Shown here piece by piece: positions 1 through 64,000 of a stretch of 64,000 nt of DNA. The position numbers were made by a program, and so were the translations under genes. Numbering within the stretch: position 1 is the stretch's first letter; each line of letters opens with the position of its first letter. The notes under the pieces are model-generated. The model was not told the origin of the DNA and did not search any database. It worked only from the letters and a program-made list of their open reading frames with translations. Origin of the DNA: Pseudeuparius sepicola (Eukaryota; Arthropoda; Insecta; Coleoptera; Anthribidae); the NCBI GenBank assembly GCA_963920635.1, contig OY987299.1, positions 117,429,373-117,493,372 of the forward strand, in the 5' to 3' direction.

Positions 1-839
1 ATACAAATAAGTTCCAGTTTTCGTGGGCTCGACAGCTAAAATTACTAGATAACACACAGTAACAACAGTTTATTTTTCAAAAGATGCATCTAGTCAAAGA
101 AAATAATACTACGCATATTATATTCTTTGATGTACTTAGTAGAATTTCTTATCCCGCGAGAGGAGTCAATATAAGCTTCTCAGTCTCAGTTGTTCAATGA
201 AGTAAATTGGAACTTAACTCTATTTTAGAATTTACTATATCGAGTTTTATTGACGGGGAACTATAGAGTTTTTGCATCAGCTCAATATAGATTGAAATGT
301 GTACAGCTAGTCCAATAAAAGTTGAGCTCTACTCATAGGGGTCGCAAAAAAATCCAAACAGGATGATTTTTCAGGGTTGCTTGCGGACTGCCTCCTGAGT
401 GTCCAACCAAAAGATCACACTCGAACTCCTGGTACGAATCATGCTATAGAGGGGTTTCTTAAACAATAGGGGTTGTTTTCTAAACATTTTTTAAGAGCAA
501 AATGAACCTAACAAAAGTAACATTTTTTTACAAAAAAATTACATTAGTAAAAGTTTTATGGGACGAACTTCAGGTCAACTTTTTCTTATAAATTGTTTTT
601 GTGTCTCTAATACTTAAAGTTTTACAGGGCATTATATGACAAAAATTAAGCCTTGTTTTCACAGCTGACGGCAGCTGCTGCCCTCTTTAGTATTTACTAT
701 ACAGTCCAAAAATCACAGCTGTGTCCCCGGTTTTCTTAGACAAACTTTGACATTTACTTATTTATGCAAATATGCAACTAGTGAGCAAAGCAAATGACAA
801 ATAAATCAATAACAAATATCATTCGGGTGCGCTTAAGGT
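1..839. other. intergenic, nothing recognised
   Basis: AT-rich sequence without an ORF, splice pattern or repeat structure that I can support. Confidence 0.5.
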
Positions 840-845
840 GCTTTG

Positions 846-1194
846 TACGAAAGCGTAGAGCGGCCACATGCGATTTTTTTTATCCTTGACACTTTTTTCT
901 GTCAATTATACATCGTTGACACTTTTTCTGTCAATTATACACAATTGACACTTTTTTCTGTCAATTAGATATACATAATTGACACTTTCTTCTGTCAATT
1001 ATACATCGTCGACAGTTTTTTCTCTAAATTATACATAATTGACACTTGACAACGACAACGACAACGATGTATAATTGACAGGAAAAAGTGTCAATTATGT
1101 ATAATTGACAGAAAAAAGTGTCAACGATGTATAATTGACAGAAAAAAGTGTCAAGGATAAAATAAATCTCGTGTGGCCGCCCTAAGCTTTCGTA
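846..1194. mobile_element. foldback element FB-1 (6-bp TSD)
   Basis: A 349-bp inverted repeat. The left end reads TACGAAAGCGTAGAGCGGCC and the right end is its imperfect complement (GGCCGCCCTAAGCTTTCGTA). It is flanked on both sides by the direct repeat GCTTTG (840-845 and 1195-1200), a 6-bp target duplication. The arms consist of roughly 30-bp tandem units built around TGACACTTTTTTCTGTCAAT, each itself nearly palindromic, and the arms meet at a short GACAAC run near 1047-1064. No coding capacity. The ends match those of the much larger element at 22182-26643, so the two belong to one family. The superfamily is unknown to me. Confidence 0.85.
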
Positions 1195-1252
1195 GCTTTG
1201 CATACCAATTGCATACAATATTTTTTCTACAACTGTTATGTAAGTACATATA

Positions 1253-2792
1253 CAGGGTGACCGTATTTCGGGTCTATGCATGGGGATCTTGGTTATCTTA
1301 AGAGATACGAGGTCGGTTAAATTGGGGCAAAGTTGCGGAATTTGATGCCGAGTAACATGGTGAAAAGAAATTTTGTCTGTCCCTTTTCGCTTTGAAAATA
1401 ATGCGAAAAAACTGAAAATTGTCGTTTTCGTTTTTATTTTTTTAAACGAAAACGAATAGCGCTGTACATTTCTAAGTTAAACATTATTAAAGCACTTTTT
1501 TACAAGGAATCTAAATATGGCCTCGCATTTTTTTTTCTCGCCTCCCTGGACAAAGCTATGACGATCAACTTTTATTTTTCTTATGAGCGCCATATTGGAT
1601 TTTTGCATTTTTGAAAAGAGGATTTTTTCTGGTTAAAATGATATGTCACACATTATGCTTTACTTTGTTTTTTTTTGCCGTAATATCAAATTAATCGTTT
1701 TTGCATAGTGCCTTGGAAACGTAACCCCCATAATGTTTGACTTTTTTGCATAGAGTGCCTTGTAAACATAAACCCCATAATGTTTGACATTTTTTCATAG
1801 AATGCCTTGGAAAGATAAGCCCCATATAACGTTTGATCGTTTAGTATAATTTTAAGTGTTACTGATACTTTATTTTACTGAAAAATGTCATTTTCACATG
1901 AAGAAAAGCGTGACATGATTCAAATTTATTATTACTCAAATATAAATGACGTCGAATGGATATTGAACGAGCCATAAACAATTTAAGGAAGTGTGTTGCA
2001 TTGTACCTTGAGGAACAAGGAGGACAAATTGAACATTTATTGTAAAATAGGATTGTCTACTCGTCTAGGTTTTTGTTGTTCTTGTGTTTCCAGTTTGACT
2101 CTTTTAGTGTTAATGTGATATAATGGCAAATGACGAATAAATAACAAGGTCTCAGATCATACTCTCGTGGTATGTTTATGATTTATTTAATCAATAAATT
2201 TAACATTAAACTGAACTTTTACCGAACCATATTAAACAATATTCCAAAGCACACTTCGCACCAATAGGTAACTAGGTATGTTTCCAAGGCACTCTATGCA
2301 AAAACGTCGAACATTATGGGGCTTTTGTTTCCAAGGCACTCTATGCTAAAACGACAAACATTATGGTGCTTACGTGTCAAAGGCACTCTATGCAAAAACG
2401 ACTAATTTGATATTACGGCAAGAAAAACAAAGTAAATCATAATGTGTGACATATCATTTTAACCAGAAAAAATCCTATTTTCAAAAATGCAAAAATTCCA
2501 GGGAGGCGAGAAAAAAATGCGAGGCCATATTTAGATTAATTGTAAAAAAGTGCCTTAATAATGTTCAACTTAGAAATGCCCAGCGCCATTCGTTTTCGTT
2601 TAAAAAAATACAAACGAAAACGACAATTTTCCGTTTTTTCGCATTATTTTCAAAACGAAAAGGGCCAGCCAAAATTTATTTTTACCATGTTACTCGGCAT
2701 CAAATTCCGCAACTTTGCCCCAATTTAACCGACCTCGTATCTCTTAAGATAACCAAGATCACCATGCATAGACTCGAAATATGGTCACCCTG
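1253..2792. mobile_element. TA-flanked foldback, CAGGGTG ends
   Basis: A long imperfect palindrome of about 1.5 kb that begins CAGGGTGACC and ends GGTCACCCTG, with TA on each side. The arms match over hundreds of bases (for example 1262-1350 against 2695-2785). Near the centre of each arm lies a roughly 60-bp repeat containing GCATAGAGTGCCTTGGAAA (three copies at about 1695-1840, inverted copies at about 2280-2410). It carries no protein; the ORF-like stretch at 2446-2829 is arm sequence. TA flanks suggest Tc1/mariner-type mobilisation, but this is inference. Confidence 0.75.
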
Positions 2793-3563
2793 TATAAAAA
2801 AGCGAACTACTAATACCAATAATTATTAATTACCCTCGCGGCTGGCTGACAGATTGTATGACTTCTCAATGAAAAGCCATTTTCGCATCTTCACCAAGTT
2901 TGAAATTGCCGAAACATTTTGGACAGGATAATTAATTGTTCATAGTCGCTTCATATTCGTACTGCAGATGACCGAAAACTATATATATACAGCTACGGAG
3001 AACCTATGCTAAAAGTGTCAAGTGGCAAAAGTCTTCAGATGAGCGGAAGTTTTGAGAAACTATAATTAGAAACTCCATATACCCCAGCTAATAACTAAGG
3101 AGGTATTAAGACTACTCGTTACAATTTCTGAAGCCGTATTTTGTGGTAGATGTGTTCCGTCGGTTAGCTCCTTTGAAATTTAGAGCCGAGACGTTTACAC
3201 ACACGATTCGGGTAATTCGAGTCGTTAAGATGCTTCAGGAACTGAAAGTGCTTATAAACACGACCCTAAAATCCAAATTTAACAATATAATGGCTATGTG
3301 ACTGAAGCCCCTGTGAGCTGGATACGACTTAAAAATATCTGAAAGTAGCTTCGTTTTGTTTGTGTATATCGCGCCATGAAGTACCTAGGTACCGGGCAAT
3401 GTCCCACCAGCCATTTTGGCAGTCACCTTTTTATTTTGTTTTAGAGCTATAATACAGTGTGTTCATTTAAAAATTAGTCGTCCTTAATATTATGTCGGTA
3501 ACGAAAATATATTTTTCTTGAAATCGGCATTAAAATGTCCCCAAATCGTCATTAAAAGCACAG

Positions 3564-3600
3564 AAATCGTACAATAATGTAGCCCATTATTGTACGATTT
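3564..3600. repeat. 16-bp perfect hairpin
   Basis: AAATCGTACAATAATG at 3564-3579 and its exact complement at 3585-3600 around a 5-nt loop. No T-run context to call it a terminator; probably a small transposon relic. Confidence 0.6.
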
Positions 3601-3995
3601 TTTCAATAAGTAGGCCTTGGCGAGATGTAAACATCAAACGTCAGACGCGGAGAAATCGCCCGTCAAAAGTAACCAAATATTCAAAACCCGGCCGATAAAG
3701 GCTCATTTAACTTTTCGTACCCATTGCGAAATTGTTTCCTATAGAAGCGCAATCCTTCAGTATACATATTTTAGTAAATTTCAATATCAATAGATTTGTT
3801 GTGTAGGCTACACAAGAAGCAGCAGTTTGTTTTTTCTGTAAGAAGGTGCCGTGTCTCATCCTACTTGTCTTAGGTAGAGCGATCGTCAAAGTCAAGCAAC
3901 GCCGCGCGTAGTCGGTTCATGGACGGGTGATCCCTTAATATTATTTTCTTGCCTAATAAAACATTTTTTTTTCCGATTTCAAAAATTATATAATA

Positions 3996-4113
3996 TGTAC
4001 CTCGGCACTGAAGTTCTTTTTATGACTCATGTGGTTTATTTGCCTCGGCCAGAGGCCTCAGCAACTAAACTCCACATGAGTCATAAAAAGTTGAACTTCA
4101 GTGCCTTGGTACA
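3996..4113. repeat. 118-bp inverted repeat
   Basis: Arms of about 40 bp (TGTACCTCGGCACTGAAGTT on the left, near-exact complement ending at 4113) enclose a 35-bp loop that is itself rich in GGCCTC/GAGGCC. MITE-like; no target duplication recognised. Confidence 0.6.
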
Positions 4114-7100
4114 TAAATAACTAATATTAAAAATAATGGAGACTTTTATTGGAAGGAGTTTAGTCATTATGTCATACTTGTCATACCTTATTTTCAAGGT
4201 AATTATTTTTCAACCGATTTCAAAAAAAATTAAACGGTTCTGCATTCCTATACCTATAATCTGTTTATTTTAACAAATGCAGATTCCGTGAAATCAAATC
4301 GAATTTAAGCGAATTTAAGACATCTTAGGTCGAACTCTGCCGGAAAAATCTATTTATAGTTGAATTTTCTGGTACTCCTAGTTCCCCACTGAATTGTGGT
4401 TCTGGTACAGAATAAATAGTTGTGAAGCTATTTATTCTGTGGTTCTGGTTAGGCGTAGGTACCCAAACGAAGAAAGAGCAGGGCTGTGAAAAATGTCATT
4501 GCTTTTGATTTATGGGCAAAATACCTTAGAAATTTGACGATTGCACGAACTTCCTACTGTCGTAGCGGTTTCTCTTTTTATATAAACAAAAACCCACGCC
4601 TCTGTTTTTGAAAACGGGCACACAAACCTACGTTTCAGCTCAGTTTACGAAAAATCTGTGGGTCTACATTTTAACCATTTATCTCGAATTACACACGGTT
4701 TTCCTTTTACATTAATCGTTAATGTCCCATTTTCTAATCGCTTCCTATTAGTGGCATTATGCGACGCCTTTGGGGATTAAATTACGGATTACCCAATTAT
4801 AATAATAGTCCCACACATCGGCTAGAAATGGGATAAAACCAAAAGAGGTGCCATTAATGTAATCATTATTTTCTAAGTGACAAGTGATATTTTACATTTA
4901 TATGATGAGATTTTCCTGCATTTACACAAGACTGTAAAGATCAAAAGGTATGCGTTTCGTCTTGATTTTACGTAATATTTTGGCTACTAAAAGTCCCGAA
5001 AAACCTTCACAAAAACGAAGATTTATCCTAGCCATCCTCAAAGCTTCAACAAATCATGGTTCGCAAACAATCTTCTTTGACTTTAAATTAAAGTGGCTTT
5101 GGCTTTGAAGTAAACAACTAATTTTTTGGAAATGAGTAGGCAACAATGCCATCTACCTTTGAGAAAAATTTCGTTCTTGTCGGTTAAAATTTAAAGAAGT
5201 TATAAGGTTGTTTCACTCTTAAGTGACACCCTCTGTAGGTATTTTTGAGAATATCTATTATCATTTTTGTTATACCTACCTAATAATTTTTGCAATTACC
5301 TCGTAGGTAATTACAAAAGACTGAAAACCCTAGAAATTCAAGATTTTTTAAGTTCTTATAACCTGAAAGAATTTTTTATATTCTGCATACGGGCGGCCAA
5401 ACATCTAGGAACGCCACTGACTTTAATAGTCAAGATGCAAGAATAATCAAGAATCCCCCTAAGATTCTCCAAATAAACCCAACCGCCAAATTCCTCATTT
5501 CACTTTCCACTACCGAATTTCAAAGTCAAGATTTCTTCAAAAAGTCATATTATAACGCCCCCACCCCAGGCCATTTTTTTAATGAGTGAGCAAAGACTCC
5601 TCATTCTATACCACAATTGAAGAGAGGTTTATTTCTAGTACTTACTTACGTACAAATAATGTACATTTGCTGCCTGATAAACTAAACTAAACCTAGGTAT
5701 GACTCCCAGGCCAACTTTGACCTGGGTATTTGACTCAAGTTGCTGCCGTAATGGATTTGTGGATTTCCTGTCCTCCAACACAATAGTTGGTATTTGTGTA
5801 CCAAAGCAATGAAGTTCAACTCTTGAAAAGGTTCAGGTTAAAAAGTTAAACGGTCCTTAATTATTGGCCGGGTTTTGAATGTCTGATCTGCACCAACCTA
5901 TTCAAGCGATCGCCACTGGCGCCACACGACGAAACAAATTTACACGGTGGTTTAATGTTAAAACACCATTTTTGCAGAATCTTAAAAAATAAAAACATGC
6001 AGATGTGTCTGTTATAACGAATTTAATATCCAAAATAAAATAAAATATTTGTTTGTTATGTTTCCATACATTTTCTTAAGAAAAGCGAGTCTAAAAAGCA
6101 AGCAAGAGTAATTGGTACCTTTTGGTTTGAAATGAAGTCCATGGCAAGTTGTAGTGTAAGTAAGCATAAAATGCATTAGATTTTTTAGTTTCTTCTTTAT
6201 ATGGAGGACTATTGGTTCGCTTTGGAGCTATAAACAAAATTTTCTATTTTCATTCTTGCATACGTTACAAAATACTCTTCCAAAATAATATCTAGAATTT
6301 TCGCTACTTTAGCTGGTTGATCAGATCATCCCATAATTCCAAAATAGTCTTTATTCTTCTGCAATTCACCTAATGATCTGTGTAGTGTGCATACCATTTT
6401 CTTCATGTGCATTGAAATTTCATGTTATCACAAACAAATCTACCTATAAAAGCTGTGTTAATAGGATAAAACTGCCAAATACTGGACGCAAAGACAATTC
6501 GTTACCGTAAAAAGAAGGCAAATCGTAATAAAGCTGGATATTTAAAATTTGGGACATTTTAAACGTCAGTAACTGACATGCCAATAACCACAGAATACCC
6601 CCTATAACCTATAATAAGTCGCCATTTTTTTTGTCGAGTGCCGCCACCCCAGTCTGTAAACAACGATGAAATATCACGTCAACTTAAAGAAAAAAATCGT
6701 ACAACAATAATAGATCACTTCACTTTCTATATCAGTTTAGTAATTAAAAGTTGTGATAATTCTTGTTAGGCAAAACTGTCTGAAAATCGTGTCTCGCTTT
6801 TGAGAGAAGGTGTAAATCCGGCATACTTACCTACATGTATTGTGAGAGGACAATAATTATTCACTTAGACAAGAAATTCAAAAAAAAGTTAATATGTAGG
6901 TATTATGTAAAACGCACTCTCCCAAAAATAGTTGTTAGCTGCGCTTATGATCTACGATCTCTACGATCTTGCATATGCATATTTTTTATCTATACGCTAT
7001 ACGTGTCGCATACCTCGTTCTATACCCAACTAAAAGTTTAATAATTCTTGTGGCCTTAGCTCACGTACGAACTTTTTCACGTTTGCTTATCTGCGGTAAT

Positions 7101-7617
7101 AAACTATCCTCGGAATAATAGGAGCCCATTGAATTCTGGCTTCCTAGCTCTATAGTCTATGTAATTGTGTAACTGTCACCTCACAACACGCTATAAATCA
7201 TGTGTGAGAAATTACCGAATAAATATTTATATTCCAGTATTAGTGCGCTGCAATAAACCTCAAGGCGTTATTATTATACAACAGGAGTTTTTGTTGATGG
7301 GTGACAGCTATTCAGTTTTAGGATTTAGTACTTGACACGCATTCAGAATAGCTCATCCGTTAGTAGGTGATATTTATGTTTGCTCTCCGCTGTTTGTGTA
7401 CAAAATAAATTAATACGTACCTAATTAAGTAATACTTTGTGATGTGCGCGACGAAAAAATGTTCTCGACAGGTTGAAATGTTCCCAGATAATAATTACTG
7501 TGAAACAACATGCGCTAACGGAAACGCTACAGATACATGTGCGAGTGTGAAGTGTGAGAAACATTTGTGTGGAAATGTCAGATAGGATTTTCTACAATAA
7601 AATGAGTAGGTTATTCC

Positions 7618-8350
7618 CTTAGGCAAGGAAAGAGGGAGGACACCGCGCGTGCGTACCTGCCTTGTATAGATTTTGTTACGTCGTTTTGAACGGCGGCCAT
7701 TTTATATGTGGCAGACAAAGCGAGTAAGTTGTGAGTTAATGTCGTGAATTAAAAGTAACAGTGATTAAGGGGAAAATACACTCTTATGATGGCGAATTGT
7801 TCAGCGTTTGGTTGCAAAAGCAGAAGTGAAAAGCAAGAGCCCGGGATTTCGTTTCACAGGTAAATATTTAACGAGCTACCTTTGAAAGATGCCCTAAAAC
7901 TTTATTTTGTCTCAATATAACTTCTTCAAATTCCTTCTACCTTTTAGTATGATAAAGTGCATTGTTTTGTTTGTAAATAGGACCAATATAATTATTTTTT
8001 AACGTCGTTTTTATTGAAAATATTTTAATTGATTATGATAGTTTCATAAAATATAGGCTGGTTTCCATGGGCGTGCGTTATTTATTTTATTTCGAATGAT
8101 TCGAAATCGCCATAAATAAATATATTTCAGCACTTGACCCTAGCTTTACATTTGGGAAATTATCTTCAAATAAATACCAATATTTCAAATTACATGTAAG
8201 TCGAAATTACCCACCTTTTCATTTTTAACATTTTTGTGACATTGTCTAAGAACGCGTTTCATGCTACGCCACTGGCCCGTCGTGCGATGTGGCAGTCGGT
8301 AACACGGCCGCTAGCGCTGTTTAGGCGTCCTCTCTCTTTCCTTGTCTAAG
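7618..8350 (+). mobile_element. P-superfamily non-autonomous element with THAP exon, copy 1
   Basis: A 733-bp element. The left end CTTAGGCAAGGAAAGAGGGA and the complement of the right end (CTTAGACAAGGAAAGAGAGA) form the terminal inverted repeat. The flanks are a perfect 8-bp duplication GTTATTCC (7610-7617 and 8351-8358). P-superfamily transposons make 8-bp duplications and many carry a THAP DNA-binding domain; this copy keeps a first exon coding the start of such a domain (7786-7859). The rest is the first intron with the body of the transposase missing. A sister copy lies at 19711-20432, so the deletion derivative has itself been mobilised, presumably by a full-length element elsewhere. 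Confidence 0.85.
7786..7859 (+). pseudogene. orphan first exon of THAP-domain transposase
   Basis: ATG at 7786 opens 24 codons plus two bases and runs into a GTAAAT donor. The peptide contains NCSAFGCKSR and ends GISFHR, the N-terminal C-x4-C half of the THAP zinc-binding signature, and THAP genes often have an intron at this position. A second ATG follows at 7789. No downstream exon with the remaining Cys and His is present inside the element, so this is a fossil fragment, not a working gene. Confidence 0.75.
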
Positions 8351-8921
8351 GTTATTCCATTGAGCACAGATTCATTAAAGCAAAATAATGTTACTCTTGT
8401 AAAATTTTCTTTATTACGAGTATTTTAGAATTTAGTTTACGACATATTCCAACTTATATTTGTCTATTTTTTGGAATTTCTCTATCAATAATTTGGGGCT
8501 TGGGGGGTTTTGTCCAGCTTCTTAGTACGTACGTATACGCCTATAAGTTAAAAAAAACTGGGAATGTTTATAGGTTACGCAAATTCCAACAGTAGGTTTG
8601 TAAGCACAAGTCCTGTAGCTCAAAGTGCATAAATATATAACATAATCCAAAATCGCCGTGCATAGAGCTACAAACATCAATTATTTTTTTTATAAATACA
8701 TGGTGTTCAGATTTGTTCCGGAACCTGTAAAATTGTGATGCGCTGCCGCATCTTAATTGAAACGTCCCAAAAATGTTCCACTAATAAAGAAAACGGAAAA
8801 CGAACACCATCCTACCGTTTTAAAATAATACTATTCTTCACAGATCACAGAATATTATATTAAAACGGTACGATATTCTTTTAAAACGGTACGATGGTGT
8901 TTTTTTTTTCATTTTCTTTAC

Positions 8922-9592
8922 TTGGAAATTTGGAAAAAAACTAATATTTCACACCAGTAGAGTGCCCTTTTTGTAGGTTTTGCGACAAAATGTTAAAGGA
9001 AACTTGGTGAGAATGAAAAATTGAGCAGGTGTGTCAAATTTCAAAAGCCTAGTACTACTTTGATTTTTTAGAAAAGTGCCCTTTCTGTAGCTTTAACGTC
9101 AAAATAAGTATAGGTTAGTAGGCCTCCTTGGGACCATTGTGCCCCCACGGCCGGTATCACAGGGCATCCAGCATGCCGGCCTTCTTAATGAAGGCCCGCA
9201 GCTCCCCCATCCTGACACCATACACGTCCTCATCGCACAGCCTAGCCATGCCGAAGGACTCGAATCTGACCCTGTCAAGCGAAGTCTCAAAAGTCTAGGT
9301 CAATTTAGATTTTTGCCTTTTTCCCCTTTCTTTATAAAATCACCCTTTCGATAGCTTTCATATAAAAATGTTAAGGAAACTTTTTTACATTCTAATTTTT
9401 TTAGCAGAAAAATCCAAAATCAATTTCCTAAAGGAAAGGGAAACGTAAAAGTAGCTCTAGGCTTTGGTAATTTCGCAAACCTACTCAGTTTTTCATTTCG
9501 AACAAGTTTCCTTAAGAAGATTTTGCCATAAAACCTACAAAAATTGCACTTTGCTGGTATGAAAAATTAGTGTTTTCGAAATTTCCAAGGCA
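8922..9592. repeat. foldback repeat with GC-rich centre
   Basis: The left arm (about 8922-9070) and right arm (about 9440-9592) are imperfect complements; shared blocks include GGAAATTTGGAAAAAAACTA and the region around AACTTGGTGAGAATGAAAAA. Between the arms sits a GC-rich segment (9121-9290) of very different composition from its surroundings. Confidence 0.55.
9133..9286 (-). pseudogene. GC-rich coding-like fragment, unidentified
   Basis: On the - strand an open frame of about 45 codons ends in TGA and reads FESFGMARLCDEDVYGVRMG followed by ELRAFIKKAGMLDAL. The G/C-ending codons, GC content and acidic/basic pattern look like genuine coding sequence, unlike the AT-rich surroundings; an in-frame TAG lies just upstream. 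I do not recognise the family. It may be the C-terminal end of a transposon protein or a captured gene fragment. Confidence 0.35.
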
Positions 9593-10662
9593 TACCTACG
9601 TGATTTTTCGAAACTAAAATTATGTCGCAAATTAGTTTCAAACCAAGCAAGGCTGAACCCTAGAAGCTCAAATTTTAACTTTTATTTTACTTTTATTTTT
9701 TTAAGAGTCGTCGCACCTATCCATGTTATAGGTATTATAATGTCCATATAGTATTAAGTGTAGGTATTTTCTAGGATAAGTAGATCTCCTTTATCTGTGA
9801 TTTAAATAGCTACTGTTTAAACCTTAAACATAATATGGTTGTTATTCAAAATTTTAAATAAATAGCCAACGACGAAATAACGCAAGAAAGTTTTTGCGAT
9901 AAGATTATAAAATAGATATTTGTATTTTGTAGATTTTTCTAGCTCCCGATAAGATCGATAAAGTTCAAATTTTGAACCCAATTATTATACCACGTGCATT
10001 TTCGTCGATTCCTCTTCAATTTATAGTTTGTTTACATTTATTTTATGATAAAGACGTTGGCGATTTTATTGCACACTTTTTAGGTCATTCGTGACGTCCT
10101 TCGCAAATTTTATAGGTGCTAAGGTGCATGCCCCGAATCGAGTGTCAATAAACCTTTTAAAAGTTTTTTATGTTTCTGGAGCTAAAACAAACAATTTTTC
10201 AATGTTCCATTAGTCACTGTTGTTCTTTGGTTGTAGGTTGACACTATTTTTGGATGGCGTCCACGAATTGCTTTTCCCGGTTCATTATTCGATCTGATCC
10301 ATTTGCCTTTAAATTTATTGTGCACATGAGGCTGTCCGTGGTATAGCTTTTAGATCAGTTTTGCTATTTTGCCAATATTAAATATCTGTTACATTTGGCT
10401 AACTTTATAGATGTGAATGATAAAAAAGGATGATTTATAAAAATAATTATTAATGAACTTGTTGAACATTGACGTTTGGAGATCCCAGGCCTTCTTTGTT
10501 AGAAAGTAATTGAACAACACATTCATCTTTCAGAAATCAAGTAGGCATTGACGGGAAGTAGAGTACCTTTGTCTAGTAAAATTTTTGTTTTTTAGAAGTT
10601 AACCCTTAGTTAGTTAATCCCTAGTCTAACTTTGTTTGACAACTTTACAAAAATTCAGTATA

Positions 10663-11999
10663 CAGGGTGGTCTAAAGTTTATCAGCAATTCTTTAAAAAC
10701 TGCTAGAAAATTTCAAAGATGGATTTTTTTTCATATAAACATGTACCTATTGAAACCCTAGCGGTTTTCGATAGTTAAATTTTTTTTTCAAGTTTTCTTT
10801 TATTTTTCCTAAAGGAAGACAGCTAAGGCAAACATATTTAGTATAGCTTAGACACTCATTAAATACTAGAAACTAGTATAAACCAAAAATAATTCAGCTC
10901 ATCTACTTCCACCAGTGCCGGAGAGCCGAGGGTCAACCATCATATTTTTTAATAAAAAAATGGTACGCCACCGGAAAAGTATTTTTTTGCCTTCACTAAG
11001 TTTTCCAATCACCTACAAATCGCCTATTTTCAACAATGTATTTGCATTGTATTTTGTCTTTTGTCTCCCGGAAGCGCATGGCGAGCCAGAGAACTGTCAA
11101 ACATGACAGCCGTGAGAAGTCTTTATTAATACGTCAGTCAACGAAAAAAGTGTAAACAACTGACTGATCGTCAGTCCAGCTCGACAGTGCTTTGAAATAG
11201 GCCAAAAATGCCGGGATGTGCAGTCAGCGTATGTGCAGTCAGCGTATCAAATTAAATGTGTTTTTATCAACAGAATATTCATTCATTTATCTAGTAATAA
11301 ATTCTAAATATTTTTAACAACATTTATTTAAAAGAAATAAGCAAAAACCCATAAAAAAGTATCTATTGCTGTGTAAAACAAATGGAGCAATTTAAATTCT
11401 GATTCGCAACTGACGTCACAAGATGTGCAATGACATACCGTGGGTAAGTGTATCGTGCCTAAAGCCCACTTTACTGGTGGGATTTTTTTTTTAATTCCCA
11501 GGACCCATGATTTTTTTAATCTAGAAACCTTTAGGATCAAATGTTATTAAGGAAAGTGGTTCCGAATTAAAAACTCAGTAGGTGTGCAAAATTTCGAGAG
11601 CCTAGACTTACTTTGATTTTCTTCTGCTAAAAAAAATTAAAACGCACCAAAGTTAATTTTTCAAAAACGGCAAAAAGATTACTTTTCCAGTGGAGTACTA
11701 TTTTTTATTAAAAAAATATGATAGTTGACCCTCCCGTCTCTCCGACATTGGTGGAAGTAGAGGGGCTGAATTATTTTTAATTTATAGTATTTAATGAGTG
11801 TCGAAACTATACCAAATATGTTTGCCTTAACTGTCTTCCTTTAGGAAAAATAAAAGAAAATTTGAAAAAAAAAAAGAATTTTGACGCTTTATATATCGAA
11901 AAGTGTTAGGATTTCAATACATGTTTATAGGAAAAAAACTCCTTTTTTGAAATTTTCTAGCAGTTTTTAATGTACTGCTGTTTAGTTTGGACCACCCTG
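10663..11999. mobile_element. TA-flanked foldback, CAGGGTGGTC ends
   Basis: Begins CAGGGTGGTC and ends GACCACCCTG (one mismatch), with TA on both sides. The arms are complementary over most of the length (for example 10910-10970 against 11700-11755). The loop holds a segment with GCCGTGAGAAGTCTTTATTA at about 11109, a motif also seen at 36999 and 62260. No coding capacity. Confidence 0.7.
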
Positions 12000-12001
12000 T
12001 A

Positions 12002-12500
12002 TAAATGAAAACAGAATTTTCTAAACAACAACAAATTTTCGGGAATACCACTTTTGCGTCTTCAATAATTATTAAAACCGGTTACTTTTAATTTTTTCAT
12101 CTCGTTCAATGTCCAAATATTAGATAAACGGATATAAGTAGTTATCACTGCATATGATGACCATATCAATTTTCTTATCTAAGTCTACCGAATATGTGGG
12201 TCATGATATATGTTTATCAACCAACCGAATCGGATTTTTTGACAACAGGCATACATTTCACTATTTTTTATTTATGGCTATTATGGTTATAATGAGCTCA
12301 AAACTCGTACTATTTTTTATAATATATTATATTATTATTTTCTTGCCACTAACTGTTACATTTTTACAAGCTTTTATTTAACTTGCAATGTTATGTATGT
12401 ATGTTTAGGTCAAATCTTGCAAGCTGAATTAGAAGCACTTCCTGACATCCGATTGTGCTGAAATTTTGCATACACCTTTAGTTCCGGTGACAATACAATA
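12002..12500. other. intergenic, nothing recognised
   Basis: AT-rich, no supported feature. Confidence 0.4.
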
Positions 12501-12504
12501 TACA

Positions 12505-13045
12505 ATACTCAATATTGTAATACTTTCAAAATGGCCGTCGCCACAAGATGGCGGATGATGTATTTTTTGTCAACTCACTTAATATGGGTATAAAATAAAA
12601 CGGCTTGAAGAATAGAAAACGATAGAGTTAGTCATACTAAATAGAGATAGAGTACTAAATAGAGATAGAGTACTAAATAGAGATAGAGTTAGTCATACTA
12701 AATTCAATATGGCCGCCGCTCCAAGATGCCGGATAATGTATTTTTTGTAAACCCCCTTAATATGGGTATCAAATGAAAGGGCTTGAAGAGTAGAAAACGA
12801 TAAAATTAGTGACATCACACTAAATTCAATATGGCCGTCGCTCCAAGATGGCGAATGATGTATTTTTTGTCAACCCCCTTAATGTGGGTATCAAATGAAA
12901 GAACTTGAAGAGTAGAAAACGCTAAAGTTAGTGACATCACACTAAATTCAATATGGCCGCCTCTCCAACACGGCGGATTACATTTTCTTTTCCCATAATA
13001 TGGGCATTATATGAAAGGGCTTGAAGAGTAGAACTATAAAGTTTA
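12505..13045. repeat. tandem repeat array, ~122-bp unit
   Basis: About four units, each containing TTCAATATGGCCGCCGCTCC and then GTATCAAATGAAAGGGCTTG; starts near 12699, 12820 and 12942 give a period of about 122 bp, and a diverged partial unit begins near 12505. An 18-bp micro-repeat (ACTAAATAGAGATAGAGT, three copies, about 12636-12690) interrupts the first unit. Such central arrays occur in Helitron-related elements, but no Helitron end was identified. Confidence 0.75.
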
Positions 13046-13425
13046 AAATAAAATTAATAGTAAAACAATATTTTTAAAAACAAGCTTTTATTTAAATGTT
13101 TGGAAAAGAAGAAAATAAACTTTATAATAAATCAAACCAAGGCAAACACATAATTTTGTTACATTATAAAATTGTATATGATATAAAAGCTTGTCGCGAG
13201 AAAATATATATCTTGAAAGTAATTCTAGAAAACTAGAAAATATATTTTTACACACGAAAATCTCGCGACAAGCTTTTATATCATATACAATTTTTTAATG
13301 TAACAAATTTATGGGTTTGCCTTGGTTTAATTTATTATAAAGTTTATTTTCTTCTTTTCAGAGCATTTAAATAAAAGCTTGTTTTTAAAAATATTTTTTT
13401 ACTATCAATTTTATTATAACTATGG
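13046..13425. mobile_element. palindromic MITE
   Basis: A near-perfect 380-bp palindrome abutting the tandem array. The outer arm contains AAAAACAAGCTTTTATTTAA and the inner arm ATATAAAAGCTTGTCGCGAG; both are exactly complemented on the right. The centre is near 13230. Confidence 0.7.
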
Positions 13426-13917
13426 GGCCAAGTAGGTACACCAGAATTATTAATTGGTACTCAGGGAAGTTCAATTTGTACAGGGTGTCCCAGTTAACGG
13501 GATTTACTCGGTAATTTTTAAAACAAATTGATGATTTCAAAACTAAACTTGTGCATACAACGTGTTGTTAAAAAGTAACTTCAAAAAATTGTGAAGTTGA
13601 ATTTCAACACGGAATATTCATAAGAATACCTATACGGAGAGTAACAAAAAAAAGGTCGAATGTAATTTCTGACTTCCGGTTTGATTGGAAGTGAGCATCA
13701 CATGCAAGGGCGTATTCAAGGGGGGCGTACAGGGGGTAATTACCCCCCCCCCCAAGCCCATCAAATGTCCAATTTCTCAACTATATATTTAGGTAAATTT
13801 AGTCAAGAGTCTGACGAAGTAATACAAATTAAATGCAAGGAGAGTTAGATTTATGGCAAAAAACATGTAGAGTCGACAATAATATTTGTGATATCCTTAC
13901 AAGTTATAAAGACTGAC

Positions 13918-14232
13918 CGCACTAGTGCGAAAAAGTACTTTTCCGCACTAGTGCGGAAAAGTGACACTTTCTAAACTAAAGTGCGAGCGGAAAAGTAAAT
14001 GCGTGCCGAAAACTGTCTTACTTTTCCGCACGCTTGTAGAAAAAATAGTGTTCCTCCGCTACGCGTCGTTCAGCCAACTGCAATCGCGTGTGGAAAAGTG
14101 GCACTTTCCGCACTTGTTAGGAAATATACCATTTTCTACAAGCGTGCTGAAAAGTAAGACACTTTTCCGCACGCATTTACTTTTCCGCACACACTTTAGT
14201 TTAGAAAGTGTCACTTTTCCGCACTAGTGCGG
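13918..14232. mobile_element. palindromic MITE, CCGCACTAGTGCGG ends
   Basis: A 315-bp palindrome whose ends and inner segments are variants of TTTTCCGCACTAGTGCGGAA. Arms such as GACACTTTCTAAACTAAAGT are exactly complemented on the right. Its right edge touches the next inverted repeat at 14234. Confidence 0.7.
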
Positions 14233-14233
14233 A

Positions 14234-14440
14234 AGCTCCTTAACAACACCTGTCAAATGGACTCCAACTACAGACTCCAAAAACAAGCAGATTGCATTTC
14301 TTATGAAATGATATTTTCCTAAAATATAATCTTCGCAATTCAGATTAACCAACATTTAATAGTAGACCTCAATATCAATGCATTTGGAAAATATTAAGCT
14401 TCAAAGTTGAAATCCATTTGACAGCGGTCATTAAGGAGCT
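14234..14440. mobile_element. small TIR element, AGCTCCTTAA ends
   Basis: AGCTCCTTAA at the left and TTAAGGAGCT at the right, followed inward by CTGTCAAATGGA and its near complement. A related diverged sequence with ATGGACTCCAACTTCTGACT occurs at about 49037-49140. Confidence 0.6.
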
Positions 14441-15955
14441 CTCTGTTCTGAATATATTTTCTGTGTTTTGACGGATAGCGAAGGTCACGTAACCATGTGT
14501 GAGTGGGTAATTTTACATATTTTTAAAACACCATTGTTTAGGTGATTTATAAATAAATCATAAAAAAAATTCCCTATACCATGCAAGCTTTTTTAAATTG
14601 ATACTCATTAATTTTATTATTAGATGCTGGGTTGTTATATGATTTGATGACACATTGACAGAGTATAAGCAGTGTTTGATCCATATCCATAAAGAGTCTA
14701 ATAACAGGTCCGTTATTGATCTGAATACGATATCCGGTTATCTTTTCCATCTATCACTCTTACTAGTCTATTAAATCATTTCAGCTTGTACATCTAAGGC
14801 ATAGACAAGGCCCCGACGTAACAGTATAATGTGGTAATAGCAATAAAATTGTTAATAAACTCCTTTTCCATGTTAGATCCGACTTTTAACTTTATATGAC
14901 ATGCCCATAAAATGTGATTTATGTTTCATCAGTCTGCTGTTTTAAATTTCAAATTTCATCCTAATATGGCTGGTTTTACATACGAAACAACTGCAGTTAG
15001 AAATTGACCTTAACGTTTATAGAAATGCAAATACGGAAGAAAAATAATATATTATGAACTTAGGTATATGTGTTACTATACAACATATTTATTTATCTGT
15101 GTGCAAAATTTAAGTATCTTCCAGTTAAAAACCTAAGGATTAAGTAAAACATTTTGGAAATCTAAAAGGAACAAAATATCAATACTACACAATAGGTGTG
15201 TTCACTAATTTCCAAACCAAAAACATGTAACTATCAATCTCGCTTTAATTAAAATTCTTACCGAAATAAGTGCAAAATAGAAACAGCGAATTTGGCGCGG
15301 CTAGAAGACTGCTAAAACGGATGACACGGCACTGGCATTCGTGAGACGCTGCACACAGCCGCTAACATCCACAGTTTTACAGCGCCTATTGTGGAAACTC
15401 AGAAACTATACCCTATGCATGCTGCCATAGTTAAGCTTCTACTGTGATAATATGTAATTCAAAGAATGCACTATTTTCTTTTTTATGAACATTTCTATTC
15501 TTGAAACGGTTCTGTAACGACTGAATAATTTTTTTGTGTTCCTGTTCACACCGTGTTCTCTATTTCAACTTGTGTATTTCCAAAATGTCATGGGAAAACG
15601 CAATCGCCCAATCTGGACGCGCATTTGATTGCACTTAATAACTACATAACAAAAGAATTAGCTTCAATTAGTTCCATTTCCGTTTCACAGTTTCACATAT
15701 TATGACTAGTCAATCGGGCGATGCATAATATGCGATTGCGTACCAATAGCCAGTGACCCCAATTTTGGTAATACATTGCCAGTCACGACCTTTTTTTCAC
15801 AATCAATTTAAATTTGGACGGGTCTTTTTTTACATTTTTAATTGGTACTTCTACATACACTGGGATACAGGCAGACCTTGAACTATGAAAGGAACTCATA
15901 GGTTGTATGTTTTTCTAGGAAAAACCACTGCCAACACCGCATATCGTATTTTATT
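14441..15955. other. intergenic, nothing recognised
   Basis: No supported feature. Moderate GC pockets occur around 15290-15400 without a convincing ORF. Confidence 0.4.
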
Positions 15956-15959
15956 TTAT

Positions 15960-17872
15960 GTACCTACTACAGTATGCGACATGATAATCTATTAGACCGT
16001 CAGATGGTGACTGGTGACAGATTTAGGTGCCCCATTTTCGCATACAAGCCTCGAAGATGGTTGAAAAGCATATCGATGTTGAGTAGAATGAAGGGAAATT
16101 TACGAGTGCCCCCTGGGGATAATATATGGGAAATTCGATTTTTCTTAACAGAAATAAAAAGAGTCTGTTGCCCATATTTTTACCCAAGCCGTGTTCACTA
16201 AATAATTAATAGAACCTGGCTTAGGAAAACCAAAGGCTTGAGTGTTGCAGGTGGCTAAAGGGTTGAAATAAGGGCGCAATCTCGTAAGGAAAAATCGAGA
16301 TTTTGACCGATTTTTCCGCACAAGCCCATAGGAAAGTAGCCCGAAAAATAAAAAAAAACATATTATACATAATTAAAATATTATATACAGGAATTAATAG
16401 TTCTGGAGCTTTGGGAAAAAAATCTTCTTAAGCAATGTGGTCACGAAAAATCGCTGGAAATTATTTTTAATTTCGTAGGTCGTTGAAAAATGACTTTTCT
16501 CAAAAAAATTACTAATAAAGGTATATCAAAAATACTTTTATTGCACTCTTCAGCAAATTCTGAACAATTTTTGTTAGGGATTTTTTGCTCTAGCTCTTCA
16601 AATAGAGGTGAAACGGGCGGATAAACCTTGACTTGAAAAAATGCCTGGAACTCCGGTTTGGCTTAAACGAATTGGTCGAATTTGGGCTTGTTGAAGAGAG
16701 CTTTCCTTCTTCTATCAAATGATTGTCCAGTAAGGTCATTTCGACTTTCGTGGTCACCGCTAGAGGGCGCAATTTGAGAAATTTACTTTTTATTACAATT
16801 TTCTCCGAAATTTTAAATGCAATGGCATATTTATTCTGTTATAATCGAAAAGTAGATTAAATTTACAACAAAAAATACCCAAGGTTCAAATGAATAGTAC
16901 GACAGGTAAGGTAAGTAAATTACAAATACGTTTAACGGAATAAAAAGTGAGAAAAATAGCAATTTACGAAAAACTCAAGTAGATTTTTATTTATTTCATG
17001 GCATGCTTGACCACGGAAATATTTGACAACAAATACCTACCTTTTTCTTTCAAATAACATGTTAACAATTATTCTTTTGGCGATAACTCCGGAACTAATG
17101 AATATATCCATTTGAACCTTGGGTATTTGGGTATTTTTTGTTGTAAATTTAATTTACTTTTCGATTATAACAGAATAAATATGCCATTGCATTTAAAATT
17201 TCGGAGAAAATTGTAATAAAAGTAAATTTTTCAAATTGCGCCCTCTAGCGCTGACCACGAAATTCGAACTGACCTTACTGGACAATCATTTGATAGAACA
17301 AGGAAAGCTCTCTTCAACAAGCCCAAATTCGACCAATTCGGTTAAGCCAAACCGGAGTTACAGGCATTTTTTCAAGTCAAGGTTTATCCGCCCTTTTCAC
17401 CTCTATTTGAAGAGCCAGGGCAAAAAATCCTTAACAAAAATTGTTCAGAAATTGCTGAAGAGTGCAATAGAAGTATTTTTGATATACCTTTATTAGTAAT
17501 TTTTTTGAGAAAACTCATTTTTCAAATTTACTGTTTCGAATACGCCCCCTAGCGGGTGACCTACGAACTTAAAAATAATTTCCAGCGATTTTTCGTGACC
17601 ACATTGCTTAAGAAGATTTTTTTCCCAATGCTCCAGGTCTATTAATTCCTGAGATATGGTACCTCTTTACCCTTAATGAAACACCCTGTACATATATTAT
17701 ACTATAGGAAAATCGAATTTTCCATATGTTATCCCCAGGGGCCACTCGTAAGTTTCCCTTCATTCTACTCAACATCGATGTACGTTTCAACCCTCTTCGA
17801 GGCTTGTATGCGAAAATGGGGCACCTAAATCTGTCACTATCTGACGGTTTATATCGTACCTACTGCACAGAT
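15960..17872. mobile_element. 1.9-kb foldback element
   Basis: Long complementary arms: the segment around 16020-16140 (GTTGAGTAGAATGAAGGGAA) is repeated inverted at about 17700-17840, the segment around 16420-16480 (TTCTTAAGCAATGTGGTCAC) at about 17570-17620, and 16590-16800 at 17200-17400. Both arms carry the same ORF-like stretch only because they are copies of each other; I do not consider it coding. Confidence 0.7.
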
Positions 17873-18116
17873 AACCTCGTTGTGCTACCACAAGTCTCTG
17901 AAAATAATCGCAATTAACATAAGTTTGGTTTGTACCGCTTTTACGGAACACCCTGTATCAATATCAACAAAACCACGGACACGTCCACCGACAGTCCTAA
18001 AACTTTTCTATAACTCGTAAAATAAAGAAGTTAAGAGGGGAATAAAATGTTTTGTGGATCACCCTGTACAAAATTCAACTTGTTTGCCCCGTATGGTAGT
18101 TATTATTTTATTTCAG

Positions 18117-18425
18117 AAATCGAGAAAGTTGAAACATATAATACCAGAGGAAGATTCTTCTCTAGACGACGAAGAAGACATCGACGGCATGTTTTCTACA
18201 GACGTCGATGACCATGACCAACACCTGCATAGAAATTCTTCCAAAATGTTCACAAACTGGTCCCCCTGGAGCAGGTGCATGGACTGTATTCAAAGAAGAA
18301 TGAAGAAATGTGTTCACCCCAAATGCCACGACTCTAGAATGTACGAGGAAAGGCATTGCAACAAAAAAAGGTGCAAGAGGAAAAGACGACAGAGAGAAGG
18401 ATTTAGAATTCTTCACTTAAATAAG
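18117..18425 (+). CDS. protease exon: acidic region and TSP1 repeat 1
   Basis: Acceptor TTTTATTTCAG, donor AAG/GTAAAA; 309 bp, phase 0 at both ends. It encodes an acidic run (EEDSSLDDEEDID), then FTNWSPWSRC and a Cys/Lys/Arg-rich tail ending RKRRQREGFRILHLNK. WSxW with the following cysteines marks a thrombospondin type-1 repeat, an extracellular binding module. The dibasic clusters could be processing sites. Confidence 0.85.
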
Positions 18426-21400
18426 GTAAAAATATTTGGTTCTAATTGAAACCTCGTAAGATTAGAATTAGAATTAGCTCCTTATGTCAGTTTATTATAG
18501 AACATGAACCAGCATTCATCTTGTTGTAGAGTAGCGGTTACTTGACCAGGCAAGCACCTTCAGAGATATGGAGTAGGTGGTCGGCTTGGTCGAGTTGCAA
18601 CGAAGACTGCAGGACCTATAGAGTAAGGAAGTGCAGAAAACCTGGAAGATGCAGGAAGCAAGTGCAAAAAGAAAGCGCGTACTGTTACCATGAACGATCA
18701 CAGTGTGAAGTATACGTGCTTCATTTGTTGGAGATGAAGAAACATCAAGGTAAGATGATTTAGGTGTATTTCATAGTTTGTCTCATTTTGGTGGTTCTTG
18801 TAGATAGGTCCAGATACCAATATTCGGAGGACCACACGGTTCGCCAGCCAAAATACAGGAGAGAGAAAAAGTGCGGGGTTCCGAACAGAACCACCAAAAT
18901 GTTGAAGATAATCGGTGGTACCGAGGCCCAGAGGTACCACTGGCCGTGGCATGTGGCTGTACTTAACCAGTTCCTGGTAAGTTCAAGTTATAGGTTTTCA
19001 TAACGTGGGAAATTCAATACTTGCACTCCTTGGAAACACAATACAAAAAAAAATTGTATTTGATAAGTCAACGCCGAAATATGTCGTGCTGCATTTTTAC
19101 TTAGGAAACTATGCATATACAGTGACCGGCAGAAAGTTGGACACAAATGGAAAACTTTTTTATTATTAATTTCTTAGAAAATTTTATTCTTGATAAAAGT
19201 TGGTGCATCATTTCAAACTCAAAACGCACATATATCAAAATTTAAATATCTCTTTTTGGATACGAGGTAGATTCAAAAATGTCAAAATAACTCAAGAGTA
19301 AAGTACCCTTATTTTTTAAAATACGGTAAAAAGTTACTTACAAAAGTTGTTTGGAATCAAAGGTGGATGTCAGAGCCACCTAGCGAAAAAAAAGAAATTT
19401 AACTTTTTTTGTATTTTTTTCGACCACCCTGTGTATTACAAGAAAACAAAATACTGCAAGCGCAACTTATCATCGAATAACAAATGAATTTGCTACTAAA
19501 CTTTAATTTTGTTCGATTAGCAGCTAGAAATTTAAATTAATCGAAGTCAGAGTTTAAAAATATTAAATTTTTGTGTCCAACGGTCCCTGCATGATGATTC
19601 CAAGAAATATTTCAGATAGACTTTACATAGAATAAAAGGTCCTTCTTCGGTGTGTCATATTGGTTGTTAAACTTTTTCAAAATTTGAAAATTAAGTTTAT
19701 AATAAATTATCTTAGACAAGGAAAGAGAGAAAACACCGCGCTTGCTTACCCTGCCGTATATAGATTTCGTTACATCGTTTTGAACGGTGTCCATTTTTTA
19801 AGTGGCAGACAAAGTGAGTATGTTGTGGGTTAATTTCGTGAATTTTTGAATTAAAAGTGACAGTGATAAAGGGGAGAATATACTCTTACGATGGTGAATT
19901 GTTCAGTGTTTGGTTGCAAAAGCAGAAGTGAAAGGCAAGAGCCCGGGATTTCGTTTCACAGGTAAATATTTAACAAGCTATACCCTAAAACTTTATTTTT
20001 TCTCAATATAACTTCTTCAAATTCCTTCTACCTTTTAGTATGATAAAGTGTATTGTTTTGTTTGTAAATTGACCAATATTATTATTTTTTAACACCTTTT
20101 TTATAGAAAATTTCTTAATTGATTATGATAGTTTCATAAAATATGGGCTGGTTTTCATGGGCGTGTATTATTTATTTTATTTTGATTGATTCGAAATCGC
20201 CACAAATAAATATATTTCAGCACTTGACACTAGCTTTACATTTGGGAAATTATCTGCAAATAAATACGAATATTTCAAATTACATGTAAGCAAGTCAAAA
20301 TTAACTACCTTTTCATTTTGTGATATTGGCTAAGAACGCGTTTCATGCTACGTCACTGGCCTGTCGTGCGATGTGGCAATCGGTAACACGGCCGCGAGCG
20401 CTGTTACGCGTCCTATCTCTTTCCTCGTCAAGGTAATTATTGACAACAACTGTGGCTAAATTGTGGCCCATACTGCCAAAATATTTGCTGACCAAATAGT
20501 TTACAATTGGTTTATTTGGCAAATACGTTAATATTAGTTAAACGTACGTAACCTACGTCAAGCATATTCATATAAACTTTACTATAAACTAATATAATAA
20601 TGTGACCCTACAGCGTATATAATCACTTACATATACACAATTAGTATTAGGTAAATAGATGTAACATTGGATTTGAAGATAAATATAATTATTACAGGTC
20701 AAATTTTATATAGAATTGTAAAAAAAATGACTATCAGTATGGTCCCTATTTCTTTAAAATACGAAGGTGAGGATATAGTCTAATACAGATTTTTAATACC
20801 ATTGTTTATACGGATATATGCAAAAATGGTAAAAATCCGATATTCTCGTTTACCCTGTACGAACAGCAGGGAGTAGTTCACAAATATTTTTTTGTTGCTG
20901 GATTAAGATTCACCTAAATTATTAATATTCACCTAGTCTCGTTGCTCATCGTACACAGAGTGGTCACATATTCAAAATTAGAAAAATTTAAAATATTATG
21001 TTAGTCTAAACAGGTTTTTTGCGACTTTTTATCCTTGAGCGTTAAAAAACTTATTGTTATTGCAATTTACATAATAAAAAAATGTAAATGCGTAAATTAA
21101 ATAATGAAAAATCAGATCAGATTTGGAGAAGAGTGTCTAAAATTATTTTTAATTTAACATACGCATTTTAATTTTTTAAATGAATAAATCGCAATCAAAA
21201 ATCTAAACAATAACTTAAAAAAAAATTCGGGGAATAAAAGTCGCAAAAATAAATGTTTATAAATATATACAGACATGGATTTTAAAAAAATGTCTCATTT
21301 TATTTGATCTTTATAAGATAGAGCAACGAGACTAGGAAAAAATGTTTTTTGCATATTATGTCTTGTGAGGTTTGGAAAACCAACTGCACTATTCCTTAAA

Positions 21401-24400
21401 TAAATGCTTAATATACTTTCGTCATTTTGGGGTGTCGTTATTTTAATTATAGTACGCAAGCAGGCCATAGAAACCTACTATATTAAAAAAATGTTTGAGA
21501 ATGTTCCACCCGTTAAAAAATAATGAATTATCTGATCTAAAGCACAGAAATTGGTTATTCTGTGGCTAAAGTACTGTACACTTTTAACTTTGATGAAAAT
21601 TATGAGAAAAATCGATATCAATAAAGTTGTAATAATTTATATTAAATTATTTTAAAATGATTTTTCCTATTTTTAGCATTAAATTTTAGTTCCAGTCCCA
21701 AGTATACTTGGCATTTAAATGCAGAAAATAATTTATAAATGCAAAATATTATCCAGCTCTCTGGTTTGTAACGTATTTTCGACATTTCCCAATTAAGAAG
21801 TTTTATTACCTCATTATCTTTCATGCGGTTTGTAAGCGGACTGCAGACATATTTTTGGATAAATTATCGGTACAAAATCATAAGGCCTCAAGCTCTAATA
21901 ACGGCTATGTTCCACGTTATCATTTTGCAAAAAATCGCGGCAACATATATTGCGCTATATTCATTTAAGTTTGCCTACTTTCCCGTGTCGAATTCGCGAA
22001 ACAACTCTGAGCAAATAATTAAATGAAATTAATTAAACAGGTGCGGTAGGTTAATGGTTTTTGTAGCTTAGGGACCACAGACCACATGCCACATATCACC
22101 TATAAATGTGAGAAAAACGATTTTTTTCAATATTTGTATTTTTATTGTGTGAATTATTGATTGCTTATGTGAGTCCTAATCTACGAAAGCGTAGAAGGGC
22201 CACCTTGTAAATATTTTTTCCCGAACTAAATTCCGACTTATAAGTCGGAATTCTGACTTACATCTCGGAATTCCGACTTATAAGTCGGAATAAGGTCATT
22301 CCGACTTACAACTCGGAATTCCGACTTACAAGTCGGAATTCTGACTTACATCTCGGACTTCCGACTTACATCTCGGAATTCCGACTTATAAGTCGGAATA
22401 AGGTCATTCCAACTTACAACTCGGAATTCCGACTTACAAGTCGGAATTCTGACTTATAAGTCGGAATTCTGACTTATAAGTCGGAATTCCGACTTACATC
22501 TCGGAATTCCGACTTATAAGTCGGAATAAGGTCATTCCGACTTACAAGTCGGAATTCCGACTTATAAGTCGGAATTCGACAGTTAGTACCTAATAGGTTA
22601 GGTTAAATTATTCTAGACGCACCAATCCGCGTTTGAAAAAATTTGGCGGACAAAACTACCCCCTGCATCCCTTTAAGGAAAAAAATCGATAACTCCATTG
22701 TTTCTGCTCCGAATTTCGCCGTTTTCACAAGAACGTTCAAAAGAGTCTCAGAAGTGAAAAAATTGCCAGGCAAAAAACTACCCCTTCCCAGCCCCGAAGT
22801 TGTTTTTGGTCGAGTCCTGGCCATTTTCAGCAAGGACGTTCAAAATTATCCCAGATGCATCAATCCGCGGTTGAAAAAATTTGCCGGACAAAACTACCCC
22901 CTACACCCCTTTAGGGAAACATTTGATAACTGTATTTTTTCTGGCCAGATTGTCGCCTTTTCACCAGGTAATTCTAAAGTCTCAGAATTCAAAAACAAAT
23001 TTTTGGGGGATGCAGGGGTAGTTTTTATCCGGCAAATTTTTTCAACCACTGATTGGTGCGTCTGGAATAATTTTGAACGTTCTTGCTGTAACTGGCGAAC
23101 ATGGCGAACAACTTGGGGGGTGGGAAGGGGTAGTTTTTTCCGGCAATATATTTTTACTTCTGAGACTTTTTTGAACTTCCTTGTGAAAACGGCGAAAATC
23201 GGACCAGAAACAATAGAGTTATCATTTTTTTCCTAAAGGGATGCAGGGGTAGTTTTGTCCGGCAAATTTTTTCAACCGCGGATTGGCGCATCTGTAATAA
23301 TTTTGAACGTCCTTGCTGAAAATGGCGAAGATCCGACTAAAAACAACTTCGGCGGTGGGAAAGGGTAGTTTTTTACTTATGAGACTTTTTCAACGTCCTT
23401 GTGAAAACGGCGAAAATCGGACCAGAAAAAATGTAGTTATCATTTTTTTTTCCTAAAGGGATGCAGGGGTAGTTCTGTCCGGCAAATTTTTTCAACCGCG
23501 GATTGATGAGTGCGTCTGGAATAATTTTGAAGGTCCCTGCTAAAAATGGCGAATGCATTTTGAATTTCTGAAATATTGTTTCGAAACAGTGATGCATACG
23601 CACGGCACATTGTACAGGGTGTTTTAAAACTATGCGGCACCCTTTTAAGGGTCTACTTTACTCATTAAAATAAGACGAAAAGTTCATATTAACATGGGTC
23701 AAAAAACTCTTCGTTACGAAGATACAGGGTGATTAAACTTCCAAAAAATATCGATTTTTCTTTATATAACCAAATTTGGTACACAATAAAACCATCATAG
23801 GGTGACATAAGAAATGATAATATCAGGTCTCTAAAGTACCCAGTGGCTGAGCTAAGGGTAATCGGTACCATAAATTAAACAAAAAAATACTATGGCCCTG
23901 TACAATACAACAATTTATTATGTTGTTGAATAAACAATACAGTTTGGAATTTAATTTTTTTCATATCTCTCTCCCTTTTGCGGAAAATTTGAGTTTTCGG
24001 TCTTTTTGGACGCTTTTTCGGATTGAAGTATTATAGTCAAATTTTGTTAAGAGTCCTTACTGGGACTGTCAATTGGTAATTTCGACATCCTAAGTTGGCA
24101 TCAATGGAGCAAAAAAATGCAACCGGGTCATAAGTTCAGGTCAGTAACGAGCCCATTTGCACAATGAATATAACTACTAATAACACGCGCGAAAAGAAAC
24201 AAAACAAGAACAACACAGATAACGGTAAAACTCACGAAACGTACAAAACCCGCGAATATTTTCACTGCCCAAAGTGTGAATCACTTTGAACGATCCGGAA
24301 AACCTTCATTGTCACTTTCACAACGAAACAAAATTTGCCTGAGTCCGGCCCGCACCATAGACGCTGCCGCAAGCAGATGATTATACCAAAATACCAAAAT

Positions 24401-27400
24401 GACGTTTGAAATTACTATTGAAATGAGTTGTAGTCATAGTTATTTTTATTTGTAGCGGTATAATCGTGATTGCAATAGGGTTTTTATTTTATTATGCTCC
24501 TTTTTCGTATCACTTGGGTAACTTTTCAGATCATAAATCAATGAGTGAAACACATATTATACCCGTGGTTAACAGAAAATTCCTATGGATTTTGTGGAGA
24601 ATGTCATCTGACAAAATCGGGACTTCTTACAGTAATCGGGGTATATTATGTAACAATGATTATTTTAACTAAACGAAATGATTTTCAAATGGAATGGCAG
24701 TAGGAGTATGTAATTTTTGTTACTAATAAGGCTCTAAGGCATAAAAATAATAGCATTAAAGCTTGTTAGGTAATTGTTATTTTTTTGAATGTTTAATCAC
24801 CGTGCATCTTCGTAACGAATAGTTTTTAAACCCATGTTAATATGAACTTTCCGTCTTATTTTAACGAGTAAAGTACGCCCCTGAAAGGGTGCCGCATGGT
24901 TTTGAAACACCCTGTATAATTCCATAAACGCGTGGCTATACATACGTTTTGTTTTATAAGGCATACTTAAGACAGGGTGCGGGCCCGGCCGACCCTGCCG
25001 CCCTTGTAGAGCTGCCACTGTATTCTACCACCACAAAATATGCAGATACTACAGTATTCTGCTCCGGAAAAAGAAAAAGGTACCTAGATCCAATAATGAT
25101 ATAATATTTTTATTGATGGTTCTCTCCTTAGCAGTATTACCAAAGCCTAGAGAATACTATAAGTCGGGGCACTCGGCCTTGTATAAACAAACGTTTCCCC
25201 CTTGCCCTCTCCCGCTCCCTCGGCCCGCCGTCATCGGAGTACGGCGATCGATATCTTATTTAATAAGAAAATAAGCTTGCACAGTATAGCCGAGAGCGGT
25301 TCGAGGCTGATTTACGACCAGCCGCAAAAAAATGTTGTTTTTTCCGAGAGAACAAAGAAGTGAGCCGACTTATAGTATTCTCTAGACTTTGGTATTACCA
25401 CTGTCAGTACGTTCGTACTAGAATCTAGTACTATTTTTTAAAATTTAATACGCTTGTACGCCGCTCTAAAATCTAGCACTTTTTTTTCTATCCTTCCTTG
25501 AGCCAAGATGGCCCTGGATTACAAAAAAAGAAAAGAAAATAGATCTCTGTTTCCATTAGTTCTGTGTTCTAAGTTAGAAAGTTTGTTCGCGTTTCGTTCC
25601 CAAATATCAAAATACACACCCTCTGTCTAGCGAAATGAACCCTAGGGCACGTTCACTGCTGTAAATAATATGTGTTGACGGACGAGGTTCAGTTTTGTAG
25701 ATCTTTTGAAGGCGAAAAAAAACTTTACTTTTTTATTGTGGACAACCTGATTTTTCGTTAAAATATAAAATAGTAGTTTTTATGGGCCTCTAAACAATAA
25801 TTTTACCCTCCGACTTTAGGCTACGGGTAGTAGCAAAGATTAGGTAGTAGGTAATTGCTATCATGTTATGTCACCCTATATTTTTATTTTTGACTTCAGA
25901 AACCAAAGTTCAATATAAAACTTGTAAAGGGCGGTCCACTGCACTGGTTGTTATTTTTGAGCTAAAAGTAAAATTTAAAGGAGAATTTTATGGCGAATCC
26001 GAATATTATTTCAGGTTTTTTGTTATGGAGTTATCAAATGTTTCCTTAAAGGGGTGTAGGGGGTAGTTTTGTCCGGCAAATTTTTTCAACCGCGGATTGA
26101 TGCATCTGGGATAATTTTGAACGTCCTTGCTGAAAATGGCCAGGACTCGACCAAAAACAACTTCGGGGCTGGGAAGGGGTAGTTTTTTGCCTGGCAATTT
26201 TTTCACTTCTGAGACTCTTTTGAACGTTCTTGTGAAAACGGCGAAATTCGGAGCAGAAACAATGGAGTTATCGATTTTTTTCCTTAAAGGGATGCAGGGG
26301 GTAGTTTTGTCCGCCAAATTTTTTCAAACGCGGATTGGTGCGTCTAGAATAATTTAACCTAACCTATTAGGTACTAACTGTCGAATTCCGACTTATAAGT
26401 CGGAATTCCGACTTGTAAGTCGGAATGACCTTATTCCGACTTATAAGTCGGAATTCCGAGATGTAAGTCGACTTATAAGTCGGAATTCCGACTTGTAAGT
26501 CGGAATTCCGAGTTGTAAGTCGGAATGACCTTATTCCGACTTATAAGTCGGAATTCCGAGATGTAAGTCGGAATTCCGAGATGTAAGTCGGAATTTAGTT
26601 CGGGAAAAAAATATTTACAAGGTGGCCCTTCTACGCTTTCGTACTAATCAAACTGAAACGAAATAATAATAATATCTCTCGGTGTTTGTACAGGGTACTC
26701 CGATGAGAAACAGTATTTTTGCCATGTTTGAAGCTATTTTGTGAACGCCCTGTATAAGCTATGACAGTGAAACTTGGTGTGTGGGGGTTTACGGGTATGG
26801 CCAATACGACTGTGCTATTCTTTTTTTCCTAAAAAAATGCCTAATGTGCTTTTGCAGTTTTTGGGGGTATAATTTTGATGGTAGTAGGTCATGGAAAAGA
26901 CTAATCTGAAAACAATTAGTGTCAAAATATGTATTTTTTGAAGTAGAATAGGTATATTCTTTTTTTGAAAATCGGCCAATTCGTAAAAAATAATGAATTG
27001 TCTCGACTTTAAGTGAATAAACACACTGTATAGTAGGTTATTAGGGAAATAATAGTTGGCCATCGATGACATTGTTTGGTTGAAATACTATGGCATTTTA
27101 GTCAGTTCTCGTCAGTTCTCGCCAAATAGAAATCTGTCTTTTTTCTTTCAAATGAAATAATTTTATTTTTTGTAGGTATTTCAAAAAACAATGAACGATA
27201 AACCAAATTTTACATGAAACTGCGGCAGATTAAAAAAAATGTGAGAGAACTTAACATTACCGTATTTCGTGACACTTGATCAATGCATATTGTGCACCAA
27301 ATTTCGTTTGAATATATTTAGCGGTTGGAAAAATCAAAAACAAAACTTTAATTTTTTTTTTGAGAATTTAAACAGCATGTATCTCGGAAACGAGGCGGCT

Positions 27401-30400
27401 GTGGATAAAAATTTATACCTACCACAAGATAGTAATATTTTATGGTCTTTGAAGATCCTTGAAGAAACCTTTTTATTGGTGGTTGGCAAAAGAACGATAA
27501 TAATTATGTTGACAAAAGTCGGCTGTACCCTGTATTAGAGCCTTTATCTTTAGGCTGTATACTAAGGCTGGGAGATATTCATGAAAGTATCGATTATAGC
27601 CGATATATCCATATTGCGATATATCGATATTAAGATATATCGATATTAAGATATCGATATTCCGATATATCGATATTCTGATATATCGATATTAAGATAT
27701 ATCGATATTCCGATATATCCATATTCCGATATATCTATATTCCGATATATCGATATTCCGATGTGTCGATATTCCGATATATCGATATTCCAAAACTCCA
27801 TAATCATGGACCCCCTAAATTAGGGGGCCCTAATTGCTCAAAGTGCACCATTATCCATATGTTTGCTATTTGCTATCAACAACTAACAAAAACAACGTAG
27901 TCATGTGAATCTCATATCTGTCGTGTTGAGTACTGTCTTGCTTATTATTGTGGTTGCGAAGGTGGGTAGTATTGGTTGTTGGGTGGGGTGTGTACAAGTA
28001 AAAAGAGAAAAGCATAATAGCATTGAATAAGGAATTTAATAGGCACACTGACGGAAAACAATAAAACGTTTTCAGTTCTCTTTTATTTTTTAGATTATAT
28101 ATATAGATAGATATTATCAACATATCGATACCTATATCGGAATGTCGATATCTATCTTCACTAAATATATATTAAAATATCGATATATCGATATATTCCA
28201 ATATCGATATATCGATAAAAATATTGATATATCGAAAAAAATCGCAGCCCTACTGTATATCTACTTACTCTTTCGGGTATTGCTAAAAAATATATATGCA
28301 CATTTAAACAATTATTATATATTCATTATTTCTCTGTTACCTCCCCCCCTCCTTCTTCTTCTTTCAGGAGGTGTTCTGCGGCGGCACGCTCATCTCGTCT
28401 CGCTGGGTGCTGACGGCCAGCCACTGCGTGCGCCGGCTGATGTCCGTGCGCGTCAACGCGCACGACCTGCGCACGCGCAGCTCCGGCGCCGACGCGGACG
28501 TGGCGGTGCGGCGCGCGTTCGCGCACCCCCGCTTCGATTACGCCACCGTCGACAACGACGTGGCGCTGCTGCTGCTGGCCAGGCCGGTGGTGGGCGCGAG
28601 GCCCGCATGCCTGCCGGCGCGCCGCCCCCGCCCCCGCACCGTCTGCGTCGTGATGGGGTGGGGGAAGGTGCGCGCCGGCGATTCGTACGGCGTGCCCGTG
28701 CTGCACGAGGCGCAGGTGAGCGAGCGGCGATGCGCACCCGTCGGTGCGCTCTCGCAAACAGCGACTGCGCGCTCCAGTGATGAACGACGAGGCGCATATA
28801 GTTTGTAGTTGAAGGCATAGAGATCATATACCGTACTATCATAGTTTTAGTACACATAGCCATGGCTGGGCGGCGCGCCGCCGTGTATTCGGCTAGGTTC
28901 GTCAGTCGTTGGCGGGGGGCGGGGCGTGTTTTTTGCTCGCAAAACTCGACTGATAAGCGGTGCGGGACTACTGTGTACTCCCCCCGCCAACGACTGACAA
29001 ACCTAGCTGGATGCACGGCGACGCGCGGCCTATTCCCCTATGTCTACTAAAACGGTGAAAGTACGGTATATAGGTAGAGTGCTGGACGATGTTTTTTATA
29101 TATAGGATGCGCGGAAAATCTTTGACGAATTTAAAATCATTAAATAGTAAAAAATAGTAATAAATAGGCCCAGTGGACATGCGCATTTGCATAATTTTAG
29201 GTAGTGTTTTGTGAAACTTGACACTCTTTGACAGCGATTTGACAGCGACAAACTAAGTATAACCTACCGTTGTTTACATCATAGACGCTTTGTGGCATAA
29301 TTTTTTCGATTTTCAGCTAATTAGTTTTAGTTGTTTGAGTGTTTTATCTAATTAAGTGATCATCTCGAATATGTTCTGCTCATTTTACACCAGAATGTTT
29401 AAAAACGAAACGAGTCAAAACGCAGCTAATTGAAAATGCGGTACCATAACTCTTCTATTAAAGCCGTACCTAAACCATCATTTAAGTAAGTATATTAACA
29501 TGATTGTGTTGTAAGAAACTATTAGTAGCTTATTTGTTTTAGTATTAAAGTTATAAAGGTAGATGAAAACAAGTCAAGTTCTAGCATCAGTGAAGCAAAT
29601 TCTAGTAGTTTGGACGAAACTAGTTTTACAAGTATAAACGAACCTAGTTGTAGTTTTCGAAGTCTTGACCAGTCCACGTTGAGGTGAGCTTATAATTTAT
29701 TATCAATATACAAGTTTATAGGGAGATAGTAATTCAGAAAAACAACCACTGTTTTAAATTGCGCAGTCTGAAGGTCTAATGCGCATGTTCCATAAGCCCA
29801 TGCGCAAATCCACAATTTGCCATAAAAAGGGACTTGTTCAGCACTCTACCAATATACAGGGTGTCCGGTAATTATACGGCAATCTCGCGTGAGCACGTAG
29901 AGGACATCAAAATATTACGATTGAGCTAACAACTACGGGTCAAATCTTAATAGTTACAGAGATACAGGCCGTCGTAATTCTTTTTTTGAGATTGAATTAT
30001 GGCAATAACTCCCACAATAATCAAGCTGCTGAACTGAAATTTAGTACTATTATGTTTTTGGGGATAGAAAATAAGCTGAAAATGTCAATTTCTGCGTGTC
30101 TCACAGAGGGCGCAACTTGCACTGTTTTTGGATCGCGCTTTTATTCGTAACTGTTTTGAGGTTATCTTTTAGGGCCTGCGGGTCCATCATTTCAGTGCAT
30201 CAGTGAATAAAAAGGTGCACTAAAATAATGGATCTGCAAGACCAAAAAGATAACCTCAAAAAAGTTACGAGTAAAAGCACGATCCAAAACAGCGCAAGTG
30301 GCGCCATCTGCGTGAGACACGTGGAAACTCACATTTTCAGCTTATTTTCCATCCCCAAAATCATAATAGTACGAAATTTCAGTTCAGCAGATTGATTACT

Positions 30401-33400
30401 TTGGGAGATATTGCCATAATTCAATTTCAAAATAAGAACTACAACGTCCTGTACCTCAGTAACTATAACTATTAAGATTTGACCCGTAGTTGTTAAATTC
30501 AATCGTAATTTTGACGTCCTATACTTGCTCACGCGAGATTGCCGCATAATTACCGGTCACCCTGTATATGATCTCTGTGGTTGAAGGTGATGCGCAGTTT
30601 AGTTCACCGTCCGTTTCCGCAATAGCGCTTGCGCACTGATGGGCGACTGATGAACGGCGTTGCGCACTGTTTGCGATGCGCAATTGAAGGGGATACGCGA
30701 TTTAGTTTACCAGTGGGTTTCTGCAATAGCGATTGCGCCCTAATGGATCAGTAAAGAGCGGCGTAGGCACCGTCAGCGATGCGTTGTTGAAAGTGAACCG
30801 CGATTTAGTTTACCGTTGCGTTTCTGCAAATAGCGATTGCGCGTTGATGCGCTCATCAGTGCGCAAAGTGTGATGAACGCTGATGAACGGTGAAACGCAC
30901 TGTTTGCGATGCGCAATTGAAGGGTCTGCGATTTAACTCTTTGGCGCGTTTCTGCGAGGTACACCATATATTTTACAAAAAATTTTAAATAAAAACTAAT
31001 AACTAAATTTAATATAATAATACAATGCGTCCCTCATAAGAATGAATCGCATGGGGATCTTACAAACGGTGAGAGATAGAACAACGGTTAAATGGGGAAA
31101 AAGTTGCGCAATTTTAAGTTCAATAAAATGGTACAAACAGATTTCTAATCTCTTTTTTAATTTTTGAGTTAATTTGAAAAAAGTAAAATTTTCCGTTTAC
31201 GATTTTATTTTTTTCAGAAGTTGTTATCGCAGATAGAAAAACACTTTCTTATGGCACTTTTTAACGGGCTTTAAGATGGCGTTTTTAGATTTGTTCTACA
31301 ACATTTCGTTTTTGAGAAACCATTTTTATCTTATTTATTTTTTTAAATATGGACCTGGATTTTTTTGCAGATTTTGAAAGCACTTTTCATTGCAAATACC
31401 ATGATGTATGACATGAAATATTTTTTAAATGTTTTGAGACAATTATACTGAAAATTCCATTTTTTTCATTCTTTTTTTTTTCGTAATGCGGCCCTGTATT
31501 TAATAATAAGAAGTCTACATATTAATCAGTATTGTCAACAATTTGACTCACAACTTATCTTTCAATCCGAGAACCAAAAACATACACATATCGATAATAA
31601 AAACATAAATAAAAATCCTCCACCTAGAAGGCTTTGAGACAACGAAAGCAAGGGATCGTTTAAAACAAATTGTTTATGCTACTTCAATACCAAATAATAT
31701 TGAACTGCTAAAGGGCAGAATTACTCAGTCTGTGCATTCGATATCTCAGGAAGAAATTAAAAATTCCTTCGGATATCTATAAGGAAGCAGTTAGAAAAAT
31801 TTGTTGAATATGGGGGTGGTATTTTCGATTTTGATATAATCTGTTTAGTATAATTCTTTTTAGTTTAATTAATTGTTTGTATTATTTAAAAAAGTAATGT
31901 GATAAAATTCATACTTTTAATTTTAAACCTTGTACCTTCTGCTTGGGCTTTAATTCAAAAGATATTTAATATTTGTACTTTTTGCATTTCATGTAAAATT
32001 AAATTTTTGTACCTATTCTTTACTCACCCTGCATAATAAAATTGAGATTTCTCATGGTGAGTCGTATTTTCTAGACCAGCGCAAAAACTTTTATTTACAA
32101 CCATGTATGTAGTTGACATTTCTGACTTTTTAGAAGTTTGAAAGTGTCAATTTTTTTAACTTTTACTTCCCGCCCTCCCGCCCGGGTGGAAAGTTTACTT
32201 TCCACCCAGGAGGGCGGGAAGTAAACGGAGATAAAATTTTGAAATTACAAAATATTGATGGTTGTAAATAAAATAGTATACAAAACTCGGTGACGTGTTT
32301 CATTACTGTCTCGAGATAAAGTTAACCTCGGCGCTTCGCACCTCGGTTAACTATTTAATCCCTCGACAGTAATGAAACACTTCCCACCTCGGTGTGTAAT
32401 ATACTATTATCGAGAGCAACTTTTTTTGTATCTTGTGAAATAAGGTATGTTTACTCTTAGGCAAAACGACATTTTTGTATAATAATATATCAGGAGGAAC
32501 ATTTTTCTTATCTTTAAATTTTTAGTCCATTTGTCCTCTTGTAAAGTCCATCCGCGGACATACTGTATGTCGTTGAAGTTTGAAAGTTGGTGTACCCACA
32601 CTCCGATAAGTTTGGTGTACCCAGTACCGGGATTTTTACTTTTTACCACCGGTGACCGGTGCGTTTCCCCAATAGAGATTGTGCATTAATGAGTGCGAAT
32701 GATGAGCTGAGTAACGCACTGTTAACGACTAGTTCTTGAAGATGATCGGCGATTTAGTTTGCCGAATACCAGACCAGCGGAATTACAAAACGATTAAATA
32801 CATACTAAATTTATTATAAGCATGGTTACCTTATTCTGCAGTTCTGTTAAAAAAATATAAATAATTCTAAGCCCAGAGCTTATCTGTCCACATGCATTTT
32901 ATGGCCGCACGTCCTCTTGCCCCCAAATCAGCACTCAAGTACTTTCATAAATTTTGTATTCTTCAACTACCTATAGTTTTTTTGGGCCTTTTCTCCCTGC
33001 CCCTGTCAGATAAATGATTTAATCATTATTTTGATATAAAATGTAGCCATAAAATTTGGCTAAAGCAATTACTATTATTACCTATTGTATTGTGTCTCAT
33101 ACGTATACATACATTATTTATTTGTATCTGCACTCTCATTTTTCCGCACATTAATTTTGATGTAAATGCCCATAGGTAGTTATATTCAAGGGTGTACCAT
33201 TTCTTCCTTGTACATACATAATTACTTATTATATACCTTTTCGAGAAAATGAAGTGTACCCGGTACCGGGATTTTTACTACCGGTGACCGGTGCGTTTCC
33301 CCAATAGTGGGTGTGAATGATGAGCTGCGTAACGCACTGTTAACGACTAGTTCTTGAAGCTGATCGGCGATTTAGTTTGCTGAATACCAGACCAGCAGAA

Positions 33401-36400
33401 TTACAAAACGATTAAATACATAGGTACTAAATTTATTATAAGCATGGTTATCTTATTCTGCAGTTCTGTTAAAAAAATATAAATAATTCTAAGCCCAGAG
33501 CTTATCTGTCCACATGCATTTTATGGCCGCACGTCCTCTTGCCCCCAAATCAGCACTCAGTAAGTACTTTCATAAATTTTGTATTCTTCAACTACCTATA
33601 GTTTTTTGGGCCTTTTCTCCTTGCCCCTGTCAGATAAATGATTTAATCGTTATTTTGATAACTACGTAATACCTTGGCCATAAAATTTGGCTAAAGCAAT
33701 TACTATTATTACCTATTGTATTGTGTCTCATACGTATACATACATTATTTATTTGTATCTGCTCATTTTTCCGCACATTAATTTTGATGTAAATGCCTTA
33801 AATAATAATTATATAGGTAGTTATATTCAAGGGTGTACCATTTCTTCCTTGTACATACATACTTACTTATTATATACATTTTCGAGAAATTTACTATTTT
33901 ACCTTCAATATACAATATCTACAGAATTTTTTGTTGCTATAACCCACTAAGCAAGAAAAATTTGCTACAACTTTGCAACAAGTTTACAAAGTAAGTTGAA
34001 AAGCTTGAAATAATATTGCAGCAAGTTTGTGATAAAGTTATAATGGCAGCCCAGCAACTTTATTTAGAAACTTTATTTTACATAGCTTGCGGCAAATTCT
34101 GTTTTGAAACGTTATGTCATTATTTCTTTTTAAACCTTGTTGGAAAGTATTTTGTGAGAATTTACAAGAAACATTTTTTATAAGCTTTATGTGAAGTTAG
34201 GTTAATAAAGTTTATTGCAACTTTTTTCCAAATATATTACTGAAAGATTGCTTTAGTCACTACTAGGAATTAAATATCGTAAGTTATTATAAACTTTTTA
34301 AACAAAGAAAATATTAAGCATGATAGGTATAATCAATTACATGATCACACTTCAGCTGGGATTTGAACCGTAATGGGACATTAGAGCCATAGTGGCTTTG
34401 CAAATTAAGTGACTGCAGATGCGGGGGAGTTATATCTCGGGTTATAACTGCTGGGACTGGATTTATACCATTCGGTAATTCATTATCGAATGATCTATCC
34501 ACCCAGCCCAAGTTGACAGAACCCTATTTAATCTCTGGTCACTTACGAGTACTTTTCGTAAAGCACTTATGGTTCGTTCGTTTACAAGTCTTAATAATTT
34601 ACGTCGCCAAAGTGACGCTTTCCACTTTCGTTTTGCTATGGAACTGAAGCACGGCGCACGCGCAGACCTGCGCAGACGTAGATTTATTAAAATAAAGTTA
34701 TGGACAATTTATATTGAAACTGTCCCACAAGTAGCTTAAATAATATTGCAGCAATCTTGCCCAGTGGTAACCAATGAAACGTTTTGTTCGCAAACTTTAA
34801 AGAAACTTGTGGCAAGTCTCAAATTATAATTTTATAAATATAAAGTTATGGAAAATTTATATACTGAAACTTCCCCACAAGTACCTTAAATAATATTGCC
34901 GCAATTTTTCCCAGTGCTTGCCAATGAAACGTTTTGTTTGCAAACTGTAAAGTGACTTGTGGTAAGTCCCAAATTTAAAATTTTCTGCAATCTTCAGAAA
35001 TGCTCTTTCAGAAAACTTATTTGTTAAAACGGCAATACGAAATATTACTACAAATTTACTGAAATTTTATATCTCAAACTTACAAAATCAAAATGTTTGC
35101 AACTTTGTAGAAAACTTAGGGCAAGCTTCTTGTTTAGTGGGAAGGATAATCCGTTGTATAAATGACAAAAATTGTTTCAAATTCACCCCGATCCGTACAG
35201 CTATAGCATGCCACACCCTAACCAAAAAGAGAAAAAAATCCCCCCAAGATATCGTTTAAATACCAGAATTTCAACTGTTTATATTATCACTTGTAATCTC
35301 CCTAGTGCTTGAATTATTGCCGGAATTTTTTTCGAGTGCACGAATTTTTTGCCGCTCTGCAAATGATTGTACAGATCTGCATCATTACAGTCTGATAACC
35401 GACCACATAGACAAAGGAATAATTCATTTCCTCTATGATTGATTGGCAAATAGGCCGGCACATCACTATATCTTAGATCCTTTTAAAGATCTTAAGACTT
35501 TTAAAAAGATCTAAGATCGCGAAATTAAAACCAAAGATGAGATATTTTAAAGAAAGATCGTTCTTTAGTGAAACAAAAAAGATTTGGAACTAATCAAGAT
35601 CGGGATCTTAGATCTTTAAATTTTTAAATAGATCTGCCCAGCTCTGCCCATGATATATCATGAGCTCTGCCACATAATAAATAATATCTTTGCAACAGAA
35701 GCCTCCTTACGGACATGTGTCAAAAATAAGCGAGCCCCTCCATTTCAATTTACAGAAAGACACACAGTATTTTAAGCATAAATTTGGTTCTAATATATAA
35801 TCCCTTTGTTATGTAGATTAACGTAAAATCCAATAAAATCCGTGTTATTCATGTCTTTAGAAGATATTTTGCTAAAAAGTGAGCCTCCTTTTGACACATG
35901 TTAAAGATTTGCCTGTATTACTCGTTAGTCTGTGGCTCTGCCTATAATAGGTATATGTCAGTGTCATCAAAATCTAGGGAATACTTGTAGACTTTGGTGT
36001 CATCCTCTGTATTATGAAAGTTGAATCACTTATATTTTCTTTCTTATTTTAACGAACGCGTATGAAATTATAATTAACTTGCCTATCAATAATAATTGAT
36101 AGGCAAGTATAATTATTATTGTACATTGTTCGACTTATTGCCATGAATATTTGATTGAATAAGATTAATTTTCCCATTCAAAGATTTATGATTTTTAATT
36201 AGGATCTAATTTGACAATAGAGGAACGTACCGAATGTATAAATTGATGCTAATTGTGGTTGATTGCCTGTATCGATAGCTCATTACTTACTTACACACAT
36301 GTCTTTATCAACTCGATTATCATCATGAACATTCGTATATTTCCACACCCAAAAAATACACACCTATTCTATTATTATACACAATAGTATTATATTTAAA

Positions 36401-37381
36401 TAGGTCATTTCCACACACCAGGTGTGCGTTTTGTTTGGTAAGTACCTACCAATTGCGGTACCAATAAACATCCTCAGAATTTATAAAGTGTGCCATGTGT
36501 CCTATATCGTATTATTATTATTGTTATTATAGGTATAAGTAGATTCTTTATTAGATTATTGGTTACCTACAAAATTAGAATAGCGCTCATAGTTATTTGT
36601 ACAAGTGCACCAATTGAATACTTTTATTTGGGCCTTCCTACTTGCTGGTAATCGGTAATGCATACCTACCAAAAACAAATATATTTAGATTCAACTGTTT
36701 TTGAGGAAAATGTCAAACTTGATAAGACAAGTGCTTGAACTGAAAAATGTAACAAGAAAGACTCCCTCTAAAACCATCGGTAGAATACTTCCTACCCTCA
36801 AAAAAAAAACTTGAGAATCATTAGGGAACACTTTCTATAGGGTGTCAAATTATTGCCTTGACTGACGTATTACTAAAAACTGCTCACGGCTGTCAGGTTT
36901 GGCACGTTTTTGGTTCACCATGCGTTTTCCAGGGACACAATACAAGGCAAAATACATTGTTGGCCATCAGTGCCATCTGTTTTCCAGGATATGAAGCTAT
37001 AGCCGTGAGAAGTCTTTATAAATACGTCAGTCAACGTTATTGCCATAGCTGTGATTTTTAATCAACTTGCAAATGAGTGGATCTTATTTATCTTTTCAGC
37101 TCCCTATAGTAAAACAGAAGGTCTGCCGCCGATCGTACAAGCAATTCCTAATCAGCGACAACATGATGTGTGCCGGGTGGGCCTCTGGAAAGTCGGACAC
37201 CTGTGCCGGAGACAGCGGCGGGGGCCTCTTGTGTCCATCGAGAAAATCCCCTCATACGTACACCGTTGAAGGTATTACCAGTTTCGGAGATGGCTGTGGT
37301 AGGCGAAATAAGTACGGGATATACACAACGGTGTATAACTATGTCAGTTGGATACGATATGTCCTTAACCATTACTCGTGA
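18117..37381 (+). CDS. trypsin-like serine protease with two TSP1 repeats (gene span, 5' end missing)
   Basis: Five exons with consistent splice phases (18117-18425, 18530-18749, 18804-18976, 28368-28715, 37100-37381) give 443 residues of a predicted extracellular zymogen. Numbering from the first visible residue: an acidic stretch (11-34), TSP1 repeat 1 (WSPW at 48-51), TSP1 repeat 2 starting in exon 2 (WSRWSAWSSC), a basic linker, the activation site K211-IIGG, and an S1 protease domain with catalytic His253 (TASHC), Asp298 (DNDVALL) and Ser389 (GDSGGG). Asp383 at the S1 base (chymotrypsin 189) predicts cleavage after Lys/Arg. Cysteines for the usual five disulfides, including the propeptide-to-catalytic-domain bond (KKCGVPN with ARPACLP), are present. 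All catalytic residues are intact, so an active enzyme rather than a serine protease homologue. The exon with the signal peptide was not found. Introns of 9.4 and 8.4 kb are filled with transposons. I cannot assign an orthologue. Confidence 0.88.
18530..18749 (+). CDS. protease exon: TSP1 repeat 2
   Basis: Acceptor CATCTTGTTGTAG chosen because only it keeps phase 0 with the preceding exon; other AGs at 18549 and 18563 give the wrong phase. The donor CAAG/GTAAGA leaves one base over. It encodes IWSRWSAWSSCNEDC and further cysteines of a second TSP1 repeat. Confidence 0.85.
18804..18976 (+). CDS. protease exon: linker, activation site, first beta strand
   Basis: Acceptor GGTTCTTGTAG and donor TTCCTG/GTAAGT; starts in phase 1 (GAT codon split as G/AT) and ends in phase 0. 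It encodes the linker cysteine (KKCGVPN), then LKIIGGTEAQ, the canonical activation cleavage motif, and HWPWHVAV of the first strand of the protease fold. Confidence 0.9.
19120..19589. mobile_element. Tc1/mariner-type MITE, copy 1 (right end damaged)
   Basis: Preceded by TA, it starts CAGTGACCGGCAGAAAGTTG, a terminal inverted repeat shared with the intact copy at 42354-42827 (opposite orientation). The interior matches that copy over most of its length. The right end (about 19570-19589) has lost bases of the inverted repeat. TA target and the CAGTG start fit the Tc1/mariner superfamily. No transposase. Confidence 0.8.
19711..20432 (+). mobile_element. P-superfamily non-autonomous element with THAP exon, copy 2
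   Basis: Second copy of the 7618-8350 element, about 720 bp and highly similar throughout. Left end CTTAGACAAGGAAAGAGAGA, right end degenerate complement ending CGTCAAG. The flanking octamers TAAATTAT and GTAATTAT are only partly identical, so this insertion looks older or the boundary has drifted. It carries the same orphan exon at 19891-19961. Confidence 0.8.
19891..19961 (+). pseudogene. orphan first exon of THAP-domain transposase
   Basis: ATG at 19891, 23 codons plus two bases, then a GTAAAT donor. It contains NCSVFGCKSR and GISFHR. Compared with copy 1 it lacks the extra initial Met codon and has a few substitutions that keep the frame open. Confidence 0.7.
22230..22580. repeat. array of palindromes TTCCGACTTATAAGTCGGAA
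   Basis: About a dozen 20-bp palindromic or near-palindromic units TTCCGACTTATAAGTCGGAA, alternating with variants (ACATCTCGG, ACAAGTCGG) and spaced by AATAAGGTCA. Each unit can form a hairpin and the whole array can pair with the inverted array at 26376-26600. Confidence 0.85.
23615..24914. mobile_element. TA-flanked foldback inserted in FB-2
   Basis: CAGGGTGTTT at the left, complement at the right, TA on both sides; arms of about 130 bp (23615-23745 and 24787-24914). The interior 24040-24650 is a repeat found again, inverted, at about 51105-51712. Confidence 0.7.
25142..25391. mobile_element. MITE with 8-bp TSD GTATTACC
   Basis: Ends AAAGCCTAGAGAATACTATA and complement of CAAAGTCTAGAGAATACTAT, flanked by perfect 8-bp duplications GTATTACC (25134-25141 and 25392-25399). 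250 bp, no ORF. An 8-bp duplication fits hAT or P superfamilies. A 28-bp relic of the same family lies at 35969-35996. Confidence 0.8.
26376..26600. repeat. array of palindromes, inverted copy
   Basis: Right-arm counterpart of the array at 22230-22580, shorter by several units. Confidence 0.85.
27563..28252. mobile_element. hAT-like MITE full of CGATAT repeats
   Basis: Ends TAAGGCTGGGAGA and (complement) TAGGGCTGCGATT, flanked by CTGTATAC/CTGTATAT (27555-27562, 28253-28260; 7 of 8 bases match), as expected for hAT-type insertion. The left part (27590-27795) is a minisatellite of units like GATATATCGATATTCC and the right part (28105-28240) holds more of the same in mixed order. The middle is ordinary AT-rich sequence. 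Confidence 0.65.
28368..28715 (+). CDS. protease exon: catalytic His and Asp (GC-rich)
   Basis: Acceptor CTTCTTCTTTCAG, donor GCGCAG/GTGAGC, 348 bp, phase 0 at both ends. It encodes EVFCGGTLISSRWVLTASHC (His57 equivalent), DNDVALL (Asp102 equivalent) and CVVMGWGKVR, joining directly to exon 5. The exon is extremely rich in G and C at third codon positions, roughly 70% GC by eye, whereas the other four exons and the introns are AT-rich. The long open frames on the opposite strand here result from the composition and are not genes. Confidence 0.92.
28716..28800. repeat. minisatellite, first fragment (abuts exon)
   Basis: Sequence just inside the splice donor (GCGATGCGCACC, GCGCTCTCGCAAACAGCG, CCAGTGATGAACG) is a diverged unit of the array at 30585-30960. 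The element at 28800-30584 separates the two parts. Confidence 0.55.
28866..29031. repeat. GC-rich inverted repeat
   Basis: CTAGGTTCGTCAGTCGTTGG at about 28893 is complemented by CCAACGACTGACAAACCTAG at about 28987, with outer CGGCGCGCCGCC / GGCGACGCGCGG blocks also partly complementary. Together with the neighbouring exon it makes an unusual GC-rich island. Confidence 0.65.
29073..29850 (+). mobile_element. second THAP-like transposon relic
   Basis: Ends GGTAGAGTGCTGGA and complement of TTCAGCACTCTACC form short inverted repeats. Inside is a spliced-gene-like arrangement: a possible upstream fragment at 29371 (MFCSFYTRMFKNETSQN), exon 1 ending at 29485 with GTAAGT, and exon 2 at 29543-29683 between TTTTAG and GTGAGC. 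Across the junction the frame reads SSIKAVPKPSFN, reminiscent of the AVPxxF end of THAP domains, and the upstream piece resembles its CSxHF...F part. A frameshift separates the two halves. I infer a decayed, deleted THAP-type element; no target duplication was identified. Confidence 0.45.
29543..29683 (+). pseudogene. relic exon inside THAP-like element
   Basis: 141 bp open in the phase left by the preceding donor; encodes a Ser-rich peptide (SSSISEANSSSLDETSFTSI) typical of the linker after a THAP domain. No transposase catalytic region follows before the element ends. Confidence 0.4.
29857..30564. mobile_element. TA-flanked foldback, CAGGGTG...CACCCTG
   Basis: Near-perfect 708-bp palindrome flanked by TA, starting CAGGGTGTCCGGTAATTATA. 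The centre is near 30212, and arms such as TAAGCTGAAAATG are complemented on the right. Very short spacer, so it would form a long cruciform or hairpin. Confidence 0.8.
30585..30960. repeat. minisatellite, ~95-130 bp unit
   Basis: Four units starting near 30588, 30684, 30778 and 30908, each with GATGCGCAATTGAAGG, GCGATTTAGTTTACCG and GCGTTTCTGCAATAGCGATT. Further diverged units occur at about 32655-32770 and 33285-33385. Confidence 0.75.
32163..32225. repeat. hairpin, GC-rich stem
   Basis: ACTTCCCGCCCTCC... pairs with ...GGAGGGCGGGAAGT around TTTACTTTCC; an outer pair (TTTATTTACAACCAT at 32090, complement at 32262) suggests a MITE of about 190 bp. Confidence 0.6.
32270..32411. mobile_element. 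142-bp palindromic MITE
   Basis: ATAGTATACAAAACTCGGTG at the left is complemented at the right; inner arms GTGTTTCATTACTGTC and GTTAACC are also complemented, leaving a 17-bp loop. Confidence 0.65.
32612..33890. repeat. direct tandem duplication, 2 x ~640 bp
   Basis: The segment from GGTGTACCCAGTACCGGGAT (32612) to about 33250 is repeated from about 33251 to 33890 with few substitutions and small indels; shared landmarks include CCACATGCATTTTATGGCCG at about 32888 and 33508. Each copy includes one minisatellite unit. Confidence 0.85.
33943..35141. mobile_element. 1.2-kb TIR element, CCCACTAA ends
   Basis: CCCACTAAGCAAGAA at the left and TTCTTGTTTAGTGGG at the right. The arms carry repeated motifs (GCAACTTTGTAGAAAACTT, TGAAACGTTTTGTT) in both orientations. 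The unrelated-looking middle (34313-34512) contains GGTTCAAATCC on the - strand, like a Pol III B box, but no full tRNA. Confidence 0.55.
35969..35996. mobile_element. 28-bp transposon relic with 8-bp TSD
   Basis: AAAATCTAGGGAATAC...GTAGACTTTG is flanked by perfect GTGTCATC duplications (35961-35968, 35997-36004). The two ends match those of the MITE at 25142-25391, so only the tips of the element remain. Confidence 0.65.
36858..37036. mobile_element. MITE with 8-bp TSD TTATTGCC, just upstream of last protease exon
   Basis: Begins TTGACTGACGTATTACTAAA and ends with the complement CGTCAGTCAACG; flanked by perfect TTATTGCC duplications (36850-36857, 37037-37044). 179 bp. Its end lies 63 bp before the exon 5 acceptor. 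The right-end motif GTGAGAAGTCTTTATAAATA recurs near 11115 and 62260. Confidence 0.8.
37100..37381 (+). CDS. protease exon: catalytic Ser, C-terminus
   Basis: Acceptor TTATCTTTTCAG; 93 codons and TGA at 37379-37381. It encodes DTCAGDSGGG with the nucleophile Ser, SDT placing Asp at the specificity pocket, FGDGCGRRNKYGIYTTV and the C-terminal helix WIRYVLNHYS. Two deviations from common trypsins: Gly instead of Pro after GDSGG, and Tyr at the residue equivalent to 225. AATAAA at 37523 is a possible polyadenylation signal. Confidence 0.92.
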   Translation, partial: LPIVKQKVCRRSYKQFLISDNMMCAGWASGKSDTCAGDSGGGLLCPSRKSPHTYTVEGITSFGDGCGRRNKYGIYTTVYNYVSWIRYVLNHYS

Positions 37382-39170
37382 TTGAGAGGAACATTGAAGA
37401 CAATGTTAACATTAATACTAGCTATGGTGTAGGGAAGGAGGGTGAATTCACTAGGCTGTTATTTTTTCTATATCCCAACAGATCAGTAGAGGAATAATGT
37501 TGGTATGGTGGCTGTCCCGGATAATAAATTATATTTAGATGATCATGCATCAGGTTGGTGTGGCATCAGTACCCACTGTATTTCCCTACATGGCGATACT
37601 AGCTACCTAAATAAGCTGATTTTTTTACTAAGAGAAAGAAACTGGTATTTGTGCGGTGTAAAATATAGGGCCTACTGTCACAGATCGAAGGTTCTACGGC
37701 CTATACCATGTTTTTTTTTTTAGAAGGAATATCAACCAGTTAAATTAGCAATATTGCTGCTAATATTTTTGAGGATACGTTTTTTAGGATTATATATGTA
37801 TTGTAAATAAGTATTGTGATATAATTTTAATAATGCTTTCATTACCACTTGCCATATAAAATAATGTATCGTAGAATATACCCAATCCTAGTTGTCTAGC
37901 ATTGGTTTCATAAGTGTGTGTACTGTGCAGGCATTTGCCATTTAATATAAACTTAAAAGGAAAGTAGAAATCAAAAATAAAAGTAATAAATAGTATATTG
38001 TGCTAAAAACATGACCATGTATAAACAAGTGTTTATTTTTAGGGTATCAATATAAATTTAACATTTTATATACCTAAGCCATTTGTAAAAAAAAGGAACT
38101 TGTATAAAGTAAGCCACTTTGTCATAATAGATAGCTTTGAAGGTGATTTTTAAATATTATTATGCCTACACAATAAGTTGCAAAAAAATGGCGCGATTCT
38201 TGTATAAATATTTTTCACTGCTTCTTTGCTTGGGCACAACCAATTTCTGCATGTTTTCAATTATTTCTTATTATGTCTTAGTTTTTTAATTCTATGCTAA
38301 TATAGCAATCATAATGTATATTTCCATATTTTAGTATGTAGTAATGATAAGATCTCTTTGCAAAGAAAACAAATAATTTTAGTCTTACGTCTTATATTTT
38401 CCTGTTATTTATTGCCATTTTGTTAATTTTAATAATTAAATTATTAAAGTGTCTAATTGTAGTTAATGTTGAATTTTTCCCTTAGAAGTCTGCGGCTGTA
38501 GTTGTAGTATACTCACCAAAAATGAATTTCATTGGAAGATTAAGGAATTAAAAGGGGTAATGTACAAGAAAAAGAAAACACAAAAAAATTTGTTATGTTC
38601 TTAATTTAAGAAAGATTATTAATCACAATAATTGCTTACATTATTTCTATATACATTATCATTACACATACACTCAAAAACTGATCCAGATTTCAAACAA
38701 TATTCGCAAAATAATCTTTATTATTTGACATGGCAATTTTTTAAAAGATTTAAAATCTATTGGGTCTATAATAAATGCAAATCTGGTCATAAATATTTGA
38801 TTCATGTTAACAATATAACATCTATAGTTTTTAAAATCGAAACTTTAAAATTACTACACACAGCATAAAACATAGCTTTGCAATATACCTATAGATACAG
38901 TTTTGATTTTTTTAAATAAGAGGAATGTACTTGTTTCAAGAGTACTTGAACCGTCCTAGAAATTTACATTAATTAATTATAATTTTAATTTTCTTTAGGC
39001 AAAATGTGCTTTTGTACGTTGTACTAAAAATATCAGTATTTTTTTGATAATGACTAGACCAACAAAATGTAATTTGTGGTGAAAGAGTGCATGTCATCAA
39101 TTAATTTTTAGTGTCATGCTTGACAAGGATATATGTTGTGTGAACAACAAATGAAGCCGCTGAGAGATAC
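37382..39170. other. protease 3' UTR and intergenic
   Basis: AT-rich; AATAAA-like signals at 37523 and near 37977. No gene recognised between the two convergent genes. Confidence 0.45.
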
Positions 39171-39179
39171 ATTTGTAAG

Positions 39180-39760
39180 AAGAATCAATGGTTGTCAACC
39201 ACGGCCCTCGTAAAATAAACTGGACTGCTTCTTTTCCAATACAACCATTTGCCCCACCTATACGGGGTGGTCATTCTTACAGTGCATACCATTGGGATAT
39301 CCGAAACGGTAAGAGATACAGCGTGGGTTAAATTAGAGAAAAGTTGCGTTTTTGTATGCCTTTCAATAATCTGAAAAGAAATCTAAGATATCTTGGGTAG
39401 TTCCTGAAATATTGCTGAAAAACTGAAAATATGCGTTTTCTTTCTTCCTTCATAACTTTTTTTATATGTAATGGAAAATTTATGAAACCTGGCAACATTT
39501 CTCGGATGTGAGTTCTTCAATGGAAATGTCAAATAATTCCTATGCCAACTAGATTTTGAAATATTCGTTTCGGATATCCCAATGGTATGCACTGTAAGAG
39601 TGACCACCCTGTATACATGTATATGTCCCACCGAAAGGTCGGCCATATTGGGCGTACACGTCATTGGCTGATAGGTGTCCAAGTAGAAGACGAAATTTAA
39701 GAGGGATATTTTAAATTTGAATCATGTGAAATGCACGAGGGCCGTGGTTGGTTGTGGTCA
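39180..39760. repeat. nested inverted repeats between the genes
   Basis: An outer pair with CCACGGCCCTCGTAA (39200) and ACGAGGGCCGTGGTTG (39735) surrounds a TA-flanked foldback at 39263-39611 (CGGGGTGGTCATTCTTACAG, complemented at the right). A related outer sequence occurs inverted at about 49787-49850. Confidence 0.65.
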
Positions 39761-39993
39761 AATGTAATTTTGTGTTCCCACCACAAATTTCACTTCTCCC
39801 CTAAAATACACACTAAATCCCCTAGAATCCCCTAAAAATGTCAATCGACAATGTAATTATTTCAATTGTTGTTTATCGTTTTTGAACCTGCCTAAAAATA
39901 TATCGAGGAAAAGCTCAGATTTAATGAATATCAAATTTAATTTTTGCATTTATCTTGATCCAATGCAAATATCAAAAATCAGTGCAAAGAATC

Positions 39994-39999
39994 TTTATT
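39994..39999 (-). promoter_or_regulatory. possible polyadenylation signal of DCAF1
   Basis: AATAAA on the - strand about 320 bp past the stop codon; the first good hexamer downstream. Confidence 0.45.
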
Positions 40000-40318
40000 C
40001 AATGATATTTGCTAGAATTAATAACAAATAAATATATACAAATTAGTGGCAGTTGGGGCCAAACAGGAGCCCTAAACGATAACGATCAATTATCACTATG
40101 TGTAAAAAATCAAGGAACAAAAAAATCACAACAAATATAATGTTTTGGGGTACGCTTCAACCCATATATGCAAAGCTATGTTTCACACGATAAGATCTAG
40201 ACAACTCAAACCCAACAAACTTTAAATCGACAAATTCTACTAGAACGTAACTGGTATAATACAAACTTGCTATGCATACATTTCTCGGGAAAACCTCTAT
40301 TTTCACTTAGAATTGACA

Positions 40319-40518
40319 TCAATACTCGAACAGAATGTCACCGAGGAGGGAGTCCGTCCCGAGCGAGCTGTCCGACCCCGACAGACTCGTCCAGCTTTCG
40401 GAGTCGCTCTCGCTCGCATTCTCGTAATCGCCGTCGTTGTCGTCATTGTTGTCTTCCGGGTTATTATCATCATTATCGTTATTATCATTGTCACCACCTA
40501 AATCTAATAAGACTCGAT
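40319..40518 (-). CDS. DCAF1: DCAF1 last exon: acidic tail
   Basis: Acceptor read as CAATTGTAG with the exon starting at 40518; a second acceptor in the same phase (TTAGATTTAG, exon start 40497) cannot be excluded. It encodes an Asp/Asn repeat (DNDNNDNDDNN), ASESDSESWTSLSGSDSS and ends GDILFEY, then TGA. Acidic tails are typical of DCAF1 and bind basic partners. Confidence 0.75.
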
Positions 40519-43500
40519 CTACAATTGATGGAACACACAAAGAATATTATTAGCTCTGCCGGAATGCTCTTACGCTCGATATGGGAGATCCAAAGTGAGA
40601 TTGAGACAAACACGGTAAGTTTTCTACACGTTTTATAAAAGAAAATGGTTACACATAATTCCAATACAAGAAAAACATACAAATTATTAGTAATTATGTT
40701 CTAAAAAGTTTGATAAAGGTCTACTGCTAGGTTGCTCATTCATCTTGCCAGCATTCTTCACAATGACTAATAGATATCTCGATCAGCCCTGAAGTTCTAT
40801 GCTGTCACTGTTGCCTGTCTCAAAACTTCCGACTATATAAATCCCTACAGGTTTATGATATAGCATTAATAAAATTTCAAAATACATAATAACATCCATG
40901 CTTGACATAATAATACTAAATGGAGGTCAGTGATGATCAGTATGGGGATCTCGGAAACTAGCGGAAGGTTAAATGGGGGGAAGAATTACAGCCTTGTAGG
41001 CCCAATTTAATGCACCTTATGGATTTTTGAAAAAAGTCATGCTTGCTAGATATTTTGAAAAAACGAAATTTTGTCGATTTATTCCAATCCACCAAACTTC
41101 ATTGTTTCTGATTTTAGATAAAAAGTGTTAATACAAAAGTTGGAGGGAATTGTGTCCCCAATGTCATGTCCTACTTTCCGTGACAGCTGCCATTTTCGAG
41201 ATATGGCACAAACTTTTTTTTTTTAATGGAAACCATAGTTGGTCATGGTCGCAAAAAATCAGGCATTTCTAGAGCTTTCCAACGATATAATACTCGATAT
41301 GGTTATTCCGAAAAATAACGGAAATAACTATGGTTTCCATTTTAAAAAACACAAGTTTGTGTGATATCTCGGAAATGGCAGCTGTCACGGAAAGTAGGAC
41401 ATGACAATGGCATTGGGAACACAATTCCCTCCAACTTTTGTATTTACACTTTTTATCTAATATCAGAAACAATGGAATTAAGATAAATTAGAATAAATCG
41501 CCAAAATTTCGTTTTTTCAAAATATCAAGTGAGCCATGACTTTTTTCAAAAATCCACAAGGTGGGCCTACAAAACTGCAATTCTTTCCCCATTTAACCTA
41601 CCTTCTATCTCCGCTAGTTTCTGAGACCCCATACAGACCATAAAAAAAACTCGCCCTGTATTTGTAACTTTACTGTCATATTCTTGTTTTCTTCCAATTT
41701 TCATAGAAAACTCATGTTGGTAATGGTCAGAAAATTGTTTTGTCTCATTTTGGTGACTACAATGTGAACTGTTAGCCTTTTGTTTTGAATTTGTTGCTAA
41801 TCTGTCTCAAAATCTTGTTTTTCTGATTTAGATTAATTATACATACAGATTCGTAGGGAAGAGGCAAGACTAATAGAAAAATTGTGAGACTAACTTTTAA
41901 AAATTCCCAAAAACTTTTCAAAAATTATTTCGAGAAAACAATCTAGAAATATTAAAAGAATAGTTTTGCCAAGAAACGCTTGACAACTTCCTAGTTTATT
42001 TTGCCCATCTCTAAGAATAATTTCATTTATTTCCTTCTTTGTTTCTATTTCTTATTTATTAATTTTTTTGTTAAATTTGGTGTATTTGTGTATTCCCTAT
42101 TTAAAAAATATCTAAATCTTCAAAGTAGTCACTCAAAGTACCTTATGGTTTGGTCTCACGTTAAGAGTGAATTTTTATGAACACATATGATAACTAGTGC
42201 CTCCAGACTAGTGTGAACTAGAAAAATGCTGATACCATCAAGACATATTGCAAATTTTAAAGAATATCTTTAATAAAGAGAAGACATTATACAGAGAGCT
42301 CATCTTGTCAAATAGGTGCTAACTTTTACCTAATTTTTCACACTCCCGATATACAGTGACCGGCAGAAAGTTGGACACAAAAATTTAATATTTTTAAACT
42401 CTGATTTCAATTAATTTAAATTTCTAGCTGCTAATTGAACAAAATTAAAGTTTAGTAGCAAATTCATGTGTTATCCAAAGATAAGTTGCGCCTGCGGTAT
42501 TTAGTTTAGCCGAAAAAAATACCTACAAAAAAAAGTTAAATTTATTTTTTTGACTAGGTAGCTGTGACTTTAAATCTGACATCCACCTTTGATTCCAAAC
42601 TACTTTTCTAAGTAACATTTTACCGTCTTTTAAAAAATAAGGGTACTTTACTCTTGAGTGATTTTGACATTTTTGAATCTACCTCGTATGCAAAAAGATA
42701 TATTTAAATTTTGATAAGTTCGTTTTGAGTTTGAAATGATGCACCAACTTTTATCAAGAATAAAATTTTCTGAGAAATTAATAATAAAAAAGTTTTCCAT
42801 TTGTGTCCAACTTTCTGCCGGTCACTGTATTGTTTAGACATATTAACTATTATAAAGTACTGAATTCTTCATTTATTAGAGTTTAATTTAAAACTGAGAA
42901 AGATGATCAACAGTGATATATTAATTGCCGTTTAAAGTTGGATTCCATTTGATATATTGATAATAAATATACTAAAATCTCTCATTAAGTGTACACTAGA
43001 AATGACATTTTTTAATTTAGTAATCAATGGTTAACAGAAATGTCGGAACTTGTGACAAGAGGCCTTACCTTAACCTTAATATTGTGTGGTTCTAACCAAA
43101 CTTCATACCCAGAAACTATAGCCTTTTTCTATGCTTCAAAGAACAGACTTTAATATCAATTTATATCTATTCAAACACACTAGGTCTGTGATTCAAATTT
43201 AGGATTCGTGTGCATAAAACATAATTCTGTTGATTACGGTCTTTTCTATCACCTATATCAATATACTTACGGAATTCTAAGGACATACAATATTTACCTC
43301 TCAAAATCTAGTTTATAGATAAAGAGGCATTTTAGGATATGAGCTTTCTGTATCCTGTCGTTGAGTGAACAATTCACATAAAGAGGAACAACGGCTGTCA
43401 AATCTGACAATTATGTTTTCGCGAAAAACGCATGTGTGGTTCAAAAACAAATTGCAACAATATGAATTTGTAGGCGCTAGAAAAAATGACAAGCGAGATA

Positions 43501-46500
43501 CGGAAATTTGAAATTTCGAGTGTTTTTATTTTAGGTAGCGACATCTCCGTAAAGTGTCGTCCACCTTGCTGATCAAAATTCCTCTTAGATAGAACCGTTT
43601 TTGAGAAAAAAGAACCAAATTTTGTGTCCCCGATAAGGATGGAATAACTTTGCAGGGGAGGCTTAAATCGAAACACTGTCTGCAAATATTTGCACATGTG
43701 TTTTTTTAAAATGGCTAATTTCATGTTAAGCTAAGTTCAGACAGTAGCGAATTGCGAACTGCGGTAGCGAATATTCACACAATAAAATTGCAAACCTGCA
43801 CTTATTTTATGTACTCGCGAGTTATTTATTAGACAATTAGAGGACATTTAAATGTACCCGTAAATATAAACCGTTGGGTGAGGATTATTCTGCAGGCAAC
43901 ATATCCTTTCAGTAAAGAATTCCAGAAAGAAGTCAAAGCCCAATGTGTATTATATGAGGTGGAAATCGCCCTGAGTATTAACCAAGTTTTGACACAATAT
44001 TTTAATATCTGACACGGTGATAGGTGTCAATATATTGTATTTAAATACTTTTTCGAGTTATTATGCTTATCTGTGTGGCTTATGACACTTCCCCGACCGC
44101 CAAAAGTAAAATGTGTGAGGATAATAAACCGTCGGAAAGTAATTCTGTGATTTAAATTAACTTTTGAGGCCATGCACCAAAGTGGCATAGGCGTTTGTGT
44201 AAGACCTACTTCTTCATAATTGGAAATTTAAAATTAGAATTGCTGTATTATCAAGGATTCCTGTTATAACATAACCTAAGAAAGTAATCTGAAGAAAATA
44301 GGAGCTTTCGTGCATGCGTCGACGTCATCTTCACGCCTGATTCTTGCGAAATTCGCCAAAATTTGAACCAATATCAATTTTCCCACCCCCAGATTTCAAA
44401 TTTTGCGAATTCGCCAGAAATTTAAACTTTTCTATGACTACGTTTATCTCGACGCTTTTGATCCGATTGAGAGAGTTTGAATTTACTTGAGCGGACTCAA
44501 ATAGATGGCGTAAACCCTACAGATTTAAATTCAATCAGATTTAAAATTTCAAGTCAAGCAGTTATTTCCAAACAGAAGTTGGCCAGAATGTGCACCAACC
44601 TACTGTGAAATAAGTATAATAATTTAATGTCCCTAGAGAGGATTGAAAACTGTAGGATTCAATACTGAGGATGTAAACGTAGAATTATAAAAGATTTGAC
44701 ATAACTCAATCGGATCCATTTCAATCGGATCGAGTTGTCACGAGATAAACGTAGTCTATGCGTGAATATTGTCAGTTCAAATTAACCAATCAGTCATTTC
44801 CACGATTCTCCACTGTATGAACTTGGCTTTAAGTGCCTAAAAATAGAAATCAATGTAGTGCTTACTTCCTATTTAAAGATACTAGCATTGTTCGTATGTG
44901 TTATTTTGGTACCATCAGACTCCTATGTCAGTACCCTATACAAGGTGTTTATTCAGATTCATTTGAATTCTGAAGTGTTGCCGAGTTTTATTTCTAAATA
45001 TACAGAGAGCACGTAAAGGTTGGAATAAATTCGGTAAAATGTTGTATGGTTAGATTTAAAATTAAGCCTGCTTAAAAATGGAACTGAGCAAAAAATAACC
45101 ACTACAATGTAGGTAGAGTCGTCTAATAAAGAAATGTCTAAAAACTTAATAATTTATGTTAAATTTAAAATTTACGAAAAAAATTTTTTTGTAATTTAAA
45201 TTATTATTTGCGTACCGATACAAGGAAAGTGCGTTCTTTTAAATGACGCTATCAAAAATAGTGGTTGCCATTTAAAAAATATATAGATGACGTCATAGCT
45301 TGGTTAGTAACAACGATATTATATAGGTATAGATACATTACCAAAGGCAACTTGTTTTGTTTCATGATATTGAAAAGATGTTATTGTTGGCACATTCAAG
45401 TTTTCCAGTTTTTTTATACGATTTAGATTATTTTGTAAATATAAGTATCTCAAAACATATATACGATACACAAGTCTATCAAAAAACTATTTATTATGTA
45501 TTACAAAATAGGAAAGCCTGAATTTAAGAAATGCCAATGTAAACAAATTACCTCGTCCTCTTCCCCCCGACCCGCTAATATAGAAGCAAAATAAAACCGA
45601 TTTATTTGTATTAGAGTGAGTCATCTATTCCTTTATATCGTTGGTTAGTAATGACGTCAGAAACACGACAAATATGTCAAAATATGCGCCTTTCAAAATT
45701 ATGTTGGACGTGTCGAAGCGTTTTTATTTATCGCGCAGTACAACATTTTACCGAATTTATTCCAACCTTTACGTGCTCACTGTATGGCTAACTAAATGAA
45801 GGTACTTCAAACAAATCATAGGCAGAATTTTTAAAAATAACAACTACAAGTAAAAACACGTTCTCTAAAAACTGGTCTTGACGGGCCCACCGAACTATAT
45901 TCAAACTGGAAAATCAGTAACGTGCGAGCGCGAAGTAAAAATAGCTGCATTACGGACGACAGCGGTAAAATAAATCGCCTTTTGTTGCTATGTCACTCAC
46001 GACGCGGCACCTTTATTTTGATCGGCATCTGCAAACATAACATCTGAAACGTTCTTCTATTCATCATCTTATTCATCTGTACGTTGAAGATTTTACTCCC
46101 CCTTGGATTTTTGGAAGAAAATAAAAATTTCCAAGTGAAAATATCCTAAACGCAGAATATAAAACATATTGATTCATTGATTGAATATAAATTGGAAATT
46201 TGTCATGTAATAATGTGTAACATAGATACATTTATTGAAAAATATACTTATTATTGTCAAGTAGCTAACTACCGATTCCACGAGACCTGGCTTTTCCCAT
46301 ACATAAGCCCAGGGCTGTATACATGGTTTGGGGGTTCAAGCCCCCTACGACGAAAAATACATTATACTGTTATAATTTTGTAATTTCCTATATCCCTCTT
46401 TTAAACTATCTTTGCTTTATATTTCTAAAAATTTTTGCCTACGGCGCATTTTAGTAACCAAACACCTCTGCTTTCTTTTGTATAGCCGGTTTAAAAAGCA

Positions 46501-49500
46501 ACGATTTTTATGGGCTCACACTAAAACCAATTTCGAAATTTCTATTGGTCACCATTGTTCTATAAAAGAAGACTTCTTGGCTACAAATGTTATGAGTCAT
46601 AGCATTGAATGATTATTCCCTCACTCAAGGGTCATAGTGAACCAAAAAAATACCACCAGTTAACAAGAATATGTTTTGCTTGGAATTTATTTTCGTTCCT
46701 TTAAACTGTTTGACCATGAATATTTGAAAAATTTTCGCCTGCGGCGCAATTTTGTACCACAAAGATTCAATTTGTTATTTTTTTAATTTCTAACTACCTC
46801 CCAACTAAAAAGTTTAGCTTTTTGGGCAAAGGTAAAAAATTGAGAGGAAAGATAACGCGTTTTTTAAACTTAGCACCCGGCGGTAGTCAAGCTAAAACCG
46901 GTGCTGGGGATCACCATCTGCCAGGTCCGTATACCGGCCAAATTTGTTGTTTACATTGTGCGGGTGTACTTGTTCGTTGCGGTTGCGTTGTGCTGGTTTT
47001 TTAACCTGCGGCTGATAAATAGCAATTTATATTTATTGTTATCTATATTTATTTATTGTTTTATTTGCCTAAGACACAAATTACTGTTCGTATACAGGGT
47101 GTAACTAAACTGATGGTCAAAAATAAAACCACGTATTCTTGGAGTCAAAATAAGGGCACTTCTTCATATATTTTTTTCTCCTACGGGCCATAGTTTTTTT
47201 TATACAGAGCGTAGAAGTTTGGAGAAAAATACACATATTTATTAGTATTTCTAGAAGTATACGAGATATTTTCTTCAAACTTGGCGTGTCACATGAGCAG
47301 ATGAGCCGTCAAACTTAAGGTTGACATGAAGCTTCTGAGGCTCCCAGTTGCGGAGATACAGGGTGTTGGTAAAATTAATTAGTTCAGAAAAATATGAATA
47401 CCCTGTATAATCGCATTTTTTAATTTGTTTTGAGTGGTCAATAGAATGGTTAACAAAAAGGATCTCTTAGTATTTTTACTATTTTTTCATATTCGCAGCC
47501 GCTTTTTAATTATTTTTAAAATACACGCAACTATGCGTTTCCGCATGTTTATTATTGCCATTGGCAAGTGCATATCAGTCAATTCATTAATGAAAATATA
47601 ATTTTTCAAAATATTGATACTAATGTGCAAAGTTGGCAGCCAAATGATTCAAATAATGCCAAGTTTAATTGACATCCACAGATTGTTAGATTTATTCTTA
47701 AAATGACTTTTTTATTGCAGCATTGCCGTTCTTTGAAAATAATTAAAAAACGGCCGAGAATATGAAAAAATACTAAGATATACTTTTTGTTAACCATTGA
47801 ATTTACCATTCAAAACAAATTTAAAAAATGCGATTATACAGGGTATTCATATTTTTCTGAACTAATTAATTTTAATAACACCCTGTATCTCCGCAACTGG
47901 GGGCCTCATAAGCTTCATATTAACCTTAAATTTGACAACTCATCCGCTCATGTGACACGCCAAGTTTGAAGAAAATATCTCGTATACTTCTAGAGATACT
48001 AAGAAATGTGTGTATTTTTCTCTAAATTTCTACGCTCTGTATAAAAAAACTATGGCCCGTAGGAGAAAAAAAATATATGAAGAAGTGCCCTTATTTTGAC
48101 TCCCAAGAATACGTGGTTTCATTTTTGACCATCAGTTTAGTTACACCCTGTATAGTTCAAATATGGACGAGTAAAAATCGGTAAGACCGGAATCCTCTCT
48201 CAAATGGACAAGCTGATGTACAAATATGCATGCGCGGACAACTGATGTGGGGATGCTTCTCGTTGTGGCACTAATTTTCCAGTTTCAATATAGTTCGGTG
48301 GTCGGGCCTCACTCATGCAATAGTGTAACTTGTATCTACCCAATAGGCTAGGTTAGGTTGGCTGTTGACAACGTCAGATCAAAGATCCATTTATTCAACT
48401 ATGTTATTATGTAGTTCAAACTATTTGAATTCCCATAGTAAAAGCATTGGCATTTTTACGATGTAGATTAAACAAAAAATACACTCACCATAGTTATCAG
48501 ATCCATCATCTTCGCTATTATCCATGTCTGACTCGTCTTCTTCTTCATCCTAAGAAAAAGAACCATATGTAAAACAAATTTATACAAGAACTGATATAGC
48601 ACCAAACAAACCTTTGAATAAGCACGGAAAAAGTATTTTGGAATTTTAAACAAAAAATTGTAAACCTACAAAAATTCAAAACGAACAGTAATAAACGAAT
48701 ATATTAAATTTATAATCTATATAAATATGAGTGCAAACATAATTTCATTTATATCTGAGAGGCATTTCGAAGGTTCTTGTTCAGATTGACGCTGGTGTAC
48801 CTGTTCATCTTCATCATCCCGCCTCCTGCCGACATCGTACAGCCTCACCACGGATTCCTGCACGGAATTGTACATGCCCTGGTTCTCCACTATCGCTATC
48901 TGGGTGTCGTAGCGGTTCACCGCCAGATCGTAGATGTTCTTTTTCACATCGATAGTGGCTGCAATGGAATGGAAATCGTAAATTCAGTCGTTTGCGAGCA
49001 CAGAAAACTTAGCTCTACAACACATATGTCACATAGTTCTTAATCACATATGTCAAATAATGGACTCCAACTTCTGACTCAAAACACAAGTACCCAGAAC
49101 TTATCTTGAAATCATATTTTTCTGCAATACTATTTTACCTAGTTATAGTATATTTGATTGCAATACATAATCAAGAGATTTTGATAGCTTGATGGCTAAG
49201 AGCTTTGTGTTGTGAACATAGAGATAATATATATGTAGTGTTGGACAATGGTTTTTTTTCACTAGGTGGAAGTCAGGTAATTTGTACGATCTGGACCGAT
49301 ACTATATTAAAGACATTATGTCATATTTCATTGTTGTATGCAGACTGGAGTGGCGTTACTCGAGGAAAAAAATGGATACTTTATACAGGTTATAGGTATG
49401 TCCATGGTTATAGGTATGTCAGTTTCTGGCGTTTAGAATGCCCCATATTTTAAATGTCCAGCTTTATTAGCATTTACGTTCTTTTTTCAGTGACCAATTC

Positions 49501-52500
49501 TCATTGCAGTCAATATTTCGCAGTTTTGCCATATTAACAGAGTTTTTATAGGTAGATTTGTTTGTGGTAACATGAATTGCAGAAAAATAAACACTATTTT
49601 GGATGTGTTCAACCAGTTGAAGAAGCGAGAATTCTAGATATTATATTTTCGAATTGTATTCAATCTGAAGAAATAATGCAGCAGCAAACAACACATTTAC
49701 CCATATTTATTAAAAAAAAAACAAAAAGTAACAATCTAAAAATTTTTCTGAATAATTCAGTTAATTACACACTTAAATGACTACACTGTATATGCATATA
49801 GGTGGGACAAATGATTGTATTGGAAAAGCAGTAAAGTTTATTTTACGAGGGCCATGCTCAACATACACATAGACACTCAAACTTTGGTTGTCGATATTTT
49901 GTTGCATAAACAATACTTCCATTCACATAGTGATTTGGAAGTAATTAAAAACAGAAAATAAAGTCATTTACTGTAAAATTACCAATGAATAAAGAACCCC
50001 AGGAAGGAGCCAAAGCTCTATGGGCCTTATAAAATATGTGAGACGGAAATCGCCCTGTATGAAGACTAAATTTTGACAAAATATTTTTATATTTGACAGT
50101 TGTCACGGTGGTTTGTGCTATTAGATATTTGTGTAGTTCTTCGATAAGTACTTTTTGGAGATCTATTATGGTTAACTGTGCAGCCTAGGGCTATTCCGTG
50201 ACTACCAGAATAAAATGTTTGGGGGATAACATTCCATCGGTAAGTACTTTTGAAAACCGGAAACGGCATGCCGCCATATGCAGAGACTGGACCGGTCCAG
50301 CGTAAAGCCTAAATTTGCTCCTTCCTGGGGTTCTTTATTCATAGAAAATTACGAAGTCCAAATTATAGGTACATATTTGCATTAAAAAAAAGCATCTGTT
50401 GTCATAATCATGATCAGAAATTTTTAAAAGTTTTTAATTATATCTATGCAAATTTTAACAAAAAATATTGTATTATACATGGATGAAAACGAAAAGTAGT
50501 TTTTCATACTTCTGCGGTTCGCCAGTCTCGACTGCGCCCCGGCCGGCAAACTCAAGTTTTTGTCCTTACCATAAACTACTATTGTATCTCTGTTTATGAG
50601 AATATCCAAAAATAAAAGGTGGAAGCACATCGATGCTTTAATATGTTTTTTTCTTTTAAAATATATTGATGTAGTTGCATAATCTTTAATCTAAGCTTCA
50701 ATTTAAAAAAGTCAGTTCAATAGCTCCATTAGTTTTCAAGGTATGATGGGATACATACGAGTATAATGTAAACAGGATATTTACAAATTGCCAATATCTG
50801 GTATTTTTGCAAAGTAAAGAAGTCCTATCTCGTGGAAAGATGTCACAAACAGCCACTTTATATGTAGGATACACCCTATACAAAATGTATAATGCCCGAG
50901 CTGGTTCTACGCCGAAAAAAAAAACTGAACATGTTTAAGTTAATTCGCTTGCTCCAACAAACATTTGAAAACGTTTTAACGAATATCGCACTGTGCGTTA
51001 TTATTTTCACACAATAGGGAATCTACGAGTGGAGCACCCCTCGTACAAACGTGTAGTGGTTTTCATTTTGGAGAGGCAGGTCTGAGCATATAGACGAGGT
51101 TGATTTATACCCCGATTACTGTAAGAAGCCCCGATTTTGTCAGATGACATTCTCCACAAAATCCCTAGGAATTTTCTGTTAACCATGGGTATAACATTGG
51201 TATATGTGTCTCAAACAGTTAATGACGTCACTCGTTGATTTATGACGTGAAAAGTTACCCAAGTGATAAGAAAAAAAGAGCATAATAAAATAAAAACCCT
51301 ATTGCAATCACGATTATGCCGCTACAAATAAAAATAACTATGACTACAACTCATTTTAATAATAATTTCAAACGTCATGGAAACACTTTCGTTTTGGTAT
51401 TTTGTAATAATCAGCTGCTCTTGGCAGCGTCTAGGGGCGGACTCACGCAAATTTAGCTTCGGTGTGTCAAAGTGACAGTGAAGGTTTTCCAGATCGTTCA
51501 AACTGGTTCAAACATTCTACGTTTTGTGAGTTTTACCATCATCTGAGTTGTTCTTGTTCTTGTTACTTTTCGTATTATTAGTGCAAATGGGCTCGTTACT
51601 GACCTCAACTTATGACCCGGTTGCATTTTTTGCTGCATTGATGCCAACTTAGGATATCGAAATTACCAATTGACAGTCCCAGTAAGGACTTCTTAAAATA
51701 ATTTGAGTATATTAGACTTTGAAAGACCGGGTAGTACGGTTTTGGAATATTTTGAGTCTGCTCGAGTCTGACACAAAATAATAGAACAAAGGATCTGCTA
51801 ATCTACGTTCAATAATCTGTGGCAAAAGTAAGTAAAGGAAATTTAACTTTTTTGCAGAACCAAACCAACAGTAGGTCAAACATACCTTTCCAAAATTTTC
51901 AAATCCTGCTGCTCTTGATTAAACCTAAAACTAGCACTCACCTATACTGCTGTAGTCATTATAATCTAAAGTCTTAAAGCTCGAATCGAAGGCCGAATCA
52001 CCATCGTCCATCTCCTGTTCCATACCGATACCGTAAATCGCACTATTCACCGGTGAAAATATAACGGAACACTGGTTCAGTGCCGGCACAGTTTTCAACA
52101 GGTGGAAAGTCCTTATATCCCACACTTCTGTATTCGACACAATCTAGAAATGAAAGAAAAAAAACTCGTAAAACGGCACAAAAAAAAATTGCTCATAAAA
52201 AGTGCTAACCTCCAAACCATTTGGATGGAACACCCCGCTCTGTTGCTGGTTCAATTTGTCCAACTTATGAATTGGTTTTCCGGCGTTTACATCAAACAGC
52301 ACCCCGTCGGATAGTACCAACTCGTCGTTCCAACTAAACGTGGCTTTGTTTTTCGTATACTGGTTGCAAGTGGTAGGAACAAGTTTGGCAATCGAATTTC
52401 CAGAATTTATATCGTAAATCTGCAACAAAAATTCAGCAACATCCAAAAAAATACTACGACCGACTAGTACTTACTGTCGCAGTTTCATTCTTAGTACCTA

Positions 52501-55500
52501 TGATTTTATCCTGAGTAACTTTACTAAACTCTACGTGTTCCTCGTCCGCAAATGGCGTCCTGTAAAATAAGGTGTAAGTCAAACTGATAAAAGTGACAAA
52601 ACATTCCGGATTTGTGGACTCACTTTATCGCCGAATCTTTTAGATTCCACAGCGCAGATATGGGTCTACCCCAGGTGGAACTTGTCAAAAGTAGTTCACC
52701 CGAGCGATTCGGTTCTAAATGCAATATGTAATTTTCGTGGGCTTGGAACATGCTTTCCTCGTTACCAGTGTGGACGTTAAACGTCCTAACCTCGCCGTTG
52801 TAGTCGGCAACAATTATACTTCGATCGCCGGGCTAAAAAAACACAAAAAGGTATTATCACGATAATCACTACGATAGTAAAACTTACCAAATATTTGGCA
52901 CAAGTAAAGAACCCGTCTTCATTCTGCGATCGTATGGTTTGGACTGGGCAAAATCTCGAATGTATAAACCTACGATCCATGGTTTTTGACTGATATCCGA
53001 TCGCTCTTCTAGCACATCTAATTACAAAGTTGTTGGCTGTTGTTATTTTTGGTTTTGGATCGGGACACTTGTGAGGGCTAAAATAACAAAATTTCTTAAA
53101 ATAATACACTTTAATTTTGTTGAAAGTACTTACACGAAGAGATTGAACTGTGGACAAGTGGCCATGGGATTCTTACACAGGGCATGTTGATTGGTAAGAT
53201 ACTCAGTGATAATAGATTCTAAAGTAACTCTGGGTTGTTCGGAACAACCCTCTTCAAACAAGTTAGCACTGGGCAGTCTCAGGATGTGGTGCTCGTTGTT
53301 AATTTGTTTCTGTAATCTGGAGTTCTGTACTGGTGTGGTGGGAGGGTTTTGGATTTTTCTGCAAAAATTATATTTTGATATCAATATGAAGAGTACAATT
53401 CAGAAGTGTGGACCAATAGTGTTAGTCCAACTCAAAGCAGCGTATTTGCCGCAGAATTCGGAATGGTTTCGAGAGGAGGAATATAAAAAAAAGTGGTAAT
53501 AGTTCGTTTTCTATATTATAATTATTATTTTCACATTTGGGAATTTACCATTATATTGATTTAAGAAAAATTATGTGGAAGTAGATTCCAATGGTATAGG
53601 TGTTGCACAGGCATTAGAAAATAGTTAGTCCAAATCTCAGAGAAATAACCAAGGATAGAGGGAGCAACAGCTTCAAAATACATACGTTTGTAGTCAACCA
53701 ACATCTTATGCAAATTTACTGAAGTAAACAAACATCAGGCCTGTGTGTACAATGTTTACCTGAGGTAGGTTATATCCTGAGAAATATCAATTTAGCCACA
53801 TACCACCCACTCTCTGCGTCCCATTGTATACAAAATCAGTCACTATATCCTAAATATTAATAAATAGCCTATAAATTAACAGAAAAACAATTAAAAACGG
53901 GAAAAATGCATACGTAAACAATCTGAAAACTTGACATGCTGGGCATACACAAAACAAATACCGCTGAGTTAACGGACGCGGCGCCCGCGGCAGGCGCGGC
54001 ATCAACAGCAGCATTGCCATGTCGGGCGGTTTGAGGTATCTGTGACGATTTTATTAAATTGATAATTAGATACTATAATTACAGAGCAATTTAGTTTTAC
54101 TTTAAAATTGTTACATACAAGAAATTAATAACTACATTTGTTAATTTAGCGTTATGGGAGGTGTGCCTTCATTGAATCCCATTATTAAACCCTTCTATTT
54201 TGAAATGAAATGCTGTAAACAATGGAGTATGTGGCATCACTCAAAAAGATGTTGGCTTTGTTTACTTTTTGTTCTTGCTCCCTCTATCCTTGGTTATTTC
54301 TCTGAGGTCCAAATAATGACCTATTTTATATACTCAATAAATATGTCATGTGATAAAAAAATCTTCTCCCGATGATATGCCTCCCGAACCACTCTTGGAT
54401 ATAGCGTATTTTTTCTCATTTAACATTTTTTGGGGGCGCCGGAAGCATTGGAACCTCACCTGAAGACTCGAGGGAAGGTCTAATGATGCCGGCCCCACAG
54501 CCTCGAGCCGAAATAACTTCGCTATAACTCGACAAAAAATGGCAATTTCTGACAATCTCGTGACATTTTCCGAATAATTTTTAGGTAGACGTGGAGAACG
54601 ACACATAAAAACGATCTGATTTCACGGGGGGAAATGGCTTAATATCTCTCGAAATTTTCTCCTTGAAAATCCGAGAAGGTGTTAAATCTCTTAAGCGGAC
54701 TTTCTTCTCAGTTCCCATCACGATTTTCCTCCCCTTCGACCCTATTTAAGGATCTTTTTCGACTTGGTCATTGCAGAAACAATTTTCAGGGGCCACTTTA
54801 CCATCCTAAGATATCTTTGCCTCTTATGATTAGTTCTGGGCGCCAGGCGTTTATCAAAACAAACAAACCCCTCTATATTGTTTCTGCAAAAAAAATATTT
54901 CCTAAACGAACTCAGTACAAAATTGTTACCAGAGAGCATTTTTGACATTATTATAAAAAGAGGGTGGTCAAGATTGGGCGCAAAAGGTGAATTTGAGAAG
55001 AGCGAGTGATATTTTTATGTTTTTAGCATTATTTTGCAGAAACAAATTAAACGTTAATAGTTATGAAAGGTTGAAAATCTAAAAAAGTGAAAATATGTCA
55101 GTACATTGTGGGACTTGTGAGCAATATGGGAATTTACTATTAATTAAATAATATATTTAAAAGGAATTATATATAGTTGTCTCGCCGAATAGCCACGACG
55201 TTGACAGTTTGTTTGGCTAAACTCCCTAGACTGCCTGCAATAGCAGGAAAAACCAGCGAAGTATTATGGCTTAAGATGAATCGAAACCAAACCAATCTAT
55301 TTTTGTATTGTTGGCAACCTGATTTGTTGGTTGGTATAAACTAAATTACCAAGTGTCAATTCTGTGGACCCGTTATTTGGCAATACCTGTTGAGATGTTA
55401 TCTATGCAAAATTGGCTAAAATTACCAGGAATCTCTTAAGACCAATTTATTCTTTCGATTTTGAAAATATTGACAATTCCATGATTTTTCAGTAACTATC

Positions 55501-58500
55501 TCAAATAAATTTCAAACTATTTTAATGCAAATTGTAATTTATAAGTTTACTTACTTTATTAGTTTGATTGCTGATGAGGATGGAGCCCCTCCATTAATAG
55601 GCGTGACATTTTCAGATGAGGCCACTCGTTGTATGCTTGCAGACGAAAATGAGAGTCGCGACTAAAATAGAATAAAAATTGTAAATTCGCAATCGCAAAT
55701 ATACAGTGTGTTTCACTTCTAGTCGAGACAATTCATTATTTTTTTTAGTGGTTGACCGATTTCCAAAAACTTTTTTTAAAAATATAGTGCTCCGAAAGAT
55801 CTACATTTTGACACTAATGTTTTTCAGATTTATCTTTTCCATGGCCTACTACGATCAAAATTAAACCCCCAAAAACTGCAAAAGTACATTAGGCATTTTT
55901 TTAGGAAAATAATGAATCGCACAGTCGTATTGGCCATACCCGCAAACCCCACATACCATGTTTCACGGTCATAGCTTATAGAAAATAGCTTCAAACATGG
56001 CAAAAATACGGTCTTTCGAAGTACCCTGTACAAACACCGAGAGATATTTTAAAATTATTTCTTTGCAGCACACGATTCCATGGCCCTGCCTTATGCAATA
56101 AAAATACAAAAATCGAAAATAATCGTTTCTCTCTTGGTGTTTTTTTTACATTTTTTTTTACAATTTTAACTTATTCCTATTAAAAAACATAAACAATATT
56201 AAATTTGGAAAGTATTTTCAATAAAAAGCATTCTTTTTTATTTGACAAAATTTAAAAATTGATTGGTATCCACGTATCCAGGGTTCTCTTTATTGAAAAT
56301 ACTTTCTAAAATTTAATATTGTTTATGTTTTTTAATAGGCATAAGTTAAAATTGTAGAAAAAAATGTAAAAAAAAACACCAAGAGAAAAATCGATTTTTT
56401 TCGATTTTTGCATTTTTAATGCCAAGGCAGGGCCATGAAATCGTGAGAATTGATGGCTTATGTGAGCCCTAATCAAACTGCAAAGAAATAAATATAAAAT
56501 ATCTCTCAGTGTTTGTACAGAGTACTCTGAAAAACCGTATTTTTGCTATGTTTGAATCTATTTTTTGAGCGCCCTGTATAAGTTATGACCGTTAAACTTG
56601 GTGTGTGGGGTTTTCGAGTACGGACAATACGACTGCTATTCATTTTTTTTCTAAAAAAATGCCTAATGTACTTTTGCAGTTTTTGGGGGTATAATTTTGA
56701 TCGTAGTAGGTCATGGAAAAGACGAATCTGAAAAACATTAGTTTCAACATGTAGATCTTTCGGAGCACTATATTTTTAAAAAAGTATTTGAAAATCGGTC
56801 AACCCGTAAAAAAATAATGAACTGTCTCGACTTGAAGTGAAACACACTGTATGTTTCAAAATTATGAAAATTATTTGAATATAAATATATTTGAATTAAT
56901 TATTTATTTTTTAGTTTATAGACAATGTTAATTATCTTCAACTTACAAATTGTTGTTGTATCCTGTAATATGAAGAAAAAATGAAAATTGTAGGTCAATC
57001 CCTAGGAAAAGGATACACATATACTAAATATCTCTATTAAGTATGTGGTCATCATAAAGAATTCTTTTTCATTTTGATTTGAACGTGATACATAGAAAAT
57101 CAAGGTTAAATATCTGACATCATCTGTCAATGTGAAGAGGCCTAATGTGCCCCTGGTCTTAATACCGCCAACTTTGGGTAACTAAATTTAAAAAAATGCA
57201 TTTGTGGGATCTAGTTAAAGAGAGATTTTAATATATCAAAGGTATTTCTTAGTTAGCTCTTTTCTCATTTGAAGAGGCTCAAAAGTTAAATACTCTATTT
57301 CCACTGTAAACTCATCTTGTACTTACCCTGGTAGGAGTCAAATTAGAGCTGTATCTAAACTTGGTAGGATGCTGCGCCGACATAGAAGCTATAGCACCAC
57401 TCAAGTTCGCTTCCTTCAACAATATACCAGCCGTATCGCCCAACCCTTTAGTCACCAAATGTTGGTGGATCAACTGCAGCAACTGCTTATCGTTAAACTG
57501 GATTTTCGTTTGCGCCACCACGTTTGCTTTGTGTATTCTATGGATATTCGACAGGGTAACCTCCAAATCGCTCCCCCCGTATTTCGTTTTCCCCGATAAC
57601 CTTTCCAGCAGTTCTAGGGCGTGTTTTTGGAACATCACGTGCTCTTGGCGCTTTTCTTGGAGGATCGGGTCTCTCATCAAATCTAGAAAGCGGTGCCAGT
57701 CAAAATTTGTTCATTTCTGAAAATTTTACTTACTCTGTAGCTGACCACTGGTGAACAATGGCAACTTCGAAACTATTTGCCTGACCGTATCAGACCTGGC
57801 TAAACCTGCCAAAGCTTTGCAAGCCAATGTCCTTATGCAATCGGCATCAGTTATCGGAGTTTTCACATTCATGAGTTGCAACAGGACCATTATGCCGCTG
57901 TTCGAACGGACGCAGTCCCACACTTTTTGTATCAGGTCTTCGGAACTCTTAAATTTTAGCTTTTTGTTCGGAGAGGTGGTGGACTGGTTCATGGAGAATC
58001 GAGCTACAGTCCCGCCAACCTATGGAATATTGCGCAGAATTAAAGAAAACAAAGAGGAAATGATTATTTTTGTCAACTCACCCTATTTATAGGTGCACAG
58101 ACACAGTTAACAATAACCCTAAGAGCGGCCTTTTGGACATCGGCATCCGCTACAATTTCCCCTTCTGCGGCTCCCAAAATAATATGAATTCCTGAAAGAA
58201 AAGTGCCATAGAGGATACCATTTCCACATTTTCATACAATTTACTTTTTAAGTTTACGAGTCTAACAGCGGTGAGATCTTGGCAAAATATTGTTTTGTAG
58301 TAAACACTTTTTTATACAAAACCTTCATTTACAAGATACAGGGAGCCAAAGTTTTTTTTTAAATATAAGATAATGATAATATTATGTCTGATTAACGTTA
58401 ATGACATGCATAAAGTAGCATGAAATTTGTCAATGACAACTCATGGAGGAAGGATTATAATATGGTGTGCCTATGCACATATTATGTCAATAATTTTGCC

Positions 58501-61500
58501 CAAGCTAGGGTTCCTGGATAGGGAGAGTTGGGTCAATAAAGTCGTTGGTGCCATTATTCGCCGATTTTGGGCATTATAGAGATAGCTAGATTATTTCCTT
58601 TTTACTCCGCAAAAATTTTAGATTTCCTAGAAACTGTATGTCAAATTAGAGGCTTTTTGTATTTAGGTTATGATTTATGTCAAATTAAAGAGAAATGATG
58701 GGAAGTCATGGGTTTGATGCAGGTCCTGTCATGAACTTTCTTCCAAAGATATATTATTTTTGTGAAGATTGATTTTGATGTAAGATAAACATAAAATGTC
58801 ATCATGTTTTCTGTGTGGTTAGGTGTGCAACAATGGGATAGGTACGACATGTGATTGTTTGGAATTTTGGCATTTTTTTGCGAAAAATAGGGTCTCTGAT
58901 GCCTTCTGTTAGGGGACAATATCGTACTGCCTTTCGGAGATTTGAGATTTCTATCACAAATATGTTGTTTTCTGTTTATTGTTAATGTCAAAAACTGACA
59001 TTTTTATTCAAGCACACTTCTTTACGAATTGTATAATGTGTAGTATTATACAATTGTATAAGACATACATAAATAATAATATTGTAAAACCCCATTTTAG
59101 TAGTGTATGGTGAATAGTCTCTTTTATTAAAGAAACAATTAATTACTTAAATCTTTATTCTCTTAATTCCAGTACACTGAAAAGGACATAATATACCCAA
59201 TGTGTTAACAAGTGTATTACTTAAGATAGTTAAGCACAAGAACCATTGCGAAACCACAGTATTGTGACTATATATTTATCTCGTAACTGAATAATCAATA
59301 AGTGCATTAGCTCTCACATGGTTCTACCGAGGGTTCTACGGGAATAGTGTCCAGCAATGGCTTAAACACTAATCAAAATTCTGATATGAAAAATGTATTA
59401 TCTTAGCGACAAAAATAAAAGTTTTTCCGCGTTCTAAATTAGCACACGTTTGATAATTCCTGAATTCCTTATAATATATGCTACAGAGCTCTTCAAAGCT
59501 TTTATATTATTGCTTTGTAAGGGATAAGTTTAGCGACATAAATTTCGCCCGCAGTATGTTGGATCTCGGCCAATAATTTTGGTTTCTAGATCATATCACC
59601 TCTTCACACCTTTTTCAAAATCACCATAGTAGACACTTGTCTCTGTTTCTCAGAGAATTCTTAGAAAAACAACAGTACCAAAGTTCAAAACACTTCATAC
59701 TACCCAGGTATTCTAGGCAGATTTTCAAACATAATTTATGTTATTATCACTCTAAAGTAGCACCGTTATTGCTATAATTTGTACTGTTCTCTCAAACTCG
59801 TCAGAAAACTGCTCCAAATAACAGTTGATTTAAAAAATGGACTTTTAGTTTACAATTCTCGGAAAATATTAACTTAAAAATTTAAATAGCCTACAAATTT
59901 AAAATCTTCTTCCGTCAAACCACAAAACATAATCGATGATCAGCTGATGGATTACTGTAGATCAAGAATCAGGATTATTGAATACTTGCCACTTTGCTTT
60001 TGGCAATATTCGGCACTACATAATGACGTACTTTTACATTCGGCTCTCATTCGGAAATTCAAATTTAATTTTCAAATTATTGGCTTTGGAAAGAATTAAT
60101 AAAAGAACAACGCCTATATGGAGACATGCTTATTAAACATGGTTCTTTCTAACACCTGTTTTGAAAATTTGGTAGAAGGAAGCAACCCTATTGTGACCTT
60201 CATTACAAGTTACATTTTTTTTTTGTCCTAACTCCCCCAATCCAGGAACTCTACCCCAAGCCACATACCTGCATAGGTTGATGCAGGTACAGTTTGTTCA
60301 GCGAATGTTCGCCCCTACGTCACAACTCCCGTCCTTGTCTTACTCGTGAATATACGATGGATATCGGTCATATATTCACGAGCCAGACAAGGACGGCAGT
60401 TGTGACGTAGAGCCGAACTATATTATGATTGAACAAAGAGAGTGATAGTCGACCATATACAGTACTGTTTCGGGACGGTAATCCCTCATCAGTATGGTTC
60501 ACCCGACTATCAAGTGGTATAGACAAACGTGCTTAGACGATAGATTTACTATATAAGGAATCAATCAATTACCGAAGCAATTAATTGATAATCGAGTATT
60601 ATAATGATAGCACACCCGAAGGTGCGGGACAAAGCCACTGGTCTTGATCGGCAAAGGCTCATGCCACAATTACCGAGACCCGCCATCTGCCGTCTCCACG
60701 GCGTCGGTTAACCAACCGAAAACATCGATAGTTGATTGATTCCTTATATAGTAAATCTATCGTCTAAGCACGTTTGTCTATACCACTTGATAGTCGGGTG
60801 AGCCATACTGATGAGGGATTACCGTCCCGAAACAGTACTGTATATGGTCGACTATCACTCTCTTTGTTCTATCGATGTTTTCGGTTGGTTAACCGACGCC
60901 GTGGAGACGGCAGATGGCGGGTCTCGGTAATTGTGGCGTGAGCCTTTGCCGATCAAGACCAGTGGCTTTGTCCCGCACCTTCGGGTGTGCTATCATTATA
61001 ATACTCCATGAGCTTCGGTAATTGATTGATTCCTTATATATTATGATTGTCGCACATGTCATGACTTCGGCTTGGGAGCAAATTAAGAAAAAAAAACTCC
61101 ATTATTTAGAAAGGCAATGCGATAAATCTAAGAAATATGGATTATATTATCAATTAAACTTATCTAAGGGGACGAATGTTTACAAATAGTCCTCGGGCCC
61201 ATGCCTACAACATTTTTTTTATTACCTCACCATTGAGACTTTGTATATGTGTTTTTTATGTCCACAATTTCTGACATAAGAAAATTCTCAGTGGCGGGGC
61301 ATTACCACTTGATTTTAAATATTTTCCTGAAAAAATCAACTGACACCCCTAACATGGAAAAGTTATGATGTCCTAAAATTCCAAGATACCTATTTTCTAA
61401 ATTCTGATAATATAGAATTAATGACATTATTCTATAAAAAAAATATATAATTAACTCACCAACTGTGACACTTTCTTCTGGCAAATCCACCCTCTCGCAG

Positions 61501-62021
61501 AACAACTGGGTGACTTTCGGCATCACACACGCAATCGCCAAAACATCGAGGGCGGACCTCACCGTCTCGGCTCTGCCGCTGTAGTTCCACTCGTACGCGA
61601 AAGCGATTATTTTCAAGAGGAGGGTAACTCCCCCCAACTTCAACAGTTGATCGACCGGCGACCAGTGCGATCTGAACGGCATGTTGTTCAGGAGCGTTTC
61701 GATCTGTTGCTGGATTTCTTCGGCAGAGGATTTACACGCCTGCCAAGAATAACGATAATAAAGATACCCGCACGGATTTAAGGGCGAGCTGTCTCGTACC
61801 TTATACGAGGGTTGTGCGGGTAGCAGAGGTGGGGCGAGCTTCTCGTTCGGCCTCATCTGGGACCTCCTGATGATTTCAACTTTGGCATACAGGTGGGCCT
61901 CCAAGTATCTCCTGTAGGCCACGCAAACGTGCCGAACTATCTGCCTGGCGGCACATTCCTGGTCTTCGTTTAAAGATTGACCAGTATCGTTGTCTGGGAG
62001 TAAAATTGGTAAGGTGGCAAT
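40319..62021 (-). CDS. DCAF1: DCAF1/VprBP (mahjong), CRL4 substrate receptor (gene span, N-terminus beyond window)
   Basis: Fourteen exons on the - strand with matching phases give about 986 residues that follow the known DCAF1 order: armadillo-like helices (exons from 62021 to 57734), LisH dimerisation motif (in 57682-57327), a variable linker, the conserved LESIITEYLTNQHALCKNP block, a WD40 propeller (53077 to 48801) and an acidic tail (48549-40319). DCAF1 binds DDB1-CUL4 and recruits proteins for ubiquitination in the nucleus; the fly orthologue mahjong also binds Lgl and acts in cell competition. Family members are about 1,500 residues, so roughly the first third is missing and should lie past the right edge. 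The introns, up to 8 kb, are rich in foldback elements and one hammerhead-containing element. No frameshifts were seen; the gene looks functional. Confidence 0.93.
40925..41655. mobile_element. foldback element
   Basis: Arms such as CGGAAACTAGCGGAAGGTTAA (left) are complemented at about 41595-41630; the right end has GCCCTGTA, the left end has decayed. It belongs to the same broad set as 1253-2792 and 39263-39611, which share GGGGATCT and GGTTAAAT blocks. Confidence 0.6.
42354..42827. mobile_element. Tc1/mariner-type MITE, intact copy
   Basis: 474 bp between TA dinucleotides; both 28-bp ends are perfect inverted repeats (CAGTGACCGGCAGAAAGTTG...). Internally non-coding. It is inverted relative to the damaged copy at 19120-19589. 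Confidence 0.88.
44436..44756. mobile_element. MITE, GACTACGTTTATCTCG ends
   Basis: The 16-bp left end GACTACGTTTATCTCG is exactly complemented at the right, followed inward by GATCCGATTGA on both sides. About 320 bp, non-coding. Confidence 0.7.
45003..45782. mobile_element. TA-flanked element, CAGWGAGCACGTAAAGG ends
   Basis: CAGAGAGCACGTAAAGGTTG with near-exact complement at the right (one mismatch) and about 45 bp of matching arm; TA on both sides. Confidence 0.7.
45883..48308. repeat. outer inverted repeat of 2.4 kb
   Basis: GGGCCCACCGAACTATATTC at 45883 and its near complement ending at 48308. It encloses the foldback at 47095-48150 and a segment with a tRNA T-arm-like GGGGGTTCAAGCCCCC at about 46330. 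Possibly a larger DNA transposon with its coding part gone. Confidence 0.5.
47095..48150. mobile_element. TA-flanked foldback, CAGGGTGTAAC ends
   Basis: CAGGGTGTAACTAAACTGAT at the left, complemented at the right, TA flanks. The arms are near-identical over about 300 bp and contain an inner CAGGGTGTTGGTAAAATTAA block that is also palindromic, so one element may have inserted in another of its kind. Confidence 0.75.
48489..48549 (-). CDS. DCAF1: DCAF1 exon: acidic segment
   Basis: 61 bp between TTTTTCTTAG and TATG/GTGAGT; encodes DEEEDESDMDNSEDDGSDNY. Phase 0 in, one base out. Confidence 0.85.
48801..48958 (-). CDS. DCAF1: DCAF1 exon: end of WD40 propeller
   Basis: Encodes ATIDVKKNIYDLAVNRYD and VVRLYDVGRRRDDEDEQ, the conserved last blade and start of the acidic tail. 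Acceptor CCATTGCAG, donor CAG/GTACAC. Confidence 0.92.
49984..50343. repeat. 360-bp inverted repeat
   Basis: AATAAAGAACCCCAGGAAGG at the left is complemented at the right end. A diverged relative occurs at about 43915-44110 (GGTGGAAATCGCCCTGAGTA). Confidence 0.6.
51105..51712. repeat. dispersed repeat, inverted copy of 24040-24650
   Basis: Shares long blocks with the interior of the foldback at 23615-24914 (for example GTCAGATGACATTCTCCACA and CCAATTGACAGTCCCAGTAA), in opposite orientation. Non-coding; family unknown. Confidence 0.7.
51942..52143 (-). CDS. DCAF1: DCAF1 exon: WD40 with WDxR motif
   Basis: Encodes IVSNTEVWDIRTFHLLKTVP and QCSVIFSPVNSAIYGIG, ending DYNDYSSI. WDIR is the DDB1-contact WDxR motif. 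202 bp, phase 0 in, one base out. Confidence 0.93.
52210..52419 (-). CDS. DCAF1: DCAF1 exon: WD40 blade
   Basis: 210 bp, phase 0. Encodes IYDINSGNSIAKL, ATFSWNDELVLSDGVLFDVN and SGVFHPNGLE. The FDVN lies where vertebrate DCAF1 has the first WDxR motif, so that motif is degenerate here. Confidence 0.93.
52475..52559 (-). CDS. DCAF1: DCAF1 exon: WD40 blade
   Basis: 85 bp. Encodes TPFADEEHVEFSKVTQDKII and GTKNETAT; conserved across the family. Donor ACA/GTAAGT. Confidence 0.92.
52624..52832 (-). CDS. DCAF1: DCAF1 exon: WD40 blade
   Basis: 209 bp. Encodes PGDRSIIVADYNGEVRTFNV, HLEPNRSGELLLTSSTWGRP and SALWNLKDSAIK, matching the vertebrate LEPS-DGSLLLTSATW region. Confidence 0.93.
52888..53077 (-). 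CDS. DCAF1: DCAF1 exon: propeller start
   Basis: 190 bp. Encodes PHKCPDPKPKITTANNF, RCARRAIGYQ, RFIHSRFCPVQTIRSQNEDG and FTCAKYL, leading into the first blade. Confidence 0.92.
53134..53358 (-). CDS. DCAF1: DCAF1 exon: conserved ITEYL block
   Basis: 225 bp. Encodes VTLESIITEYLTNQHALCKN and CPQFNLF, one of the best conserved DCAF1 blocks. The donor is GT/GTAAGTAC, giving a Val codon across the junction. Confidence 0.92.
53624..54321. mobile_element. TIR element in DCAF1 intron, contains exon-like segment
   Basis: CTCAGAGAAATAACCAAGGA at the left is complemented at the right (about 36-bp inverted repeats, few mismatches), and the inner flanks are also partly complementary. It encloses the possible 78-bp exon at 53962-54039. 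Confidence 0.6.
53962..54039 (-). CDS. DCAF1: possible DCAF1 cassette exon (transposon-derived?)
   Basis: 78 bp between CGTCACAG and CAGCG/GTATTT, open in the phase required (…YLKPPDMAMLLLMPRL…), GC-rich unlike its surroundings. Because 78 is a multiple of 3 and the flanking exons join in frame without it, it is optional. It does not resemble known DCAF1 sequence and lies inside a TIR-flanked insertion, so it is either an exonised element or chance. Not counted in the 986 residues. Confidence 0.3.
54322..55554 (-). other. DCAF1: DCAF1 intron, unidentified repeat-like block
   Basis: 54360-54960 differs from its surroundings (GC-richer, with GGGGGCGCCGGAAGC and TTCACGGGGGGAAATGG) and looks like part of a repeat family, but I found neither ends nor an ORF I trust. 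The rest is AT-rich. Confidence 0.35.
55555..55661 (-). CDS. DCAF1: DCAF1 exon: variable linker
   Basis: 107 bp, Ser-rich: SRLSFSSASIQRVASSENVT and SSSAIKLIK. RLSF corresponds to the RISF block of vertebrate DCAF1. Acceptor TTCTATTTTAG, donor AA/GTAAGT. Confidence 0.88.
55704..56849. mobile_element. TA-flanked foldback, CAGTGTGTTTCAC ends
   Basis: CAGTGTGTTTCACTTCTAGT at the left with near-exact complement at the right, TA flanks, centre near 56250. The right arm from about 56450 is the paralogue of the sequence into which FB-2 inserted at 22176/26649. Diverged single arms occur at 20950-21560 and 26685-27040. Confidence 0.8.
57327..57682 (-). CDS. DCAF1: DCAF1 exon: LisH motif
   Basis: 356 bp. 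Encodes LMRDPILQEKRQEHVMFQKH, HKANVVAQTKIQF, then NDKQLLQLIHQHLVTKGLGD and TAGILLKEANL, the LisH dimerisation motif. Donor AGG/GTAAGT. Confidence 0.95.
57734..58019 (-). CDS. DCAF1: DCAF1 exon: armadillo-like helices
   Basis: 286 bp. Encodes KVWDCVRSNSGIMVLLQLMN, TPITDADCIRTLACKALAGL and VRQIVSKLPLF, strongly family-like. Confidence 0.95.
58082..58191 (-). CDS. DCAF1: DCAF1 exon: armadillo-like helices
   Basis: 110 bp. Encodes IHIILGAAEGEIVADADVQK and ALRVIVNCVCAPINR; acceptor CTTTTCTTTCAG, donor AGG/GTGAGT. Confidence 0.94.
60315..60410. repeat. 96-bp hairpin next to retrozyme
   Basis: CTACGTCACAACTCCCGTCC at the left and the complement ending at 60410 (one extra base in the stem), around CGATGGATATCGGTCA. 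A diverged single arm with GTCACAAGTCCTGTCCTTG lies at about 62498. Confidence 0.7.
60444..60511 (-). ncRNA. type I hammerhead ribozyme (- strand copy)
   Basis: Same fold as the + strand copy with one change (GAACC for GAGCC) in the internal loop of helix I. The core CTGATGA, helix II and GAA are intact. Predicted cleavage falls between 60458 and 60457 (GTA^T, reading on the - strand, which is the orientation of the DCAF1 transcript). Confidence 0.85.
60789..60856 (+). ncRNA. type I hammerhead ribozyme (+ strand copy)
   Basis: All core parts can be placed: distal helix I GATAGTCG (60789-60796) with CGACTATC (60849-60856); internal loop; proximal helix I CCATA (60803-60807) with TATGG (60843-60847); core CTGATGA (60808-60814); helix II GGGA/TCCC (60815-60818, 60825-60828) with loop TTACCG; core GAA (60829-60831); helix III ACAG/CTGT (60832-60835, 60838-60841) with a 2-nt loop; cleavage position A60842 followed by T60843. 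Every invariant residue is present. The very short helix III is usual for metazoan type I hammerheads. Confidence 0.9.
61460..62021 (-). CDS. DCAF1: DCAF1 exon(s): armadillo-like region, first visible
   Basis: Acceptor TGTTTCTAG at 62022-62023; donor GTTG/GTGAGT at 61459. Encodes ECAARQIVRHVCVAYRRYLE, PPLLPAQPSYK, WSPVDQLLKLGGVTLLLKII, SGRAETVRSALDVLAIACVM and LCERVDLPEESVTV. It may contain a 60-bp in-frame intron (61740-61799: GTACGAG...TTCTTGGCAG); removing it joins PSYK to ACKSSAEE, which fits the family better. Confidence 0.93.
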
Positions 62022-64000
62022 CTAGAAACAGTTTCAAGTCAAACGCCTTCATATGAAAATATGTCAGTGACAATACAAATAATGTAAAAAAATCTTCATA
62101 AAATTTTTACCACACTATAAAAACTTGTTTTACCTATATCTACTTTGCGATAAAAGAAAAAATAATATTCTTTTGCAATAATAGTTATTTGTTCTTTGCA
62201 TTACAAAATGCGGAAGTGCACTTCTTCATGCAATTTTCCAGGACAGGAAGCTATAGCCGTGAGAAATCTTTATAAATACGTCAGTCAACGGTATGAGGCA
62301 AAACTTAACATATTTGATTTTTCGAAAAAATGCACCATTTGTGACATATAGACTCGGGCCTAAGTGAAAATAACCAAGGATAAAAAATAGTTTTAATATT
62401 ATTATTATAGCATTAATTTAACAAAAATGTGGCTATTAATTCCTTGTATGTGACAATTTTAAACTACATTTTGTTCATCGAATGTTTGGCCCTAGGTCAC
62501 AAGTCCTGTCCTTGTTTTACTTGTGATTTTTTTTGCCCAGTGTGTCATATTTTCTAATTGTTTACGTATTTTTCGTGTTTTCAAGTCAAGTCTAAGGAAA
62601 TTTGACGCTTTTTCATTTAATGTTTGTACATTTGAGGTAACTTTTGTATTTAACATTCTTTGAAATAAAGATTATTATTATTATTATAATATGGGTCTAT
62701 ATGGAATTGGAGGGATATCGTTACGTCTTATTGAGTTCTATCTTAAAAATATAAAACAACAAGTTGTTGAAACTAATAAAAATGGCATTCTTATCAAAGT
62801 TAACTGTTCAATGTGGTGTGCCTCAGGGCTCAATCCTAGGCCTCCTTCTACATATTATTATGTAAACGAACTGCCAGATATTTTTAAGCTGAAGTCTTTA
62901 AAGTTGAATACAAAAATAAAACTATAACAGCCAGAAACTGCGTCTCTTTCCTGGTCAATACTTAAGACTTGATTGGAAGGAGGATACCGAACTGCTAAGT
63001 TCATCTTTAGCTAGGTACAACTATGCTTTAAAGGTACTGTCCATTTGTGTAAATGAAAGTGTGGCAACAAGGATTTCCTACGGAATTATCTTTTGGGGAG
63101 GAATATCCACTTTACGTAGGGTACTGATAATTCAGAAGAGATGCATGAGAAGCATATAAATATGGTATGAAGCAGAGAATTGTAAAGAATTTTTTATAAA
63201 TAAAAAACTATTAGAACGGTTGATCTGTACATCTTTGAAGCTACGTTGTTTATAACTTAAAATCCACATTTTTTCACAGAAAATTTATTAAATCATGATC
63301 ATAACACTAGAATTTAAACAAATTAATACCATTAAAACAAATGAAGAAAAAATAAAATGTTGGTTGGTTTCCAGAGTATACCACACTCTAAGTGACATTT
63401 TTAATGACGTGATAATATTGTGATACTGAATGTAATATCTTAGATTTTTTAATATACATTTGTTTAGTCTGCTGTTAATTTTAAACAGTAAATTTTCTAA
63501 TTTTTTTATAATGTACAAACAAATTAAGGATGTAAGATTAGCAACTGTGCCCATGATCAGTTTTCCTCGTACAAGTTAAGAGAAACTAGAATTGACGTGT
63601 TCGATAATGGTGCTCTAAAGTAAATTATCAAGTTAACCCTGAAAATGAACGACACCCCAATGACCATTTATATTTTGATTCATATAATTTTTTTGGTAGA
63701 TTTTCAGTGATAATCTTAATAACAATCAGTGACCAAATAAAAGAGGCAGAAAGTAATAATAATAATGATAATAAAGCAAGATGCTTTGTGTGATATTTAG
63801 AACAACTTTGACTGGTAAAGGGTTTGTCAAGGGGTTTGTAATAACATATCTGTTGCTTTAGGCTAACTAGCTGTCGATTGAGCCCTACCCGGCACTCTTA
63901 TTTGCCACTGGAAATGTTAATTCTTATTTTAATAATAGCCAAACATTAATATTGGACGTAGTTTTCATGTTGCGACACATATTTTGCCGTGTACATTTTG
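62022..64000 (-). other. DCAF1: upstream DCAF1 intron or 5' region
   Basis: No further DCAF1 exon was recognised up to the window edge. It contains a MITE end near 62250-62292 and a LINE fragment at 62691-63240. Confidence 0.5.
62691..63240 (+). pseudogene. degenerate non-LTR retrotransposon (LINE) reverse transcriptase
   Basis: Pieces of a Jockey/CR1-like reverse transcriptase in order on the + strand but in different frames: YGIGGISLRLIEFYLKN with KQQVVE near 62700, then CGVPQGSILGLLL at 62812 followed by VNELPDI after a frameshift, then after a deletion of the catalytic palm LARYNYALKVL at about 63010 and ISYGIIFWGG at 63073 with LIIQKRCMRSI. Frameshifts, stops and the deletion show it is dead. 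Confidence 0.8.

Follow-up and report, generated by a model that had tools for sequence, protein, structure and literature searches.

Two hammerhead ribozyme units, head-to-head and circularly permuted within one 13-bp direct repeat, in a DCAF1 intron

Results

Two permuted units within a single flanking repeat

The 605 bases at 60432–61036 of the window, the whole 64-kb stretch of DNA analysed here, consist of two near-identical non-coding units of 290 and 300 nt that lie in opposite orientation, head-to-head. Each half is a circular permutation of the other, and the pair forms neither mirror images nor a fold-back palindrome. On balance, we regard the locus as probably a non-autonomous retroelement, short and hammerhead-bearing, which belongs to the animal non-LTR retrozyme type and arose by a single insertion primed from both target strands. 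A sequence-only reading had placed an inverted dimer at this interval and a perfect 13-bp direct repeat at its flanks; comparison of the arms and repeats reproduced the interval, and the direct repeat, here called the target-site duplication (TSD), is present at both ends (Table 1).

Table 1 Features of the inverted pair and of the adjoining DCAF1 exon (window coordinates)
Feature	Position	Strand	Basis
5' TSD copy, TATATTATGATTG	60419–60431		identical to 61037–61049
Left half, one 300-nt unit, sense order Y'X'	60432–60731	-	repeat and arm comparison
Type I hammerhead (HHR), left half, predicted cleavage 60458/60457, DCAF1 sense	60444–60511	-	descriptor match; outer limits from sequence
Head-to-head junction, palindrome ATCGAT at 60724–60729	60724–60731		sequence and arm coordinates
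Right half, 290-nt unit, order X'Y', plus first 15 nt of next unit	60732–61036	+	29-nt repeat at spacing 290
Type I HHR, right half, predicted cleavage 60842/60843	60789–60856	+	descriptor match and folds; outer limits from sequence
3' TSD copy, TATATTATGATTG, 13 bp, perfect	61037–61049		identical to 60419–60431
DCAF1 coding stretch, upstream of the intron in gene sense	61460–61748	-	7v7b_A match

The arrangement is defined by two pairs of complementary arms. Positions 60427–60575 pair with 60725–60873 (149 nt, 97% complementary) and positions 60591–60731 with 60869–61009 (141 nt, 99% complementary), and the two arm pairs overlap at 60725–60731, at the junction. When the parts of the unit are named X, which holds the ribozyme, and Y, the order on the + strand is X-Y-X'-Y', and the two units abut centrally by their 5' ends at the ATCGAT palindrome. 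A palindrome at this position is compatible with a single reverse transcriptase that primed itself or switched templates, either on its own cDNA or on a multimeric RNA, with only one target end as primer; passages of PMC3846280 explain the junction palindromes of inverted Penelope copies by self-priming. However, plain snap-back priming predicts mirror arms in the order X Y Y' X' and is ruled out by the observed order X Y X' Y', and self-priming leaves unexplained both the unit similarity at the two outer borders and the differing indel block of the halves, described below. We consider this explanation distinctly unlikely.

Outside the junction and border regions, the halves are separated by two substitutions and an indel block (15 versus 5 nt). 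Two different template RNAs would account for these differences, as would later mutation. The same differences could also point to two separate events, in which an existing unit gained an oppositely oriented neighbour through a second insertion, or an older tandem array was rearranged. Against this, the pair as a whole lies within one 13-bp repeat, and we found neither a second repeat between the halves nor a direct repeat of at least 12 nt flanking a single half. Because a single repeat encloses the pair and none was found around either half, one event is the simplest account. In-place inversion of one tandem unit was rejected, since it would have preserved unit continuity, which is not observed; we judge a history of two events very unlikely.

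Direct repetition within the pair is confined to about 29 nt at a spacing of 290, and a direct tandem of the unit is absent from the 64-kb window, which holds one unit per orientation. The outer end of the left half may also be placed 1–5 nt deeper in the flank, where the target resembles the unit, and in the right half the match to the unit continues 4 nt into the 3' TSD copy. The GC content of the two units is 0.448 and 0.469. No coding frame longer than 70 aa touches the element, the longest stop-to-stop frame there being 70 aa.

The element lies in a DCAF1 intron

The sequence-only reading had assigned the surrounding gene to DCAF1, and coding matches to the DCAF1 structure 7v7b_A agree. 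The stretch 61748–61470 on the - strand (query residues 92–184) matches residues 557–650 of this structure (E 4.4e-22 for the whole query); the exon runs to about 61460, and the donor GTGAGT, read from the sequence, starts at 61459. Further coding matches were obtained at 57726–58019 (residues 706–787, E 1.7e-25) and 57312–57710 (residues 787–886, E 1.3e-23). The segment 58150–58311, which looks like the intervening exon, gave no match, and Pfam gave none for two DCAF1 pieces. Since DCAF1 coding stretches lie on both sides, the element is intronic, and since the left unit is in the sense of the gene, the DCAF1 pre-mRNA holds one sense ribozyme and one antisense copy.

Other repeats and genes were noted in the window. 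A near-palindromic hairpin occupies 60288–60418, with 56-nt arms that are 86% complementary (60307–60418), and ends where the 5' TSD copy starts. Its position beyond the 5' repeat, together with a 62-nt relative (85%) of its left part at 62465–62526, led us to exclude it from the element. It resembles an independent repeat of the foldback or MITE type, and its below-cut-off miRNA matches were taken as generic hairpin scores. A large inverted repeat at 1249–2796 (arms 1249–1537 and 2508–2796, 289 nt, 94% complementary) encloses inverted 47-bp tandem arrays at 1698–1826 and 2277–2402, and arrays of the self-complementary unit AATTCCGACTTAYAAGTCGG, with several higher-order periods, are found at 22229–22577 and 26383–26595. 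Part of a trypsin-like serine protease gene lies at 28308–28808 (PF00089, E 1.1e-25).

Each half carries a complete type I hammerhead sequence

Both halves contain CUGAUGA, helix II, GAAA, helix III, U16.1-A17 and helix I, and thus one complete HHR sequence each, with the core (CUGAUGA, GAAA, UH), the three helices and the opening at helix I of a type I hammerhead. A descriptor requiring CUGAUGA, helix II of at least 3 bp, GAAA, helix III of at least 2 bp, UH and helix I of at least 4 bp matched one site in each half and nowhere else on either strand of the 64-kb window, and no site in 200 simulated first-order Markov windows of equal length. When the 28-nt core was searched with up to 3 mismatches, the same two sites alone were recovered, and none in 100 shuffles. 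These results uphold the earlier claim of two hammerheads with complete cores, one on each strand, and the descriptor predicts the same + strand cleavage position that the sequence-only reading had given.

Helix I is bipartite, as had been stated, with 6 bp, a 5-nt bulge and 8 bp. The 4-bp helix II of the sequence-only reading holds if a U-G pair is left uncounted; otherwise the helix has 5 bp and a 4-nt loop. Helix III is formed by the self-complementary ACAGUACUGU, and the 2-nt loop proposed for it stands in one of two readings, A15.1-U16.1 plus 3 bp; the alternative is A15.1-U16.1 plus 2 bp, closed by a palindromic GUAC tetraloop. Only one of the substitutions between the halves, at 60802, lies within an HHR helix, where a G-U pair of helix I is exchanged for A-U and pairing is preserved.

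The sequence-only reading had named strong Rfam hammerhead hits on both strands as support and the lack of a ribozyme model hit as a refutation; with the present Rfam models, the outcome was the latter. At the gathering score, Rfam returned no match in the whole window, and no hammerhead was among the 10 matches obtained at E up to 10 for the 1001 bases at 60200–61200. The best score was reached by the isolated + strand motif alone (91 bases), which gave 12.1 bits with RF00008 (E 3.9) against a cut-off of 48.5. We judge this miss to be probably a limit of the models, because a full core with all three helices occurs in both halves and the predicted two-strand fold is a double hammerhead.

In the energy model, the optimum of the lone motif is not a hammerhead, at -26.5 versus -21.5 kcal/mol for the forced hammerhead on the + strand and -26.2 versus -21.2 kcal/mol on the - strand, and the helix I pair probabilities in the lone motif are 0.01–0.08. 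When two strands were folded without constraint, the optimum was a double hammerhead, at -59.0 versus -53.0 for two monomers, with probabilities of 0.73–0.79 for the inter-strand helix III pairs. A cis double hammerhead within a direct tandem of the unit is not favoured in the energy model, where its probability is only about 0.01. Tertiary and metal-ion contacts of hammerheads are missing from energy models. Passages of PMC7229834 describe an axolotl HHR type, in which a single-pair helix III is capped by a palindromic tetraloop, as weak singly and more efficient in dimers. Self-cleavage by the hammerheads of the present element may be regarded as plausible.

The missing Rfam call and the non-hammerhead monomer optimum would fit a coincidental likeness to hammerheads, relics without activity within a foldback DNA element, or an assembly artefact. 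The empty simulated windows argue against coincidence, and both halves have a full core with all three helices, in which the one change between them preserves its pair. Furthermore, the permuted arms differ from the terminal inverted repeats of a foldback element. We regard such an origin as extremely improbable.

Retrozyme RNAs are described as circles that are highly self-paired, beyond unrelated RNA. When folded as circles and compared with mononucleotide shuffles (100 each), the left unit gave z = -2.3 and the right unit z = -0.9, so that the units are not clearly more stable than the shuffles. The whole pair folds at -394.1 and -391.0 kcal/mol in the two directions, and its long arms are able to pair together.

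Read-through of the cleavage site and microhomology at the borders

The sequence across the HHR cleavage site is unbroken and identical in both halves, and the right half is longer than the 290-nt unit. Because both halves cross the cleavage site and one of them exceeds the unit, the template would have been a circle or an uncut multimer, and not a self-cleaved linear monomer. Together with the permuted breakpoints, these observations lend support to the earlier suggestion that the element was copied from circular or multimeric RNA.

Both borders show similarity between the target and the continuation of the unit. At the right border, target TATATTA and unit continuation TATAGTA agree at 6 of 7 positions; at the left border, target CAATCAT and unit continuation CTATCGA agree at 4 of 7. 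In 200,000 random draws of target and breakpoint, the right value was reached at a frequency of 0.0014, the left at 0.075, which is weak when taken alone, and both at about 0.000115, while a summed border score of 10 occurred at 0.0004; the test was devised post hoc, after the borders had been seen. Brief pairing of the RNA with both broken ends would account for this microhomology.

Penelope-like elements (PLEs) offer a precedent for such an insertion. According to passages of PMC11167929, a PLE enzyme in vitro cleaves both strands and extends them, with a preference for AT-rich DNA and an internal start on its own RNA. In passages of PMC3846280, a head-to-head inverted pLTR is reported to be frequent among Penelope insertions, with TSDs of 8–10 bp in the quoted cases. 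In the mechanism that we propose, a reverse transcriptase supplied in trans would have cut an AT-rich site in the intron, and each of the two DNA 3' ends would have primed cDNA synthesis on a circular or uncut multimeric unit RNA. The two antisense cDNAs would then have been joined via a short overlap at the ATCGAT palindrome, and the outcome would be a head-to-head, circularly permuted pair within one 13-bp duplication. More tentatively, the locus may be the frozen product of two-strand priming at one Penelope-type cut on RNA circles made by the ribozymes, perhaps two different circles, each copied about once round or slightly more through the healed site before the copies were joined; we hold this fuller account as possible rather than probable.

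Discussion

We consider it likely that the element is of the retrozyme type, a membership that the locus bears out in part. The animal non-LTR retrozymes described in passages of PMC7229834 and PMC4918200 have a type I HHR, a unit of 170–400 nt, GC below 50%, no coding capacity and a TSD of more than 4 bp. Here, likewise, the units fall within about 170–400 nt and below 50% GC, no protein-coding frame is found, and the TSD is perfect and 13 bp long, compared with 15 bp for the Nematostella retrozyme in the text available from PMC4918200. Insects, among other invertebrates, are stated in this literature to have retrozyme-like repeats. The retrozyme assignment of the sequence-only reading is thus sustained for unit size, GC content, lack of coding, HHR type and TSD, but not for direct tandem copies, of which there are none. 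The animal elements described in these passages are direct tandems, whereas the present locus holds permuted opposite units, one in each orientation, and yields no transcript with two same-sense HHRs; in published retrozymes, as far as those descriptions go, several same-sense ribozymes excise unit RNAs from a longer transcript.

Among related systems, the HHR repeats of newt and axolotl, as presented in passages of PMC7229834, share with this element a very short helix III and a palindromic tetraloop. Their unit measures 330–350 bp, and a need for HHR pairs is reported for them. Unlike the present pair, they form direct multimers of very high copy number.

The likeness to PLEs is closer in layout. 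Passages of PMC3846280 and PMC11167929 describe for PLEs a head-to-head inverted repeat, a junction palindrome, a short TSD, an AT-rich target and a type I HHR, all of which have counterparts here, including an inverted and a direct repeat head-to-head inside a short TSD, the arrangement compared with PMC3846280. This raises the alternative of a stripped-down PLE, composed of an inverted pLTR and an adjoining direct pLTR, whose ORF part was uncopied or lost; the HHR would then be the pLTR ribozyme, and the layout would be usual for a PLE. The type I HHRs, the often head-to-head inverted pLTR, the 8–10-bp TSDs and the junction palindromes of PLEs (passages of PMC3846280, PMC11167929 and PMC7761336) favour it. 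However, no frame longer than 70 aa touches the element, and so no ORF with reverse transcriptase and GIY-YIG endonuclease is found, and helix III is present here, whereas PLE HHRs are described without it in the text available from PMC7761336. Moreover, in PLEs with an inverted pLTR, as these passages describe them, the inverted part is a shorter copy of the same end, whereas here each half is a whole unit, and the permutation between the halves amounts to much of the unit length. We consider the stripped-down PLE rather unlikely. The element looks inserted in Penelope fashion, which does not in itself make it a PLE.

A further comparison concerns the twin-priming inversions of LINE-1, in which one insertion holds two opposite-sense cDNA pieces, primed from both target strands. 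Both pieces derive from one linear RNA and are not known to be permuted or longer than a unit. Opposite-sense pieces in one insertion are common to both systems, as priming from both target strands would be, whereas permutation and over-unit length set the present locus apart.

Searches for relatives by HHR-core pattern (viral_contigs and genome_contigs), by unit pattern (viral_contigs) and by distant blastn (phages) returned none, which says little, these collections being without animal genomes. No report of an inverted, permuted retrozyme pair was found among the titles and abstract starts of the open-licence literature, and the passages obtained from PMC7229834, PMC4918200, PMC11722881 and PMC7761336 held none on inverted retrozyme copies. 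The class of element is known, and its permuted head-to-head architecture is a variant not found in the open-licence literature searched.

The architecture bears on what the locus can do. There is one ribozyme per strand, and transcription from either side reaches the antisense copy first (XYX'Y' or YXY'X'). With a single HHR per strand, preceded by its own antisense copy, the locus should not free unit-length circles by itself, and since the ribozymes lie on opposite strands, no transcript cuts itself twice. A transcript of the pair should be cut at most once, and we would not expect unit circles from this locus alone. The locus should be a by-product of the retroelement cycle and not a good source locus, and it illustrates how self-processing may be lost by an insertion.

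There is no settled account of the route by which animal retrozymes get back into DNA, and circular RNA templates and Penelope-like helpers are proposals made by the authors of PMC7229834. A permuted insertion that spans the cleavage site and has microhomology at both ends is the type of scar that those proposals predict, and the permuted inverted pair provides a concrete pattern to count genome-wide. If two-strand priming on RNA circles is the true origin of the pair, inverted permuted pairs would be a DNA fingerprint of retrotransposition templated by circular RNA, one that is searchable in any genome.
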